Assembly: GCA_026387915.1 (NCBI GenBank)
Contig: JAPLKS010000004.1
Coordinates: 1 to 64,000, forward strand
Direction of reading: 5' to 3'
From: Gemmatimonadota bacterium
GTDB taxonomy: Bacteria; Gemmatimonadota; Gemmatimonadetes; Gemmatimonadales; Gemmatimonadaceae
Length of the DNA stretch: 64,000 bases
A model generated the notes under the pieces. It searched no databases, was not told the origin of the DNA, and was given only the letters and a program-made list of their open reading frames with translations. Below, piece after piece: positions 1 to 64,000 of this stretch. A program made the translations under genes and the position numbers. How positions within the stretch are numbered: position 1 is the stretch's first letter; each line of letters opens with the position of its first letter.

Positions 1-208
1 CCGCTTCAGCGCGTCGGGCGTATGGGTGCGTGAACACGGCGGCCCCGTGCGCGATGGCGAGGTGCTCCCGTCGTTCCCCGCGCTCTACGCCGGGCGCATC
101 ACCGGCACGAGCATGTCGCTCACCGTCACGCGCACCGATTCCGCCGTCGCAATCGGCACGTTCTCTCTCACCAAAGGGAGCGCCGCAAGCGTGTTCAAAT
201 GCCTGTGA
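1..208 (+). CDS. C-terminal end of an unrecognised protein (partial)
   Basis: An open frame runs in from the left edge (first whole codon at base 2) and stops at TGA 206-208. The visible 68 residues contain the stretch GRITGTSMSLTVTRTDS, a beta-strand-like pattern, and end in KCL. I do not recognise a family. The last ten bases overlap the start of the TrpF-like gene, so the two are probably co-transcribed. The real start lies outside the window. Confidence 0.5.
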   Translation, partial: RFSASGVWVREHGGPVRDGEVLPSFPALYAGRITGTSMSLTVTRTDSAVAIGTFSLTKGSAASVFKCL

Positions 209-846
209 TGAAAGTGTGTTGCATCGCGTCGCTCGACGAAGCTGAACTCGCGTCGTCGCTCGGCGCCTATGCTATCGGGCTGGTGTCGGCGATGCCGAGC
301 GGGCCCGGGCCGATCCCTGACGAACTGATCGCCGAGATCGCCGCCGCCGCGCCGACGCATCTGCAGAAGTTCTTGCTGACGTCGCGCCTCGACGCCGACG
401 AAATCGCGCAGCAAGTGATGCGCGCCGGCACCAATACGGTGCAGATCGTCGATGCGCTCGCGTCGGGTTCGCATGCGCGGCTTCGTGATCTCATCCCACA
501 TGTTCAGCTTGTGCAGGTCATCCACGTGACGGGGGAGGGAAGCATTCGCGAGGCGGAATCGATTGCCGCCGAGGTGGACGCGATTCTCCTCGACTCCGGC
601 AATCCGACGGCGAAAAGCAAAGAGCTCGGCGGCACCGGCCGCACGCACGATTGGGCGGTGAGCCGCGCCATCGTGAAGGCCGTCGGCATCCCCGTGTACC
701 TCGCCGGCGGCCTGCGGGCGGAGAACGTGGCCGAGGCGGTGGACGTGGTGCGGCCGTTCGGCGTGGATGTGTGCAGCGGCGTGCGGACCAATGGCGCGCT
801 CGACGCCGAGAAGCTCGCCGCGTTCGCGGCGGCGATTCCGGGCTAG
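199..846 (+). CDS. TrpF-like (phosphoribosylanthranilate isomerase family) protein
   Basis: 215 residues with the layout of a TIM-barrel PRA isomerase. The N-terminal KVCC (Cys7) stands where family members have the KICG catalytic Cys, an Asp lies in ILLDS (about residue 132), GGTGRTHDW follows at 144-152, and LAGGLRAENV and GVDVCSGV form the phosphate-gripping end. Genuine TrpF catalyses an Amadori isomerisation in tryptophan synthesis. Two deviations argue for caution: KICG has become KVCC, and the usual F.P.SPR segment after the first strand is replaced by SAMPSGPGPIPDE. No other trp gene is nearby. The start ATG overlaps the upstream stop, and the stop overlaps the stop of the convergent membrane-protein gene. 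It may be a diverged isomerase with another sugar-phosphate substrate. Confidence 0.75.
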   Translation: MPVMKVCCIASLDEAELASSLGAYAIGLVSAMPSGPGPIPDELIAEIAAAAPTHLQKFLLTSRLDADEIAQQVMRAGTNTVQIVDALASGSHARLRDLIPHVQLVQVIHVTGEGSIREAESIAAEVDAILLDSGNPTAKSKELGGTGRTHDWAVSRAIVKAVGIPVYLAGGLRAENVAEAVDVVRPFGVDVCSGVRTNGALDAEKLAAFAAAIPG

Positions 847-1142
847 CGGCCCGGCGGGGTCTTGGGATCCGTGCGGCCCGCCGTCTCCGTCGAACGCGGC
901 GGCTTGGGCGCGTCGAACCAGTTCCACGGCGTACGCATCCATAGGAACGCGCGCCACACCGCCGCCGATCGCCCACGCCACCAACGCAGCCCCAGGCGCG
1001 TGCCGGCAAACTCCACGATCCACGTGAGCACGAAGACGACCAACAAAATCACCAACGCTATTGGCCAGAGCGGAATGGCCAGCAATGCCAACGCCGCCAC
1101 CACGGGGGCGAGCAGAAAACAGGGGCCAATCGCGAGTACCAT
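843..1142 (-). CDS. small membrane protein of unknown function
   Basis: 99 residues. Residues about 3-50 are almost entirely hydrophobic (LLAPVVAALALLAIPLWPIALVILLVV) and form one long or two short membrane segments. A Trp/Arg-rich stretch (LRWWRGRSAAVWRAFLWMRTPWNWF) and a Pro/Lys-rich tail follow, likely cytoplasmic. No family recognised. The stop overlaps the convergent TrpF-like stop. The ATG has no Shine-Dalgarno, but TAGATT lies 7 bases upstream, which fits a leaderless transcript. Confidence 0.6.
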   Translation of the reverse strand: MVLAIGPCFLLAPVVAALALLAIPLWPIALVILLVVFVLTWIVEFAGTRLGLRWWRGRSAAVWRAFLWMRTPWNWFDAPKPPRSTETAGRTDPKTPPGR

Positions 1143-1149
1143 GCGGGGG

Positions 1150-1155
1150 AATCTA
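1150..1155 (-). promoter_or_regulatory. -10 element (TAGATT) placed for a leaderless mRNA
   Basis: Read on the minus strand, TAGATT is followed by 7 bases and then ATG at 1142, so transcription would begin at or next to the start codon. No convincing -35 is seen. Part of a pattern repeated across the window. Confidence 0.4.
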
Positions 1156-1268
1156 GGCCGCGCGTCGTGGCGCGTGCCCGCGCGATGCAGGGCCGACCCG
1201 CCATCCTGCGGCCGGAGATGATATGTTATGAGTGTGCAGAAAAGTCCCTCTCGTGGCGGAGCCCGGCG

Positions 1269-1721
1269 ATGAACTCGATGAACGGAAAAATTCTGGCGCT
1301 GCTCTGTGGCGCTACGCTACTCGTCCCCGCCACGCAGTGGGCCCAAAGCGCGCCGGCACCTGCGACGGAAGCGCGCAAAGGTCCCGCAACGCCACCGCCG
1401 TTGTTTTTCATTGACGGCGTCAAGCAAACGCCGCCCAAAGCCGCCGCAGAACCCACGGCGAACCGCAACGACGCGCGGGCAGTGACCACGTCCGATGCGG
1501 CCAAGGCCAGCGCTCCCGCCGCTCCCGCCGCTCCCGCCGCTCCCGCTAAGGTGCCGTCGCCCGCGCTGCTCGACTCCTGCGCCGCCTGCGCGGCAATCCG
1601 CCCGGAAGACATTGCGTCCGTAGAAGTGTTGAAGGGTGCGAAAGCGATCGAGCTCTACGGCGTTGAAGCCACCTACGGCGTCGTGCTCATCGTCACCAAG
1701 CCGGGCGCCAAAAAGCCCTGA
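1269..1721 (+). CDS. secreted protein with an isolated TonB-plug-like segment
   Basis: 150 residues from ATG 1269, chosen because GGAG at 1258-1261 sits 7 bases upstream and a signal peptide follows directly (KILALLCGATLLVPATQWAQS). The middle is a low-complexity Ala/Pro linker encoded by a 9-base tandem repeat. The C-terminus, SVEVLKGAKAIELYGVEATYGVVLIVTKPG, closely resembles the conserved end of the plug domain of TonB-dependent receptors (I..VEVLKG..A..YG..A..GVI.I.TK), yet no barrel follows. Before it lies LLDSCAACAAIRPEDI with three Cys. Function unknown; such orphan plug segments may be protein-interaction modules in the periplasm. Expression as a secreted protein is likely. Confidence 0.7.
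   Translation: MNSMNGKILALLCGATLLVPATQWAQSAPAPATEARKGPATPPPLFFIDGVKQTPPKAAAEPTANRNDARAVTTSDAAKASAPAAPAAPAAPAKVPSPALLDSCAACAAIRPEDIASVEVLKGAKAIELYGVEATYGVVLIVTKPGAKKP
1512..1547 (+). repeat. 9-bp tandem repeat, four units, in coding sequence
   Basis: Unit GCTCCCGCC repeated three times exactly, then once as GCTCCCGCT, encoding Ala-Pro-Ala repeats in the linker of the secreted plug-like protein. A whole-codon unit, so copy change would not shift the frame. Confidence 0.8.
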
Positions 1722-1809
1722 CCGACTGCGGCGCGCACCCCCTGCGCCCGCTCGGGCCCAGCTGCGCCCATCCCGCGCCCCTTGACGCGGCGCCGAAAGT
1801 AAGCAACCT

Positions 1810-1831
1810 TTCATCCGGATATACGGATGAA
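1810..1831 (+). promoter_or_regulatory. 22-bp palindrome over the start codon: probable operator of the ArsR-type regulator
   Basis: Left arm TTCATCCG (1810-1817), spacer GATATA (1818-1823), right arm CGGATGAA (1824-1831); the arms are perfect reverse complements. The ATG of the downstream regulator (1827-1829) lies inside the right arm, so bound repressor would block transcription or initiation. ArsR-family proteins bind inverted repeats of this kind. No Shine-Dalgarno is visible upstream. Confidence 0.6.
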
Positions 1832-2759
1832 GAAAAACCCTGTCTTCGATCGCCTCACCGCGCTCGCCGACCCGATTCGTGCCCGGCTCCTGCTCATCCT
1901 CGAGCGGCACGAACTCACGGTCGGCGAACTGCGCTCGGCTCTCCAGCTCCCCCAGAGCACGGTGAGCCGGCATTTGCGCGCGCTCGCGGATTCCGGCTGG
2001 GTCGTGAGCCGCGAAGATGGCACCAGCAATCGCTATCGCATGCCCGTGCGTGAACTCGACGCCGCCTCGCGCCGGCTCTGGCAGTCGGTGCGCGACGACT
2101 TCGGCGCACACGCCACCGCCGCCCGCGACGCCGAACGCGTGCGCGCCGTGCTCGCCGACCGACACTCCACGAGCCAGCAGTTCTTTGCCTCGAGTGCCGC
2201 GCAGTGGGATAAACTCCGCGCCGAACTCTTTGGCGCGCGCACCGAACTCTACGCCCTCCTCGGGCTGCTCGATCGCAACGCGATCGTCGGCGACCTCGGC
2301 TGCGGTACCGGTCAACTCGCTGAGGCGGTGGCACCGTTTGTTAAACAGGTGATTGCCGTGGACGAATCCACCGCGATGTTGCGTGCCGCGCGCGCGCGAC
2401 TCGCGGGGCTCAAGAATGTGGACGTCCGTCAGGGCACACTCGAGACACTCCCGCTGGAAGAAGGCGAGCTCAATGTGGCGATCCTCAGTCTCGTGCTGCA
2501 CTACATCGCCGATCCCGCGCACGCGTTGGCGGCCGTGCGCCGCGCCCTCGCCGTGGGCGGCAAAGCCTTGATTGTGGACATGCTCCCACACGACCGCGCC
2601 GAACTGCGCGACACGATGGGGCACGTCTGGCTCGGCATCGGAGAGCAACAGCTGCACACGTGGGCGTTCGAGGCGGGCTTTACGCAGTGCATCGTGCACG
2701 CGTTGCCGCCCACGCCAAACACCAAAGGTCCGACTTTGTTCGCGGCGACATTGATGTAG
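1827..2759 (+). CDS. ArsR-family regulator fused to a SAM-methyltransferase domain (SahR-like)
   Basis: 310 residues. The N-terminal ~95 residues are a winged helix of the ArsR type (LADPIRARLLLILERHELTVGELRSAL, then QSTVSRHLRALADSGWV as recognition helix). A class I methyltransferase domain starts near residue 145, with DLGCGTGQLAEAVAP (motif I), VDESTAML (motif II) and LSLVLHYIADPAHAL (motif IV). Regulators with this architecture beside ahcY are known as SahR in Proteobacteria, where S-adenosylhomocysteine is the ligand. Here ahcY follows 96 bases downstream in the same direction, supporting control of methyl-cycle genes. The methyltransferase domain may act as the ligand sensor rather than an enzyme. 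No metal-binding Cys pair of the ArsR kind is visible. Confidence 0.85.
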   Translation: MKKNPVFDRLTALADPIRARLLLILERHELTVGELRSALQLPQSTVSRHLRALADSGWVVSREDGTSNRYRMPVRELDAASRRLWQSVRDDFGAHATAARDAERVRAVLADRHSTSQQFFASSAAQWDKLRAELFGARTELYALLGLLDRNAIVGDLGCGTGQLAEAVAPFVKQVIAVDESTAMLRAARARLAGLKNVDVRQGTLETLPLEEGELNVAILSLVLHYIADPAHALAAVRRALAVGGKALIVDMLPHDRAELRDTMGHVWLGIGEQQLHTWAFEAGFTQCIVHALPPTPNTKGPTLFAATLM

Positions 2760-2855
2760 CGCCGTCACCCGATGGTTCCAGCTCCACCACGCATCCCGTT
2801 CGCAACGCATCACGCATTTCATTTATCAACCGTTTCTCCCCTCACGAAAACCCTC

Positions 2856-4373
<1,518 letters not shown>

Positions 4374-4389
4374 ACGGCTACGGCAGTTA

Positions 4390-4458
4390 ACGGTTTTCCG
4401 TTTTCCGTTATCCGTCATTTATAACCGAAAACGGAAAACGGTAAACGGTGAACGGTCT
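4390..4458 (+). repeat. heptad-repeat hairpin after ahcY
   Basis: Two 22-base arms (4390-4411 and 4421-4442) pair with only two mismatches around a 9-base loop, giving a strong hairpin that may end ahcY transcription, although no clean T-run follows. The right side continues as 7-base units ACGGAAA, ACGGTAA, ACGGTGA, ACGGTCT (4431-4458). The same ACGGNNA periodicity is found at 32264-32291 and, reversed, at 59238-59265. Confidence 0.7.
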
Positions 4459-4595
4459 ACAGTAGTTGGTAGTCCGTCCTCGCTCGAAGCCGAACAGCAA
4501 CCGTCCGCGCCCCCCACCCGGTGCGCGGACGGTTTTTGCGTTCGCCCGGGCCCGCCCACTCGCGGCCACCGCCAACATGCGGCAGATTTTCCACC

Positions 4596-6239
4596 ATGAC
4601 ATCCAGCCGCCGCTCCTTTCTTGCAACTAGCGCCGCCGTCGCCGCCGCTGCCTGCACCCCGCTCACGCGTCTGGCGAGCCCGAGCCGAGCGATTCTCATT
4701 AAGGGCGGCACCGTCGTCGACGGCACCGGCGCACGGCGCGTGGTGGCGGATGTGCTGATAGAGAATGGCATCGTTCGCGAGATCGGTCCCAATCTGCAGT
4801 CGAGCGGCGCCGACGTATTAGACGCCCGCGGATTGATTGTCACTCCAGGATTTGTGGACATTCACTCGCATGGCGACGGCGGTATCACCGCCGATCCCAT
4901 GGCGGAGTCGCTCGTGCGACAGGGGGTGACCACCATCGTCGTGGGGCAGGATGGCTCGAGCAATGGTCCGCGCGAGCAAGATGACCCCGACGCGCGCTTC
5001 ACCTCCATTGGACAGTATCTCACCTCGCTCACACGCGATGTGAAGCCGGCCGTGAATGTGGCGACGATGGTCGGGCTTGGGACGGTGCGCGGCGCCGTGG
5101 TTGGCCCTGCGGATCGCCCCGCCACGCCCGACGAACTGCGGCGTATGACGGCGCTCGTGGCGCAGGCGGTGCTCGAAGGGGCCTGCGGCGCGAGCACGGG
5201 TCTCGAGTATGCGCCCGGCGCATTCGCGAGCATTGATGAACTCATTGCGCTGTGCAAGCCACTCGCAGCCAAGCGCTTGCCATACTCCACGCACATGCGC
5301 AACGAAGACGACACCCTCGTGGAGGCGGTGGACGAAGCGATTGCGATTGCGCGCGGCGCCGGCGTGCCGCTCCAGATTGCGCACCTCAAAACGAGTGGCG
5401 TGCGGAACTTCAGCAAGATCGACACGGTGCTCGCGCGTATTGATGCCGCAAAGATCAGCGGCATGGACGTGGCCTTCGATCGCTATCCGTATGTCGCGTA
5501 TTCCACGGGGCTCAGCAACATGTTTCCCGTGTGGGCACTCGACGGTGGCAGCGCCAAGTTTGTGGCGCGCCTCGAGTCGCCAGCCACCGCGGCCAAGGTG
5601 CGCGCCGAGTCTGAGGCCAAAGCCGCGACGGTGGGAGGATGGCACAATGTGGCCATCTCCGGCGTCAGCAATGCGGCCGACCGTGCCGCCGAAGGGCAGC
5701 GCGTGGATGACCTCGCGAAGGCCGCCGGTGTGGCGTCATACGAGTACGCCGCCGGATTGCTCAAGCGAAATGGCGGGAGCGTCGGGACGGTGGTCTTCGC
5801 GATGAGCGAGGACAATCTCAAACGCTTTCTCGCGCATCCGCTGGGCATGGTGTGCAGCGACGGCGGCTCCTTTGCCGTCAGCGGCGCGTCGCGTCGCGGC
5901 CATCCGCATCCGCGTGGGCTGGGTTCGTTCCCGCGCGTGCTCGCCAAGTACGTACGCGAGTCGGGCACGCTCTCGCTCGAACAAGCGGTCTACAAGATGA
6001 GTGGCTTTCCCGCCTCGCGCCTCGGACTCGGCGCCGGCGTGGGCGTACTTAAAGTGGGAGCGGCCGCGAACGTCGCCGTCTTGGATGCTGCGACCGTGGC
6101 GGATGGCGCGACGTTCGCCGATCCGTTTCAGTATCCCACGGGCATCCCGTACGTTGTGGTCAACGGCGTGGTCGCGCTACGGGACGGCGAACGCTCGCAC
6201 GAGCGCAGCGGGCGCGCCTTGCGCGCGGTGGGGCGGTAG
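4596..6239 (+). CDS. N-acyl-D-amino-acid deacylase (D-aminoacylase family amidohydrolase), Tat-exported
   Basis: 547 residues from ATG 4596. SSRRSFLATSAAVAAAAC is a twin-arginine signal whose hydrophobic core ends in AAAC, so it may be a Tat lipoprotein. The mature part starts ILIKGGTVVDGTGARRVVADVLIENG, the beta-sandwich opening of amidohydrolases, followed by the metal-binding GFVDIHSHGD, GACGASTGLEYAPG, STHMRNED, IAHLKTSG and CSDGGSF, all characteristic of D-aminoacylases that release D-amino acids from N-acyl forms. The cell-surface location fits scavenging of D-amino-acid derivatives or wall fragments. The stop codon lies inside the palindromic repeat at 6235-6312. The dipeptidase at 7449 is a functional neighbour in peptide breakdown. 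Confidence 0.88.
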   Translation: MTSSRRSFLATSAAVAAAACTPLTRLASPSRAILIKGGTVVDGTGARRVVADVLIENGIVREIGPNLQSSGADVLDARGLIVTPGFVDIHSHGDGGITADPMAESLVRQGVTTIVVGQDGSSNGPREQDDPDARFTSIGQYLTSLTRDVKPAVNVATMVGLGTVRGAVVGPADRPATPDELRRMTALVAQAVLEGACGASTGLEYAPGAFASIDELIALCKPLAAKRLPYSTHMRNEDDTLVEAVDEAIAIARGAGVPLQIAHLKTSGVRNFSKIDTVLARIDAAKISGMDVAFDRYPYVAYSTGLSNMFPVWALDGGSAKFVARLESPATAAKVRAESEAKAATVGGWHNVAISGVSNAADRAAEGQRVDDLAKAAGVASYEYAAGLLKRNGGSVGTVVFAMSEDNLKRFLAHPLGMVCSDGGSFAVSGASRRGHPHPRGLGSFPRVLAKYVRESGTLSLEQAVYKMSGFPASRLGLGAGVGVLKVGAAANVAVLDAATVADGATFADPFQYPTGIPYVVVNGVVALRDGERSHERSGRALRAVGR

Positions 6240-6312
6240 CGACGCGACCAGCGTGAAAACCGGTCGCAGTCGCTACCACGCGACCGACGTGTAGTCCGGT
6301 CGCGTCGCTACC
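6235..6312 (+). repeat. palindromic intergenic repeat between convergent genes
   Basis: Perfect 15-base arms GGTAGCGACGCGACC (6235-6249) and GGTCGCGTCGCTACC (6298-6312), with a near copy of the second arm, GGTCGCAGTCGCTACC, inside at 6262-6277. Two nested hairpins are possible. It lies between two converging genes and contains the stop of the upstream one. It could be a bidirectional terminator or a REP-like dispersed element. Confidence 0.7.
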
Positions 6313-6326
6313 ATCGCCACGCGCCC

Positions 6327-7376
6327 TCAGCGCATCCACACGACTGCATAAAACGGCCCGCGCCGCGACCCTGTCGTTTGCACTGGCCGGCATCCCGCGC
6401 CGCGCAAGTAGCGTGCGATCGTCCCCGAGCTCTCGCTCCCCGGCGGGTACAGCTCCACCATTTCCACCTCGCTCGTGTCGTACGAATCGAGCGTGAGGTT
6501 GCCCACGATGCGGCGGCCGTCGAGCAGAACGCACGCCATGCTGTTCACGACTTGGAGATCCAGCACGAGCATCGCCGAACTCGGCGAGCGCATCACGGCC
6601 TGCCCCAGCGGGAGATCGTCGAATGGCTCGAGATCTTGCCGCGACAGCACCGCCGCGCGTCCACCGCGCGAGACAATCCGCTGCTGCGCATCGGCCCACG
6701 CGGCCTCCACGAAGTTGGAACTGCCGCTCAGTTCGGCGAGGCGCGTCGCCGACGTGTGCAAGCTGTCGAGCAGGTTGAGATGGAGGACGATGCCGCGTGT
6801 ATCTTCGAACCGCAGACTCACCACTCCCATTTCGTACCCCGGCTTTCTGCCTTTCACCACCAGAGGGCCTGGGCGCAAGTTCGTAAACGAGAACCAGCCG
6901 TCCGGTCCGGACGTCGTGGTCGCGTGCCCCGCGCCCACCAAGTCCACGATTGCGCCCGCGAGCGGGTAGCCGCTCGAATCGGTCACCACACCGGCCAAGA
7001 TTTTCACCTTGGCTTCCACCAGCACGGTGTCGAGTTGCGCCGGTGCCGGCACGAGTTCCACATCGACCGTCGTGGTGGCGTTGGCCTTCACCAAAATGTT
7101 GGCCACCGCCGGCAGGAACCCGACTTTGCGGACGCCGAGCATACGAGCCCCGGGCGCGATCGACGGAAAGACGAACGTGCCGTCCCCGTTGCTTCGAATG
7201 CGAATGGTGGCGCCACCGATCGAGATTTCGGCGTCTGGAACCGGGCGACCATCGGCGAGCGTCACCTTGCCCGAGACGCTCGCGGGGAGCGGTTGGTCGC
7301 GCACAATTTGTGCGCGCGCACGGAGTGGCAACGCGAGAGCGAGGAGAGTCACGACAGTCAGTCTGAGCGCGCGCAT
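6327..7376 (-). CDS. secreted protein with two carboxypeptidase-regulatory-like domains and a plug-like end
   Basis: 349 residues from ATG 7376, which has GAGGA 5-6 bases upstream on the minus strand; a TTG 12 bases earlier is the alternative. A signal peptide (LRLTVVTLLALALPLRARAQ) is followed by a CarboxypepD_reg-like repeat (SGKVTLADGRPVPDAEISIGG...FVFPSIAPG) and a second (AGVVTDSSGYPLAGAIVDLVGA...WFSFTNLRPG). The C-terminus (VVNSMACVLLDGRRIVGNLTLDSYDTSEVEMVELYPPGSESSGTIARYL) resembles a TonB-receptor plug without a barrel. Such proteins are common in Gemmatimonadota; function is unknown. It probably acts in the periplasm or at the outer membrane. Confidence 0.8.
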   Translation of the reverse strand: MRALRLTVVTLLALALPLRARAQIVRDQPLPASVSGKVTLADGRPVPDAEISIGGATIRIRSNGDGTFVFPSIAPGARMLGVRKVGFLPAVANILVKANATTTVDVELVPAPAQLDTVLVEAKVKILAGVVTDSSGYPLAGAIVDLVGAGHATTTSGPDGWFSFTNLRPGPLVVKGRKPGYEMGVVSLRFEDTRGIVLHLNLLDSLHTSATRLAELSGSSNFVEAAWADAQQRIVSRGGRAAVLSRQDLEPFDDLPLGQAVMRSPSSAMLVLDLQVVNSMACVLLDGRRIVGNLTLDSYDTSEVEMVELYPPGSESSGTIARYLRGAGCRPVQTTGSRRGPFYAVVWMR

Positions 7377-7435
7377 GGGCTTCCTCAAGAAAGGGGGTCG
7401 GGCCGAGGCGGGGGGCGGCGCCGTTCTGATATGGC

Positions 7436-7441
7436 TATAAT
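7436..7441 (+). promoter_or_regulatory. -10 element (TATAAT) placed for a leaderless mRNA
   Basis: A perfect TATAAT is followed by 7 bases and then ATG 7449 of the dipeptidase. No Shine-Dalgarno precedes that ATG. No good -35 is seen in the G-rich stretch upstream. Confidence 0.5.
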
Positions 7442-7448
7442 GATACCC

Positions 7449-8726
7449 ATGAACCTTCTTCGCTATGCCGCCCTGCTCGCCTGCGCCGGCTCCCTCAGCG
7501 CCCAGGCCCCCGCGTCGAAATCAGCGGCCGACGCCCTCGCTCACGCCAAGGCAATCCTCGCCACCACGCCCCTCGTGGACGGCCACAACGATCTGCCGTG
7601 GGCCATTCGCGAAAGCAAAACGGCGCCGCGCGACGTCGGGGCCTATGACCTCCACAAAACTACGCCGCACCAGACCGACCTCGCACGCATGACCGCGGGC
7701 AAGCTCGGCGGTCAGTTCTGGAGCATCTACATCCCGGGAGAAGTGAAGGACTCGGGCTTCGCGCGCATCCAGCTTGAGCAGTTCGACATCGCACGCCGCA
7801 TTGTGGCGATGTACCCCGAGAAACTCGTCGCAGCCTCCACCGCCGCCGATATCCGCGCGGCATTCAAGAAGGGCAAGGTCGGCTCGATGCTCGGACTCGA
7901 AGGCGGACACGCCATTGAGAACTCACTCGGCGCCCTCCGCATGTACTACGACCTCGGCGCGCGCTACATGACGCTCACGCACAACGTCACGCTCGACTGG
8001 GCCGACGCCGCGCTCGACAGCGCCAAACACAACGGTCTCACGCCGTTCGGCAAGGAAGTCGTGCGCGAAATGAACCGGCTCGGCATGTTGCTCGATCTGT
8101 CGCACGTCTCACCGGCGGTCATGAGCAACGCGCTCGATGTCACCGAATCGCCGGTGATCTTCTCGCATTCGTCGGCGCGCGCGATCGTGGACCACAAGCG
8201 CAACGTGCCGGACTCGATTCTCCGTCGCCTCCCCAAGAATGGCGGCGTCGTGATGGTGACGTTCGTTCCAGGCTTTGATTCGCCGGCGGTGTTCGCACAC
8301 GCTGCTGCCCGCACGACTGCAGCGGCCGATGCACGTCGTCGGCTCGGCACGGATGCCGCCGCGATCGCGCGTGACATGAAGACGTGGGACGCCGCACACC
8401 CCGCGCCGCACGCGACCATCGGGGACGTGGCGAATCATCTCGACCACATCAAAAAAGTGGCCGGCCCCAATCATGTGGGCATCGGGAGCGACTTCGACGG
8501 TGTGGACGATGATCTGCCAGACGGACTTCAGTCGCAGGCCGATTACCCCGCGCTGTTCGCCGAACTCATTGTGCGCGGCTGGAGCGATGCCGACCTGCGC
8601 AAACTCGCCGGCGAGAATGTACTCCGCGCGCTGGGCACCGCAGAGAAGGTGGCCAAGCGGCTCCAGAAGGAACGGCCGCCGTCCACGAAGACCATCGACC
8701 AGCTCGACCGCGGCCCCAAGATGTAA
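7449..8726 (+). CDS. membrane dipeptidase (peptidase family M19)
   Basis: 425 residues with a signal peptide (LLRYAALLACAGSLSAQA). M19 metal ligands are visible: DGHNDLPW (His and Asp near the N-terminus), GLEGGHAIEN (bridging Glu), SHSSARAIVDHKRNVPD (two His) and GSDFDGVDD (Asp). The family cleaves dipeptides, including D-amino-acid-containing ones, using two zinc ions. ATG 7449 is preferred because TATAAT stands 7 bases before it; in-frame ATGs at 7431 and 7440 would overlap the promoter. The secreted D-aminoacylase upstream suggests joint use of peptides outside the cytoplasm. The stop abuts the convergent carH stop. Confidence 0.93.
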   Translation: MNLLRYAALLACAGSLSAQAPASKSAADALAHAKAILATTPLVDGHNDLPWAIRESKTAPRDVGAYDLHKTTPHQTDLARMTAGKLGGQFWSIYIPGEVKDSGFARIQLEQFDIARRIVAMYPEKLVAASTAADIRAAFKKGKVGSMLGLEGGHAIENSLGALRMYYDLGARYMTLTHNVTLDWADAALDSAKHNGLTPFGKEVVREMNRLGMLLDLSHVSPAVMSNALDVTESPVIFSHSSARAIVDHKRNVPDSILRRLPKNGGVVMVTFVPGFDSPAVFAHAAARTTAAADARRRLGTDAAAIARDMKTWDAAHPAPHATIGDVANHLDHIKKVAGPNHVGIGSDFDGVDDDLPDGLQSQADYPALFAELIVRGWSDADLRKLAGENVLRALGTAEKVAKRLQKERPPSTKTIDQLDRGPKM

Positions 8727-9680
8727 CTAGCGCGCGTTCAGTTGCTCGTTGAACCAGATGCGTAACTGAACCAACGTGAGCAAGCGCGTGGCATCGACTT
8801 CCTTGATGACGCGCTCGTAGCCACCGGATCCGCTCCCGCCCACCACCAGCTTGGTGTGCGGGAGCGCTGCGCGTAATGCCCTCAACTCGCTGGGCAGCCG
8901 CACGTCGTCGCTTGGCACCACAATGCTCAGCGCAACTGCCGTGGCGTTGGTACGCTGCGCTGCTTCCACAAAGTCGGCCGCCGGCAGATTGCCGCCGAGG
9001 TAGAGCACGCGCCATCCGGAGGTGGCGCCCGCGGCAGCGGCGAGCATCGCGCCCAGCTCGTGCACGTGACCAGACGGCGTCCCCACCACCACAAGCGGTG
9101 CCGCCTTCGAGGCCTGCGCGCCTTCCATCATCCAGCCCAGTGTCTGGCGAATGACCTGCGAGGCCATGTGCTCACTGGCAGGCCGTAGCACACCTTGGTG
9201 CCAGAGCGAGCCGATGGTGAAGAGCAGGGGGCTGAGGACCCCTTCGAGCATCTCGTCCACACCGAGGTAGAGAGCGGCGCGGCGAAGAATGGCTTCGAGT
9301 GCTCGGTCGTCGTGGTTCTCAGCCGCTTGGAGCGCCGCCGCGAGTACGGAGTCGCCCGATGATGTTGAGACGGCGGCGTTGCTCGAGTCGCTCGCCATCT
9401 TGAGCGATTTCGCTTCTTTGTCGACGAGCGCCTGCAGCGCTTCGGTGGTGTATGGCGCGACGTGGCTGATCGGCCATCCGGCGTCCACAGCCTGACGCAA
9501 CAGCGTGAGGCGGGTGATGTCGGCGCTGGAGTAGAGCCGCTGCCGCCCCGATGACCGCGACGGAGTCACCGCGTTGTAGCGGCGTTCCCAAGCGCGCAGG
9601 AGATCAGGACTCAATCCGGTACGTTCCACCACGGCTCGAACTGGATGCAGCGTGTCGATGCTGGGAAGCTCTGAAGTCAT
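8727..9680 (-). CDS. carH: CarH/LitR-type B12-dependent light-sensing MerR repressor
   Basis: 317 residues. The N-terminus is a MerR winged helix (HPVRAVVERTGLSPDLLRAWERRYNAVTPSRSSGRQRLYSSADI). A helical B12-cap domain follows, containing the diagnostic W-x9-EH (W..., then EHMASQV; about residues 170-185). The cobalamin-binding Rossmann domain has GHVHELG, where the second His is the expected lower ligand of cobalt. In the family, adenosylcobalamin in the dark holds a DNA-bound tetramer, and light breaks it. ATG 9680 is chosen over 9716 because a -35/-10 pair on the minus strand (TTGACA, 17 bases, TACATT) would start transcription near 9699. It is divergent from the SRPBCC gene. Confidence 0.9.
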   Translation of the reverse strand: MTSELPSIDTLHPVRAVVERTGLSPDLLRAWERRYNAVTPSRSSGRQRLYSSADITRLTLLRQAVDAGWPISHVAPYTTEALQALVDKEAKSLKMASDSSNAAVSTSSGDSVLAAALQAAENHDDRALEAILRRAALYLGVDEMLEGVLSPLLFTIGSLWHQGVLRPASEHMASQVIRQTLGWMMEGAQASKAAPLVVVGTPSGHVHELGAMLAAAAGATSGWRVLYLGGNLPAADFVEAAQRTNATAVALSIVVPSDDVRLPSELRALRAALPHTKLVVGGSGSGGYERVIKEVDATRLLTLVQLRIWFNEQLNAR

Positions 9681-9705
9681 CAGTGTCCAGAATGGATGTC
9701 TGAAA

Positions 9706-9774
9706 AATGTAAGCATTGTCTAACTATTTGTCAATAAAAGCTGGACATTTATAATCTCGACAGTTATTGTCCAG
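9706..9774. promoter_or_regulatory. divergent promoters with probable CarH operator
   Basis: Minus strand: TTGACA (9734-9729), 17 bases, TACATT (9711-9706) for carH. Plus strand: TTGTCA (9728-9733), 16 bases, TATAAT (9750-9755), and a second pair TGGACA (9742-9747), 17 bases, TATTGT (9765-9770), which lies 6 bases before the SRPBCC ATG. The two facing -35 boxes share the bases TTGTCAA. Arms CTGGACA (9741-9747) and TGTCCAG (9768-9774) form an inverted pair around the plus-strand -10, and TGTCCAG recurs at 9684-9690. This spacing is what a MerR-type light-dependent repressor controlling itself and its neighbour would need. Confidence 0.65.
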
Positions 9775-9776
9775 AT

Positions 9777-10268
9777 ATGGAAAGCATCTTGTCCACATCT
9801 ATTACCGTCCCGCTCGGTCGCGCTGAAGTCTTTGACTTCTTTGCAAATGCCGAGAATCTCGGTCGCGTCACGCCGCCTGAACTTTCGTTCCGTATCGACT
9901 CGCCGACCCCGGTGCCGATGGCCGAGGGCACGCTGATTGACTACACGATTCGGCTGCACGGCGTGCCGATGCGCTGGCGTACGCGCATTGCGGCGTGGGA
10001 GCCGCCGGACGTGTTTGTGGACGAGCAGTTGAAGGGACCGTATGCGCAGTGGGTACACACGCATCGGTTGACCGAGGTTCCAGGCGGCGTGCGGATTGAT
10101 GACACGGTCCGCTACGCGTTGCCGCTTTGGCCGCTGTCAGCCGTGGTGCATCCGCTTGTGCGGCGGCAGTTGCGACGGATCTTCACCTTCCGTCAGGAGA
10201 CGGTGGCGTCACTGCTGCTTGGCGCTCGGGCGCACCTCGCCACGATTGCGCCGGTCCGCTTCAGCTAG
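9777..10268 (+). CDS. SRPBCC-fold ligand-binding protein, probable CarH target
   Basis: 163 residues. The sequence STSITVPLGRAEVFDFFANAENLGRVTPPELSFRI is the usual opening of the START/Bet v1-like SRPBCC family, followed by GTLIDYTIRLHGVPMRWRTRIAAWEPPDVFVDEQLKGPYAQWVHTHRL. Members bind hydrophobic ligands, and homologues occur in LitR/CarH light-response clusters with photolyase and lipid genes; no such partners follow here. Its promoter is interwoven with that of carH, so light induction is the natural inference. The end overlaps the convergent phosphatase gene by 8 bases. Confidence 0.85.
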   Translation: MESILSTSITVPLGRAEVFDFFANAENLGRVTPPELSFRIDSPTPVPMAEGTLIDYTIRLHGVPMRWRTRIAAWEPPDVFVDEQLKGPYAQWVHTHRLTEVPGGVRIDDTVRYALPLWPLSAVVHPLVRRQLRRIFTFRQETVASLLLGARAHLATIAPVRFS

Positions 10269-10923
10269 CGTCGCCGAGAACGAGGGCGCGCAGTTCGGCG
10301 AACGATGACACGACGTGATCGGCGCCCGCCACGACGGCGTCACGCGTAATAAATCCCGTGAAGGCCGCAAAGGCATCGGCTTCGCCCGCCGTGCGCATCG
10401 CGAGATCGGTGCTACCGTCGCCAACGGCGAGCAGTGGTCGGGGGAGGGCAATGAGTTGCGCCATCGTCACCTTTCCGCTCTCCGTGGCCAGCGCCGTCCG
10501 CAGGTCATAGCCGTCGTAGTAGCCGCGCTCGTCGTGAAAGGTGCGCACGGCGTGCACGTCGGCCTCGTCAATGCCCAGCGATTCGGCGAGCGGGAGAATC
10601 GCTTCATACAAGCCGCCGCTCACCACTGCCACGCGCACCCCAGCGTCGAGGAAGGCGCGCACGGTGTCGGCCGCGCCAGGTGCCACCTTCATGCGATACG
10701 CGAGTCCCAACGTCTGGCATTCCGCGAGGGTCGGCGCCACGGCGTCGAGTCGTTCGCGGTAGACGCTGTCGAGTGTCACGCGGCCCGACATCGCGTCGTC
10801 GGTGAGTTTGGTCACGCGCACTCGGAGCGCATCGCTCCGGTGAGCGGCAAGCCAATCGATCCCTTCAATGCCAGAGAGGGTCGAGTCCACATCCAGAATG
10901 ACCGAAGCAAAGCGCGGGGTCAT
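10261..10923 (-). CDS. serB: HAD-family phosphatase, phosphoserine phosphatase-like
   Basis: 220 residues. Motif I DVDSTL (nucleophile and acid/base Asp near residue 11), motif II VVSGG, and motif IV GDGSTDLAM are intact; the cap-region ESGKVTMAQL supplies the conserved Lys. Order and length match SerB-type HAD IB enzymes, which make serine from phosphoserine. DVDST replaces the more common DFDST or DxDGT. Other small-molecule phosphatase activity cannot be excluded. Likely monocistronic, with 146 bases separating it from the divergent GNAT gene. Confidence 0.8.
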   Translation of the reverse strand: MTPRFASVILDVDSTLSGIEGIDWLAAHRSDALRVRVTKLTDDAMSGRVTLDSVYRERLDAVAPTLAECQTLGLAYRMKVAPGAADTVRAFLDAGVRVAVVSGGLYEAILPLAESLGIDEADVHAVRTFHDERGYYDGYDLRTALATESGKVTMAQLIALPRPLLAVGDGSTDLAMRTAGEADAFAAFTGFITRDAVVAGADHVVSSFAELRALVLGDAS

Positions 10924-11069
10924 AGGGCAGCTGGGAGAGTGTGGCGATGGAAGCGCAGACCGTACTTAGGAAAGGTATAGACGGTGTCTCACATTGACAT
11001 CCGCTGGGGGGATGGCGCGCCGGCCGGGGGGGAGGAACCACGGGCGCGCTGGCGCTACCTTTCGGCGCA

Positions 11070-11597
11070 ATGACAGCATCCTTCCAGTTTCGTGACATTG
11101 GCCCGGACGAGGCGGCCGCGTATTCGCGCTTTGCCCGCGACATCTTTGTGGCCACTTACGGCCCGCACTATCCGGCGGCTCGGCTCGAGCGACATGTGCG
11201 CGCCGCCTTCAGTGAAGCCGCGCAGCGGCAGGAACTGTTGGATGCGCGTCGGACGTCGATTGGCGTCTACACCGACGACGGCGCGATGGCAGGATTTGTG
11301 GTGATGCACCGCAGCGACACGCCGCCCGAAGTGGTGGGCGCTCGTCCCGTGGAGGTCGAGCGCTTCTATGTGGGCGAGGCGCATCACGGCGCTGGGCTGG
11401 CCATGCGCCTGATGAACACCGCCCTCGAGCGCGCGACTGCCAATGGGCACGACGCCGTCTGGCTCAGCGTGTGGCGCGAAAATGCGCGCGCGATTCGCTT
11501 TTACGAAAAGGCAGGCTTCGCGCGGGCTGGCCGAATTGAGTTTCTCTTTGGTGGCGAAATGGAACTCGACACCCTCATGGCGCGTACCCTTCCATAG
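11070..11597 (+). CDS. GNAT-family N-acetyltransferase
   Basis: 175 residues. The acetyl-CoA region is seen as VERFYVGEAHHGAGLAMRLMNTALERA (a Q/RxxGxG/A-like loop, here HHGAGLA) followed by VWLSVWRENARAIRFYEKAGFARAGR, the classic end of RimI-like GNATs. The substrate is unknown. The N-terminal FRDIGPDEAAAYSRFARDIF is also typical. The start ATG 11070 has no evident ribosome-binding site. The next gene starts 37 bases later with its own good site. Confidence 0.85.
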   Translation: MTASFQFRDIGPDEAAAYSRFARDIFVATYGPHYPAARLERHVRAAFSEAAQRQELLDARRTSIGVYTDDGAMAGFVVMHRSDTPPEVVGARPVEVERFYVGEAHHGAGLAMRLMNTALERATANGHDAVWLSVWRENARAIRFYEKAGFARAGRIEFLFGGEMELDTLMARTLP

Positions 11598-11634
11598 TTA
11601 CCGTACACCGTTCCCCCCACTCGCAGGAGTTTCG

Positions 11635-12843
11635 ATGGTACGTGTCCTCCGCTTGAACCGCGTGCTTTCGCTCGCGATGCCCACGTTGGCGGCGCTCGTC
11701 GCCAGCGTCGCGCCGACCAGCGTCCGCGCGCAATCCCGCTCGTTTGTGGTGCGTCTTGGCGCTGACACGTCGCGTATCGAGAAGGTTGTCCGCACGGGTA
11801 ATAAGATCGACGGCACCGTCGTGAGTCATCTCCCGACTACGTCCGTGCTCAAGTATGCGATCACGCTGAATGCAGACGGCACCGTGGCGAGCTACGAGCA
11901 AGGCTCCTATCGGGGCGACGGCACGCCCGCGCCGAACTCTCCGCAGGGGGTGCAGGCGACGGGGATTCGCATCGCGTTCGCGTCGGATAGTGTCACGCGG
12001 TCGTGGACGGCCAATGGCCAGCCGGTGTCGCGCCATCACGCCGTGCCAAAGGGAACGCTCCCGAGCATCGGCGGCTCGTACGTGATTGTGGAAATGGGGA
12101 TCGCTGCCGCGCGCGCGGCGGGTTCTACGAGCTACAAAACGATCTCCGCCACCTCGGCGCAGGACAATCCGAGCACCGTCGATCTTGTACTGGTGAGCGC
12201 GGATTCGGTGGAAGTGGTGCAGCAAGGATTCCGCACAGGATACAAGCTCGATAAGAACGGACGCATTGTGCGCGGCGATGGCTCGCTCACGACGCAGAAG
12301 CTGATTGGAATGGCGGCGGGTGACATCGATGCCGACGCGCTCGCCAAGGGTTGGGCGGCGCGCGATGCGGCGGGGCAGGGCGTGGGCGTGGCGTCCACGC
12401 GCGACACCGCGCGCGCCACGCTCGGCGGCGCGACGGTGACGCTCGACTACGGCCGCCCCGCCAAGCGCGGACGCGAGATTTGGGGTGCCCTCGTGCCGTT
12501 CGACACCGTCTGGCGCTTTGGTGCCAACGCGGCGGCGCAGCTCAAAACCGATAAAGATCTCGATATTGGCGGAACCACCGTGCCCGCGGGCGCGTACACG
12601 GTGTGGCTACTCCCCACCAAGGGAACCTCGCTGCTGGTGATCAGCAAAAAGACGGTGGACGAGCGCGGCACGCCCCTCTGGGGCACGGGGTACGACCCGT
12701 CGCAGGACCTCGCCCGTATTCCGCTGGCGAACCACAACGGCCTCCCCGAGCTCGAGGAGCGGTTTCATGTATTTTTCCAGGGCGACCTGCTCATGCTGCA
12801 CTGGGACAAAGCCGGATTTGGCGTAAAGGTAAAGGCCAAGTAA
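11635..12843 (+). CDS. secreted DUF2911-domain protein
   Basis: 402 residues from ATG 11635, with AGGAG at 11625-11629. A signal peptide (VLSLAMPTLAALVASVAPTSVRAQ) precedes about 200 residues of unrecognised beta-rich sequence. The C-terminal ~150 residues are DUF2911 (ATVTLDYGRPAKRGREIWGALVPFDTVWRFGANAAAQLKTDKDLDIGG...PAGAYTVWLLP). Function unknown; DUF2911 proteins are frequent in Bacteroidota and Gemmatimonadota and are presumed periplasmic. A strong terminator follows at 12884. Confidence 0.85.
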   Translation: MVRVLRLNRVLSLAMPTLAALVASVAPTSVRAQSRSFVVRLGADTSRIEKVVRTGNKIDGTVVSHLPTTSVLKYAITLNADGTVASYEQGSYRGDGTPAPNSPQGVQATGIRIAFASDSVTRSWTANGQPVSRHHAVPKGTLPSIGGSYVIVEMGIAAARAAGSTSYKTISATSAQDNPSTVDLVLVSADSVEVVQQGFRTGYKLDKNGRIVRGDGSLTTQKLIGMAAGDIDADALAKGWAARDAAGQGVGVASTRDTARATLGGATVTLDYGRPAKRGREIWGALVPFDTVWRFGANAAAQLKTDKDLDIGGTTVPAGAYTVWLLPTKGTSLLVISKKTVDERGTPLWGTGYDPSQDLARIPLANHNGLPELEERFHVFFQGDLLMLHWDKAGFGVKVKAK

Positions 12844-12883
12844 CAGGGCGCTCCATGTGATGCGCCTTTTGGGGCGCCTCGGG

Positions 12884-12914
12884 CGGGCGGCGGAGCGAAT
12901 CCGCCGCCCGTTTT
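12884..12914 (+). terminator. intrinsic terminator of the DUF2911 gene
   Basis: An 11-bp perfect stem (12884-12894 with 12900-12910), loop GCGAA, then TTTTG. It separates the DUF2911 gene from the transaldolase operon. Confidence 0.85.
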
Positions 12915-12970
12915 GTTATCTTTGTACCAGTTGGCTCACCCTGCCGTGCCACTCTCGCCATTCTCCGCCG

Positions 12971-14086
12971 ATGCCCACTCCATTGCATGCGTTGCTCGCC
13001 GCCGGTCAGTCCGCTTGGCTCGACTACATCGATCGCACCATGCTGCATAACGGCGAGCTCGTCCGTCGCATTCGCGAGGAATCGCTCACGGGGATGACGT
13101 CGAACCCGACGATTTTCGAGAAGGCGCTGGCACAGGGCACCGCATATGACGCGCAACTCACGAGCGCCCCGGCCGGCGCAACGGCGTGGGAGCTTTTTGA
13201 ACTCGTAGAAACAGACGATGTGCGCAATGCCTGCGACATTTTTCGCGGCGTGTACGACGCCTCGTTGGGCGGCGACGGCTACGTCTCGATCGAAGTGAGT
13301 CCGGCGTCGGCGCATGATGCGGCGGCAACGGTCGCCGAAGCGCATCGCCTCTGGGCGAACGTGGCCCGGCCGAACGTCATGATCAAAGTGCCGGGCACGC
13401 CGGAGGGATGCATCGCGCTCCGGCGCCTGATTGCCGATGGCATCAATGTGAACGTCACGCTGCTCTTTGCCGTGGACGCCCACGCCCGTGTGATCGACGC
13501 CTACCTCGGCGGACTCGAAGACCGCGTCGCGGCGGGTGGTGACGTGTCGTCGATTTCGAGCGTGGCGAGTTTCTTTGTGAGCCGTGTGGACAACGAAATT
13601 GACAAGCGCCTCGGGCAAATCGGATCGCCCTCCGCCACCGCGTTACTCGGCACGGCCGCGATTGCGAATGCGAAGATGGCCTACGCGCTCTTCCGCGAGC
13701 GCTTTGCGGGTCCGCGTTGGGACGCGCTCGCGGCCAAGGGCGCGCGGGTGCAGCGCCCGCTCTGGGCGAGCACCGGCACCAAGAACCCGGCATACTCCGA
13801 TGTGAAGTACGTCGAGACCTTGATTGGCGCCGATACCGTGAACACGCTGCCGCCGGCCACGCTCGATGCATTCCGTGACCACGGCAAGGTGGCGCGCACG
13901 GTGGACACCAATGTGGCGGAGGCGCGCGCGCAGTTAGCGGCCATTGCGGCGCTGGGCATTGATCTCAGCGCGGTCACCGACCAGTTGCTCACCGAAGGGC
14001 TCGCCTCGTTTCAGAAGAGTTTTGATACACTCATCGCCGGCCTCGAAGGCAAGGCCAAGGCGCTGGGCCGTTCGGTGAACGCGTGA
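12971..14086 (+). CDS. tal: transaldolase
   Basis: 371 residues; the long-type transaldolase of Actinobacteria and relatives. Visible motifs are GMTSNPTIFEKAL, IEVSPASAHD, NVMIKVPGTPEG (Lys forming the Schiff base), NVNVTLLF and WASTGTKNPAYSDVKYVETLIGADTVNTLP. It moves a dihydroxyacetone unit between sugar phosphates in the non-oxidative pentose phosphate pathway. First gene of a four-gene operon with pyk, an MBL hydrolase and pgi. TATCTT at 12916-12921 in the leader could be a -10. Confidence 0.95.
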   Translation: MPTPLHALLAAGQSAWLDYIDRTMLHNGELVRRIREESLTGMTSNPTIFEKALAQGTAYDAQLTSAPAGATAWELFELVETDDVRNACDIFRGVYDASLGGDGYVSIEVSPASAHDAAATVAEAHRLWANVARPNVMIKVPGTPEGCIALRRLIADGINVNVTLLFAVDAHARVIDAYLGGLEDRVAAGGDVSSISSVASFFVSRVDNEIDKRLGQIGSPSATALLGTAAIANAKMAYALFRERFAGPRWDALAAKGARVQRPLWASTGTKNPAYSDVKYVETLIGADTVNTLPPATLDAFRDHGKVARTVDTNVAEARAQLAAIAALGIDLSAVTDQLLTEGLASFQKSFDTLIAGLEGKAKALGRSVNA

Positions 14087-15486
14087 CCGATTTAAAAACA
14101 AAGATTGTCGCCACGCTCGGACCGGCGTCGTCGTCGCCCGAGGTGTTGCGGGCGTTGATTGCCGCGGGGTTGAATGTGGCGCGCATCAACTTCTCGCACG
14201 GCACGCACGCGCAGCATGCGGCGACGATCGCGCTGGTTCGTGCGCTCGCCGACGAAGCGGGCCGCCCCGTTGCGATTCTCGGTGACCTGCAAGGCCCGCG
14301 CATTCGCATTGGCGACTTGCCCGCGCCGCTGGAAATTGCGGACGGGTCGGAGCACACCTTCGTCTACGAATCGCTGGCCGCGGCTGGTGAGATTCCCGTG
14401 ACGTACGATCACATCGCGGAGGATGTGCAGGTCGGCGGGCGCATTCTGGTGAACGATGGATTGCTCGAGTTCGTCGTGACGGGTGTTGATGGCGCTCGCG
14501 TGCGCGTGCGCACGGAACACGGCGGTCAGATGAAGTCGCACAAGGGAATGAATCTTCCCGGTATCGATGTGTCGGCTCCGTCGCTCACCGAAAAAGACAT
14601 AGTCGACATTGCCTTTGCGGTGGAGCAGGATCTCGATTATCTCGCGCTCAGTTTTGTGCGGCGCGCCGAGGATATCACGTCGCTCCGCGCCCGTCTGCCC
14701 AAGACGATGCTGATTGTGGCGAAGATCGAAAAAGACAGCGCCCTCGAGCGGCTCGAAGAAATTCTCGAAGCCTCCGATGCCGTGATGGTTGCGCGCGGCG
14801 ATCTCGGCGTGGAGCTCCCGTACGAAGCGGTGCCGCTCGCGCAGAAGCGCATTATTGGGCTGGCCAATCGCTACGGCCGGCCGGTGATTACCGCCACGCA
14901 GATGTTGGAATCGATGATTGAGAACCCGCGCCCCACGCGCGCCGAAGCCAACGACGTGGCCAACGCGGTGCTCGATGGTACCGACGCCGTGATGCTCTCG
15001 GCAGAAACGGCCGCGGGCGCTTGGCCGGTACTCGCGGTGCAGGCGATGCATCGCATTATCAGTGCTGCCGAAACGTTGCCGGTGACGCGCGGTGTGGGGC
15101 TCGACCGCCTCGAAGCCGGCACGGCGAGCACCGAGGAAACCATTGCGTCGGCGTCGGTCACTGCGGTGCGGCTCATTGGGGCCTCCACGGTGGTGGTGTT
15201 TACCAAGAGCGGCTTCAGCGCTCGCATTGTGGCGGCGCGCCGCCCCACGGTACCGATTGTGGTGCTCACCGATCAGGCGCGCACCTACCGGCAGATGGCG
15301 CTCGTCTGGGGCGTGGTGCCCGTGCTCGTGCCGCACTGTAAGACGTATGAACAGATGGCGGCGCTGGCCAAGCAGGTGATCGTCGAGCGCGGGCTTGCAC
15401 ATGCGGGCGACCGTTTGGTGGTGACCGCGGGTGTGCCGTTCGATGTGCCCGGGAGCACCAATCAGCTCAAGATCGAAGTCGTGTGA
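14083..15486 (+). CDS. pyk: pyruvate kinase
   Basis: 467 residues starting at GTG 14083, overlapping the tal stop as GTGA. The protein has KIVATLGPAS, NFSHGTH, GDLQGPRIRIG, KSHKGMNLPG, IAKIEKDSALE, MVARGDLGVELP (metal site) and TATQMLESMIENPRPTRAEANDVANAVLDGTDAVMLSAETA. It transfers phosphate from phosphoenolpyruvate to ADP. The C-terminal alpha/beta domain is present, so allosteric regulation is possible. Translational coupling to tal is implied by the overlap. Confidence 0.97.
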   Translation: MTDLKTKIVATLGPASSSPEVLRALIAAGLNVARINFSHGTHAQHAATIALVRALADEAGRPVAILGDLQGPRIRIGDLPAPLEIADGSEHTFVYESLAAAGEIPVTYDHIAEDVQVGGRILVNDGLLEFVVTGVDGARVRVRTEHGGQMKSHKGMNLPGIDVSAPSLTEKDIVDIAFAVEQDLDYLALSFVRRAEDITSLRARLPKTMLIVAKIEKDSALERLEEILEASDAVMVARGDLGVELPYEAVPLAQKRIIGLANRYGRPVITATQMLESMIENPRPTRAEANDVANAVLDGTDAVMLSAETAAGAWPVLAVQAMHRIISAAETLPVTRGVGLDRLEAGTASTEETIASASVTAVRLIGASTVVVFTKSGFSARIVAARRPTVPIVVLTDQARTYRQMALVWGVVPVLVPHCKTYEQMAALAKQVIVERGLAHAGDRLVVTAGVPFDVPGSTNQLKIEVV

Positions 15487-16262
15487 AGCTCACCTTTCTC
15501 GGAACCGGCACGAGCTTTGGCGTTCCGCAGATCGGCTGCGCGTGCGCTGTGTGTCACTCAAGCGACCCGCGCGATAAACGCACGCGTGTGGGCGCCGTGA
15601 TTGAGGGAGCAGGGACCACGTTGCTCATCGATGCGCCGCCGGAGCTCCGGCTCCAGCTCGTTGGGAGCGGCGTTGCAAACGTGGATGCGGTGCTCTTTAC
15701 GCACGATCACGCGGATCACACGCACGGCGTGGACGACATTCGCGCGATCTCCGTGCGGCGTGGGGGCAAGTTGCCGTTTTACGGGCCGGCCGAAACGCTC
15801 GCGAGCCTCGTGCACCGTTTTCCATATATTTTTGATGATGCCATTCAGGTGATCGTCGGCACCGCAAAACCTGAGGGCGCCACGCATGTGCTGGAGCCTG
15901 GGCGGGTTGAGCGCATTGGCAACCTGGACGTACTGCCAGTTGAAGTGCCGCACGGCTGGGTGCGCGTGTTCGGATATCGGGTTGGTCCCATTGCATATGT
16001 GACCGATGCCAAAGCGGTGCCCGACGTAGCGATTGAACAGTTGCGTGGCGTCAAGGTGCTCGCGTTGAACGCGTTGTTTCACGAAGCACATCCCACGCAT
16101 TTGAGTTTTGCAGAGGCAATTGACACGGCCCGCCGCATTGGCGCGGAGCGCACGTATTTGACGCACCTCACGCACAACGATTCGCACGCCGAGCTCGAAG
16201 CGGAGCTCCCGGCCGGTATCGCGCCGGCGTTCGACGGACTCCAAGTGACGGTGGACGAATGA
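15483..16262 (+). CDS. MBL-fold metallo-hydrolase, PhnP-like
   Basis: 259 residues, GTG start overlapping the pyk stop. The metal motif is FTHDHADHTHGVDD, with VPHGW, YVTDAK and THLTHNDSH supplying further ligands. GCACAVC (Cys19, Cys21, Cys24) matches the extra structural zinc site known in PhnP, a cyclic phosphodiesterase acting on phosphoribosyl 1,2-cyclic phosphate. No phosphonate genes are nearby. Embedded between pyk and pgi with 4-base overlaps, it may act on a sugar-phosphate by-product of central metabolism; that role is inferred only from position. Confidence 0.85.
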   Translation: MKLTFLGTGTSFGVPQIGCACAVCHSSDPRDKRTRVGAVIEGAGTTLLIDAPPELRLQLVGSGVANVDAVLFTHDHADHTHGVDDIRAISVRRGGKLPFYGPAETLASLVHRFPYIFDDAIQVIVGTAKPEGATHVLEPGRVERIGNLDVLPVEVPHGWVRVFGYRVGPIAYVTDAKAVPDVAIEQLRGVKVLALNALFHEAHPTHLSFAEAIDTARRIGAERTYLTHLTHNDSHAELEAELPAGIAPAFDGLQVTVDE

Positions 16263-17614
16263 CGCTGCATCTCGATTTTACCAATATGATGGCGCCGGCG
16301 GTGCCCACAGGCCCGACCGAAGATGAATGGCGCGCCCTCGCGTCGCGCTTTGAGGCGGTGCATCAGGCGGTGGAGCGTGATGCGGCGACCGGCCGATACG
16401 GATTTGCCGAGGTCGATGCGCAGGCCGCCGAGCAGGCGCGCGTGGTGACCTTTGCCGACTCAGTGCGCGGCGCCTTCGACGACGTGGTGGTCCTCGGCAT
16501 CGGCGGCTCGGCGCTCGGTGCAACCGCGCTGCGCACGGCGCTCTGTGCCACGGATTGGAATGCACGCTCTACGGCCGCGCGGGCGGGGCAGCCGCGTCTA
16601 CACGTGTATGAGAATGTCGATCCGCGTAGCATCGTCGCGCGCCTCGATGCAGTGGATCTCACGCGCTCGCTTTTCTTGGTGATTTCCAAGTCAGGCGGCA
16701 CGGCCGAGACGATGGCGCAGTATCTGCTCGTGCGTGCGCGCCTTGAAGCAGCCGGGCTTCCGCTGGCACGCCATTTGGTCTTCGTCACCGATCCGGTGCG
16801 CGGGCTCCTGCGGCCGATCGCCGAGCGTGAAGGGATTCCGGTATTCAGCGTGCCCGCGAATGTCGGTGGACGTTACAGCATCTTCACGCCGGTGGGGATG
16901 CTCCCCGCGGCGCTCGTGGGAATCGATACGGCGGCACTGCTCGCCGGTGCACGCGAAGTGGTGCAGCGTGCGGCATCGCAAAATCTCGCCGTCAACGGGG
17001 CCGCCGTGTTTGCGCTCTTGCAGTGGCGCGCGCATACGCGCCACGGACAGGGCATTCACGTGATGATGCCGTACAGCGACGCGTTGCGCGACATGGCGCC
17101 TTGGTTTGCGCAGTTGTGGGGCGAGAGTCTTGGGAAGGTGGATGCTGACGGCACCGCCGTCGGCCCGACGCCGGTGGCCGCACTCGGTGCGACCGATCAA
17201 CACAGCCAGTTGCAGCTGTATATGGAAGGCCCCACCGACAAGACGGTGACCTTTTTGGTGGAGCGATCGCGAACGACGGACCTCGCCATTCCGGAGCCAC
17301 CGCCAGCGTTGGCGGGTGAACTCGGATATTTGAGCGGACGAAGCTTTGGCGATCTGCTGGACGCGGAACAGCGCGCGACGGCCGCGGCGCTGGCGCACGC
17401 TGGCCGCCCCAATCAGACGTTGTCGGTGGACCAGACGGATGCACGCGCGGTGGGCGGGCTCCTGATGTTCCTGATGTTTGCCACGGTGTACGCCGGAGCC
17501 CTGTACCACGTCGACCCGCTCAACCAGCCAGGGGTGGAGGCCGGGAAGGTGCTGGCGCGGGCAGAACTCGCTGATGGGGTTAGGCCGCTCGGTTCGGGCC
17601 GCTGGGCCGTCTGA
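16259..17614 (+). CDS. pgi: glucose-6-phosphate isomerase
   Basis: 451 residues, ATG overlapping the previous stop. Sugar-phosphate-binding motifs include GIGGSALG, ISKSGGTAETM, GGRYSIFTPVGMLPAA, LGATDQHSQLQLYMEGPTDKTVTFL and the C-terminal NQPGVEAGKVLA. It interconverts glucose-6-phosphate and fructose-6-phosphate. Shorter than the ~550-residue enterobacterial enzyme and matching the compact bacterial type. Last gene of the tal operon. Confidence 0.96.
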   Translation: MTLHLDFTNMMAPAVPTGPTEDEWRALASRFEAVHQAVERDAATGRYGFAEVDAQAAEQARVVTFADSVRGAFDDVVVLGIGGSALGATALRTALCATDWNARSTAARAGQPRLHVYENVDPRSIVARLDAVDLTRSLFLVISKSGGTAETMAQYLLVRARLEAAGLPLARHLVFVTDPVRGLLRPIAEREGIPVFSVPANVGGRYSIFTPVGMLPAALVGIDTAALLAGAREVVQRAASQNLAVNGAAVFALLQWRAHTRHGQGIHVMMPYSDALRDMAPWFAQLWGESLGKVDADGTAVGPTPVAALGATDQHSQLQLYMEGPTDKTVTFLVERSRTTDLAIPEPPPALAGELGYLSGRSFGDLLDAEQRATAAALAHAGRPNQTLSVDQTDARAVGGLLMFLMFATVYAGALYHVDPLNQPGVEAGKVLARAELADGVRPLGSGRWAV

Positions 17615-17739
17615 AACAGTTATTGGACCGTTGATTCGGCCTTGGCGCGGGGGCAGATTCATCTATTGATAGTGAACGCGTCCGGCTCCGCTCTTGGCCG
17701 GCACGCGGCCGTTGCTGCCTCACTCCCACGCCCGCCGCA

Positions 17740-19158
17740 ATGACGCACCACGACGCGCTCCAAGCGCTCCTCGCTCCCGCCGCTACGATTGAAGGGCACA
17801 CGATCCACGTGCGCGACGCAGACGCGTTGCGCGGCCCGCTCATGGACGCGCTGGTGGAACGCGCCGTGTTCGGCGAGGCCGAATCCAAAGATTGGGCGCG
17901 CTGGGCGATCTGGGAAATCGGGCAGGCCGTGGGTGTGCGCTCCGCCTCGATTCACGATCTCTACATTGCGCGTGGCAAGGGACTCTGCCACGGCTTTACC
18001 GTGCCGGCCATCAATGTGCGTGGTCGCACTTATCACACGGCGCGCGCCGTGTTTCGGACCGCGCTCGCGACCAAGGCGGGCGCCTTTATTTTTGAAATCG
18101 CGCGTTCCGAAATCGCCTACACCGATCAGCGCCCAGCGGAATACGTGGCCGTGATTCTCGCGGCGGCGCTCCGCGAGGGATATCGCGGTCCCGTCTTCGT
18201 GCAGGGCGACCACTTTCAAGTGAACGCCAAGAAATACGCCGTGAACGCGGCGGAAGAAGTGCAGAACGTGAAGTTGCTCGCCACCGAAGGGGTGCAGGCC
18301 GGGTTCTATAACATCGACCTCGACACCTCCACGCTGGTGGACCTCGCGCACGACACGCTCGACGCGCAACAGCGGCTCAACTTTGAAGTCGGCGTCGAAC
18401 TCACGCGGCATGTGCGCGCGCTCGAGCCAGCTGGGGTCACGATCTCGCTGGGCGGAGAGATTGGCGAAGTTGGGACTTCCAACTCTACCGTCGAGGAACT
18501 CCGCGCCTTCATGGATGGCTACAACCGTACGCTGGCGCGCGAAGCGCCCGGCGTGACGGGGTTGTCGAAGATCAGCGTGCAGAGCGGTACATCGCACGGG
18601 GGCATTGTGCTCCCCGACGGTTCGATCGCCGCCGTGTCGCTCGACATCGACACGCTTGCGGCGCTCGGGAAGGTGGCCCGCGACGAGTATGGGATGAGCG
18701 GCGCCGTGCAGCACGGTGCGAGCACGCTCCCCGACAGCGCGTTCGACGCCTTCCCGCGTGCGGAGACGGCGGAAATTCATTTGGCCACGGGTTTCCAGAC
18801 GATGCTCTACGAGCATCTGCCCGCTGCGTTGCGCGACGAGATGTATGCGTGGCTTCGCGTGAACGCCGCAGACGAGCGGAAGCCAAAGGATTCAGACGAG
18901 CAGTTTTATTACAAGGCGCGCAAAAAGGCGATTGGCCCGTTCAAGCGGCAGCTCTGGTCGCTGGACGCCTCGACGGCGGCCGCGTTGGACACCGCGTACG
19001 ACGCAAAGTTCCGCTTCCTTTTTAACCAGCTTGGCATCGGTGGAACGGCGGCGACAGTGGAGCAGTATGTGAAGGTGGCGCCGATGCATCGCGCGGCACC
19101 AGCGGATGGCGGTCACGGACACGTGGCCGCACCCGACGACCCGGACGCCGGCGAGTAG
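17740..19158 (+). CDS. class II fructose-bisphosphate aldolase-like protein
   Basis: 472 residues. Zinc-dependent aldolase features are VFVQGDHFQVN (metal His), FEVGVEL...LGGEIGEVG (Glu), KISVQSGTSHGG (metal His with GG) and VQHGAST. It is longer than the classical 340-residue enzymes, with an N-terminal extension and a His/Asp/Pro-rich tail. Next to tal, pyk and pgi, a role in glycolysis or gluconeogenesis is the natural reading, though aldolases of this long subgroup are less studied and another bisphosphate substrate is possible. It sits 125 bases after pgi, so it may have its own promoter (a weak TTGGCG / TATTGA pair lies in the gap). Confidence 0.85.
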   Translation: MTHHDALQALLAPAATIEGHTIHVRDADALRGPLMDALVERAVFGEAESKDWARWAIWEIGQAVGVRSASIHDLYIARGKGLCHGFTVPAINVRGRTYHTARAVFRTALATKAGAFIFEIARSEIAYTDQRPAEYVAVILAAALREGYRGPVFVQGDHFQVNAKKYAVNAAEEVQNVKLLATEGVQAGFYNIDLDTSTLVDLAHDTLDAQQRLNFEVGVELTRHVRALEPAGVTISLGGEIGEVGTSNSTVEELRAFMDGYNRTLAREAPGVTGLSKISVQSGTSHGGIVLPDGSIAAVSLDIDTLAALGKVARDEYGMSGAVQHGASTLPDSAFDAFPRAETAEIHLATGFQTMLYEHLPAALRDEMYAWLRVNAADERKPKDSDEQFYYKARKKAIGPFKRQLWSLDASTAAALDTAYDAKFRFLFNQLGIGGTAATVEQYVKVAPMHRAAPADGGHGHVAAPDDPDAGE

Positions 19159-19226
19159 GCGTTCACAACCCTTGGCGACGCCATTGTGGACGGCGCCATC
19201 TTGTATCACTTGGGAGGCAAGACTAT

Positions 19227-20135
19227 ATGCTGAAAAACGTAACCGCGCTGTTCGCCCTCGTTGCGCTCGTTGCCGCTTGCGATCGGTCGAAGCCGGAGCT
19301 TGAAAAGTCGCTCAAAGAGATTCAGACGATTTCGGCCGAAAAAGACTCACTCCTCAAGGACGTGATGCAGACGTCGCAGTTCATTGCGGACGTCAACACG
19401 CAGATCGCCGAAGTGCGCAGCCGGAACGCCGGCAAGCCCGTGCAGGGGGCGAATGGCGAAATGGAGAGCTCCCAGACGCCCGCGCAAATGCGCGAGACGA
19501 TCAAGGTGAAGATCAAGGAACTCACCGACCGTCTCAACGAAAGCGAGTCACGGTTGGCCGCGAGCCGCAAGCGCGTGCAGGACATGACCGCCAACAACAG
19601 CTCGCTCACCACGCAGCTGGCCCAGTATGACTCGACGATCAAGGCGTTCACCTCGATCATCGAAAACCAGAAGACGGAGATCGTCGCTCTGACCGAGCAG
19701 CTCGCGGCCGCCAAGGCCGAGAACACCACGCTCAAGCAGGAAAAGGCGGTGCTGACCACCGAGAAAACGCAGTTGAACACCGAAAAAGCGGCGCTCACCA
19801 CCGAGCGCAACACGGTGTACTACGTGTTCGGCACCAAAGAAGAACTCATTCAGCGCAAGATCGTGGAGCAAAAGGGCGGCGTGCTCGGACTCGGCAAGTC
19901 GCAGGTGCCGGCCCGCGATCTCAACCCGGCGGATTTTCTGGCGATGGACAAGACGAAGATGAGCGAGCTCGCGTTCCCGAAGGGGGACAAGACCTACCGC
20001 ATCATCTCGCTCCAGGATGTGTCGGCGCTTGAGACGCAGCCCGACAAGAACGGACGCATCAAGGGTGGCATCAAGATTACGAATGCGGAGAAATTCTGGG
20101 CCGCGTCGAAATTTCTGATCGTGATGGAGCAGTAA
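19227..20135 (+). CDS. coiled-coil lipoprotein of unknown function
   Basis: 302 residues with GGGAGG 10 bases before the ATG. The N-terminus MLKNVTALFALVALVAAC carries a lipobox (VAAC). Residues about 20-200 are highly charged and heptad-like, including EKAVLTTEKTQLNTEKAALTTER, so a long coiled coil in the periplasm is expected. The last 100 residues look globular (YYVFGTKEELIQRKIVEQKGGVLGLGKS...). No enzymatic motif. Similar lipoproteins of unknown function occur in Bacteroidota and Gemmatimonadota. Probably a structural or scaffold protein of the envelope. Confidence 0.8.
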   Translation: MLKNVTALFALVALVAACDRSKPELEKSLKEIQTISAEKDSLLKDVMQTSQFIADVNTQIAEVRSRNAGKPVQGANGEMESSQTPAQMRETIKVKIKELTDRLNESESRLAASRKRVQDMTANNSSLTTQLAQYDSTIKAFTSIIENQKTEIVALTEQLAAAKAENTTLKQEKAVLTTEKTQLNTEKAALTTERNTVYYVFGTKEELIQRKIVEQKGGVLGLGKSQVPARDLNPADFLAMDKTKMSELAFPKGDKTYRIISLQDVSALETQPDKNGRIKGGIKITNAEKFWAASKFLIVMEQ

Positions 20136-20141
20136 ACGGCC

Positions 20142-21077
20142 TTGCCGGTCTCACCCGTGCATCCGCCTGTGGCCCCGGCGCGCTCTCGTGGCGCGTCGGG
20201 GCCGCTTGTTGTCGCCTGGGATTATGCGCGCCGCATCTGGGTAAAAGGTGGGGACGACGACATTTTCTTTCTGGCAAGCGGAGTCGCGTTCAATATTGTC
20301 CTCGCCGGCGTGCCCTTCTTTTTGTTGCTCGCCTCGGCCATTGGTTTTGTGCTCGACAAATCGGCCAAGGCGTCGAGTACGGCTGTGGCGGATTTCGTAT
20401 CACAACTCTTTCCTCTCACCTTCAGTGGTGGCGGATCGATGCTCGACCCGGTGCTGCACGACGTGGTGCGCACCAAAGGAAAGGCCGGCTTCATTGGGGC
20501 GTTCGCATTTGTCTGGTTTTCCACGCGGCTCTTCGGTTCCATGCGGTCGGTGCTCACGCGCGTGTTCAACGAGGACGGCGGGCGCGGAATCGTGCTGGGA
20601 AAGCTCTTCGATGTTGGTGCCACCGTGGTCTCCACGGCGCTGGTCGTGGCGTGGGTGGGGCTGAGTGCGTACATCGCGCTCGCACGGTCGAGTGGCGTGG
20701 CCATTCTGAGTCAGTGGGGGCTGCACAATCAGAACGTGATGCAGCCGCTCATTTATCTGGGCGGGCGCGTGGCGGCCTTTGGCCTGTTGGCGGCGACCTT
20801 TTTTGCCGTGTATAAAACGCTCCCCGCCCGAAAAATGCGTTGGCAACAGGCGGTCATCGGCGCCGTCACGAGCGGTGTGTTGTTCGAAATCGCCCGCAGT
20901 CTGTTTGCGGTCGTCATTCACGAGTTCAATCCCGGATCGCTGTACACCTCCACCGTGTCGGCGATCGTCGTCGTGGTGTTCTGGGTGTACTACGCGGCCC
21001 TTATCTTTATTGTCGGCGCGCTGGTGTCGCAGGTGCATGAGCACCGCCGCGACGAACGCCTCACTCCGTGGGCCTGA
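20142..21077 (+). CDS. YihY/BrkB-family inner-membrane protein
   Basis: 311 residues from a TTG; GTG 20157 is an equally plausible start, and neither has a Shine-Dalgarno. Six hydrophobic segments are visible, and the family signature appears as FFLASGVAFNIVLAGVPFFLLLASAIGFVL, GSMRSVLTRVFNEDGGRG and NPGSLYTSTVSAIVVVVFWVYYAALIFIVGALVSQV. The family is of unknown function (once misnamed RNase BN). The stop overlaps the next start as TGATG. Confidence 0.88.
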   Translation: MPVSPVHPPVAPARSRGASGPLVVAWDYARRIWVKGGDDDIFFLASGVAFNIVLAGVPFFLLLASAIGFVLDKSAKASSTAVADFVSQLFPLTFSGGGSMLDPVLHDVVRTKGKAGFIGAFAFVWFSTRLFGSMRSVLTRVFNEDGGRGIVLGKLFDVGATVVSTALVVAWVGLSAYIALARSSGVAILSQWGLHNQNVMQPLIYLGGRVAAFGLLAATFFAVYKTLPARKMRWQQAVIGAVTSGVLFEIARSLFAVVIHEFNPGSLYTSTVSAIVVVVFWVYYAALIFIVGALVSQVHEHRRDERLTPWA

Positions 21078-22099
21078 TGTCCTCCGTCATTGATCTCCGT
21101 AGCGATACCGTCACCAAGCCTGTCCCCGGCATGCGGCGCGCCATGGCCGACGCCGAGGTCGGCGATGATGTGCTCGACGGCGATCCCACCGTGCGGCGGC
21201 TTGAGCATCGCGTAGCCGAAATGCTCGGCACAGAACGCGCGTTGTTCTTTCCGACGGGCACGATGGCGAACCAGGCGGCCGTGTGGGCGCTCTCCCGCCC
21301 CGGCACGGAAATCCTCGCGCACGACGATTCGCATCTCGTGAACTGGGAAATGGCGGGGGCGGCTGCATTGGCCGGCGTGCAGGTTCGGTTGGTGCGCGGC
21401 GCACCGCGCATCACGCGCGACACGCTGGCCGCCGCGCTCCGTTCGCCGAGCCAAGACGCGCCACGGTGCACGTTGCTCGCGCTCGAGAACACGCACGCCG
21501 GTGCAGGCGGGGTGGTCACGCCTGCCGATGAACTGGCGGCGCTCGCCGCCGTGGGTCGCTCCATGAAACTCGCCGTCTTTCTCGATGGCGCTCGTCTGTG
21601 GAATGCGCACGTGGCCACCGGCACGCCGCTCACGGACTTCACGCGTTGTGCCGACGCGACGATGGTGTCCTTCTCCAAAGGACTCGGGGCGCCCGTCGGC
21701 TCCGCGCTGGCGGGGTCGGCCGCCGTCATTGAGGCGGCGTGGGAGGCGCGCAAGCGGTTTGGTGGCGGCATGCGCCAGTCCGGCGTTCTTGCGGCCGCTG
21801 CGATCTACGGGCTAGACCACCACTACGAGGGCCTCGCCGAGGATCACCGAAATGCCAAACGCTTCGCCAGTATTGTGGCGGAGGCGCCAGCGGCGCGCGT
21901 GGTGCCGCCCGATACCAACATCGTGATGACCGACCTCCCGTCGCATCTCGACGGCTCCACCGTGGCGCAGCGCGCACTGGAGCAGGGCGTCCGATTCTCG
22001 GTGTGGAGCTCGTCAAGAATTCGCGCTGTGATGCATCTCGATGCCTCTGCCGCCGATGTGGAACGCGCGGCGATCGTTCTTCGCGACATTATCCAGTAA
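21077..22099 (+). CDS. ltaE: low-specificity L-threonine aldolase
   Basis: 340 residues, starting at ATG 21077, which shares one base with the upstream TGA. It is a PLP fold-type I enzyme with VIDLRSDTVTKP, the GDDVLDGDPTVRRLE segment, ALFFPTGTMANQ, LENTHAGAGG, FLDGARLWNA and VSFSKGLGAPVGS (Lys binding PLP). It cleaves threonine or allo-threonine to glycine and acetaldehyde. Coupled to the BrkB gene without obvious functional relation. Confidence 0.95.
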   Translation: MSSVIDLRSDTVTKPVPGMRRAMADAEVGDDVLDGDPTVRRLEHRVAEMLGTERALFFPTGTMANQAAVWALSRPGTEILAHDDSHLVNWEMAGAAALAGVQVRLVRGAPRITRDTLAAALRSPSQDAPRCTLLALENTHAGAGGVVTPADELAALAAVGRSMKLAVFLDGARLWNAHVATGTPLTDFTRCADATMVSFSKGLGAPVGSALAGSAAVIEAAWEARKRFGGGMRQSGVLAAAAIYGLDHHYEGLAEDHRNAKRFASIVAEAPAARVVPPDTNIVMTDLPSHLDGSTVAQRALEQGVRFSVWSSSRIRAVMHLDASAADVERAAIVLRDIIQ

Positions 22100-22118
22100 T
22101 CCCAATCGTGAGGTGGTT

Positions 22119-22493
22119 ATGACGCAGCATGCCGTTGGTTTCCTGGTTCTGGTAGACGACGCCAAATCCCGCGTGCGTGAGTTGAACGTGCCGCAGACGT
22201 TGGAGCGTCAGCTCGCCAATCCCGACGTCGTGCTCGTGGATGTGCGCGAAGATCGTGAATGGAACATGGGCTTCGCCGAGGGGGCGATTCATCTCGGGAA
22301 GGGCGTGATTGAGCGAGATGTTGAGGTGGCCATTCCCAACAAGGACGCCGAGATCATTCTGTATTGTGGCGGCGGGTTCCGATCTGCACTCGCCGGTGAC
22401 GTCTTGCAGAAGATGGGCTACACCAACGTGGTGTCGATGGACGGTGGCTGGCGCGCTTGGACCGCCGCTGGCGCTCCTGTCACCTTGCCGTGA
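22119..22493 (+). CDS. rhodanese-domain protein
   Basis: 124 residues, one rhodanese domain. DVVLVDVREDREWNMGFAEGAIHLGKGVIE is the substrate-side motif, and ILYCGGGFRSALAG carries the catalytic Cys in a CGGGFRS loop, typical of thiosulfate:cyanide sulfurtransferases. A GAGGTGG site precedes ATG 22119. Its GTGA overlap couples it to the thioesterase. The sulfur acceptor is unknown. Confidence 0.9.
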   Translation: MTQHAVGFLVLVDDAKSRVRELNVPQTLERQLANPDVVLVDVREDREWNMGFAEGAIHLGKGVIERDVEVAIPNKDAEIILYCGGGFRSALAGDVLQKMGYTNVVSMDGGWRAWTAAGAPVTLP

Positions 22494-22984
22494 GCGGAAC
22501 TCACGCCCATGGACCGTCCGGCGCCGGGGCTCTCGGCGCCGACGCGTTGCAGACAGCGCTTGAGTCGCGCATTCGCACGAGCTTCGACAAACAAGCGTTC
22601 CTTCAACTGCTGGGAGCGTCGCTCGGCAGCGTGGCTCCAGGACGCGTCGAGATTACGCTCCCGTTTCGGAACGACTTGGTGCAGCAACATGGCTTTCTGC
22701 ACGCGGGGGTCGGTGCTTCCGTAACCGACTCCGCCTGCGGCTATGCCGCGCTCACGCTGATGCCGGATGACGCAGCGGTGCTGAGCATTGAGTTCAAGGT
22801 GAATCTCCTCGCGCCGGCCAAGGGGGCGCGGTTTATCGCGCGGGGCGAGGTGGTGCGCCAAGGGCGCAATGTGAGCGTGGTACGCGGCACTTTTTCGGCC
22901 ATCGCGCCAGACGGGGCCGAAACCCAGCTCCTCGAGCTCCTTGGCACCATGATGACGGTGCAAGGACGCGGGCTCGCCGATTAG
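22490..22984 (+). CDS. PaaI-type hotdog-fold thioesterase
   Basis: 164 residues from GTG 22490, which overlaps the rhodanese stop. The hotdog motif is QQHGFLHAGVGASVTDSACGYAALTLMPDDAAVLSIEFKVNLLAPAKG, with the catalytic region HGFLHAGVGAS. The family hydrolyses aryl- or acyl-CoA thioesters. The N-terminal ~20 residues are Gly/Ala/His-rich and may be disordered. Confidence 0.87.
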   Translation: MSGTHAHGPSGAGALGADALQTALESRIRTSFDKQAFLQLLGASLGSVAPGRVEITLPFRNDLVQQHGFLHAGVGASVTDSACGYAALTLMPDDAAVLSIEFKVNLLAPAKGARFIARGEVVRQGRNVSVVRGTFSAIAPDGAETQLLELLGTMMTVQGRGLAD

Positions 22985-22996
22985 CTAGCTTTCAGT

Positions 22997-23464
22997 ATGG
23001 CAAATCCAACTCCGTATCGTTCGCTCGCTCCCGCCCGCCGCTTGGCCCTCGTGACCAAGGCCATGACCGCGCATCGTGATGTCCGCGCTGGATTCGTGCA
23101 GCGCCTCGTTTCGCGCGGCGGCGGTTTCCGCGCCGCAACGCTGATGTCGTGGCCGGTGGACCGGCTCGCGCGTGAAATCGTGCGCATGAACGCCGAAAGC
23201 AACCAAGACGAACTCGACCTGCTCCATCTCCTGTATGTGGAGTTTGAGCCGGCTATTCAGATCACCTTCCTCGACGCCGCTGGCGTGAAGCACGCGAACG
23301 GGGTGATCGAAGAGTCGCTGGAGCCGCCCTTTGCCACCGAGGCGGCGGTGAAGCGCGCCGCCGATGCGGTGCGTGCCGCCCATGGCGAAGACGGTGCGCA
23401 CTATCTCTTTACCATTGCGACCTACAACTTAGCGTCGTGGCCGGGGCTCACCCCTTCGGCGTAG
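22997..23464 (+). CDS. protein of unknown function
   Basis: 155 residues, no signal peptide or membrane segment. The middle (NQDELDLLHLLYVEFEPAIQITFLDAAGVKHANGVIEESLEPPFATEAAVKRAADAV) looks like an alpha/beta fold. No family recognised. It is in the same direction between a thioesterase and an aminotransferase, with codon use like its neighbours. TAGCTT lies 5 bases before the ATG, a possible but slightly short leaderless spacing. Confidence 0.7.
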   Translation: MANPTPYRSLAPARRLALVTKAMTAHRDVRAGFVQRLVSRGGGFRAATLMSWPVDRLAREIVRMNAESNQDELDLLHLLYVEFEPAIQITFLDAAGVKHANGVIEESLEPPFATEAAVKRAADAVRAAHGEDGAHYLFTIATYNLASWPGLTPSA

Positions 23465-23487
23465 TCCCCCTCTTCCCGGAGTCGCTG

Positions 23488-24642
23488 ATGTCGGTGTCTC
23501 GTCGAGCGTTTCTCACCTCCATCGGCGCCGGTGGCGCAGGTGTGCTCGCCCTTCCGCTGATCCATGGTCGCGGCCGCGAGGCGCTGTATGCGCAGTCGAG
23601 TACCGGGCGACGCGCCGACCGCATGGCGGCGGCCGCGAACGGCATCATTCGCATTGATAGCAACGAAAACCCAAACGGCGCCGGCGAAAAAGTCTTTCAG
23701 GCGATGCACGGCGCGTTCGCCGAGGCCAATCGCTATCCGTTTAAGTTTGAAGAAGACCTTCGCGCCGCCATCGCCAAGCTCCACGGCGTGAAGAGTGAGA
23801 ACGTCTTGCTCAGCTGCGGCAGCGGTGAACTGCTACGGGTGACGGTGCAGGCGCTCACCTCTAAGGAACGCGCGCTGGTGGTGGCCTCGCCCACCTTCGA
23901 GACCTCCGCGAACTTTGCGAAATTCCTCGGCGCATCTGTTCGCGCTGTGCCGGTGGACGCCAAGTTACGGCTCGACCTTCAGCCCATGGCCGAAGCGTCC
24001 AAGGGCGCTGGGCTCGTGTACTTCTGCAATCCCAACAATCCCACGGCGACGGTGCATGGCAAGGCCGCCGTCGCGGCGTTCGTCGAGCAGGTCGGCAAAA
24101 CATCCCCGCAGACCACCATCCTCGTAGATGAGGCGTATCACGAGTATGTGGATGATCCCGCCTACGCCACCGCCATTCCGTTGGCGATGCAGAACCCGCA
24201 TGTGATTGTCACGCGCACGATGTCCAAGGTGTTCGGCATGGCGGGCGTGCGTTGCGGCTACGCGATTGGGCTACCGGAAGCGCTCGACAAAATCAGCCCG
24301 TGGATCCTCGACTCCGGCGTGAATCAGCTCGCGCTCGCCGGTGCCGCGGTGGCCATTACGGACACGGCACACATTGCAGCCGAGCAGAAGAAGAATCGCG
24401 AGGCCAAGGCCTTCACGCGCAAATTCTTTGAGAGCGCGGGCTTCGCGGTGGGCATCTCAGACGCCAACTTCTTGATGGTGGACATCCGCAAGGACGTCAA
24501 GCTGTTCAAGGCTGAGGCACTCAAGCGCGGCGTGGCCGTAGGGCGTCAGTTCCCGCCGCTCAACACGCAGCTGCGCATCTCGATTGGCACCCTGTCCGAG
24601 ATGCAGCGGGCGGCCGAGGCGCTCAAGCCTATTCTGGTATAG
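23488..24642 (+). CDS. HisC-like aminotransferase with a Tat signal peptide
   Basis: 384 residues. The N-terminus SVSRRAFLTSIGAGGAGVLALPLI is a clear twin-arginine signal. The rest is a fold-type I PLP aminotransferase of the histidinol-phosphate type: RIDSNENPNG, YPFKFEEDLRAAIAKLHG, FCNPNNPTATV, ILVDEAYHEY and RTMSKVFGMAGVRCGYAIG (PLP Lys). Export by Tat would suit a protein folded with its cofactor, but a periplasmic transamination is unusual and its substrate unknown. It faces the tyrosine operon, whose product needs an aminotransferase; a link is speculative. A terminator follows directly. Confidence 0.88.
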   Translation: MSVSRRAFLTSIGAGGAGVLALPLIHGRGREALYAQSSTGRRADRMAAAANGIIRIDSNENPNGAGEKVFQAMHGAFAEANRYPFKFEEDLRAAIAKLHGVKSENVLLSCGSGELLRVTVQALTSKERALVVASPTFETSANFAKFLGASVRAVPVDAKLRLDLQPMAEASKGAGLVYFCNPNNPTATVHGKAAVAAFVEQVGKTSPQTTILVDEAYHEYVDDPAYATAIPLAMQNPHVIVTRTMSKVFGMAGVRCGYAIGLPEALDKISPWILDSGVNQLALAGAAVAITDTAHIAAEQKKNREAKAFTRKFFESAGFAVGISDANFLMVDIRKDVKLFKAEALKRGVAVGRQFPPLNTQLRISIGTLSEMQRAAEALKPILV

Positions 24643-24657
24643 GAACCGGCAGAAAAA

Positions 24658-24695
24658 CGGGGCGGGGTCGGTGCAAAACCGGCCTCGCCCTGTTT
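24658..24695 (+). terminator. intrinsic terminator of the aminotransferase gene
   Basis: A 15-bp stem with three G-T pairs (24658-24672 with 24678-24692), loop GCAAA, then TTT. It is preceded by an A-run, so it could also act on the other strand. Confidence 0.75.
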
Positions 24696-24706
24696 ACATT
24701 TCCGGA

Positions 24707-24803
24707 GTCCCAGGTCCCGGTGGTCGCACGCGCACCAACCCCGCCAGGTCCGAAAGGAAGCAACGGTACGTGATGTCGTACGTCGCATCGTCAGGCCTGG
24801 GGC
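24707..24803 (+). ncRNA. ffs: 4.5S signal recognition particle RNA (small bacterial type)
   Basis: The universally conserved domain IV sequence CCAGGTCCGAAAGGAAGCAAC is at 24734-24754. Outer arms GTCCCAGG (24707-24714) and CCTGGGGC (24796-24803) close the molecule as an 8-bp helix, giving 97 nt, the usual length for the short form lacking the Alu domain. TACATT at 24695-24700 lies 6 bases before 24707, placing the transcription start exactly at the predicted 5' end. A strong terminator follows. Confidence 0.95.
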
Positions 24804-24807
24804 ACTG

Positions 24808-24854
24808 GCGCGGGGGGTTATCCGATTCTATCGGGTGCCCCCCCGCGCTTTTTT
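24808..24854 (+). terminator. intrinsic terminator of the SRP RNA
   Basis: Stem arm GCGCGGGGGG at 24808-24817 pairs with CCCCCCGCGC at 24839-24848, followed by six T. The 21-base loop contains a smaller CCGAT/ATCGG hairpin. Confidence 0.9.
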
Positions 24855-24945
24855 CTTGCGAGTGCTAAGACTTACGGCGTGGGCTCCGCCAGCCAGCGGC
24901 CGGTGTGCGTGAATAGCCGGCACACCGCCTCCACGTCGCCCCGCG

Positions 24946-25716
24946 CTACGGTTTCGCGCACCGCCTCGAGTTCCGCGGCGCATTCCGACAGCGCGCGCGC
25001 GCGATGGCCTCGTGATTGGTGGCGACAATGGCCTGCCACATCGCAGGCGACGAAGCGGCGAGACGCGTCATCGACTGTCCGCCCGCGCCCATCGCGGCAC
25101 GGTCATGTCCCGCACGTTCGATGGTGCGCGCCAGCGCCGCCGAGAGCAGGTGGGGGAGGTGGCTCGTATACGCCACCTCGGCATCATGCGCCTCGGGCGT
25201 GGTCCATCGCACATCGGCGCCGAGGGCGTGCCAGAGATCCAGCGCCTTGGTTTTTGCGGCCGTTGAAGATTCCGCCGAAGGACAGAGATACACTCGGGCC
25301 CCCGTAAACATCCCCAACGTGGACGCGGCAAATCCGGCCCGATGGTCACCGGCCATTGGATGTGCGCCCACAAAACGTGTGCGCACGCCGAGCGCGGCAG
25401 CCCGCGTGCCGATGGCGAGTTTGGTGCTTCCGACGTCAGTGATAAGCGTGCACGCCCCAAGGTGTGGGGCGATGGCCTCGAGCAGCGTTGGGGCCGCATC
25501 CACCGGCACGCAGAGCACCACAATCGTCGCGGTGGCGAGCGTGGTGAAGTCCGAGTCCACGATCTCGCGAATAGCACGGGCCCGCTGCGCCGCGCGCAGC
25601 TGCAGCGGGTCGATGTCGTAGCCCATCACCTGTGCGCCGCGCGCGGACAGGTCGCGGGCCAGAGAGCCACCAACGAGTCCGAGCCCGAGGATAGCAATAC
25701 GTTCCTGCGCGATCAT
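24946..25716 (-). CDS. tyrA: prephenate dehydrogenase with an apparent C-terminal frameshift
   Basis: 256 residues as read. The NAD(P)-binding ILGLGLVGGSLARDL opens the protein, followed by VLCVPVDA, LITDVGSTK, VGAHPMAGDHRAGF and YTSHLPHLLSAAL, all prephenate dehydrogenase hallmarks. The enzyme turns prephenate into 4-hydroxyphenylpyruvate. After TNHEAIARA the frame becomes Arg/Cys-rich and stops at 24946. If one GC unit is removed from the (GC)6 run at 24991-25003, the frame continues as SECAAELEAVRETVARGDV and onward to TAA at 24874-24872, a convincing family C-terminus. This is therefore either a real slippage mutation or a sequencing error. Last gene of the tyrosine operon; ATGA overlap with the mutase gene. 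Confidence 0.88.
   Translation of the reverse strand: MIAQERIAILGLGLVGGSLARDLSARGAQVMGYDIDPLQLRAAQRARAIREIVDSDFTTLATATIVVLCVPVDAAPTLLEAIAPHLGACTLITDVGSTKLAIGTRAAALGVRTRFVGAHPMAGDHRAGFAASTLGMFTGARVYLCPSAESSTAAKTKALDLWHALGADVRWTTPEAHDAEVAYTSHLPHLLSAALARTIERAGHDRAAMGAGGQSMTRLAASSPAMWQAIVATNHEAIARARCRNAPRNSRRCAKP
24991..25003 (-). other. tyrA: GC-dinucleotide run at the tyrA frameshift point
   Basis: Thirteen bases of alternating G and C. One unit fewer would restore the long tyrA frame ending at 24872. Short dinucleotide runs slip during replication and are also typical error points in assemblies. Confidence 0.6.
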
Positions 25717-26003
25717 CGCGGGCGCTCCTGTGCATGTCGGCAGAGTTCAATGAGCTGCCAGAAGATGGCGCGCACGGGTTCGTCGCTCACGCCAGCATCG
25801 CGCGCGCGGAGGCCGGCGCGACGCACCACGGCCGCTTCGCGCGTCGCGTCCAGCAAGGGAAGCCCACGCGCGTGCTTGAGCTCACCAACGGCTCGCGCCA
25901 ACGCCACGCGCTCGGCAATCAGCGCCACGAGTTGATCGTCAATGCCCTCCACCTGCGCACGCAACGCCTTCAACTCGGCGTCGATCGGTGCGGCGGGCGT
26001 CAT
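25713..26003 (-). CDS. aroQ: chorismate mutase, AroQ type
   Basis: 96 residues from ATG 26003, overlapping the DAHP synthase stop as ATGA. Helix-rich, with [53 protein letters not shown], the classical AroQ arrangement, and [13 protein letters not shown] at the end. It converts chorismate to prephenate, the step between the flanking enzymes. No ACT or dehydratase domain is fused. Confidence 0.93.
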
Positions 26004-27085
26004 GCGACCCACGCTGACTGCGCGCTCGCCTCAGCGCCGATCGACGCAGGGGCTACCGGCTCACCGAGTGTCCGGCCCGCCGCGGCCGCGAAGGGAGCCA
26101 GCGCGCGCATCATCGAAGCGAAGGCGTCGATCGTGAGCGATTGGTCACCATCGCTCTGCGCTTCCGCAGGGCGGGGATGCACCTCAATAATCAATCCATC
26201 GGCACCAGCCGCGATCGCCGCAAATGCGAGCGGTGCCACGAGATCCGCGCGCCCCGCCGCATGACTGGGGTCCACAATCACCGGCAGATGCGTCTCGGCT
26301 TTGAGTACCGGCACCGCCGCGACGTCGAACGTGTTGCGCGTCGCCGTCTCAAAGGTGCGAATGCCGCGTTCGCACAGCATCACCTGGCGATTCCCCTGCG
26401 CCATGATGTGCTCGGCCGCCTGCAACAACTCGCTGATGGTTGCCGAGAGACCGCGCTTGAGCAGCACCGGCCGGCGGACCCGTCCCACCTCGGCGAGCAG
26501 CGCATAGTTCTGCATGTTGCGCGCGCCGATTTGCAAAATGTCCACGCGTTCGGCCATCATCTCCACCTGTCGCGGGTCCATCACTTCACTCACAATGGGC
26601 ATGCCGGTGCGTGCTCGTGCCTCGGCGAGGAGATCGAGCCCCTCCTCGCCGAGTCCTTGGAATGCGTACGGTGAGGTGCGGGGCTTGAAGGCACCTCCAC
26701 GCAATACGGCGGCACCGGCGGCCCGCACGCCCTCGGCCGTCTCCATGAGCATCGCGCGCCCTTCTACCGAGCACGGGCCAGCGGCGATCACGATTTCCCG
26801 ACCGCCGATGATTGTGCCGGCCGCATCGCCGAGCGCGATAGTGGTGCGAGACGCCACGAACTCGCGCGACGCGAGGCGGTACGGCTTGCGCACGCGGTGC
26901 ACGGAATCCACCCCAGAGAGCGCCCGGACGGCGCCTTCGTCGATGCCCCCGACGTCGCCAATGCAGCCGATGACAGTCCGGTCGACGCCGGTGGAGACGT
27001 GGGTGCGCAATCCACGTGCCTCCATGAACTCGCGAATACCGTCGAGTTCAGCGGGGGTAATGTGGGTTCGGGTGACGAGAATCAC
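26000..27085 (-). CDS. aroF: 3-deoxy-7-phosphoheptulonate (DAHP) synthase, type I-beta
   Basis: 361 residues from GTG 27085, chosen because GGAGG lies 4 bases upstream and the N-terminal [25 protein letters not shown] matches the ferredoxin-like regulatory domain of Thermotoga-type enzymes (about residues 1-75). The barrel follows with [56 protein letters not shown] and [11 protein letters not shown]. It condenses phosphoenolpyruvate with erythrose-4-phosphate, the first step of aromatic synthesis. The regulatory domain suggests feedback inhibition by Tyr or Phe, and a Tyr-rich leader and attenuator lie upstream, giving two levels of control. Confidence 0.96.
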
Positions 27086-27122
27086 GGGGCCTCCAAAGGC
27101 GGTCGGGAGAGATGGGCGCAAA

Positions 27123-27153
27123 CGAAAAAGGCCCGTGGAGTTTCCACGGGCCT
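27123..27153 (-). terminator. attenuator (intrinsic terminator) before the tyrosine operon
   Basis: On the minus strand, arms AGGCCCGTGGA and TCCACGGGCCT (27153-27143 and 27139-27129) form a perfect 11-bp stem with loop AAC, followed by TTTTT. It lies between the Tyr-rich leader peptide and aroF. The leader segment TCACGGGTC (27215-27207) can pair along 9 bases with GGCCCGTGG of the terminator's first arm (two G-T pairs), giving an antiterminator. Confidence 0.85.
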
Positions 27154-27189
27154 CGTGCTTGCGGGAGCTGTTACGGCGCTGTGTGCGCG

Positions 27190-27264
27190 CTAACCCCTAC
27201 CGCCGCGACCCGTGACTGGGGTGCGATAGTAGTAATAAAAGTAGGTGGCGGCGCCGACGTTCAT
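27190..27264 (-). CDS. tyrosine-rich leader peptide of the aromatic operon
   Basis: A 24-codon frame reads [19 protein letters not shown]... and ends at TAG 27192-27190. Five Tyr and one Phe fall within six consecutive codons (27243-27226), the hallmark of ribosome-mediated attenuation. Stalling there when Tyr-tRNA is scarce would leave the downstream TCACGGGTC free to capture the terminator arm and let RNA polymerase reach aroF. Translation to the stop would cover that segment and allow termination. No Shine-Dalgarno precedes the ATG; TAGACT lies 7 bases upstream, so it is probably leaderless. Too short to be a functional protein. Confidence 0.88.
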
Positions 27265-27271
27265 GGAGGGC

Positions 27272-27301
27272 AGTCTAGTCCGTCTGCGCCGTCCCGGTCA
27301 A
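27272..27301 (-). promoter_or_regulatory. promoter of the tyrosine operon
   Basis: On the minus strand: TTGACC (27301-27296), 18 bases, TAGACT (27277-27272), then 7 bases to the leader-peptide ATG at 27264. The predicted start of transcription is at or next to that ATG. Confidence 0.7.
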
Positions 27302-27442
27302 GGGCGAAGGGGAGAATTCCGGACACTGAAGCCGGGCTGGGGGGCTGTGGCAGCGGGCACGGCTGGGAGGGTGGATGTGTGGGGGGAAAACCCATTTCAG
27401 CCCTCACTAACCTCCCGCCCCGCTCGGCGCTAATTTCTATGT

Positions 27443-29299
27443 ATGTCGCTCGCCCTCGCTCGAAAGTACCGCCCCAAACGCTTTGCGGATGTCGCCGTGC
27501 AATCGCACGTCGCGACCACGTTGCGCAACGCGATTGCCGGCGACCGAGTAGCGCACGCCTATCTGTTCTGCGGACCTCGCGGCACCGGCAAGACAACCCT
27601 TGCTCGCGTGCTCGCTATGGCGCTTAACTGCGAGAAGCGTCAGCCAGACCGCGAACCGTGCGGCGAGTGTGGTTCGTGCACGCGCATTTGGGCGGGCTCG
27701 GCGAGTCTTGATGTGGTAGAAATCGACGCCGCCTCGAACCGCGGCGTGGACGACGCCCGCGACCTGCGCGAGCGCGCGATGTATGCACCGAGCGGGCCGG
27801 ATCAGTACAAGGTGTACATCATTGACGAAGCGCACATGCTCACGCGCGAAGCGTGGAATGCGCTCCTCAAGATTCTCGAAGAGCCGCCGCCGCGTGTGGT
27901 GTTTGCCTTTGCCACCACTGAGCCGCAGAAGATTGCGCAGGCCGCCGCGCCGGTGCTCTCGCGCGTGCAGCGATTTGATCTCAAGCGCATTGGTCCGCAC
28001 GATGTGCGCGAACGGCTCTCCGCCGTGCTCGCTCTCGAAGGGATCACCGCGGAATCCGACGCGCTCGGCATGCTCGCGCGCGCCGCCGATGGCTCCATGC
28101 GCGACGCACTTTCGCTCACCGACCAAGTGCTGTCACTCGGCGAGGGCACCGTAACAGCGCAACGCGTGCGCGACGCGCTTGGCTTGGTGCACGAAGACGA
28201 ATATGTGGCGTTGCTCGATATTGTTGGCGAACGACGCGCGGGTGATGTGTTTGGCGCCGCCGCGCGACTCGGCGATTATGGCGTGGACTTTGGCTTGCTG
28301 CTCGCGGGGTTCGGTGATGTGGTGCGCGCGCAGTTGGCGATCACGCTCGGTGGCGCGGTGCCCGATCTCTCGGACCATTTGCGCCTCGCCCTCGAAGCCC
28401 GCAAAGACAAGTTCTCCAGTGGCGACCTGCTGCGCATGATGACGATGCTGGTGGAAATCGAACCGCATTTCCGCCGGAGCGGACAGCCACAGATGCTGTT
28501 CGAAACCTTGCTCGTACGTTTTGCGTTGCTCGATAAAACGCTCGGCCTTGAGGACGTGCTTCGAGGACTGGCCGGCGGTGGCGGCGGCGCTTCGGCAACG
28601 GTGGGAGGCGGCGGAACGCGTCGCTCGGCACCCAGCGATGTGCGCGCCCCAATGATGGCCGACAGCGCTTCGGCTCGTACACCGTCACGCGCGTTTGATT
28701 CGGCGCCAATGGCTGCGCCGTCGAGTGCGCCAACGCTACCATCGGCACCATCGGCACCATCGGCACCATCGGTACCATCGGCACGACTGGCCTCGCCGCC
28801 AATGGAGGCGCCGTCTGAGGGGCGCCCCATCGCGCCGCCGCCGCTCGCGCGCGCAGAGCGTCCAGCGAAGGTGGCGGAGACCGCGCCCCTCGCCGATGTG
28901 GCACCAGTCGCGCGCAAAATGCAGGCGCTCGACATCAACCGCCTCTCCGAACACTGGGACGATGTGATCGAAGCGGTACGCGCCACCGGCCGTGGCGTCA
29001 TTGCGAGTGCCCTCGCCGAGGGGACGCCCGTCGCGGTCACGGCACAGGGCGTGATCACGGTGGGGGTGAACTCTGATGCCATTGCGTCGGCCCTCGAGGC
29101 AAACCAGGCGCCGATTCTCGCCGCCGTGCGGACCATTTTTGACGGCGCATCGAAAATCGCCATCAAGATGGCCGGTGAGACGCGGGGCAGTCGCCTCACC
29201 GCGGACGATGTGATTGCCAATCGAGTGACGATGCTCCGCAAACGCGATCCCGTGCTCGATGCCGCCGTCGAGTTGCTCGATCTGCGACTCATCGACTGA
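27443..29299 (+). CDS. dnaX: DNA polymerase III subunits gamma and tau
   Basis: 618 residues. Clamp-loader AAA+ module: Walker A GPRGTGKTTLA (about 44-54), four-Cys zinc module CEKRQPDREPCGECGSC, Walker B VYIIDEAHML, SRC-type SRVQRFDLKRI. The collar domain follows to about residue 370. A low-complexity Ala/Pro/Ser linker (about 375-480, with a 9-base tandem repeat) leads to a tau-like C-terminal domain. No A-rich slippery heptamer for a gamma-making frameshift was seen. The ATG lacks a Shine-Dalgarno, while TAATTT lies 6 bases upstream. First gene of a run with ybaB and recR, a widespread arrangement. Confidence 0.96.
   Translation: MSLALARKYRPKRFADVAVQSHVATTLRNAIAGDRVAHAYLFCGPRGTGKTTLARVLAMALNCEKRQPDREPCGECGSCTRIWAGSASLDVVEIDAASNRGVDDARDLRERAMYAPSGPDQYKVYIIDEAHMLTREAWNALLKILEEPPPRVVFAFATTEPQKIAQAAAPVLSRVQRFDLKRIGPHDVRERLSAVLALEGITAESDALGMLARAADGSMRDALSLTDQVLSLGEGTVTAQRVRDALGLVHEDEYVALLDIVGERRAGDVFGAAARLGDYGVDFGLLLAGFGDVVRAQLAITLGGAVPDLSDHLRLALEARKDKFSSGDLLRMMTMLVEIEPHFRRSGQPQMLFETLLVRFALLDKTLGLEDVLRGLAGGGGGASATVGGGGTRRSAPSDVRAPMMADSASARTPSRAFDSAPMAAPSSAPTLPSAPSAPSAPSVPSARLASPPMEAPSEGRPIAPPPLARAERPAKVAETAPLADVAPVARKMQALDINRLSEHWDDVIEAVRATGRGVIASALAEGTPVAVTAQGVITVGVNSDAIASALEANQAPILAAVRTIFDGASKIAIKMAGETRGSRLTADDVIANRVTMLRKRDPVLDAAVELLDLRLID
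28741..28785 (+). repeat. 9-bp tandem repeat, five units, inside dnaX
   Basis: Unit ATCGGCACC, three exact and two with one change, encoding Pro-Ser-Ala/Val repeats in the linker between the collar and the tau domain. The frame is preserved at any copy number. Confidence 0.8.
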
Positions 29300-29359
29300 T
29301 GCCGTGCGGGTCCAACTCGGCCCCGCGCTTCCGACTTTGACCAGACGACTGGACCGGTG

Positions 29360-29680
29360 ATGGACTTTCTGAAAATGGCGCAGCAGGTGGGCGAGATGCA
29401 GTCGCGCATGCAGCAGCTGCAGGACGAGCTGGAACGCGTGAGCGTGACGGGTTCGTCCGGCGGCGGCATGGTGCGCGTGGAGGCGGACGGCAAAGGCAAT
29501 GTGCGCAAAGTGATGATTGACCCGAGCGTCGTGAACCCAGCAGACGTCGAGCTCCTCGAAGATCTCGTGGCGGCGGCGGTCTCCGACGCGCAGCGCAAAG
29601 CGGCCGAGGCGGCCAAAGGCGAAATGGGCAAACTCACGGGGGGGCTCAACCTCCCCGCCGGCTTTAAGCTTCCGTTCTAA
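29360..29680 (+). CDS. ybaB: YbaB/EbfC nucleoid-associated protein
   Basis: 106 residues from ATG 29360. Tweezer-like dimer family: MDFLKMAQQVGEMQSRMQQLQDELERVSVTGSSGGGMVRVEADGKGNVRKVMIDP. It binds DNA and is nearly always encoded between dnaX and recR, as here; the stop is adjacent to the recR ATG. Confidence 0.95.
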   Translation: MDFLKMAQQVGEMQSRMQQLQDELERVSVTGSSGGGMVRVEADGKGNVRKVMIDPSVVNPADVELLEDLVAAAVSDAQRKAAEAAKGEMGKLTGGLNLPAGFKLPF

Positions 29681-30271
29681 ATGTCGGCTATCGACGATCT
29701 CGTGACCGAACTGGCTCGCCTCCCCACGATTGGGAGGAAGTCAGCCCTGCGGCTCACCTTTCACCTGCTCAAGCAGCCGCCGGAACAGAGCAAGCGGCTG
29801 GCGCAGGTCCTCGCGACGCTCGTGGAGCGAGTGCGCGCCTGCGAGGTGTGCTTTAATCTCACCGAGGAACCGCGCTGCGCGATTTGTCGGGATAGCCGTC
29901 GGGATGCCGCAATGATTTGCGTGGTCGAAGAGGCCAGCGACATTGCCGCGATCGAGCGAACCAGCGAGTTCCGCGGGGTGTATCACGTGTTGGGCGGCCG
30001 CCTGTCCCCGCTGGACGGGATCGGGCCGGAACAGCTGACGGTGGAGGCGCTGGTCGGGCGCGTGCGGGCTGGGGGGGTGCGGGAAGTTATCCTCGCCACC
30101 AACCCAAAGCTCGAAGGAGACGCGACCGCGTTGTATGTTCAAGAGCAGCTTGCCGCGTTCCCAGTATCGGTAACCCGGCTGGCGCGTGGCATGCCCGTCG
30201 GCGGCGACCTCGAATACGCAGACGGGGTCACCATCGCGCAGGCATTCTCGGCGCGACGGGCAATGACGTGA
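29681..30271 (+). CDS. recR: recombination mediator protein RecR
   Basis: 196 residues. A helix-hairpin-helix (LARLPTIGRKSALRLTFHLL), a four-Cys zinc finger (CEVCFNLTEEPRCAIC), a TOPRIM domain (ICVVEEASDIAAIERT...GVYHVLGGRLSPLDGIGPEQL) and the C-terminal Walker-like region (TRLARGMPVGGDLEYADGVTIAQAF) are all present. It works with RecO/RecF in loading RecA at gaps. Confidence 0.97.
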   Translation: MSAIDDLVTELARLPTIGRKSALRLTFHLLKQPPEQSKRLAQVLATLVERVRACEVCFNLTEEPRCAICRDSRRDAAMICVVEEASDIAAIERTSEFRGVYHVLGGRLSPLDGIGPEQLTVEALVGRVRAGGVREVILATNPKLEGDATALYVQEQLAAFPVSVTRLARGMPVGGDLEYADGVTIAQAFSARRAMT

Positions 30272-30296
30272 TCACCTTTTTCAGGACTTCACCCGC

Positions 30297-30785
30297 ATGA
30301 GTGTTGGCGCTGGGAGCTGGTCCTTTACCGAAGACGACTTCGGGGCGATCACCCACACGCTCCAGAAGTTTCTCTTCAACAGCAACGCGCGCTGCGCGCT
30401 GTTGGTCGACCGCACCGGCCAGCTTGTGGCCACGGTGGGGGAGCAGCCTTCGTTCGATCCCACCGCGTTCGCGACGCTCACCGCGGCCGACTTCAGTGCC
30501 AACGACCAGCTGGCGAAACTCATCGGAGAAAATGACTTCAACTCGCTCTTTCACCAGGGCGAAAAAGAGTCGATGTACCTCGCGGATATTGCGCGCCGAG
30601 TGATTCTCGTCGCGTTGTTCGATAACCGCACGACACTGGGTCTCGTGCGCCTCAAGATGAAGGACACCGTGCACGAGCTGACGCGGCAATTCGAAGAAGT
30701 GTTCGCGCGCCATGCGTCCGGGCAGCCGCAGGCGCCGGGGTTGCTCGCGGGCGCCGAAGACGAAATCGACAAGCTGTTCGGATAA
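30297..30785 (+). CDS. roadblock/LC7-domain protein, MglB-like
   Basis: 162 residues. One roadblock fold is visible (ITHTLQKFLFNSNARCALLVDRTGQLVATVGE...). Such proteins act as GTPase-activating partners of MglA. It lies 12 bases upstream of an MglA homologue, so the pair is expected to function together in cell polarity or surface motility. The C-terminal ~30 residues (FARHASGQPQAPGLLAGAEDEIDKLFG) extend beyond the roadblock core. Confidence 0.85.
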   Translation: MSVGAGSWSFTEDDFGAITHTLQKFLFNSNARCALLVDRTGQLVATVGEQPSFDPTAFATLTAADFSANDQLAKLIGENDFNSLFHQGEKESMYLADIARRVILVALFDNRTTLGLVRLKMKDTVHELTRQFEEVFARHASGQPQAPGLLAGAEDEIDKLFG

Positions 30786-30797
30786 GGAGACTCAGCC

Positions 30798-31475
30798 ATG
30801 TCGATGATCAACTACGCCTCGCGCGAGATCAACTGCAAAATCGTCTACTACGGCCCAGGGTTGGGCGGTAAGACGACCAATCTCGAGCACGTCTACACCA
30901 AGGTGAAACCGGATACCCGCGGTAAGCTCATCTCGCTTGCCACCGAGACCGAACGCACCCTGTTCTTTGATTTTCTGCCAGTCGACCTCGGCACGATTCG
31001 CGGTTTCAAAACGCGCTTTCACCTGTACACGGTGCCGGGGCAGGTGTACTACAATGCCTCGCGGAAGCTCATCCTGAAGGGCGTCGACGGCATCGTCTTT
31101 GTGGCCGACTCGCAAGTCGAACGCATGGAAGCGAATCAGGAAGCGATGCAGAACCTGTACGACAACATGGCCGAGTATGGCTATGATCTCACGAAGATGC
31201 CGTTCGTGATTCAGTACAACAAACGCGATCTCCCCAATGCGTCGCCCCTCGCAGATTTGCAGGGTGCGCTGAACCCCGGGTGGGAAGTCACGGATGTTTC
31301 GCGGCAGCGGCAAACGGCCGATCCGTTCCGTCCGGGCGAACATCTCATTGAGCAGCTCCCCACCGGCGAGTGGATTGAGCGCGCGACCTTCTTTGAGGCG
31401 GTCGCGGTCAAGGGCGACGGCGTGTTCGACACGCTACGCGCGGTAAGCAAGTTGGTTCTCAAGACGTTGGCGTAG
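30798..31475 (+). CDS. mglA: MglA-family small GTPase
   Basis: 225 residues, AAGGAG before the ATG. P-loop [10 protein letters not shown] (19-28), effector region with [15 protein letters not shown], switch II-like [17 protein letters not shown] ([10 protein letters not shown]) and [16 protein letters not shown] at the end. Compared with the ~195-residue Myxococcus MglA, an extra ~30 residues (about 160-195, [20 protein letters not shown]...) interrupt the region after the NKRD loop. MglA sets front-rear polarity through its GTP cycle with MglB. Here the pair sits downstream of recR. Confidence 0.92.
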
Positions 31476-31493
31476 CCTCCAGCCGAATATCGA

Positions 31494-32204
31494 GTGAATC
31501 TCCCCAACTGGCTCACGGTCGGCCGCATCTTCTTCACGCCGCTGCTCGTCTGGCTTCCGCTGCAGAACGATCCGGGATATCGGCTTGCGGCGTTTGTACT
31601 CTACCTCGCCGTCTCGGTGACCGATTATTACGACGGCATGCTCGCGCGCACACGTGGGCAGGTGACAGATCTCGGCAAGATGCTCGATCCACTCGCCGAC
31701 AAACTGCTCCTGCTCGGTACCTTTGTGCCGATGTTCTATCTGCAAGCGCCGGCGTCCGATCCACTCCTGCGCTGGCTCACGACATTTATTCCGCCGCGCG
31801 AAGTGATGTCGCATTACCCGTTTGTCATTCACTTGGGAAGCGTCGATTGGCGGCTCGCCTTTCCCTGGTGGGTGGCGTTCATCGTGCTCGGCCGCGAACT
31901 CGCGATGACCGTGATGCGGCAGATGGCCGCCCGCCGCGGCGTAGTGATAGCCGCCATTGGGCCGGCCAAGCTCAAGACGATCTTCCAGCTGATCTGGATT
32001 GGCTCGGCGTACTTCTGGTTTTTCGTCGCCACCGCCGACGTGGCCGACACGCGCGATCGCATGGGCTGGGACTTCTTTGCCATTGCAGCCGGCGTGATTG
32101 GAGCCATCACGATGATCGCGAGTGTGGCGCTGACGGTGTATTCGATGGCGGTGTACTTGTGGCGGTTTGGGTATGTGTTTACGACCAAAGCGAGTAAGCC
32201 GTAA
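31494..32204 (+). CDS. pgsA: CDP-alcohol phosphatidyltransferase, PgsA-like
   Basis: 236 residues, GTG start. The family signature is seen as DYYDGMLARTRGQVTDLGKMLDPLADK, and the N-terminus LPNWLTVGRIFFTPLLVWLPL is typical of CDP-diacylglycerol-glycerol-3-phosphate transferases. About five membrane segments. It makes phosphatidylglycerol phosphate. An insertion of ~30 residues between the signature and the next helix is present. Followed by cinA, a frequent pairing. Confidence 0.9.
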   Translation: MNLPNWLTVGRIFFTPLLVWLPLQNDPGYRLAAFVLYLAVSVTDYYDGMLARTRGQVTDLGKMLDPLADKLLLLGTFVPMFYLQAPASDPLLRWLTTFIPPREVMSHYPFVIHLGSVDWRLAFPWWVAFIVLGRELAMTVMRQMAARRGVVIAAIGPAKLKTIFQLIWIGSAYFWFFVATADVADTRDRMGWDFFAIAAGVIGAITMIASVALTVYSMAVYLWRFGYVFTTKASKP

Positions 32205-32263
32205 TTCGTCAGTCGCTGTCCGTTGAAGTTCCCGTTGCCAGAAATTCGATCGCCGCGCAATGA

Positions 32264-32291
32264 ACGGACAACGGCAAACGGTCAACCGTTT
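32264..32291 (+). repeat. heptad repeat before cinA
   Basis: Units ACGGACA, ACGGCAA, ACGGTCA, ACCGTTT (32264-32291). TGTCCGTT at 32217-32224 is the reverse complement of AACGGACA at 32263-32270, so a hairpin is possible. Same pattern as at 4424-4458. Confidence 0.65.
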
Positions 32292-32312
32292 ACTCGCAGT
32301 CGCAGGGCCACT

Positions 32313-33569
32313 ATGCAGATCGAAGTAGTCACCATCGGCGACGAGCTCCTGCTCGGCTTCACCATCGACACCAATGCCGCGCATCTGGCGCGTGAGCTCG
32401 CGTCGCGCGGTGTGGCGATTGTGCGCCGCACCACCTGCGGCGACAGCGCGAGCGAAATTGCGTCGGCCGTTCGCGACGCACTCGACCGTAGTGGTGCAGT
32501 TATCACGACGGGCGGACTCGGTCCCACCTCCGACGACCTCACCAAAGAATCCATCGCTGCCATTTTTGGTCGCGCCATGCGCCTCGACGAAGAGATTGTC
32601 GACAATCTCAAGGCGCGCTGGAAGGCACGTGGGTGGCCGGGCGAGTTGCCCAAAGCCAACTACCAGCAGGCGATGATTCCCGAGGGATGCGACATTCTCG
32701 TGAATAATCACGGGTCTGCGCCTGGCATATGGCTCGAAGACGACCGCGGCCGTTGGGTGGCGATGCTCCCGGGGGTGCCGCGCGAGATGCGTGGGATGCT
32801 CGCGGATGCATTGCTCCCGCGCATCGAACAGCGCCTGACCGGAACGCCGCTCGTGATTCGCTCGCGCACACTCCGCACGAGCGGTATCGCGGAGTCAGCG
32901 CTCGCTGACCTGCTCGGCCCCCTTGCCAAGGCGCCGTTCGGGCTCTCGCTTGCCTATCTCCCAGGGGTGGCGGGGGTGGATCTGCGTCTCACCGCCCGCA
33001 ATCTCAGCGGGGGAGACGCCGATGCGTTGCTCGCGCAGGGCGCGGAGGCACTTCGGGCGCAGGTCGGCCACGCCATCTACGGTGAGGGGAATGACGACCT
33101 CGCCGCGATCGTGTTGTCCGAAATGCGTGCGCGCGGTTTTACGCTCGCACTCGCCGAGAGCTGCACCGGCGGTCTCCTCGGGCAGCGCATTACGGCTGTG
33201 CCGGGATCCAGCGACGTATTGCTGGGCGGCGTGGTGGCCTACGCCAACGAGGTCAAAGTCTCGCATCTCGACGTGCGTCCCGAGACGCTGGCCGCGCATG
33301 GGGCCGTCAGCGAGGCGACCGCCGGCGAGATGGCCTTAGGCGCGCAAAAGCGGTTCAAGACCTCGGCCGCACTCAGTGTGACGGGGGTGGCAGGGCCGGG
33401 TGGAGGAACGCCCGAAAAGCCGGTCGGCATGGTCTGTTTTGGGGTGGCGCTCGGCGACTCCCTCAAGACCTTTTCGGCGAACCTCTACGGAGATCGCCCC
33501 GAAATTCGAGAGCGGGCGGCGCAGGCAGCCCTCAATGCCCTCCGGCGAGCCCTCACCAAGGGCCTCTAA
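32313..33569 (+). CDS. cinA: CinA-family protein (nicotinamide-nucleotide amidase / competence-damage)
   Basis: 418 residues from ATG 32313. The N-terminal MoCF-like domain reads EVVTIGDELLLGFTIDTNAAHLARELASRGV and TTGGLGPTSDDLTKESIAA, with ANYQQAMIPEG and MLPGVPREMRGML. The C-terminal deamidase domain contains LALAESCTGGLLGQRITAVPGSSDVLLGGVVAYANEVK and VTGVAGPGGGTPEKPVGMVCFGVA. It recycles NMN and degrades pyridine-nucleotide by-products. Full-length two-domain form. Confidence 0.95.
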   Translation: MQIEVVTIGDELLLGFTIDTNAAHLARELASRGVAIVRRTTCGDSASEIASAVRDALDRSGAVITTGGLGPTSDDLTKESIAAIFGRAMRLDEEIVDNLKARWKARGWPGELPKANYQQAMIPEGCDILVNNHGSAPGIWLEDDRGRWVAMLPGVPREMRGMLADALLPRIEQRLTGTPLVIRSRTLRTSGIAESALADLLGPLAKAPFGLSLAYLPGVAGVDLRLTARNLSGGDADALLAQGAEALRAQVGHAIYGEGNDDLAAIVLSEMRARGFTLALAESCTGGLLGQRITAVPGSSDVLLGGVVAYANEVKVSHLDVRPETLAAHGAVSEATAGEMALGAQKRFKTSAALSVTGVAGPGGGTPEKPVGMVCFGVALGDSLKTFSANLYGDRPEIRERAAQAALNALRRALTKGL

Positions 33570-33687
33570 GGCGGACGGGCTCTGCCAACGACGGTGGCCC
33601 CAGGGCCGATTTAGGCGAAACGGAAGCCGCACAGCCCCGTAGGTTTAGTGAGCCCCCCACGCGGACTGGCATTCCGGCAGACCGGCG

Positions 33688-33703
33688 TGGCACGGCCGTT
33701 GCA
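33688..33703 (+). promoter_or_regulatory. sigma-54-type promoter upstream of grpE
   Basis: TGGCACGGCCGTTGCA matches the -24/-12 consensus TGGCACG-N4-TTGCW at every conserved base, with GG (33689-33690) and GC (33701-33702) exactly 12 apart. The predicted start is near 33714, 26 bases before the grpE ATG. It needs sigma-54 and an enhancer-binding activator, neither of which is encoded in the window. Confidence 0.65.
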
Positions 33704-33739
33704 ACTACGTTCTTCCAGACGCGAAATTCAAAACACCCA

Positions 33740-34339
33740 ATGACTGACTTTACCGATACCTCCGCACAGACAGCCCCCGACGGCGATGGTCCTGACGCCG
33801 CTGATTATGCCGCATCCGAGAGTGCCGCCTCCGTTCCTCAAGGAGGATCGGATACCGACGCCATGATCGCGACGCTGTCCACGCAGCTCAACGAACAGCG
33901 CGACAAACACCTGCGCCTCCTCGCCGAGTACGACAACTACCGCAAGCGCACCGTGCGCGAGCGGCAGGAAGCGGAACTCAAGGGGATGGGCATCTTGATT
34001 CGCGGTATTCTCGACGCGCTCGATGACCTCGGCCGCTTTGCGCACCTCGACCCCAGTCAGGTGGAGACCGCCGCCGTGGTGCAGGGCGCCGAGATGGTGG
34101 AGAAGAAATTATTTAAGTCGCTCGCCGGTCACGGGCTCGAAGTCGTGAATCCGGTGGACGTCCCCTTTGATCCCGCGGTGCACGAAGCGCTGACCACGAT
34201 GCCGGCAGGGAGCCCCGACGAAGATCAGCTCGTGGGAATGGTGTATCAGGTCGGCTACCTGTTCAACGGGCAGCTGTTGCGGGCCGCGCGTGTGGTGGTC
34301 AAACAGTGGTCGGCGCCGGCTGACGCCGCCGCCGAGTAA
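33740..34339 (+). CDS. grpE: nucleotide exchange factor GrpE
   Basis: 199 residues. An acidic disordered N-terminus is followed by the coiled coil (QLNEQRDKHLRLLAEYDNYRKRTVRERQEAELKG) and the beta-wing (VVNPVDVPFDPAVHEALTTMPAGSPDEDQLVGMVYQVGYLFNGQLLRAARVVV). It releases ADP from DnaK. It is paired with dnaJ 15 bases downstream; dnaK and hrcA are not in the window. Confidence 0.96.
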   Translation: MTDFTDTSAQTAPDGDGPDAADYAASESAASVPQGGSDTDAMIATLSTQLNEQRDKHLRLLAEYDNYRKRTVRERQEAELKGMGILIRGILDALDDLGRFAHLDPSQVETAAVVQGAEMVEKKLFKSLAGHGLEVVNPVDVPFDPAVHEALTTMPAGSPDEDQLVGMVYQVGYLFNGQLLRAARVVVKQWSAPADAAAE

Positions 34340-34354
34340 CGGGCGACTCCGCCG

Positions 34355-35476
34355 ATGGCTCAGAAAGACTATTACAGCGTCCTCGGCGTCTCTTCGTCGG
34401 CGACGGCGGAGGATATTAAAAAGCAGTACCGCCGCCTCGCCAAAGAACACCATCCCGATTCCAACAAGGGCGCCACCAAGTCCGCCGATCGCTTCAAAGA
34501 AATTTCGGAAGCGTATCAGGTGCTGGGCGACAAAAAGAAACGCGAACAGTACGACGAGATGCGTCGACTGGGCGCCTTTGATAACATCCCGCGCGGTTCG
34601 CGCGGTGGGGCTCGTCCGGCGGGCGCGCCGCCGGGGGCTGCTGGGCAGAGTTATCGCTACGACGAGTTTGATGTCGGTGGCCTCGGTGGCCTCGGCGACA
34701 TCTTCAGCTCGATGTTTGGTGGCGGTGCCAAAGGCCCGAAGGCCAGCGAGCCTGAGCAAGGGCAGAGTGTGGAGACCACGCTCGAGGTGCCATTCCGCAC
34801 GGCCGCGCTCGGTGGCAAGGTGCCGATCGAGCTCGACATTACGGAAGAATGCGCCACCTGCCTTGGGTCTGGGGCGGCGAAGGGCGCGAAGATTGCCGTC
34901 TGCCATGAGTGCTCGGGGCGTGGCTCCATCTCGTTCGGCCAGGGCGGCTTTGCGGTCAATCGTCCCTGTCCGGCCTGCTTGGGCAAGGGAAGTCTTCCCT
35001 CAAGCCCCTGCGCCACCTGTCGCGGTGCGGGCGAGGCGCGCAGTCGCAAGAAGTTGCTTATCAATGTGCCGGAAGGCACGGATACGGGCGCGAAGATCCG
35101 GCTGAAGGGGCAAGGTGGCCGCGGCCTGCACGGCGGCCGCAACGGCGACATCGTCATCACCTTTCAGGTGAAGGACGACGCGAGTTGGTCGCGCGAAGGG
35201 CTCGATCTCGTGGCCATCGCAACGGTCAACATTGCCCAAGCGACGCTCGGCTCCAAAGTCAGCGTCGAAACGCTCGACGACAAACGGGTGTCCATCAAGG
35301 TGCCGGCGGGGACCGCGGGTGGAAAACGATTCCGCGTGCGCGGGCATGGCATCAAAAAAGACGGCAAGCATGGCGATCTCATTGTCGAGATCGAACTGGT
35401 GGTGCCGGCCAAACTCAGCGCAGAGCAGGAAAAGCTGATGCAGGACTTCGCGAAGTCGGCTGGGTTGGAGTACTAA
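34355..35476 (+). CDS. dnaJ: chaperone DnaJ
   Basis: 373 residues. J domain with HPD (KEHHPDSNKG), a Gly-rich linker, four zinc-finger repeats (CATCLGSG, CHECSGRG, CPACLGKG, CATCRGAG) and the two C-terminal substrate-binding domains (LLINVPEGTDTGAKIRLKGQGG..., VSIKVPAGTAGGKRFRVRGHG). Complete type I DnaJ; it delivers substrates to DnaK and triggers ATP hydrolysis. Confidence 0.97.
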   Translation: MAQKDYYSVLGVSSSATAEDIKKQYRRLAKEHHPDSNKGATKSADRFKEISEAYQVLGDKKKREQYDEMRRLGAFDNIPRGSRGGARPAGAPPGAAGQSYRYDEFDVGGLGGLGDIFSSMFGGGAKGPKASEPEQGQSVETTLEVPFRTAALGGKVPIELDITEECATCLGSGAAKGAKIAVCHECSGRGSISFGQGGFAVNRPCPACLGKGSLPSSPCATCRGAGEARSRKKLLINVPEGTDTGAKIRLKGQGGRGLHGGRNGDIVITFQVKDDASWSREGLDLVAIATVNIAQATLGSKVSVETLDDKRVSIKVPAGTAGGKRFRVRGHGIKKDGKHGDLIVEIELVVPAKLSAEQEKLMQDFAKSAGLEY

Positions 35477-35506
35477 GGGGTCGTCCACCGCTCGATTGGA
35501 GTGCCG

Positions 35507-35818
35507 ATGAGCCGTCCACCAACCATATGGGAGTTCGCGTTCGCGGTTTTGTTGTTTGTGGTCACGAGCGCGGCGGTGCTTCTTCCGGCGTGGCGACGCT
35601 CGACGCGAGCCCGCGGAGTCTTCCGCCTGCTGCATTTCGTGCCGGCGCTGCCGATGGTCGTCGTCTCGGGAACGACCGGCTGGGCCCTTTCGAAAGATGC
35701 CACGGCCGCCAACCTGTGGCCCATCGGGTTCGCTATCTACGGCGCGTTCTCGTTCGTGCTGTACCTACTCGTGCGGGCCGCTGAGACGCTTGTGCTTTAC
35801 CGAAAGGGCGTACATTGA
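35507..35818 (+). CDS. small membrane protein of unknown function
   Basis: 103 residues with GGAG at 35498-35501. Three hydrophobic segments are visible (FAFAVLLFVVTSAAVLLPA, LLHFVPALPMVVVSGTTG, LWPIGFAIYGAFSFVLYLLV). No family recognised. It lies 30 bases after dnaJ in the same direction. Confidence 0.6.
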   Translation: MSRPPTIWEFAFAVLLFVVTSAAVLLPAWRRSTRARGVFRLLHFVPALPMVVVSGTTGWALSKDATAANLWPIGFAIYGAFSFVLYLLVRAAETLVLYRKGVH

Positions 35819-35868
35819 GTCGGAGCATCGACCACCGACCGCTGACATCGCCCTCCGCCGTGCGACGG

Positions 35869-36966
35869 CTATGCGCGAGTGATCGTCGCTGACCGCGACG
35901 ACTCAATAAACCCGCCGCCGAGCACGCGCGTGCCGTCATAGAGTACCAGCGACTGGCCTGGCGCAATGGCGCTGATCGGCGCATCGAGCGCCAACTCAAT
36001 TTCGGAACCCGCAAGGCGCGTCACGCGCGCCCCGACAAGTGGCGCACGATGCCGCACGCGCACCTGCACCTCGCTGCCCACGTACGGCGCATCCGCCACG
36101 AGCCAGTTGATTTCGGTGGCCACAACGCCGAATCCCAGCAACGCCTCGCGCGGTCCCACCACCACTTCGCGCGTGTCCGGCCGCAACGCGACGACAAACA
36201 GCGGCTCTGCCGACCCGCCGGGAAGCCCGCGACGCTGTCCGATGGTGAATTGCGCAAAGCCGTCGTGCTCGCCAATCACCTCGCCGGTGAGCGTGACGAT
36301 CGCGCCACGCGACAACGCCGGAGCGTCGGCCGGCAGCTCACGGCGCAGAATCTTGACGTAATCACCGTCGGGAACAAAGCAAATTTCCTGACTCTCCGGC
36401 TTATCCGCGACACGAGCGAAGCCAAGTTCACGCGCAATCGCCCGCGTCTCCACCTTTGTCATGTTCCCCACGGGGAGGAGGAGACGAGGGAGTACGGTGC
36501 GGTTAATGCCCCAGAGGAAATACGTTTGGTCCTTGTTGTCATCCGCGCCGCGATGCAGGGCGCCGTCCATCACGCGTGCGTAATGGCCGGTGGCCACGAG
36601 TGGCGCATCGATGCCGTCGGCCTTGGCCACGAGATCGCTGAACTTCGTGAAGGTGTTACAGCGCACGCAGGGGATGGGCGTGCGGCCGCGAGCGTACTCC
36701 GCCACGAAGTCTGTGATGACATCGCGGCTGAAATGATCAACCATGTTGAGGACGTAATGCGGCACGCCTAGACGTTCGCAGACTCGGCGCGCGTCGCTGG
36801 TGCTGTCGAGCGAGCAGCAGGGGCGGTCGGGGAGCTCGTTGCCGTCGTCGAACAGTTTCATGGTCACGCCAACCACATCGTAGCCATCGCGCACGAGCAA
36901 CGCGGCGGCGACGCTGGAATCCACGCCGCCGCTCATCGCGACGAGCACACGCGGCTTGGTGCTCAC
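35869..36966 (-). CDS. mnmA: tRNA-specific 2-thiouridylase MnmA
   Basis: 365 residues, GTG start. The PP-loop motif is VAMSGGVDSSVAA, the catalytic Cys pair is in TPIPCVRCNTF and QEICFVPDGDY, with TGHYARV and KDQTYFLWG (D-Q-T loop). It thiolates U34 of Lys, Glu and Gln tRNAs, using sulfur from a cysteine desulfurase. That enzyme is encoded 3 bases upstream, giving a coherent sulfur-transfer operon. Confidence 0.97.
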   Translation of the reverse strand: MSTKPRVLVAMSGGVDSSVAAALLVRDGYDVVGVTMKLFDDGNELPDRPCCSLDSTSDARRVCERLGVPHYVLNMVDHFSRDVITDFVAEYARGRTPIPCVRCNTFTKFSDLVAKADGIDAPLVATGHYARVMDGALHRGADDNKDQTYFLWGINRTVLPRLLLPVGNMTKVETRAIARELGFARVADKPESQEICFVPDGDYVKILRRELPADAPALSRGAIVTLTGEVIGEHDGFAQFTIGQRRGLPGGSAEPLFVVALRPDTREVVVGPREALLGFGVVATEINWLVADAPYVGSEVQVRVRHRAPLVGARVTRLAGSEIELALDAPISAIAPGQSLVLYDGTRVLGGGFIESSRSATITRA

Positions 36967-36969
36967 TCG

Positions 36970-38127
36970 CTATGCCGCCGCATGGCCCCGCGCCCGCAGC
37001 GCGAGTTTGGGAAACAGTTCGGCAACACGGTCAATCGCGGCATCGGTGGTGAGCGAGCCCACGCTCATGCGAATCGCACTGGCCGCAATGTTGGCGGGAA
37101 CACCGAGCGCGCTGATCACGTGTGACGGTGTCACGCTTCCGCTCTGGCACGCGGAGCCGCCGGAGCAGGCAATGCCTTGGAGATCGAGCGCAATCAGCAG
37201 CGACTCACTGTCGGTTCCCGGAATGGACACATTGAGAATATGCGCCGCCCGTTGTGCGTCGCGTCCATGCACCACGGCATCTGGGATTGCGGCCACGATG
37301 GCGGCCTGCAGTCGGTCACGGAGCGCGGTGAGGCGCGCATGTTCGCGCACGTGCTCGCTGAGCGTGAGTTCGCAGGCCGTGGCGAGCCCCACGGCAAAGG
37401 CCACGTTCTCGGTGCCGGGGCGTCGGCCACGATCCTGTGAGCCTCCAAAGAACAGCGGCTCGAGCGGCGTGCCACGCCGAATGAACATTGCGCCCGAGCC
37501 CTTGGGCGCGCCGAACTTGTGACCGCTAATCGCGAGATAATCGAACGGCGTTTTGCGGGCGTCCACGTCCACTTTGCCGAACGCCTGCACCGCATCGGTA
37601 TGAAACAACGCTCCCACCGACTTCGCATGTTCGGCGAGCGCCTGTATGGGCTGAATGGTGCCAATCTCATTGCTCACCCACATCACGCTCGCGAGCGCGG
37701 TGTCGGTCGCAATCATCGCGCGTGCGTGCGAGAGCGAGACGGTGCCAGTGGCGTCCACCGGTATCGTCCGTTCCGTGGCCCCTTCGGCCGCGCAGTGATG
37801 CATGGCGGCCAGCACGGCTTTGTGCTCAATCACCGACGTGGCGACGGCGGTGCGTCCGGCACCACGGAGCGCGCGCCACGCGCCGAGGATGGCGAGGTTG
37901 TCGCCTTCGGTGCCGCCGGAGGTGAGGCAGACTTCGTCGGGGTGTGCGCCGAGGCAGGCCGCAATGCGGTCGCGGGCGTCGTCGAGCGCCGCGCGCGACT
38001 CGCGGCCCCAGCGGTGCGTGCTGGAGGCATTGCCAAAGCGCATGTCAAAGAACGGCGCCATGGCGTCGAGCACTTCCTGGCGCACCGGCGTGGAGGCGGC
38101 GTGATCGAGATAAATCGGGGCTGTCAT
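36970..38127 (-). CDS. iscS: cysteine desulfurase (IscS/NifS family)
   Basis: 385 residues from ATG 38127; the open frame continues upstream to 38361, but homology begins at MTAPIYLDHAASTPV. PLP-enzyme motifs are SGGTEGDNLAI, SVIEHKAVL, HTDAVQAFGK, AISGHKFGAPKGSG (PLP Lys), GGSQDRGRRPGTENV and the mobile Cys loop ACSGGSACQSG. It supplies persulfide sulfur, here most likely to MnmA. TATATT at 38142-38137 and AGGA at 38134-38131 lie upstream. Confidence 0.95.
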   Translation of the reverse strand: MTAPIYLDHAASTPVRQEVLDAMAPFFDMRFGNASSTHRWGRESRAALDDARDRIAACLGAHPDEVCLTSGGTEGDNLAILGAWRALRGAGRTAVATSVIEHKAVLAAMHHCAAEGATERTIPVDATGTVSLSHARAMIATDTALASVMWVSNEIGTIQPIQALAEHAKSVGALFHTDAVQAFGKVDVDARKTPFDYLAISGHKFGAPKGSGAMFIRRGTPLEPLFFGGSQDRGRRPGTENVAFAVGLATACELTLSEHVREHARLTALRDRLQAAIVAAIPDAVVHGRDAQRAAHILNVSIPGTDSESLLIALDLQGIACSGGSACQSGSVTPSHVISALGVPANIAASAIRMSVGSLTTDAAIDRVAELFPKLALRARGHAAA

Positions 38128-38165
38128 AAGTCCTGAAATATAAGCGCGCTGGGGGCGCGCGGACG

Positions 38166-38885
38166 TTACATCGAGGAGACGTCGAGCGAGAGCGGGTTGT
38201 CGACGAGCATGGTCTCGAAGGTAAAAAATGGCTCCCCGTATGGGCGGCGAATGAGCGACCCGTAATGCGCACTCTGATGGCGGATCACATCGTAGAGCGG
38301 TTCGCCCGTGGGATACACTTCGCCGGCTTGTGTGGCGCCGTCGAACTGCGAGCCATAGCACTGAATGGCGCGCAGCTTGGTGTCGAAGTCGTCGGAGATG
38401 TCCACGACGAACGTCGGCTTCTCCTGATCTTCGCGGTAGGCAATAGCGTGCAGGATCTTGAGCGGGCGGTGGGGCGGGAGATCGGGCGCGACTTTGGCCA
38501 ATCCGCCCACAAAGCAGGCATCGCGCACGAGCTGTGCGGTGACGCGATGATCGGGATGCCGGCCCGCCGGGGCATGCGTGATCACGATACGCGGGGCGAG
38601 CCTGCGAATGACGTTGGCGAGCGCCGCGCGCGTCTCGGGGGTGTTGATAATGGCGGCGTCGGGCAGCGCCAGATTCTCGCGCACCTGAACCCCAAGCACA
38701 GCCGCGGCCGCCGTCGCTTCTGCGGCCCGCGTGGCCGCTGACCCGCGCGAGCCCATCTCGCCCTGCGTGAGATCGACGATTCCCACCCGGTGCCCGAGCC
38801 GCACCAGCTTGGCGAGTGTGCCGCCGCAGCAGAGTTCGGCGTCGTCCCGATGGGCAAAAATGGCGAGGGCGTCAACGGTGGTCAT
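38166..38885 (-). CDS. bshB1: PIG-L family deacetylase, BshB1-like (bacillithiol synthesis)
   Basis: 239 residues. DALAIFAHRDDAELCCGGTLAKLVRLGHRVGIVDLTQGEMGSRG matches the BshB1 opening, with AGRHPDHRV carrying further zinc ligands and SGSLIRR-like HYGSLIRRPYGEPFF at the end. BshB1 deacetylates GlcNAc-malate in bacillithiol synthesis. The usual HPDD is HRDD here; the metal-binding His, Asp and Asp remain. The adjacent desulfurase and thiouridylase fit a thiol/sulfur theme. The ATG is preceded by TATCTT and 6 bases, without a Shine-Dalgarno. Confidence 0.85.
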   Translation of the reverse strand: MTTVDALAIFAHRDDAELCCGGTLAKLVRLGHRVGIVDLTQGEMGSRGSAATRAAEATAAAAVLGVQVRENLALPDAAIINTPETRAALANVIRRLAPRIVITHAPAGRHPDHRVTAQLVRDACFVGGLAKVAPDLPPHRPLKILHAIAYREDQEKPTFVVDISDDFDTKLRAIQCYGSQFDGATQAGEVYPTGEPLYDVIRHQSAHYGSLIRRPYGEPFFTFETMLVDNPLSLDVSSM

Positions 38886-38891
38886 ATGTGA

Positions 38892-38897
38892 AAGATA
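38892..38897 (-). promoter_or_regulatory. -10 element (TATCTT) placed for a leaderless mRNA
   Basis: On the minus strand TATCTT, 6 bases, then ATG 38885 of bshB1. The identical hexamer and spacing occur before the secreted-protein gene starting at 53648. Confidence 0.45.
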
Positions 38898-38960
38898 GGG
38901 CACACACCGGGTGCGGGGCGAGTCGGGTGGCTATCACGGCAGGGCGCCCAATCTCGTAAG

Positions 38961-38975
38961 TTGAGGGGTCCTCAA
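38961..38975 (+). promoter_or_regulatory. short palindrome upstream of the RidA gene
   Basis: TTGAGG-GGT-CCTCAA, perfect 6-base arms, 11 bases before the RidA ATG. TAAGTT at 38957-38962 overlaps it and could be a -10. The adjoining GAGGGG...CCCCTC can alternatively fold as a hairpin. A regulator is not identified. Confidence 0.3.
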
Positions 38976-38985
38976 ACCCCTCCCC

Positions 38986-39366
38986 ATGCAGATTATTGAA
39001 ACGCCGAACGCGCCCATCCCTGGTGGTCACTACTCGCAGGCCATTGTCCACAACGGCTTTGCCTTCGTGGCGGGACAGCTCCCGATGGTGCCGGGTGCCA
39101 CCACGCACGTGGCGGGCACCATCGAAGAGCAGACCGAGCAGGTGCTCCGCAACGTCGAGGCCGTGCTGAAGGCCGCGGGGAGTTCGCTCGACCAGGTGGT
39201 GCAGATGACCATCTACGTCTCCGACATGGCACTGTGGGGCCGCGTGAATGTGGCGTATGCCAAAGTGATGGGCGGCCACCGGCCAGCGCGCGCCGTCGTG
39301 CCAGTGAATGACCTGCACTTTGGGTATCAGATTGAAGTGCAAGCCATCGGGGCGGTCACCGAATGA
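38986..39366 (+). CDS. ridA: RidA-family enamine/imine deaminase
   Basis: 126 residues. Signature elements: GHYSQAIVHNGFAFVAGQLP, TEQVLRNVEAVLKAAGSSLDQVVQMTIYVSDM and RPARAVVPVNDLHFGYQIEVQAIGAV, containing the catalytic Arg. It removes reactive 2-aminoacrylate-type intermediates made by PLP enzymes. Divergent from bshB1; the SDR gene follows 10 bases later. Confidence 0.93.
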   Translation: MQIIETPNAPIPGGHYSQAIVHNGFAFVAGQLPMVPGATTHVAGTIEEQTEQVLRNVEAVLKAAGSSLDQVVQMTIYVSDMALWGRVNVAYAKVMGGHRPARAVVPVNDLHFGYQIEVQAIGAVTE

Positions 39367-39376
39367 GGACGGTGCG

Positions 39377-40195
39377 ATGAACGGTGAGTTCCGCGATAAC
39401 GTCGTGATGATCACCGGCGCCTCCAGCGGGATAGGCGAACAGATGGCGGTGCAGTTGGCGGGGCAGGGCGCCAAGCTGGCGCTCGTCGCGCGTCGCGCCG
39501 ACGAACTCGAGCGCGTCGTCCGTGCCTGTCAAACGGCCGGGGCCTCCACGGGGGGAACCGCCATTGCCGTACCTGCGGACCTCACCGATCCGAACGCCTG
39601 CGCGGCGGCCGTGGCCACCACCGTCGCTCACTACGGACGGCTCGACACCCTCGTCAACAACGCGGGGCTCGGGATGTGGGCGCGCGTGGACGAAGTGCAG
39701 GATCTCCGCGTGTTCGAGCGAGTGATGCAGGTCAATTATTTCGGTGCCGTGTACACCACCGCGGCGGCGTTGCCGCACCTCCGTGCGCGGCGCGGTCGCA
39801 TTGTGTGCGTGTCGAGTTTGGCGGGACGTACCGGCGTGCCCATGCGCAGCGGCTACGCGGCGAGCAAGCACGCGATGAATGGCTTCTTTGATTCACTGCG
39901 CATCGAACTCGAGGGGACCGGCGTGACTGTCACCATCGTGAACCCGGGCTTCGTTGGCACCGGCGTACAGGGACGCAATCTCAATGCGAGCGGCGTGCCA
40001 CTGGGCTTTGTGCCGATCGACCTGAATGCCGCGATGACGCCATCCGTGTGCGCCCAGCACGTGCTACAGGCGGCAGCGGCGCGCAAACGCGAACTGGTGA
40101 TGACCGCGCGCGGGAAGATTGGGATGTGGCTCAAGCTGTTTGCGCCGGCTCTGATTGACCGGATAGCGGCGAAGGCGATTTCGCGCGGGAAGTAG
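39377..40195 (+). CDS. short-chain dehydrogenase/reductase
   Basis: 272 residues from ATG 39377 with a GAGGA site. NAD(P) motif MITGASSGIGEQMA, NNAGLG, catalytic Ser in VSSLAGRTG, YAASK (Tyr and Lys), and NPGFVGTG. A hydrophobic C-terminal region resembles membrane-associated SDRs of the DHRS7/HSD type. Substrate unknown. Co-transcribed with ridA and ended by the terminator at 40250. Confidence 0.93.
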   Translation: MNGEFRDNVVMITGASSGIGEQMAVQLAGQGAKLALVARRADELERVVRACQTAGASTGGTAIAVPADLTDPNACAAAVATTVAHYGRLDTLVNNAGLGMWARVDEVQDLRVFERVMQVNYFGAVYTTAAALPHLRARRGRIVCVSSLAGRTGVPMRSGYAASKHAMNGFFDSLRIELEGTGVTVTIVNPGFVGTGVQGRNLNASGVPLGFVPIDLNAAMTPSVCAQHVLQAAAARKRELVMTARGKIGMWLKLFAPALIDRIAAKAISRGK

Positions 40196-40249
40196 CGCGG
40201 GCGTCACGCCGGAACAACACAGGGGTCGGCGGACTTCGACCGGAACAAC

Positions 40250-40284
40250 AAAGCGGGCTGACGGAAAATCCGTCAGCCCGCTTT
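40250..40284 (+). terminator. bidirectional intrinsic terminator
   Basis: A 16-bp perfect stem (40250-40265 with 40269-40284) and loop AAA. AAA/TTT ends flank both sides, so it can serve the SDR gene and the convergent small secreted-protein gene. Confidence 0.88.
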
Positions 40285-40331
40285 CGAATCGTTGCTTGGC
40301 GAGCCTGCCGCCAAAGCGCGCCTACAGAGCG

Positions 40332-40721
40332 TTAGAGCGTCGGCGGCGGGCCACCGCCACGACGGCCACCGGCCGGCATCGCAGCGAGGTTGTCATCGAA
40401 CTTCTTCTTGTCGGCGTCGCTCGTGAGCAGCGCCTTGAGGTCGTCGTTGCGCTTCTTCGTGACCGCGGCGCGCTTTTCCTGCGCGTCCGGGGCCGCGCGG
40501 TCAATCGCGCGCGAGTCCGTCATCGCCTTGACGATGATGTCCGTGGCCGACTTCTTCTGCGCGTCCGTCACGGTGATGTCCTTGAACAGACCGCCGATGG
40601 TGCGCTCGGCCATCTGAGCCGGGTCCATCTGCTGGCCGCCGCCCATACCGCCGCCGCCCTGGGCAGCCGCGGAACCAGCCATCACCATCAGCATTGCAGC
40701 CATCGCAAAGAACTTCTTCAT
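40332..40721 (-). CDS. small secreted protein of unknown function
   Basis: 129 residues from ATG 40721, with GGAGG 9 bases upstream (the ATG at 40730 would touch that site). A signal peptide (KKFFAMAAMLMVMAGSAAAQ) precedes a Gly/Gln-rich segment and a charged helical core (VTDAQKKSATDIIVKAMTDSRAIDRAAPDAQEKRAAVTKKRNDDLKALLTSDADKKKFDDNLAAMPAGG). The helical layout recalls Spy/CpxP-like periplasmic proteins, without their LTxxQ motif clearly visible. The 220 bases upstream hold no gene; they contain a CCTCCC/GGGAGG hairpin (around 40820). Confidence 0.7.
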   Translation of the reverse strand: MKKFFAMAAMLMVMAGSAAAQGGGGMGGGQQMDPAQMAERTIGGLFKDITVTDAQKKSATDIIVKAMTDSRAIDRAAPDAQEKRAAVTKKRNDDLKALLTSDADKKKFDDNLAAMPAGGRRGGGPPPTL

Positions 40722-40941
40722 CGAGTCCATCCTCCAATGACAACGTGAGTGGGAGCGGCGAAATTCCGCCGACCTCCTGATAACGCCCAGCTAGCGTAAA
40801 ACGTTAGGGGTTTTGGCCTCCCAATGGGAGGGGTTCGGCCCCGTGTCGCCCAGCCTACCGCTGGTCCAACGCGCCGTAAGCCCCAGCTGAGCCTGTAGAT
40901 CATACCCCGGTGGGCCGGAACAAGGTTCCGCCCCAAGGCGG

Positions 40942-41382
40942 CTAACGCCGCTGGCGGTATATCGTTGGCGCACCGTTTTCGTCAAAGACCTCGGTAATCC
41001 GGCCGAACTGGATGGTGCATTTGTGCCCGCTGGCGCTCTCCCCCTGCTGCCCCAGCGTGACCGACGTCTGCGTGACGATCTCCACGTTCCAGAGATTCCC
41101 GCCACACTCTTTGTCGCGCACCATGATGCCGGTTTTCTGCAGCCCGTCGAAGAATTTCCGGAGCTTGGATTCGGCTACGTACGGGACATCGAGTCGGCGG
41201 ATGCCGACCATGCCGAGTCGTTCGCCGTTTGCTGCTGGCGTAGTCGATGGTGCCGCGCCTGTACTTGCGCCAGCGGCGGACGGAGGCGACGCCGGCGTCG
41301 CAGCCGGAGCAGGGGGCTGTGCCGCGCAGGCGGCAACGCCATAGCCGGCGAGGATCAGTGCCGTGAGGCGAACAGACGTCAT
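40942..41382 (-). CDS. lipoprotein of unknown function
   Basis: 146 residues. A signal sequence with lipobox (LILAGYGVAACAAQ), an Ala/Pro/Thr-rich linker, then a ~95-residue globular part with two Cys (RDKECGGNLWNVEI and SGHKCTIQFG) that could form a disulfide. No family recognised. It starts 42 bases after the last permease of the efflux cluster and may be the final gene of that operon. Confidence 0.65.
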   Translation of the reverse strand: MTSVRLTALILAGYGVAACAAQPPAPAATPASPPSAAGASTGAAPSTTPAANGERLGMVGIRRLDVPYVAESKLRKFFDGLQKTGIMVRDKECGGNLWNVEIVTQTSVTLGQQGESASGHKCTIQFGRITEVFDENGAPTIYRQRR

Positions 41383-41424
41383 AAGGGTTCCACGCTGGGG
41401 GAGACCCTGAACATTGGCGCCAGT

Positions 41425-42672
41425 TTACTCGTGCCGCAACGCTTCAATGGGATCAAGCCGCGCGGCGCGCCTGGCGGGTGCCACTCCAAACACCAGCCCA
41501 ATGCCGACGCTGACCGCCACGGCGATTAACGTCAAGCCAATGGGGGCCTCGCCCTTGATGTGCATGACGGCGTTGACGCCTTGCCCCGCGGCGAGCCCAA
41601 TGAGAATACCAATGAGACCGCCCATTCCCGTCAGGAACGCCGCTTCGATCAGAAACTGCACCATGATGTCGCGTCGCGTGGCGCCGACCGCTTTGCGTAC
41701 GCCGATTTCTCGCGTACGCGCGGTGACCGACACCATCATGATGGCCATCACGCCGATGCCGCCGACCATGAGCGCCACCGACGCCAGCACAATCATCACC
41801 AGAAAAAAGACGCCCGTGATCTTGTTGAAGGTGTCAAGAATTTGGTCTTGCGTGACGAGATCGAAATTATTTTCTTCGCCCGGGCGGAGCGTGCGTCGCT
41901 CGCGCATCAGCACGGTCACCGCTTCCTGCGCTTCCGTCACGGTGACACCGTCTCGAGGCTTCACGGGAATCCAGATGCCCCGCATCTTGTCGATGCGATA
42001 CCCGTAATACGCAGTTCGAAATGGGATGATGGCGCCGATTTCCTGCCCCTGCGGTTGGAAAATATTTTCCACCGGCACATAGAGCCCAATGACCGTGAGC
42101 GGCTTGCCGCCGACGATGGCGGTCTTTCCAATCGGATCTACGCGACCAAAGATTTGCCGTGCCCGCGTTTCGTCGAGCACCGCGACCGCGGCCCCGCTCT
42201 TGAGTTCCGCCTTCGTGAACCAGCGTCCGTCCTGCAGGCCGCCGCCCTGCACTTCGGGAAACCGGTCATCTGCGCCCCAAATGGCCAGCGGTTGTGTACG
42301 CTGACCCAGGAACTCCAACCGTCCTTGCGCGCGAGCCCAGATGCCGGCGTACCGTATGATCGGCAGCGTCCCAATGGCTTCCGCGTCGCCAATCGTGAGG
42401 TCGGGACGCACCCGCATCCACTTGGGGAGCGCGTCTGGGTTGACCGGCGATGTCGAAAAAACGCGGAGCACGTAGAACGTGGTGGGGCCAGCTACCTGAA
42501 TGGATCGGACGATCTGCTCCTGCACGCCCTGCACAATGGTCGCCATGGTCATCACGGTCGCCACGCCAATCACCACGCCGAGAATCGTCAGCGCGCTGCG
42601 TAGGCGGTTGGCGATCAACGTATCGACCGCAATCACGAGATTTTCTCGAAGCTGATCCGCACGCCAGGCCAT
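41425..42672 (-). CDS. MacB-like ABC permease, sixth of the cluster (type A)
   Basis: 415 residues from ATG 42672. One N-terminal membrane helix (NRLRSALTILGVVIGVATVMTMATIV), a ~220-residue periplasmic domain and three C-terminal helices, with the FtsX-type ISVTARTREIGVRKAVGATRRDIMVQFLIEA coupling segment and the ending LDPIEALRHE. No ATPase domain is fused. Type A copies share the RHE ending and a first helix after SALTILGV or ALTISGV. It pairs with the gene just upstream (5-base gap). Confidence 0.9.
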   Translation of the reverse strand: MAWRADQLRENLVIAVDTLIANRLRSALTILGVVIGVATVMTMATIVQGVQEQIVRSIQVAGPTTFYVLRVFSTSPVNPDALPKWMRVRPDLTIGDAEAIGTLPIIRYAGIWARAQGRLEFLGQRTQPLAIWGADDRFPEVQGGGLQDGRWFTKAELKSGAAVAVLDETRARQIFGRVDPIGKTAIVGGKPLTVIGLYVPVENIFQPQGQEIGAIIPFRTAYYGYRIDKMRGIWIPVKPRDGVTVTEAQEAVTVLMRERRTLRPGEENNFDLVTQDQILDTFNKITGVFFLVMIVLASVALMVGGIGVMAIMMVSVTARTREIGVRKAVGATRRDIMVQFLIEAAFLTGMGGLIGILIGLAAGQGVNAVMHIKGEAPIGLTLIAVAVSVGIGLVFGVAPARRAARLDPIEALRHE

Positions 42673-42677
42673 AGCTG

Positions 42678-43919
42678 TTACTCCTGCCGCATGGCGGTAA
42701 TGGGATCGAGCTGCGCGGCACGGCGTGCCGGATACACACCAAAGAGAATCCCGACGCTGGCGCCGAGCCCCATTGCGAGCAGCACACTCCACGCGGTGAT
42801 GCGAGCCGGCAGCGGCGAGACCGCCGATACCAGTTCGGCAAAGCCCCAGCCGACCAAGACACCGGCGAGCCCGCCGAGTGTCGATAAAATCACCGCCTCG
42901 GCGAGAAACTGCCGCTCCACGTCGCGCGCGCGCGCACCGACCGCTTTGCGAATTCCGATTTCGCGCGTGCGTTCGTTGACGGCCATCAACATGATGTTCA
43001 TGATCACGATTCCGCCGACGACAATCCCGATGGCCACGACCGCAGGAATCACACTAAAGAGCACGGCGGTGAGACTCTTCCAGAACGCGACGAGCGCGTC
43101 GGCGGTCTCAACGGAGAACGTGTTGTCCTGTCCGGGCCGAAGGTGCCGCGAGAGGCGCAGCGCCTCCTCAACTTTCTCCATGGCCGGAGCGACGTTGGCG
43201 GCATCGGCAACTTTCACGGAAATCGTTGCCGTGAGGCGGCGACCGTACAGCATTTCGAATCGTGTGATCGGTGTCAGAATGAACGAATCAAACGATTGGC
43301 CGAGCACTCGCCCTTTGGGTGCAACGACGCCGATGATTTCGAGTCGCTGCCCGGCGACGCGAATCTCCTGTCCAACGGCCTGAACGCCGTCGAGCAGTTT
43401 CTCGGCGACATCATGCCCAATGACTGCTACGGCGCGCCGACCCGTGACGTCCACGTCGGTGAGCGGGCGCCCCGATTCAAAGCGGTAGTCCTGCACGGTC
43501 TGATAGGGCGCCGTGACGCCAAACACCGGGACGTCACCCATCGTGCGGTCGCGCCAGACGAGGTCAGCAACCGGCGTGGGCCACCCCGAGGTAAGGGCAA
43601 TGGCATCTGCGTCGGGCACGGCGGCTCGTACGGCCGCAGCATCGCGTTCGTCGACGCGAGGGCGGCGTTGCACGCGACGCCACTCTTGATCGTTGAACTG
43701 GCCAATCTGAATAGGGGTGCGGCGCACTTGAAAAGAGTTCGCGCCAATCACGGCCCCCGCGATGTTCTCCTTGACGTACGCATTCATCCCTTGGATGATC
43801 GCGACTACGGCCACAAGGAACGCCACCGACACGATAATGCCGAGCAGCGTAAAGAACGAACGGAGAACATTCGCTCGGATTTCCCCGAGCGCGGTGATCA
43901 GGACGTCAGCGAAGCGCAT
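42678..43919 (-). CDS. MacB-like ABC permease, fifth of the cluster (type B)
   Basis: 413 residues. First helix SFFTLLGIIVSVAFLVAVVAIIQGMNAYV, periplasmic domain with GANSFQVRRTPIQ, coupling segment AVNERTREIGIRKAVGARARDVERQFLAEAVIL, ending LDPITAMRQE. Type B copies share KSFFTLLG-like openings and the RQE ending. Belongs to the third permease pair. Confidence 0.9.
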   Translation of the reverse strand: MRFADVLITALGEIRANVLRSFFTLLGIIVSVAFLVAVVAIIQGMNAYVKENIAGAVIGANSFQVRRTPIQIGQFNDQEWRRVQRRPRVDERDAAAVRAAVPDADAIALTSGWPTPVADLVWRDRTMGDVPVFGVTAPYQTVQDYRFESGRPLTDVDVTGRRAVAVIGHDVAEKLLDGVQAVGQEIRVAGQRLEIIGVVAPKGRVLGQSFDSFILTPITRFEMLYGRRLTATISVKVADAANVAPAMEKVEEALRLSRHLRPGQDNTFSVETADALVAFWKSLTAVLFSVIPAVVAIGIVVGGIVIMNIMLMAVNERTREIGIRKAVGARARDVERQFLAEAVILSTLGGLAGVLVGWGFAELVSAVSPLPARITAWSVLLAMGLGASVGILFGVYPARRAAQLDPITAMRQE

Positions 43920-43965
43920 GCCCTATGAAATCACAGGAGATGCGTGCGCACGCGCAAGAGGTGCG

Positions 43966-45228
43966 TTACTCGTGCCGGAGTGCCGCGATCGGATCGAGGC
44001 GCGCGGCCCGCGCGGCGGGCGCCGCGCCGAAGAGCACGCCGGTGAGCGCGGCGGCCACGAGCGAACTGACGACCGCCGAAAGCGGGACAGAAGCTGGAAT
44101 CGGAGTGAAGGCCTTCACGAGGGCCGCCAATCCGGCGCCCGCGCCGAGTCCAATAGCGGCTCCGAGGCAGGTGAGTGTGGCCGCTTCAATGAGGAACTGC
44201 CAGAGGATCAGTCCACTCGTCGCGCCCAGTGCTTTACGCACGCCAATCTCGCGCGTGCGCTCGGTGACCGAGATCATCATGATGGCCACCACGCCCACGC
44301 CACCCACCAGCAGGCCAACGCCGCTCAGGGCGAGGCCTACCAAGAAGATTGCCCCGAAGAGCTGATTGAAAATATCGAGCATCCGGTCTTGGCCCACCAA
44401 ATAGAAATTGTTGGGCATGCCGGGCTTGAGGCCGCGTCGGCTTCGGAGCAGCGCGGTCACCGCGTCGATTGCCTCTGCCTGCGTGACGTCCGATCGTGGC
44501 TTGACGAACGCCATAAACCCGCGTTTCCACACATCGAGATGGCGGTACGCCGACATCATCGGGAGGAGCGCCCGCGGCTTGTCGGGGCCGCGTCCGTCAA
44601 GTGCCTTGATAAAGCCGGCCTTGGTATGAAACACGCCGATCACGGTGAACGGCTTGCCACTGATGGTGATTGACTTGCCGATGGGGTCGGTGTCACCGAA
44701 CAGTTGAGATTTCAGCGAGTCGTTCACGAGCGCGACCGGCGCTGCGCCGTCGTGCTCGCTCTCGGTAAAGCTCCGCCCTGGCGAAACATCGGCGAGATCC
44801 ACCTGCGCCCACTCAGTGCTCTGCGCATCGTAGTTAACGCCCTTCACATACCGGTCGCGGTACGCAAAATCGCCGCTGCCAAACAACCAGCCGATCGCCG
44901 ACTGCACCTCAGGGAGCCGCTGAATGGCTCGCCACTCGCTCACCGTGATGGCGGGGTTTCGTTGCTCGGGGCACGTTTCATCCGATCCGTCGCACACGCT
45001 CACGGGGTTCGTGCGACGGAGTTGAAATGAGGTGGCGCCAAACTCGTCCATGTCCGATTGAAAGCTCTGCCGAATGCCATGCACCGCCGCGCCCATGGCG
45101 ACGACCACGAATACGCCCACCGCCACACCCGAGATGGTGAGCGCCGCGCGTACCTTGTTGCCACGAATTGCATCGAAGGCAATCGTCACCCCTTCGAGCG
45201 CCATCAGAACGCGGTCGACGACGCGCAT
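43966..45228 (-). CDS. MacB-like ABC permease, fourth of the cluster (type A)
   Basis: 420 residues from ATG 45228, which shares one base with the stop of the upstream permease (TAATG). Opening MALEGVTIAFDAIRGNKVRAALTISGVAVGVFVVVAMGAAVHGI, a periplasmic domain with two Cys (CDGSDETC) that may form a disulfide, coupling segment SVTERTREIGVRKALGATSGLILWQFLIEAATL, ending LDPIAALRHE. Confidence 0.9.
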   Translation of the reverse strand: MRVVDRVLMALEGVTIAFDAIRGNKVRAALTISGVAVGVFVVVAMGAAVHGIRQSFQSDMDEFGATSFQLRRTNPVSVCDGSDETCPEQRNPAITVSEWRAIQRLPEVQSAIGWLFGSGDFAYRDRYVKGVNYDAQSTEWAQVDLADVSPGRSFTESEHDGAAPVALVNDSLKSQLFGDTDPIGKSITISGKPFTVIGVFHTKAGFIKALDGRGPDKPRALLPMMSAYRHLDVWKRGFMAFVKPRSDVTQAEAIDAVTALLRSRRGLKPGMPNNFYLVGQDRMLDIFNQLFGAIFLVGLALSGVGLLVGGVGVVAIMMISVTERTREIGVRKALGATSGLILWQFLIEAATLTCLGAAIGLGAGAGLAALVKAFTPIPASVPLSAVVSSLVAAALTGVLFGAAPAARAARLDPIAALRHE

Positions 45229-46466
45229 TATTCCTGCCTCAACGCGGCAATGGGGTCGAGCCGACTGGCGCGCGACGCGGGATACGCGCCAGCGGCAATG
45301 CCAACCCCCGCGCCCAAGAGCAAGGCGACCCCAACACTCCATGGCGCGACGGCCGCTGGGAGCGGCGAGAACGCGGCCACCGTCTTTGCGGCCGCAATGC
45401 CGAGCACGACGCCGAGCGCCGCGCCAATGAGGCTGAGCGTGGCGGCTTCAATGAGGAACTGCGCCATGATGTCTTTGCGCCGAGCGCCGAGCGCTTTCCG
45501 AATGCCGATCTCACGCGTGCGTTCCGCTACTGCCACCAACATGATGTTCATGATCACCATCGCCCCGACCAACAGGCCGATCGCGGGCAGAGCGGTGCCG
45601 AACGTCTGTACGCGGTTCGAGATGGTCGCAAAAAACTCGAGCGCTGCGGCCGGCGTTTCGATCGTGAAGTTGTCCACGCGACCTGGCGCGAGTCGCCGTT
45701 TGGCCCGCACAACTTCACGGATCACATCAATCCCCTCCGTGACCATCTCCGCCGAGGCCGCCTGCACCTCGAGCTGCATGATGTCGCCGCGCGGGCGCAA
45801 CACGCGCTGGAGCGGGGTGGTGTAGGGCACAATCGCCATACGGTCGAGCGACATACCGAACACGTTCCCCTGCTTCTCGATCACACCAATGACCGTGTAC
45901 GGCGTGCCGCGAATGCGCAGCTCACGCCCGATGGGGTCAAGCCCAGGAAAAAAGTGACTCGCGGTTTCGACGCCGATGACCACGATGCGACTGCCTGCGG
46001 CGACTTCCTGCGGCACAAAGGCACGTCCGCTGGTGACCTTGAACTTCTTCATCACGAAGTAGTCGCTTTCCGTGGCAATGGCATCGACCTGCCGTGGCCG
46101 CGCGAACTGCGACGAGGCTTTCATGAAGCTCTGACTCACCACCGCGGTGCGCGAACCAGGCGGCAGGGCACTCCGCGCGATCTGGATTTCGGGCATGTAA
46201 ATGCGCGGACGGCGCATCCACTCGCGCCACTGGGCGTCGGTGCTGTTTTGATTCCAGTCCGGCAGGCGGCGAAACGTAAACGTGTTCACGCCAAAGATTT
46301 TGCCCGCGAAGTCGTTCTTAACGTACTGGTTCATCCCTTCGACGATCGAGACCACGGCGATCAGAAACATTACGCCAATCGTCACGCCCAACAGCGTGAA
46401 GAAGCTCTTGAGCTTCTGCACGCGGATGGTTTGCAGGGCCAGCCGGACGGCCTCTAACAGTTGCAT
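45228..46466 (-). CDS. MacB-like ABC permease, third of the cluster (type B)
   Basis: 412 residues. Opening MQLLEAVRLALQTIRVQKLKSFFTLLGVTIGVMFLIAVVSIVEGMNQYV, coupling segment AVAERTREIGIRKALGARRKDIMAQFLIEAATLSL, ending LDPIAALRQE. Very similar to the first permease of the cluster, pointing to duplication. Its start lies just after the intergenic 11-base repeat. Confidence 0.9.
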   Translation of the reverse strand: MQLLEAVRLALQTIRVQKLKSFFTLLGVTIGVMFLIAVVSIVEGMNQYVKNDFAGKIFGVNTFTFRRLPDWNQNSTDAQWREWMRRPRIYMPEIQIARSALPPGSRTAVVSQSFMKASSQFARPRQVDAIATESDYFVMKKFKVTSGRAFVPQEVAAGSRIVVIGVETASHFFPGLDPIGRELRIRGTPYTVIGVIEKQGNVFGMSLDRMAIVPYTTPLQRVLRPRGDIMQLEVQAASAEMVTEGIDVIREVVRAKRRLAPGRVDNFTIETPAAALEFFATISNRVQTFGTALPAIGLLVGAMVIMNIMLVAVAERTREIGIRKALGARRKDIMAQFLIEAATLSLIGAALGVVLGIAAAKTVAAFSPLPAAVAPWSVGVALLLGAGVGIAAGAYPASRASRLDPIAALRQE

Positions 46467-46540
46467 GGTGCCCCTACGAGGGGCGGGGCTGAGATGTTTC
46501 GTTCGACAGCAACCCCGCTGGCCCTCACCGCTCCGCGCGT

Positions 46541-46617
46541 GCTCAGGGTGCGCTCAGGGTGCGCTCAGGGTGCGCTCAGGGTGCGCTCAGGGTGCGCTCA
46601 GGGTGCGCTCAGGGTGC
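46541..46617 (-). repeat. 11-bp tandem repeat, seven units, between permease genes
   Basis: Unit GCTCAGGGTGC, seven exact copies at 46541-46617, in the 180-base gap between the second and third permeases. No spacer diversity, so not a CRISPR array. It is in the transcribed leader of the third permease on the minus strand. Confidence 0.9.
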
Positions 46618-46646
46618 GAATGCCCCCGAGCGCCGGCGGGCGACCG

Positions 46647-47918
46647 TTACTCGTGCCGGAGCGCCGTTACAGGGTCCAGACGCGAGGCCCGAATCGCTGG
46701 CAGCATGCCAAACACGACCCCCGTGAAGGCGCTGGCCCCCAGCGCCGCCACCACGGCCAGCGGGGGCACCGAGGCGGCAATGGGGGTCGTGCTCCGAATG
46801 AGCAGCGCCACCGCCCAGCCCACCGCCAAGCCGATCATCGCACCCGTGGCCGTCAGCGTCACGGCCTCCACGAGGAACTGCCAGAGGATGATCCCGCGGG
46901 TCGCGCCCAGCGCCTTCCGCACGCCGATTTCACGGGTGCGCTCGGTGACCGAGATCATCATGATGGCCACCACGCCCACGCCGCCGACCAGCAATCCCAC
47001 GGAGCTCAGCGAGATCATCACCAAGAAGAACATGCCGAACACCTTGTTGTAGATGTCGAACAGTTTGTCTTGGGTGGTGATGGCAAAATTCGATTCGCGG
47101 GACGGCCGGAGCCCACGCGCGCCACGCAACGCCGCCGTGACATCGTCGATGGTCTGGTCCTGACGGACCGCCGGGTTCGGCTTGATGATGAACGCACTCT
47201 GCCGCGGATTGGAGCCAAGGCGACGGTTGAGCGCATACACCGACGTCACGATCGCCGGACGCTCTCCCCCCTGCAGAAAACTCGCATTGTCTTTGTAAAT
47301 GCCAATGACGAGGAAGGGACTTCCGCGCTTCGCGCCTTGCAACGCCGTAAGAGTGATTTCCTTGCCGAGCGCGGCGTCGTCGCCGAAGAGCCGCTCCGCG
47401 GCGGTGGTATTGATCACCACCACGGGAGCCGCCGCGCGTGACTCCTGCTCGGTAAAGACGCGCCCGTCAATCATGTCCGGCGGATTGAGCTGCGGCCAGT
47501 TCGCGGTAATGCCGGTGATGCCCACCATCGGCAGTTCACGATCTCGGTACTTGACCGACGCGCCCCAGCCGGAGCGAATGCCGACTTCTTCCACCGATTC
47601 CAGGCGTTTGAGAATGTCGGCTTCGCTGTACGCGAGCGGAGGGTTCGAGCGCCAGGTGCACGCATCGCCCGAATCGTGACAGTTCTCAAACACAATCGGG
47701 TAGCGCTGCACAAAGAACGTCGTCGGTCCAGCCGACTGAAACTGCTGCGCCACGCTCTCGTTGATGCCGTGCACCGCTGCCGAGATCACGACGACGACAA
47801 ACACGCCCACCGCCACGCCGAGAATGGTGAGACCGGCGCGCACCTTGTTGGCTTTCATGGCATCGAAGGCAATGAACACGCCCTCGAGCGACATTTTGAT
47901 TTTATCCATTGAACGCAT
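46647..47918 (-). CDS. MacB-like ABC permease, second of the cluster (type A)
   Basis: 423 residues. Opening DKIKMSLEGVFIAFDAMKANKVRAGLTILGVAVGVFVVVVISAAVHGI, periplasmic domain with CHDSGDAC (possible disulfide, as in the fourth permease), coupling segment SVTERTREIGVRKALGATRGIILWQFLVEAVTL, ending LDPVTALRHE. It follows the first permease after 3 bases. Confidence 0.9.
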   Translation of the reverse strand: MRSMDKIKMSLEGVFIAFDAMKANKVRAGLTILGVAVGVFVVVVISAAVHGINESVAQQFQSAGPTTFFVQRYPIVFENCHDSGDACTWRSNPPLAYSEADILKRLESVEEVGIRSGWGASVKYRDRELPMVGITGITANWPQLNPPDMIDGRVFTEQESRAAAPVVVINTTAAERLFGDDAALGKEITLTALQGAKRGSPFLVIGIYKDNASFLQGGERPAIVTSVYALNRRLGSNPRQSAFIIKPNPAVRQDQTIDDVTAALRGARGLRPSRESNFAITTQDKLFDIYNKVFGMFFLVMISLSSVGLLVGGVGVVAIMMISVTERTREIGVRKALGATRGIILWQFLVEAVTLTATGAMIGLAVGWAVALLIRSTTPIAASVPPLAVVAALGASAFTGVVFGMLPAIRASRLDPVTALRHE

Positions 47919-47921
47919 GCG

Positions 47922-49166
47922 CTACTCCTGCCGCAACGCGGCCACCGGATCGAGCAGCGACGCGCGGCTCGCGGGGTACACCCCCGAAATAATTCCCACG
48001 CCGGCGCCAATCAACACGCCCACCATAATCGACCACGGCGCCACGTACGTGGGCATCGGCGTGGTCGAACGAATGAGCAATGCGAACAACGCGCCGAGTG
48101 CAATCCCCATGGCGGCACCAAAGGTGCTCAGCGTGGCCGACTCAATCAGAAACTGCATCAGGATGTCGCGCCGCTTGGCGCCCATCGCCTTGCGAATGCC
48201 AATCTCGTGCGTGCGTTCGGCGACGGCCACCAACATGATATTCATAATGACGATGGCGCCCACCACGAGGCCAATCGCTGGCAACGCAACGCCGGCGAGG
48301 ATCAGATACTGCTTGATTTTATTCCAGAACTCGAGCGCGGTGTCGGACGTCTCGAGCGTAAAGTCATCCTTCTGCGCCGGGTGCAGTTGGTGCCGCGCGC
48401 GCATAGTGGTGCGCACGCGCTCTTGCCCGTCGGCCAGCATGTCGGCCACCGGCACCTGAATGATGATGCCGTCGATGACGTGTGGTTGCTTGTTGAGCAA
48501 CCGGTGCACCGGCGAGCGGAACGGTGCATAGACATAGTTGTCGAAGCTCATGCCGAACGCACTGCCGAGTGACTCGCCCACGCCCACGACCGTATACATC
48601 TTGCCGCCGAGCTTGATCTGCCGGTCTACTGGAGCCACGGTAGGGAAGAGGCGCTTCACGAGGTCCGGCCCGAGAATCACGACGCTGGCACCCGTGGAGA
48701 GTTCGGCCGGGGTAAAGCGGCGGCCAACGGTGACGTCGAGCTTCTTGATTTCAAAGTACTGGCCGTCGATGGCCGTAATGCTCGCCGAGCGCGGGCGCGA
48801 GTAGGGCGACTCCACCTTGAGCTGGTCGGTGGAATACATCGCCCAGAGCGAGCCTTCACCGAGCGCTTCGGCGACCGGTTCCACGTCGCTCTCCAGGAGG
48901 CGCGGCCGGCGGTTGAACTCCTGCTGTGCCTCGCGGCTCATTTCGCCCGCGCCGAAGTTGGGGCGGTGGCGGAGCTCGAAGGAGTTCACGGCAATGAGCT
49001 TGCCGACCAACTCCGTTTCCATGTAACGCCCCATGCCGTCCACGATCGACACGACGGTAATGAGGAACATCACGCCGATGCACACGCCAAGCGCCGTGAA
49101 GAAACTCTTGAGTTTCTGCACGCGAATCGTATTGAGCGCCATGCGGACGGCTTCAAAGAACAGCAT
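47922..49166 (-). CDS. MacB-like ABC permease, first of the cluster (type B)
   Basis: 414 residues from ATG 49166. Opening MLFFEAVRMALNTIRVQKLKSFFTALGVCIGVMFLITVVSIVDGMGRYM, coupling segment AVAERTHEIGIRKAMGAKRRDILMQFLIESATL, ending LDPVAALRQE. The 125 bases between the ATPase gene and this one contain two GC-rich hairpins (49209-49241 and about 49257-49271) without T-runs. Confidence 0.9.
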   Translation of the reverse strand: MLFFEAVRMALNTIRVQKLKSFFTALGVCIGVMFLITVVSIVDGMGRYMETELVGKLIAVNSFELRHRPNFGAGEMSREAQQEFNRRPRLLESDVEPVAEALGEGSLWAMYSTDQLKVESPYSRPRSASITAIDGQYFEIKKLDVTVGRRFTPAELSTGASVVILGPDLVKRLFPTVAPVDRQIKLGGKMYTVVGVGESLGSAFGMSFDNYVYAPFRSPVHRLLNKQPHVIDGIIIQVPVADMLADGQERVRTTMRARHQLHPAQKDDFTLETSDTALEFWNKIKQYLILAGVALPAIGLVVGAIVIMNIMLVAVAERTHEIGIRKAMGAKRRDILMQFLIESATLSTFGAAMGIALGALFALLIRSTTPMPTYVAPWSIMVGVLIGAGVGIISGVYPASRASLLDPVAALRQE

Positions 49167-49291
49167 GTGCAACCTGGAATCGGGGGGAGGTGCGAGTGGA
49201 GAAACAGCGCGGGGGACGCGGCGAAGCACCGGATCCCCCGCAGTAATGTGGCCTCACGCGGGCGACGCCCGTTTGAGCGTTCGCCCTGTGA

Positions 49292-50089
49292 TCAGACCAG
49301 CCCGACGGACTTGGTGAACGTGTCGCGCTTGTCGTCGCTGGCCACGAGGCCGTCGCGCAGCACCACCACGCGACGCGCATGCGCGGCGATGTCGGGCTCG
49401 TGCGTCACCATGATGACCGTCTGGCCGGTTTCGGCCAGCTGCTCGAACACACGCATAATTTCTTCTGACGTCGTGGAGTCGAGGTTACCGGTCGGCTCGT
49501 CGGCGAGAAGAATCGAAGGATCGTTGACCAAGGCGCGCGCGATCGCCACACGCTGACGCTGGCCGCCGGACAGTTCGTTCGGTCGGTGCGTCATACGCGA
49601 ACCGAGCTGCACACGCTCGAGGGCGGCCGCCGCACGTTCCCGGCGTTCGTTCCCCGAGACACCGGCGTACACAAGCGGCAGTTCCACGTTGGCCAACGCC
49701 GTGGCGCGGGGGAGCAGGTTGAACGTCTGAAAGACGAAGCCGATCTCCTTATTCCGCACGTGCGCCAGCTCGTCGTCCTTCATGGTCGACACGAGTTGGC
49801 CGTTCAGCCAGTACTCGCCGCTGTTTGGCGTGTCCAGACAGCCGATCATGTTCATCAGGGTGGACTTGCCCGACCCCGACGGTCCCATGATGGCAACGTA
49901 TTCATTGCGATGGATGGCGAGATCGACGCCGCGCAAGGCGCGGACGATTTCACCACCCATGTCGTATTCACGCTTAAGACCGCGCGAGACGATGACCCAG
50001 TCTTTCCCTGGTGCCATGCCGGCCGCCGACATCACGACCTGACGCTCGGCGGTAATCCCGAGTGCGACTTCTTCCATTTGCTGGCTCAC
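49292..50089 (-). CDS. ABC transporter ATPase, MacB/LolD type
   Basis: 265 residues. Walker [10 protein letters not shown] (69-77), Q-loop FVFQTFNLL, signature LSGGQ (173-177), Walker [10 protein letters not shown] (193-201) and the H-loop MVTHEPD. It has an N-terminal extension of ~30 residues before the ATPase core. It is the only ATPase of the cluster and must energise all six downstream permeases unless others are encoded elsewhere. ATGA overlap with the fusion-protein gene. Confidence 0.95.
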
Positions 50090-51369
50090 GACTTGGTGCT
50101 CCCCGGCTTCTTTTCTGGAACTTTGGCTTCGCGCACGAGCGTGCCGTCCTTGAGTTCGCGGATCGCCTGATAGGTGCCGGCGACAATGCGGTCGCCTTCC
50201 TTCAGACCCGAAAGCACTTCAAAGTGTTTCTCGCCCGCGATCCCTACCTTTACGGGGTGGAAGGTCACTTTGTTGTCCGCGCCCACCACAAAGACGCCTT
50301 CGACGTCTTTCTTCCCCACCTGCTTGCTGTTTGTCTGTTTGGCGCCTGGGCGCTGCGCGGTGTCGGTGTTGGCCAGCGCTTCGTTCTCGCGCACCGTCAG
50401 GGCGATGATCGGAATGGAGAGCTTCTGGGTCACGGACGAGGTGATAATCTTGGCCGTGGCCGAGAAATCCGGCTTGGTGTCCTTGGGCGGATTGAGCAGG
50501 CGCACGGTCACTTCGTAGTCGATCGCCTGATCGCCCGTGGCCGTGGTTGTGCCCTTGACCGAGCTATTGGAGATCTCCACCACCTTGCCGACGAACGTGG
50601 TGTCGGGGAAGGCGTCGAGCTGCACGACCGTGGAGTCGCCGAGGTGGATGCGGCTCACGTCGGTTTCGTCGACCTTCACCTTGGTCTCGAGCACGCTCAT
50701 GTCCGAGATGGTGAGCAGGGTGGCGGCGTCCTTGTTGAAGGTGCCCTGAATGGCGGTTTCGCCGTTCTCCACCACGAGGCGCGTGATGCGTCCCGTCATC
50801 GGGGCGTAGATCGTGGACTTGCCCAGCTGCAGCTTGGAGTCCTTCACGGAGGCTTCGGCCTGCTCCACATTGTGCTTGGCCGCATCCAGCTGTGCGGCGG
50901 CAACTTCTGAGGCGGTCTTGAGCTGTTCGATTTGATCTTCGGCCACGAGATTCGGATTGCTCTTCCGGATTTCTAGTGACCGACGGTAGTTGTTCTGCGA
51001 CTGGATCAGACTGGCCTGCGCCTGCGCGAGCCCGGCTCTGGCGTTGGACGCCATCGCTTCGGCGCGCTGCACGGCTGCCTCAAACACCTGGGGGTCGATT
51101 TGGAGCAGGAACTGCCCCTTCGTCACCCAGTCGCCTTCACGCACGGACAGCTTCACGATCTTGCCCGTGATGTCGGACGAGAGGTCGACCTTCGTATGCG
51201 GGCGCACCTGACCACTGGCCGTCACCGACGCCACGAGATCGCGTTTTGCGACGGCTTCGACGCGGACTTCCGTGGCTTTGTTGCTGTTCTGGCGCGCGGT
51301 GACAAACACCACGCCGCCAATCGCGGCCACGGCGACGGCGAAGATGCCGTACTTCATTCCCTTACTCAT
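50086..51369 (-). CDS. periplasmic membrane-fusion protein (MacA/HlyD family)
   Basis: 427 residues. One N-terminal membrane helix ([19 protein letters not shown]), lipoyl/barrel-sandwich half ([48 protein letters not shown]), a helical hairpin (about 90-190), the second lipoyl half ([27 protein letters not shown]) and beta-barrel domains. It bridges the inner-membrane permeases to the TolC channel. A Lys/Pro-rich tail ends the protein. Confidence 0.94.
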
Positions 51370-51381
51370 CTCGGTCCCCGG

Positions 51382-52842
51382 TCAGCGAAGGGGGCGGCCG
51401 ACGGCATTTTCCAGCGCCGCGTACGCCCGGTGGAATTCAAAGCTAGCGTCGATCAAATCCGTTTGCGCTCTTTCGTAGTCCGACCGCGACTGTTGCAGGT
51501 CGACGAGGCTGTTCAGCCCTACGCGGTAGCGCTCTTCGGCCAAGCGCAGTGCGTCGCGCGCGGCCTGCGTGTTGTTCTCCAGCAACTTCACGGTGCGATA
51601 GTCGGCCAGCAACGTACCGTGTGCCGACGTGATGTCGGTGACCAGCTGCAGTTCGTAGGCCCGCACCCGCTGCTGCGACTCGTTGCGGGTGAGCGTCTGC
51701 GCCTGCACGCGCTGCTCGCGGGAGAACCCGTCGAAGAGCGGGAGCGACACCGACAGCGACACGCTGTACGGGTTGGGCGTGAAGCCGAAAGGGAACTGGT
51801 TGTTGGAGTCGCGCAGCTTCTGGGCGTCGGCGGCGCTCAGTGCAATCGCGCCGCACGACGAAATGCCCGAGAGCCCGGCGCCGCGGCGCAGGGAATCGGT
51901 GCTAAAGCAGTTGGCGCGCGAGCTCGCGACGGAGTTCTGCGCCTGATTCACCAAATAGTTGCCATCGCGATACTGCTGAGCCGATCCACCCACCGAGGCG
52001 TTGAAGCCCACCGACGGGAGATAGTCGCCGCGCGCGGCGGAGAGCTCGCTCTCGGCCTGCGTGACCTGCGACCGTGAGGCGAGCACCGTCGGGTTCGACT
52101 GACGCGCCGCAGTCACCAACTCCTGCACGCCAAGGGTCGGCTCCGTGACTGCCGTCTTGGACGTCAGGGTGACCGCGTCTGGCGCCGGGATGCTGATGGC
52201 TTGAAAGAGGCGAAGCCGCTCGACGTTCGCGCTATTGTGGGCGCGGAGCGCTGCCACCTGCTGCTGTCCAAACGCGACTTCGGCGCGCTTCACGTCGAGT
52301 GACGTGGCGGAGCCGACCCCCGCCTTGGCGCGGGCCAAGTCGAGCTGGAGCTGTGTGCTGGCGACGAGCGTGTCTTGCAACGCCGCTCGGGACTGCATCT
52401 GCTGCGCGAGGTTGTACTGCTGAATGATCGTGCTACGGATGCTGTTCTCATCCGCCTTCAGCGCATTTTCCGAGGCGTCGAGCGCGGCCTTCGCAGAGCG
52501 CATGTTGGCGAGGGTGCGAGCACTCAGGCGAGCGCTCAGGTCGAGCCCCCACGATGAGTTGAGCACATCGCTCGTGGCGCCAAACGCCACGCCGCTGAAG
52601 TACTGTTGCTTACCCTGGCGCAGGCTCGTGCTGAGCGACGAGTTGGCGCTCGGCAGCAGCGCCCCGTACGCCGACTTGAGACTGGCCTCGGCGCGCGCGC
52701 GATTGTTCCGCGACGTCAGCACCATGGGGCTGTTCTTTTTGGCGAGATCGATGGCTTCGTCTAGCGACAACGACGCCGTCGCCTGAGCGGCGAGCGGTCC
52801 GGCGGTCGCGAGCAGAAGTACGGCACTCCACAGCTTTCGCAT
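51382..52842 (-). CDS. TolC-family outer-membrane efflux protein
   Basis: 486 residues with signal peptide (RKLWSAVLLLATAGPLAAQA). The two TolC repeats are seen as LSLDEAIDLAKKNSPMVLTSRNNRARAEASLKSAYGALLPS and VQELVTAARQSNPTVLASRSQVTQAESELSAARGDYLPSVG, and the second ends with AEERYRVGLNSLVDLQQSRSDYERAQTDLIDA. Forms the exit duct. First gene of the operon; AGGA stands before its ATG. Confidence 0.93.
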   Translation of the reverse strand: MRKLWSAVLLLATAGPLAAQATASLSLDEAIDLAKKNSPMVLTSRNNRARAEASLKSAYGALLPSANSSLSTSLRQGKQQYFSGVAFGATSDVLNSSWGLDLSARLSARTLANMRSAKAALDASENALKADENSIRSTIIQQYNLAQQMQSRAALQDTLVASTQLQLDLARAKAGVGSATSLDVKRAEVAFGQQQVAALRAHNSANVERLRLFQAISIPAPDAVTLTSKTAVTEPTLGVQELVTAARQSNPTVLASRSQVTQAESELSAARGDYLPSVGFNASVGGSAQQYRDGNYLVNQAQNSVASSRANCFSTDSLRRGAGLSGISSCGAIALSAADAQKLRDSNNQFPFGFTPNPYSVSLSVSLPLFDGFSREQRVQAQTLTRNESQQRVRAYELQLVTDITSAHGTLLADYRTVKLLENNTQAARDALRLAEERYRVGLNSLVDLQQSRSDYERAQTDLIDASFEFHRAYAALENAVGRPLR

Positions 52843-52967
52843 GGGAAATGGATCCTGGCTGAGATTCGTAGGGTCTTACGCTTGATGCCGCTAAACTGTT
52901 TCAGGAAGTTGCAATACCCCGCATCGTCCATTCCCGATGGGGTGGGCACTGGCACTCCCGCCCGTCG

Positions 52968-53648
52968 CTACCGGGGTCCTTCTTCGCGCACCGCCACAAA
53001 CTTGTTGGACGGTATTGAGACCTTGAGTAACCGGCCTTGCAGGTCGACCCAGATGTCCCGAATTGAGTCATCGGACGCCCCCCGTACCCGGAAATGGCGT
53101 GCCTCAAACTCACGAACGTCGATGGTCAGCCGTTCCGGCCCCACGAGTTCTACTCGCAGGGTGTCCACTGCGCCGCGACGTGGGGCGAGCACCGGAACAC
53201 GGCTGCCCGCGCCTCGTCGTACGACAAACCAAAGGTGATGGATCACCCCGTCTTCGGCCGCCACCGTACCGGCTGGGAGTCGATACTCCCGGGCCGACTC
53301 CCCGTCGTCCCGCTGGGACCGCGACGAATAGCGGTTGCCGGCGCTCTGGCCCGCATAGGACTCGGTGACCACACGATCCTCGCGCACCTCGACCTGATAC
53401 CGCACGGGAAAGCCCGCGGTGTCGGCGTTGAGCCCTGGTGCCACGCGATGGGTCCCTGTGACGACGGTGCCCTGGGCCACAAACATCCGCCCCGCCGCGC
53501 CTGGAGCGCTCCGAATGGAGAAGTCCTCGCGGCCAACGCGCTCGCCATTACGGACGAGGGCAAAGCTGCCTTCGTCCACCGTCACCACCTGGGCCCCAGC
53601 GGCAGGGGCAAGGCAGGCGCAAAGCAAGATGATTGCAATCCGACGCAT
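52968..53648 (-). CDS. secreted protein of unknown function
   Basis: 226 residues from ATG 53648. Signal peptide RRIAIILLCACLAPAAGAQ, then beta-rich sequence (VDEGSFALVRNGERVGREDFSIRSAPG..., VRYQVEVREDRVVTESYAGQSAGNRYSSRSQRD) ending in LTIDVREFEARHFRVRG...DIWVDLQGRLLKVSIP, which resembles DUF6134- or lipid-binding-type beta proteins, without certainty. The ATG is preceded by TATCTT and 6 bases. Divergent from the histidine kinase. Confidence 0.7.
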   Translation of the reverse strand: MRRIAIILLCACLAPAAGAQVVTVDEGSFALVRNGERVGREDFSIRSAPGAAGRMFVAQGTVVTGTHRVAPGLNADTAGFPVRYQVEVREDRVVTESYAGQSAGNRYSSRSQRDDGESAREYRLPAGTVAAEDGVIHHLWFVVRRGAGSRVPVLAPRRGAVDTLRVELVGPERLTIDVREFEARHFRVRGASDDSIRDIWVDLQGRLLKVSIPSNKFVAVREEGPR

Positions 53649-53654
53649 CGATGA

Positions 53655-53695
53655 AAGATAGCCAAGGCGCGGCGCGCGCGAGCCTGCGGTATAAT
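53655..53695. promoter_or_regulatory. back-to-back promoters for two leaderless genes
   Basis: Minus strand TATCTT (53660-53655) lies 6 bases before ATG 53648; plus strand TATAAT (53690-53695) lies 6 bases before GTG 53702. Only 53 bases separate the two start codons, so the two polymerase sites overlap and should compete. No clear -35 on either strand. Confidence 0.5.
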
Positions 53696-53701
53696 GAGTC
53701 C

Positions 53702-56700
53702 GTGAATACGCGCCGCGCGTTCTGGTGGGGGGTGTCGGCCACGGTTGCCGTGCTGGCAGGCGCGGCGTGGTTGCGCACGCCGTCCACGCTGGCGCTTGGC
53801 GTGTCATTTGTGGCTGCGGTCTCCGCGGTGGTGGCGGTCTCTCGCCTCCCGCGGAGCTGGCCCCGCGTGGGGCTGGTTACGGCGCTCGCCGTCTTTTTGG
53901 TGATTGCGGGGGTAGCGGAGCGGGACCGTTTGGCGCGGTCAGCAGGCGCACTGGATGCGGCGGGGACGCGAATCGCGGTCGAGCATAAAGCCACGACCGA
54001 TCTCGTAGCAGCGTTGGAGCGGGAGACGAGTGAGCTGCAGCGCTTGGCGAACGCCGCGCTCGACGCTCCGCCGCGTGCGGCCGCAGCGTTTGGCTTTCTC
54101 GACGAGTTGCGAGGCGACTCGCCAACTCGCGCGGTCGTGCTGGTGCGCGCCGTCGGCCCGGGGATCGCCACCCCAGTGGCGTGGTCGGGACGGATGATGG
54201 TGCCGCTCGACTCGTTGGCCGGGCCAGTGGGGGTGGTGGGCACGCCCTTTTACCTCGCCATTTACGCGATTGCCGGACGCGGGAACGAACGGGCGATTGC
54301 GGCCACACTCGTCCACGCCGAAAAACCCGCCGATGAACTCGCGCCAACACTCGACCGTGCGATGGCCCAGACGCACGAGATTGACGGCTATGCGTATCGC
54401 GATCCGGCGTCGTCGCCGGCGGATACGTTTGCGATTCTCAATGCGGGCGGTGTCCCGCTGCTGGGCGTGCACGGCGTGGCGCCCTCGGTCGAGGTGCTGA
54501 GCGCGCGCGTGGTGGAGCGCGCACGCGTCCGCGGGGGGCTCGCGCTCGCGATTGCCCTTGGGTTTCTGCTTTCGGCCTCTTGGCGCGCCACGCGTGACGT
54601 ACGGTTGCGCCTCGGCGCGCTGGGTGTGGCGTTGGCGTGTGTCGCCATTGTGCCGCTCACGTCGTTCTCCAACGTGTCGGTGCTTTTCGATCCGGCCGCA
54701 TACTACGTCCCAGACGGTGGCCCGTTCACGGCCAGCATTGCCGCCCTCGCGCTGACCAGCACGATTCTTCTGACGGCGCTGTTGGCCACGTTGCGCGCCC
54801 GAGTGGGTCGTCGCTCGCGGGCACAGGCATTAGTGGCGGTGGTACTTGTCGCGGGAATCGGTCCGTTCATTTTGCGCGACCTCGCGCGTGGAATGCAGGT
54901 GCCGCAGAACGGTGCGAATCTGGCGTTGTGGCTCGGGTGGGAAGCGGTGCTCTTTCTCGCGGCCGTGTCGGTGATGATCGCCGGCATTACGGCGGGGCGT
55001 GCCGCGCTCGGTGATCGTCGTGGCGCGCCGCCCTGGGTCGCGGTGCTGATTGCGTCGGTGTCGGCGCTGTTGGCGCCCCTCCTCATTGACGCTCCTGGAG
55101 GGTTTCCTCCTTGGTACCCGCTGCTCTGGGTGCTGGGGATTGGCGTCCTCGCATTCTCGCGTCGCACGCGCGGCGCCATGCTCGCGACCGCCTTCATTGC
55201 CGCCTGTGGCGCCGTGACGCTCACGTGGGGGCAGTCCGTGCGTGCGCGGGTGTTGCTGGCGGAACGCGATGTTGGTGCACTGCAGGTGGTGGACAGCGCC
55301 GCTGCCAACTTGCTCAAGGGCTTTACCGCGCAACTCGATCCCGCGCGAGCGGCGCAGAGTCGCGTGGAACTGCTGGCCCAGTACGCTGCGTCGTATCTCT
55401 CGGCGGGCGACTATCCCGTGGAGGTGACCACGTGGGACGCGCGCGGCGTTCGCATGGCAGATCTGCGGGTCTCCATGGGGACATCGGAGCCCGCGGGGCT
55501 CGACATCTTTGCGCGCGAGGCGCGCGGCGCGGCGCAGCCGATCATGCGAGCGTCGCCAGCAGGAGCGTCGGTGAATCTCGTGCTGTCGGCACCGCACAGC
55601 GACGGTTCGGTCACCACCGTCGTGGTGGGCCCGCGCTCGCGGCTGCTGCCGCACGATCCGTTTGGCGCCCTCGTGGGCGTGGGCGAACCGACGACCACCG
55701 AGCCGCCCTATTCACTTTCCCTGAGTGAAACGAACCCGACGAGCTACATTAGTCTGGGGGAGAAATGGACGCGTCGCGGCAGTGAAATGCACGGCGACTG
55801 GTTCGTCCCCGTGACGGGTGGGCGCATTGCCCGCGTGCATGCGCGGGTCGAAATGCGTGGGTACGAAGTGTTGGTCACGCGCGGATCGCTGCTCGTCTGC
55901 TTCAACCTGCTGCTCCTCGGCGCCCTGTGGGTGCTGTTGATTCTTGCCGACGGCGCACTCGGTCGTTGGGTGCGCATCAACCGGCGACATTGGCTCCGCA
56001 GTTACCGCGCGCAACTGACGGTGGTGCTCTTCGCGTTCTTTGTGCTGCCCGCGACCGCGTTTGTGGCGTGGAGTTATGGTCGTCTACGTACCGACGATCA
56101 GCAGTCGCGCGATTTGCTCGTGCGTGAAACGCTCCGTGGTGTGGCCGCTGCCACCGGTGATACCACCACACTGACCGGACTCGCGGTTCGATTTGAGACG
56201 CCGCTCTTTTTGTTCGCCAACGGCGTGATGGTTGGCACGAGCGATCCGGTGCTCGCCGCGCTGTCGCCGGCGGGGCGGTTGTTGCCGGCGGATGCGGCGC
56301 GTGCCCTCGCGGAAGGCGATGAATCGGCGGTCAGCACGGAAGTGGATGTCGGATTGTCGCCCGTGCGCTTTGGCTTCCGCGCAGCGCCAGACGCCGCCGT
56401 GCGTTTGGTACTCGGGGCGCCGGCTCGTACCGACGATTTGGCGCTGGACCGCCGTCGGCGCGACCTCGGCATCTACCTTTTGTTTGCCATGCTGCTCGGC
56501 GCGGTTGCGGCGCTCTGGCTGTCGGGGCGCGCCGCGCGTCAGTTCTCGCGTCCCATCGGTGCGTTACAACGGGGCGCACTCGCGCTGGCCGCCGGGGAAC
56601 GCGAACCGATGCTCGAGGGCGACCCCCCCGCCGAGTTCGCGCCGGTGTTTAGTGCATTCCGGCGCATGGCGCACGATCTCGAAGCTGGGCGCGCGCAAGA

Positions 56701-57391
56701 AGCCAAGGCGCAGCGCGTGCTCGCGTGGGGCGAGATGGCGAGGCAAGTCGCGCACGAAATCAAGAATCCGCTCACGCCCATGCGGCTTGGTGTGCAGCAT
56801 CTGTTGCGCGCGCGTCACGAGCCTCGCGTGAACTTCGACGAGGTGCTCGAGCAGAACGTCGCGCGCCTGCTGAGCGAAATCGACCGGCTCGACGAAATCG
56901 CCCGCGCCTTCAGTCAGTATGGCACCGTGCCGAGCGAGGCGGCTGCGTCGGTGCCCGTGGATGTGGCCCTTTCCGCGCACGACGTGGTAGAGCTCGAGAA
57001 GCTCGGCGCGGGCGCGGTGACGTGGACACTCGACGGAGCCGAGAGCCCCGTCTTTGCGCTCGCGCGACCGACGGAACTGCGCGAAGTGTTGCTCAACTTG
57101 CTGGAAAACGCTCGACTCGCTGACGCGCAGCAGGTGCGCGTGATGGTGGAGGGCGGCAATGCTGGCCGTCCGGTCTTGATTCGCGTGGTGGATAACGGCG
57201 GCGGCATTCCGGCCGATGTGCTGCCGCGCGTGTTCGAGCCGCACTTTTCCACCCGCACCAGCGGCAGTGGGCTTGGCCTCGCCATTAGCCGTCGGCTCAT
57301 TGAGGGATGGGGCGGCACCATCACCCTGAGCAGTGAACTTGGCACCGGCACGACGGTTCGCATCACACTAGTATCCGCCGCGCCGGTCTGA
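53702..57391 (+). CDS. NtrY-like membrane sensor histidine kinase
   Basis: 1229 residues from GTG 53702, chosen because TATAAT lies 6 bases upstream and a membrane helix follows immediately. About nine membrane segments in the first 520 residues flank periplasmic loops; a large sensor region ends at another helix near residue 780, and a further helix with a HAMP-like segment (SGRAARQFSRPIGALQRGALALAAGE) lies near 935. The H-box is VAHEIKNPLTPMRLGVQHLL (His about 1018), N-box LLNLLENARLADA, then DNGGGIPADVLPRVFEPHFSTRTSGSGLGLAISRRLIEGWGGTI. The HEIKNPLTPM form is typical of NtrY, partner of sigma-54 activators. No response regulator is encoded beside it. Confidence 0.92.
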   Translation: MNTRRAFWWGVSATVAVLAGAAWLRTPSTLALGVSFVAAVSAVVAVSRLPRSWPRVGLVTALAVFLVIAGVAERDRLARSAGALDAAGTRIAVEHKATTDLVAALERETSELQRLANAALDAPPRAAAAFGFLDELRGDSPTRAVVLVRAVGPGIATPVAWSGRMMVPLDSLAGPVGVVGTPFYLAIYAIAGRGNERAIAATLVHAEKPADELAPTLDRAMAQTHEIDGYAYRDPASSPADTFAILNAGGVPLLGVHGVAPSVEVLSARVVERARVRGGLALAIALGFLLSASWRATRDVRLRLGALGVALACVAIVPLTSFSNVSVLFDPAAYYVPDGGPFTASIAALALTSTILLTALLATLRARVGRRSRAQALVAVVLVAGIGPFILRDLARGMQVPQNGANLALWLGWEAVLFLAAVSVMIAGITAGRAALGDRRGAPPWVAVLIASVSALLAPLLIDAPGGFPPWYPLLWVLGIGVLAFSRRTRGAMLATAFIAACGAVTLTWGQSVRARVLLAERDVGALQVVDSAAANLLKGFTAQLDPARAAQSRVELLAQYAASYLSAGDYPVEVTTWDARGVRMADLRVSMGTSEPAGLDIFAREARGAAQPIMRASPAGASVNLVLSAPHSDGSVTTVVVGPRSRLLPHDPFGALVGVGEPTTTEPPYSLSLSETNPTSYISLGEKWTRRGSEMHGDWFVPVTGGRIARVHARVEMRGYEVLVTRGSLLVCFNLLLLGALWVLLILADGALGRWVRINRRHWLRSYRAQLTVVLFAFFVLPATAFVAWSYGRLRTDDQQSRDLLVRETLRGVAAATGDTTTLTGLAVRFETPLFLFANGVMVGTSDPVLAALSPAGRLLPADAARALAEGDESAVSTEVDVGLSPVRFGFRAAPDAAVRLVLGAPARTDDLALDRRRRDLGIYLLFAMLLGAVAALWLSGRAARQFSRPIGALQRGALALAAGEREPMLEGDPPAEFAPVFSAFRRMAHDLEAGRAQEAKAQRVLAWGEMARQVAHEIKNPLTPMRLGVQHLLRARHEPRVNFDEVLEQNVARLLSEIDRLDEIARAFSQYGTVPSEAAASVPVDVALSAHDVVELEKLGAGAVTWTLDGAESPVFALARPTELREVLLNLLENARLADAQQVRVMVEGGNAGRPVLIRVVDNGGGIPADVLPRVFEPHFSTRTSGSGLGLAISRRLIEGWGGTITLSSELGTGTTVRITLVSAAPV

Positions 57392-57406
57392 CAGATTTCA
57401 CGCGTG

Positions 57407-59179
57407 ATGAGCAGCGCTGAACCCGCGCACGGCACGCGCACGACGGGCGTTCCCCCGCATCTGGAGTTGTGGCAGCTCCCGCCCGGTTGGCGATGGGGCG
57501 CAGGCGGCTACTACGCCAACGCCCGGCATGCGCAGGAGATCGTCGACTCGCTCGGACGTTCGCTCGCGCTCATTACCGCGCCAGATCCGGCCCATGAGCC
57601 GTGGTTGTTTGCCGAGGCGCGCGCGCTCGGACACCACAATCATCCGGCGGTGCCCACCACCTATCACTACTGGCAGCAGCATCAAGGGAGCCGTCGTGGC
57701 CCCGGATATTTGCGCCGCTGGGTGACAGGCGAAACGGTCGGCACCCGCATTCTCCGCCTCGGCACCGAGACCGTGCAGTACATGTTGCGCGTGTTGCGCG
57801 CGTCGGGTTCGGCGGTCGCGTACTTGCACGACGCCGGCCAGACGCATGGCGCGATTGGGCCGGATTCGTTGTACGTCACGCCCACCGGGCGCGTCTGGAT
57901 GCTGGGTTGGCAGTGGGCGTTGCCGGCTGGAGAAATTCCGCCGGGCGCGCAGCCGGCCGCCGTGTCCACGCCGCAACCCAGTGAGTGGGGGATGGGCGAG
58001 TGGAAGCCGACGCCGGAATCCGATCAGTGGCAACTCGCCGCGAGCTGCTTCTTTATTCTGACCGGTGAACTGCCGCCGCGCACCGAGATTCCTCCGGTGC
58101 GCTGGGTGTGCCCGGATTGCCCGAGCAATGTGGCGGAACTGCTGGACCGCGCGCTCGCGGTGAACCCCGCCGATCGTTTTTACTCTGTGGCATCGTTGCT
58201 GCGCGCGGTAGAGAAAATGTCCGGCAGCGGAACGCCCGGCTTGGGTGGTGTCGAAATTGCTTCGGGCGAGTTCCGCGCCGTCAGCGAAGAAGATCGTTTG
58301 CGCTGGGCCACGGGTGACGACTACGAAGTGCTCTCCTCGCTCGGCGCTGGTACGTTCGGGTCGGTGTGGCGGGTGCGCGACCTCACGCTCCAGCGCGAAG
58401 TGGCGCTCAAGATGTTGCACCCCACGGTCGCGCGCAGTGACGAGGCCGTGGCGCGCTTTCGCCGCGAAGCACAGATGGCGGCGCGCCTGCAGCACCCGGC
58501 AATCGTCCCCGTGTACGACTGGGACCAGAAGGGCGACGTGCACTGGTATTCGATGGAGCTGCAGGACGAAGGCTCCGTGGCCGACCTCGTGCGCCGACTC
58601 GGCGCGCGGCCACTCGCGGAAGTGGCGCCACATGTGAGTCATGTGCTCGACGGCCTCAAGGTCGCGCATGAAGCCGGAATTCTGCACCGCGACTTGAAGC
58701 CCGAAAATATTCTGATCGATCGCTATCACGAGTGGCGCATTGCCGACTTCGGCATTGCCAACGCAATGGGCGAAGAGTGGGCCGGTTCAAGCGGCACGCC
58801 GGCCTTCGCACCACCGGAACAGCTGCTCGGCGAGCAACAGGGTGTGGGGGCCGATCTGTTTGCGGTGGCCGCGATTGTCTACTTCGCGCTGGCTGGGCGC
58901 GCGCCGTTTGGTGGGCCGGATGGCCGCGCGATTCTGGCGCAGCAACTCGCGGGCACGCTCGACATCACACCGTTCCACCCCGCCATCGGCGCGTGGCTCG
59001 CGCGCGGGCTCTCGGCCGATCCCGATGCGCGCTTCGCGGACGCCGCCGATATGCAGGCGCAATGGCAACGCGTGTCGCTCGACGTCTTGCATGACGCATC
59101 GCAAGTGCCGTTCGGCACGCGTGTGACGCGCGCCTTCCAGACTTTAATGGGGCGCGGCGGTCAGCCGGACGACGACTAG
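57407..59179 (+). CDS. Ser/Thr protein kinase with an N-terminal pseudokinase domain
   Basis: 590 residues from ATG 57407 (GTG 57404 possible). The C-terminal half is an active-looking kinase: GAGTFGSVWRV, Lys about 335 in EVALKMLH, HRDLKPEN (about 427-434), DFG (about 447) and the APE-like FAPPEQ. The first ~270 residues repeat the fold in degenerate form: HGAIGPDSLYV where HRDLKPEN should be, LGW in place of DFG, and no glycine loop. This half is probably a regulatory pseudokinase. The gene follows the histidine kinase after 15 bases, suggesting a shared signalling role. Confidence 0.9.
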   Translation: MSSAEPAHGTRTTGVPPHLELWQLPPGWRWGAGGYYANARHAQEIVDSLGRSLALITAPDPAHEPWLFAEARALGHHNHPAVPTTYHYWQQHQGSRRGPGYLRRWVTGETVGTRILRLGTETVQYMLRVLRASGSAVAYLHDAGQTHGAIGPDSLYVTPTGRVWMLGWQWALPAGEIPPGAQPAAVSTPQPSEWGMGEWKPTPESDQWQLAASCFFILTGELPPRTEIPPVRWVCPDCPSNVAELLDRALAVNPADRFYSVASLLRAVEKMSGSGTPGLGGVEIASGEFRAVSEEDRLRWATGDDYEVLSSLGAGTFGSVWRVRDLTLQREVALKMLHPTVARSDEAVARFRREAQMAARLQHPAIVPVYDWDQKGDVHWYSMELQDEGSVADLVRRLGARPLAEVAPHVSHVLDGLKVAHEAGILHRDLKPENILIDRYHEWRIADFGIANAMGEEWAGSSGTPAFAPPEQLLGEQQGVGADLFAVAAIVYFALAGRAPFGGPDGRAILAQQLAGTLDITPFHPAIGAWLARGLSADPDARFADAADMQAQWQRVSLDVLHDASQVPFGTRVTRAFQTLMGRGGQPDDD

Positions 59180-59237
59180 CGTCTATCGGCTCGAACATGG
59201 GAGCGGCTCGAACAGGTGAGCTGCGACACACGGCGCA

Positions 59238-59265
59238 CCGTTCGCCGTTCGCCGTTCGCCGTTCA
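59238..59265 (+). repeat. heptad repeat at the end of the aldehyde dehydrogenase gene
   Basis: CCGTTCG three times, then CCGTTCA, with 7-base spacing. In the reverse direction it reads ACGGCGA units, like the repeats at 4424-4458 and 32264-32291. It overlaps the last codons of the minus-strand dehydrogenase gene. Confidence 0.7.
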
Positions 59266-60636
59266 CCCTTTGGCTGAGCCGCGCACGGTCTTGATGTTCA
59301 CAAACTCGCGCAGGCCGAGCACCCCTACTTCGCGCCCGTAGCCGCTCGCCTTTACACCACCGAACGGAAAGCGCGGATCGCTCGCCACGATCGAGTTGAT
59401 GAACACCATGCCGGCGTCTATCTCGTTGGACGCCCGTTCGGCGAGTGCCGCGCTCGTGGTCCACACGCTGGCGCCGAGCCCGAAGCGCGTGGCGTTGGCC
59501 CGCGCGATGGCGTCGTCCACATTGCGCGCCCGCACGATCGGCGCGACGGGCCCAAAGATTTCCTCCGTGAGTGCCGGGGAATCGTCGGGGACGCGGATGA
59601 GTACGGTCGGCGCATAAAACCATCCCGCGCCCTCCGGCGTGTGGCCGCCGCACGCGAGGTGCGCGCCGCCCGCTACCGCGCGCGCGACTTGGTCGGCCAC
59701 CTCATGGCGAATCTGTTCCGTGGCCAGTGGGCCCACGTCGGTGGTGGGCAGCATGGGGTCACCCACGCGGAGGGCACGCACGCCCTCAACCATGCGGCGT
59801 TCGAACTCATCGGCCACGGCGTCCACGACAATGAACCGTTTGGCCGCGATGCAACTCTGGCCGTTGTTGATCATGCGCGAGCGAATCGCCGCGGCAACGG
59901 CGGCCGGCAGGTCCGCGTCGGCCAGGACCACGCACGGATCGCTCCCGCCGAGTTCGAGCACAATTTTCTTGAGCGCACGGCCGGCGTGCGCGGCCACATC
60001 GCGACCCGCAGCCTCACTCCCGGTGATCGTGACGCACGCTACGCGCGCATCAGCGATCAACGCGGCGACGCGCGCGGATTCCACGAGGAGCGTTTGAAAC
60101 ACGCCCGTTGGTGCGCCAGCTTCCGCAAAGATCGCGTCAAGTGCCAGCGCGCACTGGGGCACGTTCGACGCGTGCTTGAGGAGCACCACATTGCCGGCCG
60201 CGAGGGCCGGCGCAGCGGCGCGCACCACTTGCCAGAACGGAAAATTCCACGGCATCACGGCGAGTAGCACGCCGAGTGGGTCGTAGTGGAGTGTGGCGCT
60301 CGCACCGTCGAGCGACTGCGTTTCAGGAGCGATCATCGCCGGCGCATGCGTGGCGTAGTGGCGGCATGCGGCGGCGCACTTGGCGACTTCGTCGCGAGCG
60401 GACTGCACCGTTTTGCCCATCTCGAGTGTGGCGAGCGCGGCCAGGGCTTCGCGGTCGCGGTCGAGTAACTCGGCGAGGCGCGTGAGCACGGCCGTGCGGC
60501 GCGCCACGGGCTCGCGGCGCCAACTGGCGGCTGCGGCGTATGCGGTGTCGAGCGCGCGGTTGACATCGGCCGGCGAGTGCGCGGCGAACTCACGCACGAG
60601 CGCGCCCGTGTTGGGGTTCACGGTGGAAATAGTCAT
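59263..60636 (-). CDS. NAD(P)-dependent aldehyde dehydrogenase, succinate-semialdehyde dehydrogenase-like
   Basis: 457 residues. ALDH motifs: MPWNFPFWQ, LKHASNVP, ITGSEAAGR, LELGGSDPCVVLADADL (general-base Glu), NNGQSCIAAKRFIV (nucleophile Cys) and EEIFGPVAPI. The short length and the FPFGGVKASGYGRE ending fit the succinate-semialdehyde (Sad/GabD) subgroup. No GABA genes are adjacent, so the substrate is uncertain. The ATG has TAGAAT exactly 6 bases upstream and no Shine-Dalgarno. Confidence 0.92.
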   Translation of the reverse strand: MTISTVNPNTGALVREFAAHSPADVNRALDTAYAAAASWRREPVARRTAVLTRLAELLDRDREALAALATLEMGKTVQSARDEVAKCAAACRHYATHAPAMIAPETQSLDGASATLHYDPLGVLLAVMPWNFPFWQVVRAAAPALAAGNVVLLKHASNVPQCALALDAIFAEAGAPTGVFQTLLVESARVAALIADARVACVTITGSEAAGRDVAAHAGRALKKIVLELGGSDPCVVLADADLPAAVAAAIRSRMINNGQSCIAAKRFIVVDAVADEFERRMVEGVRALRVGDPMLPTTDVGPLATEQIRHEVADQVARAVAGGAHLACGGHTPEGAGWFYAPTVLIRVPDDSPALTEEIFGPVAPIVRARNVDDAIARANATRFGLGASVWTTSAALAERASNEIDAGMVFINSIVASDPRFPFGGVKASGYGREVGVLGLREFVNIKTVRGSAKG

Positions 60637-60642
60637 ACGCGT

Positions 60643-60648
60643 ATTCTA
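60643..60648 (-). promoter_or_regulatory. -10 element (TAGAAT) placed for a leaderless mRNA
   Basis: On the minus strand TAGAAT, 6 bases, ATG 60636 of the aldehyde dehydrogenase. The 9-base repeat array begins 36 bases further upstream, where -35 and activator contacts would be. Confidence 0.45.
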
Positions 60649-60683
60649 GTGAAACGCAGGCCCGCGTGACTCAGCGGGCGGGA

Positions 60684-60752
60684 GGTGCGTGCGGTGCGTG
60701 CGGTGCGTGCGGTGCGTGCGGTGCGTGCGGTGCGTGCGGTGCGTGCGGTGCG
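60684..60752. repeat. 9-bp tandem repeat, seven to eight units, upstream of the aldehyde dehydrogenase
   Basis: Unit GGTGCGTGC, seven exact copies at 60684-60746 and a partial eighth. Non-coding, between two minus-strand genes. Copy-number change here would alter promoter distance and could affect the dehydrogenase. Confidence 0.88.
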
Positions 60753-60777
60753 CGAGGCACCGGAGCCAGCGAACCAA

Positions 60778-61317
60778 CTACGCGATCGTCTTGGCGAAGC
60801 AGCGCTTGGGGACAATGGCGACGCCGCCGGCCACGAGGCTCTCGTAGCGCGCGAGCTTTTCGGGGTAGTCGGCGAGTGCCACCACCGCGTAGCCCATTGA
60901 GCTGAAAAAGCGTTCCGCGAGACTCATGGCAAAGACCTGCTCAAAGCCGCGCTGACGTGCGATCTGTTCCGCGGCGGCCACCACCTGCGTTCCGAGGCCA
61001 AAGCCCTGGAAGCCGCGATCGACCGCCACCGACGCCACCTCGGCGATCGAGGGCGAATATTCGTCGAGCGAGGCGCAGGCGAGCACGCGTCCACCGGCAT
61101 CGACGGCGACTACATAGTTGTCGAGCGCGAGGGCCACCTGCTCGGTGGTGCGGGGGAGCAGGAGCTTGTCGGCGGCAAAGCCATTCACCAATGCCGCCAG
61201 CTGCAGCACGTCCACGAGCTGCGCGCGCCGTACGACGGGCGCGAGCTCGGTCACGAGCGCGGGGCGAGCCCGAAACGTCGTGGGCTCGGCGGTAGCAGTT
61301 GATGCCGAATTATGCAT
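60778..61317 (-). CDS. ArgA-like GNAT acetyltransferase
   Basis: 179 residues. RRAQLVDVLQLAALVNGFAADKLLLPRTTEQVALALDNYVVAVDAGGRVLACASLDEYSPSIAEVASVAVDRGFQGFGLGTQVVAAAEQIARQRGFEQVFAMSLAERFFSSMGY closely follows the short N-acetylglutamate-synthase-type GNATs (acetyl-CoA loop QGFGLG). The probable reaction is acetyl-CoA plus glutamate to N-acetylglutamate, the first step of arginine synthesis, but substrate specificity cannot be proven from sequence. The start codon lies within a 21-base palindrome, so repression at initiation is likely. Confidence 0.82.
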   Translation of the reverse strand: MHNSASTATAEPTTFRARPALVTELAPVVRRAQLVDVLQLAALVNGFAADKLLLPRTTEQVALALDNYVVAVDAGGRVLACASLDEYSPSIAEVASVAVDRGFQGFGLGTQVVAAAEQIARQRGFEQVFAMSLAERFFSSMGYAVVALADYPEKLARYESLVAGGVAIVPKRCFAKTIA

Positions 61318-61330
61318 AGCTAATGCATAA
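61310..61330. promoter_or_regulatory. palindromic operator over the start codon of the ArgA-like gene
   Basis: Arms TTATGCAT (61310-61317) and ATGCATAA (61323-61330), spacer AGCTA; the minus-strand ATG (61317-61315) is in the first arm. On the minus strand, TTGCGC (61352-61347), 17 bases and TATGCA (61329-61324) form a possible promoter with 6 bases to the ATG. TGCAT/ATGCA resembles arginine-repressor half-sites, although the spacer is one base longer than the E. coli ARG box. Confidence 0.55.
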
Positions 61331-61439
61331 GTTCTCAGCCGTTTGAGCGCAAGTGGTGCGGTAGAAGGCAGCTAGCTGCATGAATAACCGAATCTGGCTG
61401 CTTATCGGTTCGTCGATTCGGGGACCGTCGCGAGCCTGT

Positions 61440-62414
61440 TTAGAACCAGTCGCGCAACTGCTGCGCGGTGACGTTGCTGCCGCAGAGCACCGTGCCCACG
61501 TGTTGATCGTGAAGTTGGGACGAGTGTTCCAAGAGTGCTGCCACGCCAACGGCGGCCGACGGTTCGGCGACGAGACCGGTGTGCTCATGAATGAGTTGCA
61601 TGGCGCGTCGAATGGCCGGCTCGCTCACGAGGAGGGCATCGTCAATCAGATCGCGCAGATCGTCCAGCGCCTGGGCTATTGGAACGCGCACGCCGATGCC
61701 GTCGGCGATGGTGTCAATACGATCATGTTCGATGAGTCGCCCCGCTTTCCACGACTCGATCATTGCTGGTGCGCCAGCGGCTTGCACCGCGATCATGCGT
61801 GCGGCAGGGCGCAGCGCCTTTACGACGCGTGCGAATCCACTGAAGAGCGCGCCGTTGCCGAGCGGAATGCAGAAGACGTCGGGCACATCGGCGGCCTGTA
61901 GCCATTCGAGGGCGATCGTGCCGGCGCCGGCGAGTGTCTCGAGGTCGAGTCCATCTTCAACAAACCGCGCGCCACTGGCCGCTGCGGCCGCGCGTGCGGC
62001 CTGCTTGGCGGCGTCAAAATCTTCTCCGTCGAGAATGACGGTGGCGCCGAGGGCGCGCATACGGTCGATTTTGAGTGTGTTCGCGTTGACGGAGGCGTAC
62101 ACGGTGAGTGCGTGACCGCGCGCACGTGCGGCAAAGGCCATGGCCTGGCCGAAGTTGCCGGCGCTGGCGCACAAGAGCGGTTCGCCGGGGCGCGCTTGGG
62201 CCACGAGATAGTCGGCGCCGCGCCCTTTGAAGCAGCGAATCGGATTCATCGTTTCGACTTTCACCGAGAGGCGTGCGCCGAGGGCGGCGCCCAGCGGTTC
62301 GCATGCAAACTGCGGCGAGTGCAGGAAGAGCGGGTTGATGGTGCGTGCGGCGCGCTCGACGTGGTCGAGGGAGAGCCGGTGGGTGGCAAGGCGGGACGGG
62401 TCGTGAGGGCGCAT
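61440..62414 (-). CDS. PLP-dependent threonine dehydratase-like enzyme
   Basis: 324 residues from ATG 62414. Fold-type II motifs are ETMNPIRCFKGRGA (PLP Lys), CASAGNFGQAMAFAARARG, LGNGALFSGFARVVKAL (phosphate loop, LGNGA in place of GGGG) and LCGSNVT at the end. There is no regulatory ACT domain, so it resembles the catabolic type. It would deaminate threonine or serine to a keto acid. The ATG has TATATT 7 bases upstream. Confidence 0.87.
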   Translation of the reverse strand: MRPHDPSRLATHRLSLDHVERAARTINPLFLHSPQFACEPLGAALGARLSVKVETMNPIRCFKGRGADYLVAQARPGEPLLCASAGNFGQAMAFAARARGHALTVYASVNANTLKIDRMRALGATVILDGEDFDAAKQAARAAAAASGARFVEDGLDLETLAGAGTIALEWLQAADVPDVFCIPLGNGALFSGFARVVKALRPAARMIAVQAAGAPAMIESWKAGRLIEHDRIDTIADGIGVRVPIAQALDDLRDLIDDALLVSEPAIRRAMQLIHEHTGLVAEPSAAVGVAALLEHSSQLHDQHVGTVLCGSNVTAQQLRDWF

Positions 62415-62421
62415 GGAGACG

Positions 62422-62427
62422 AATATA
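62422..62427 (-). promoter_or_regulatory. -10 element (TATATT) placed for a leaderless mRNA
   Basis: On the minus strand TATATT, 7 bases, ATG 62414. It is back to back with the TonB-receptor start (ATG 62481), which has TACCGT (62469-62474) 6 bases upstream. Confidence 0.45.
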
Positions 62428-62480
62428 CGACAGGCCCGAGGAGGTGTGCGGCCGCCGCGCCGGTCGTGTACCGTTAGTCC

Positions 62481-64000
62481 ATGAAACGCGTCACCCTTCT
62501 CGCTCTGGTGTGCCTTGTGTTGCCGGCGCGCGCTGCCGCGCAGGCGCCGCCCGCTGCAAAGTCTGATTCTGCGGCGCGCGCTGATTCCGTGGCGCGGGTA
62601 GTCGCGGAGAACGCGCAGCGGCTCGCACGGTCGGTGATTACGGTGACGCGCACTCCGGTGTCGGCGAGCCGTGCACCGTGGGCCGTTGGCGTGGTTGAGA
62701 AATCCGGCGTGGTGGGTGCGAGCGCCACGCTTGGTATTGATGAGGCATTGCCAGCGATTCCCGGCGTGTATATCGCCAATCGGTATAACTACGCGCTCGA
62801 TCAACGGCTCAGCATTCGCGGTGCGGGCGCGCGTGCGAACTTTGGACTGCGCGGCGTGAAGGTGCTGCTCGACGGCGTGCCGCAGTCGGCGCCGGACGGG
62901 CAGAGTCAGCTCACCAACGTGGATCTCGCCGACGTGTCGCGCGTGGAAGTGCTGCGTGGCTCGGCGTCCACGCTCTACGGCAACGGCTCCGGTGGGGTGA
63001 TTGCCTTTACGAGCGACCTCTCGGCGCCCGATGCGCTCGGGCAGAGCGCGCGGGTGAGCGGCGGGGCGTTCGGGATGCGCAAGGTGCAACTTCGTACCTC
63101 GGGGCGCGCGGATAATGTGATTGGCGCGTTCTCGCTCTCGCGCACGACCACCGATGGCACGCGGCAATACAGTCGCGCCGACACGCGCCAGCTCATGGCG
63201 GCTGCGGATTGGGCGCGCGATGCGCGCACGACCGTGCAGCTCCGTGTGAATGCGGCGGCGACGCCGGACGCGTTGAATCCCGGTGCGCTCACGGCGGCGG
63301 AATACGCGGCGAACCGTGACTCGGCGGCGGCGATCAACATGGCGCGGGGGGCGCAGCGGAGTTTGTCGCAGACGCAGTTTTCGGTGCGGCTGCAGCACGC
63401 TGGCGACAACGTCACCTGGTCGGCGACGACGTATGTGATGCGACGGTTGGTGGATAATCCGTTGGCGACATCACCGTCGGGCACGATCGCCGCGAATGTT
63501 GGCACGGTGGGGTCGCTGGGGCGCTGGATTGAAGGGCTCCGACTCGACGGCACATGGTCGCTGGATGGTGCAGCGAGTGGACGCGCGGATGGTTCGGATG
63601 TGGCGAATACGGCGGCGATGATCTCGGGGCCGCGGATCACGGCCGGCTTGGACCTGCAACGCGCCGATGATCGTCGTCGCAACTGGCGCGGGACTGCGGG
63701 GCGCCGGACGGCGCCGACCGACACGTTGTTGCTCGACCAGCGTGAGGTGGTGGCGTCGGTCGGTCCCTTTGTGTTGGCAACGTGGACACCGGTGCGTGAT
63801 GTCACGCTGAGTGCCGGCGGTCGCTACGACCAACTCGCCTTTGATGTGCACGATCACTTTTTTCGTGATGCGGTTGGCTCCAGCAACGGCGATAACAGTG
63901 GTTCGCGCACCATGCGCGCCGCGAGTGGGCACGCCGGCGTTGTGTGGGCGTGGGGTCCCTCGTTTGCGCCGTATGCCAACTACGCGACGGCGTTCGAGAC
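62481..64000 (+). CDS. TonB-dependent outer-membrane receptor (partial, runs off the right edge)
   Basis: 506 residues visible, no stop before the window end. Signal peptide KRVTLLALVCLVLPARAAAQ; a plug domain begins near residue 50 (VITVTRTPVSASRAP...) and shows IDEALPAIPGVYI, LSIRGAGARANFGLRGVKVLLDGVPQSAPDG and RVEVLRGSASTLYGNGSGGVIAFTSD. Barrel strands follow. The plug matches siderophore/metal-type receptors rather than SusC. Substrate unknown; no transport or regulator partner is visible because the region is truncated. Confidence 0.92.
   Translation, partial: MKRVTLLALVCLVLPARAAAQAPPAAKSDSAARADSVARVVAENAQRLARSVITVTRTPVSASRAPWAVGVVEKSGVVGASATLGIDEALPAIPGVYIANRYNYALDQRLSIRGAGARANFGLRGVKVLLDGVPQSAPDGQSQLTNVDLADVSRVEVLRGSASTLYGNGSGGVIAFTSDLSAPDALGQSARVSGGAFGMRKVQLRTSGRADNVIGAFSLSRTTTDGTRQYSRADTRQLMAAADWARDARTTVQLRVNAAATPDALNPGALTAAEYAANRDSAAAINMARGAQRSLSQTQFSVRLQHAGDNVTWSATTYVMRRLVDNPLATSPSGTIAANVGTVGSLGRWIEGLRLDGTWSLDGAASGRADGSDVANTAAMISGPRITAGLDLQRADDRRRNWRGTAGRRTAPTDTLLLDQREVVASVGPFVLATWTPVRDVTLSAGGRYDQLAFDVHDHFFRDAVGSSNGDNSGSRTMRAASGHAGVVWAWGPSFAPYANYATAFE

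Follow-up and report, generated by a model that had tools for sequence, protein, structure and literature searches.

A SahR-like regulator and its predicted operator at methyl-cycle genes of Gemmatimonadota and several other phyla

The window analysed here, the first 64,000 nt of contig JAPLKS010000004.1 from a Gemmatimonadota bacterium, carries a gene for an ArsR-methyltransferase fusion, hereafter sahR, followed on the same strand by ahcY. The gap of 96 nt between the sahR stop codon and the ahcY start, and a gene order kept in nearly all related loci, suggest that the two are probably co-transcribed. Domains, gene order, operator, conservation, targets and position relative to promoter elements were all determined by computation. 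The features are:

1782–1787, + strand: probable −35 element TTGACG, proposed for the source genome from the TTGAC conserved in relatives
1804–1810, + strand: probable weak −10 region CAACCTT, from the column profile, aligned with TATCCT of relatives
1810–1831, no strand: perfect palindrome TTCATCCG-N6-CGGATGAA, by inspection of the window sequence
1813–1828, no strand: operator core ATCCGGATATACGGAT (ATC-N10-GAT), predicted SahR site, from comparative conservation and the promoter profile
1827–2759, + strand: sahR-like gene, ArsR HTH and class I methyltransferase fusion of 310 aa, from the ORF, domain searches and structure model
1947–1976, + strand: recognition helix LPQSTVSRHL, residues 41–50, from alignment A1 (AF2 helix 43–55)
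2274–2585, + strand: methyltransferase fold, residues 150–253, with motif I DLGCGTG and acidic D179 (SAM/SAH pocket), from Pfam, alignment and structure model
2856–4373, + strand: ahcY, S-adenosylhomocysteine hydrolase (TIGR00936, 599 bits)

The reading frame of sahR is the only sensible one, because an in-frame TAA lies upstream at 1800–1802 and no alternative start codon precedes the HTH domain. Pfam places HTH_5 at residues 15–59 (8.6e-12), and HTH_metalloreg exceeds its curated cut-off, as expected of an ArsR-type winged HTH; Methyltransf_11 at residues 156–249 (1.2e-19) supplies the SAM/SAH-binding fold. The recognition helix is invariant in alignment A1 save V46, and the pocket residues D156, G158, G160, G162 and D179 are invariant across 31 aligned sequences. 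The AF2 model is confident (pLDDT 93.6). SAH-bound Rv2258c is among its best structural matches, by domain rather than by overall arrangement, since whole-length TM-scores are near 0.45 and the rmsd is large. The fusion beside ahcY, and the palindrome over its start codon, both read from the letters alone in the original prediction, were thus borne out: the 8-bp arms TTCATCCG-GATATA-CGGATGAA form a perfect inverted repeat, and the ATG (1827–1829) falls in the right arm.

By size the palindrome is not significant: a 64-kb window should contain about one perfect inverted repeat with 8-bp arms and a 6-base spacer (64,000/4^8). The evidence for an operator is for that reason comparative, and the palindrome gains its significance through position and conservation. 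The repeat had also been offered as a means of finding the regulon. The full 22-mer is too long for this, with one exact match in the genome and no excess over control at 3 mismatches, but its 16-bp core ATCCGGATNNACGGAT (ATC-N10-GAT), the working unit for our searches, does find metF-metH.

The 18-mer ATCCGGATNNACGGATGA, with 16 specified bases, has exactly two perfect copies in the 3.58-Mb genome, where arithmetic predicts about 0.002. One is the window site at sahR-ahcY; the other, the only other exact core site of the genome, is at C17:280669, in the metF-metH promoter, some 120 bp before the metF gene, which metH follows. The suggested scan therefore did lead to a further site near methionine-cycle genes, and sites at these targets are found again in related genomes and in other phyla. 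The predicted sites at sahR-ahcY and metF-metH cover ahcY, metF and metH of the expected regulon, and ATCCGGATATACGGAT provides the conserved ATC-N10-GAT palindrome at the regulator's own promoter. Near metK (C13:16704-17852) there is no site within 3 mismatches; we treat metK as variable regulon content and not as a defining feature of the SahR family. At locus L005 an MFS transporter gene (6833-8119, HpaX-like, below cut-off) is divergent from metF, and the metF operator between the two might act on the transporter too.

We sampled 99 relatives from the genus, family and order. SahR orthologs occur in 58 of them, with more distant paralogs besides, and the exact 14-base core yields 57 sites in 39 of the 99 genomes vs 0 for the reversed pattern. 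The core is present in 38 of the 58 genomes with the sahR gene and in 1 of the 41 without it (38/20/1/40); the Fisher p-value of 1.5e-11 is an indication only, because related genomes are not independent, and the gene count behind it omits genomes with only a metF-linked paralog or a partial distant match. The single genome with the core and no detected sahR gene (G002) has the metF site. Essentially all orthologs in the order with at least 50% identity have the operator at the sahR start, and the surrounding upstream regions diverge. The second conserved target is metF-metH, found throughout the genus and in G039 (L086-L101, L105); in G047 a site lies at metH, with the metH ATG again inside the right arm. 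Another six sites, exact or nearly so, are not close to met genes (L087, L103, L104, L106-L108); since these fall inside coding genes or long ORFs, we attribute them to chance.

From a genome collection we took the 80 closest sahR loci (43-74% identity). Their labels are mainly Gemmatimonadota, Acidobacteriota, Planctomycetota, Latescibacterota and Binatota; a few others (Bifidobacterium breve, Acidimicrobiia) are probably misbinned contigs. Of these 80 best loci, 71 match the core in at least 12 of its 14 bases at the sahR start, vs 0.075% of 4000 control windows; the other nine score below 12/14 at the expected place (e.g. L182, L208, L212). Nearly all of the best loci whose contig reaches far enough have ahcY next after sahR. 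Planctomycetota have the operator upstream of metH as well (L260, L262, L263, L265, L267, L272, L274, L285) and upstream of metF (L266, L269, L270). In other phyla, most sites with a single mismatch were attributed to chance. The proposal of a SahR-like sensor outside Proteobacteria is thus well supported, operator and ahcY, metF and metH targets recurring in several phyla, and the predicted site probably governs enzymes that clear or recycle SAH in at least five phyla beyond Proteobacteria. A literature search returned no report of a ATCCGGATATACGGAT-type operator sequence, nor, in the papers searched, of SahR in Gemmatimonadota, Acidobacteriota, Planctomycetota, Latescibacterota or Binatota.

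SahR is known as an SAH-responsive ArsR regulator of sahR, ahcY, metH, metF and metK in Proteobacteria, and ATC-N10-GAT is the consensus common to gamma-proteobacterial SahR and SamR sites (PMC4239095). The alphaproteobacterial SahR proteins (Rhizobium leguminosarum WP_017961326, Sphingomonas) are likewise ArsR-methyltransferase fusions beside metF(-metH) with a palindrome just upstream, but share only 31-37% identity with the window protein and differ in helix (GQSQPRVSRHL) and operator (ATAAAGATATCTTTAT). A tree of 63 proteins places the ahcY-linked group apart from the group of alphaproteobacterial metF-linked SahR (support 100/99). Recognition helix and operator vary together between clades: LPQSTVSRHL goes with ATCCGGATATACGGAT, GQSQPRVSRHL with ATAAAGATATCTTTAT and, in Leptospira, MGQSRVSRHL with ATCAAGATATCTTGAT. 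By sequence, the window protein and its relatives form a clade distinct from the alphaproteobacterial SahR sampled, with its own helix LPQSTVSRHL and half-site CGGAT.

Some Gemmatimonadota have a paralog (L134-L137, in G033, G020, G025 and G043) of 31-36% identity, which adjoins metF-metH or metH and groups in the same tree with alphaproteobacterial metF-linked SahR. At L135 its palindrome, TAAGGATA-GCTTTA-TATCCTTA, has 17 of the 19 bases of the alphaproteobacterial site. G020, G025 and G033 hold both SahR types, which seem to divide the methyl cycle between them.

Leptospira interrogans (L255) resembles the window in its regulator-ahcY-(4Fe-4S)-metH order and in a perfect ATC-N10-GAT palindrome, GGATATCAAGATATCTTGATATCC, of 24 bp at 3918-3941, ending 5 nt before the annotated regulator start. 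It departs from the window in protein (29% identity), helix (MGQSRVSRHL) and half-site (TTGAT); the two operators are identical at 11 of 16 positions and have ATC-N10-GAT in common. We regard L255 as a probable SahR system in Spirochaetota. In D. vulgaris we take DVU0606 to be SahR. Its annotation is that of an ArsR/UbiE-type methyltransferase fusion (PMC11784015), and DVU0607 is AhcY (PMC3125180). The SahR of Deltaproteobacteria (Desulfovibrio) comes from Novichkov et al. 2014, a study cited by Leyn et al. 2014 (PMC4239095). Compared by published descriptions, it is alike in ArsR family, apparent sahR-ahcY pairing, palindromic operator and targets sahR, ahcY, metH and metF, whereas the window system differs in its half-site ATCCG/CGGAT and in having no metK target. 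SamR of Xanthomonadales, a distant SahR homologue, also has ATC-N10-GAT and controls met genes, but with a 24-bp motif, no ahcY, and metK in the regulon (PMC4239095). What is new relative to known SahR is the clade, the half-site and the phyla, and the finding is wider than originally stated.

Promoter layout was read from column conservation in 100 non-redundant sahR promoters; a plain sigma-70 consensus scan of the window reports no promoter at sahR, so that the promoter rests on this comparative profile. Conserved are TTGAC about 31-32 bp before the operator, a 17-bp spacer, TATCCT at −9 to −4, the 16-bp operator and then about four A/T-rich bases. Given normal −35/−10 spacing, transcription is predicted to start inside the operator, at about its fourth base. 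In 62 of the 100 promoters the start codon falls at operator position +14, inside the repeat. It lies there because the predicted mRNA leader is only about 10 nt long, and not through an action on translation; such a leader should leave no room for a Shine-Dalgarno sequence. In metF promoters the operator occupies the spacer between TTGAC and TAnACT, and the two layouts together point to occlusion of RNA polymerase. The tight autoregulation by blocking initiation that had been proposed therefore holds for initiation of transcription, with the start site inside the operator, but not as a block of translation. The −10 element TATCCT doubles as an ATCC half-site, with the next half-site 8 bp away; in the window the −10 region overlaps a third half-site, shifted 8 bp. 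Since the metF sites also consist of three half-sites, ATCCGTTC-ATCCGGAT-ATACTGAT, overlapping dimer sites are likely.

We consider it very likely that an SAH-responsive repressor of SahR type blocks transcription of sahR-ahcY and metF-metH and is released by SAH. From what is known of the family, the protein would bind the site, would repress rather than activate, and would have SAH as its ligand. A SahR dimer would bind ATC-N10-GAT (ATCCG-N6-CGGAT). At sahR-ahcY this site covers both the predicted transcription start and the start codon, and at metF-metH it sits between the −35 and −10; because of this overlap the bound repressor would exclude RNA polymerase. On build-up SAH, the by-product of methylation, would occupy the SAM/SAH pocket in the methyltransferase fold at the C-terminus, and the loaded repressor would leave the DNA. 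AhcY, MetF and MetH would then be made together with more repressor, for SAH disposal and homocysteine remethylation.

The same operator and regulon could answer instead to SAM, as corepressor or through the SAM/SAH ratio, in line with a proposal made for the SamR regulator of Xanthomonadales. In its favour, the pocket is of a generic SAM/SAH type, and Leyn et al. do not settle which effector SamR has (PMC4239095). It was SamR regulons holding metK without other SAM-cycle genes, however, that suggested SAM to these authors (PMC4239095), whereas here the target found most constantly is ahcY, and metK has no site; we judge SAM an unlikely effector. Control at the mRNA level, by a hairpin over the start codon or an RNA-binding protein that blocks translation, would account for the 62 promoters with the ATG inside the repeat. 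The predicted transcript, however, begins inside the repeat and would lack part of the left arm. Many relatives have the ATG outside the arm, and the identical site upstream of metF lies far from the start codon, in the promoter. Folding of the start region was no better than that of shuffles (z 0.67), and the RNA hairpin was dropped; we give mRNA-level control very little credence. A chance repeat, with the ArsR-methyltransferase a mere neighbour of ahcY, would suit the expected count per window and the behaviour of the 22-mer, but is refuted by the 57 exact sites vs 0 reversed, and by the 71 of 80 loci against controls. It is also contradicted by sites kept at promoter-specific positions across several phyla, by the presence of two separate target promoters and by the tendency of site and gene to occur together; we regard it as almost certainly wrong.

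A bolder picture is possible, which we hold only tentatively. A second, ancient SahR branch, with the LPQSTVSRHL helix and CGGAT half-sites, may act in many Gemmatimonadota, Acidobacteriota and Planctomycetota as the chief methyl-cycle switch. In its operator, ATCC/GGAT half-sites would follow one another at 8-bp intervals like the rungs of a ladder, the −10 being one rung and the start codon another; two overlapping dimers would compete there directly with the sigma factor, and the pocket would read the SAM/SAH balance, not SAH alone.

SahR has been described as a proteobacterial regulator, and the same logic, with an operator conserved at the nucleotide level, is now found in several other phyla. 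In lineages whose regulation is little known, the operator can be used directly to predict the regulon. The three clades, each with its own pairing of helix and half-site (CGGAT, TTGAT or AAGAT), make a natural test set for DNA specificity in the ArsR family, and the sahR promoter, being almost leaderless, illustrates how compact an autoregulated promoter can be.

Riboswitch control of ahcY was rejected: window positions 1-12000 have no Rfam match to an SAH (RF01057) or other methionine-cycle riboswitch upstream of ahcY, and none exceeds the cut-off in the 99 related genomes. Sub-threshold SAH-riboswitch-like matches occur at L290 (G085, 33.7 bits) and L291 (G031, 31.9 bits), where the cut-off is 37. 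Directly 3′ of ahcY, at 4385-4455, is a hairpin of 7-bp CCGTTTT units (DNA fold z −2.95). The 17-mer CCGTTTTCCGTTNTCCG, allowing at most 1 mismatch, has 25 copies in the genome vs 0 for the reversed pattern, some of them in inverted pairs, and represents an interspersed palindromic repeat family. Upstream of sahR, positions 1167-1721 encode a small, seemingly secreted protein that has an (AAP)n stretch and, without a barrel, a TonB-plug-like end that carries a SusC/RagA signature (TIGR04057, below cut-off).
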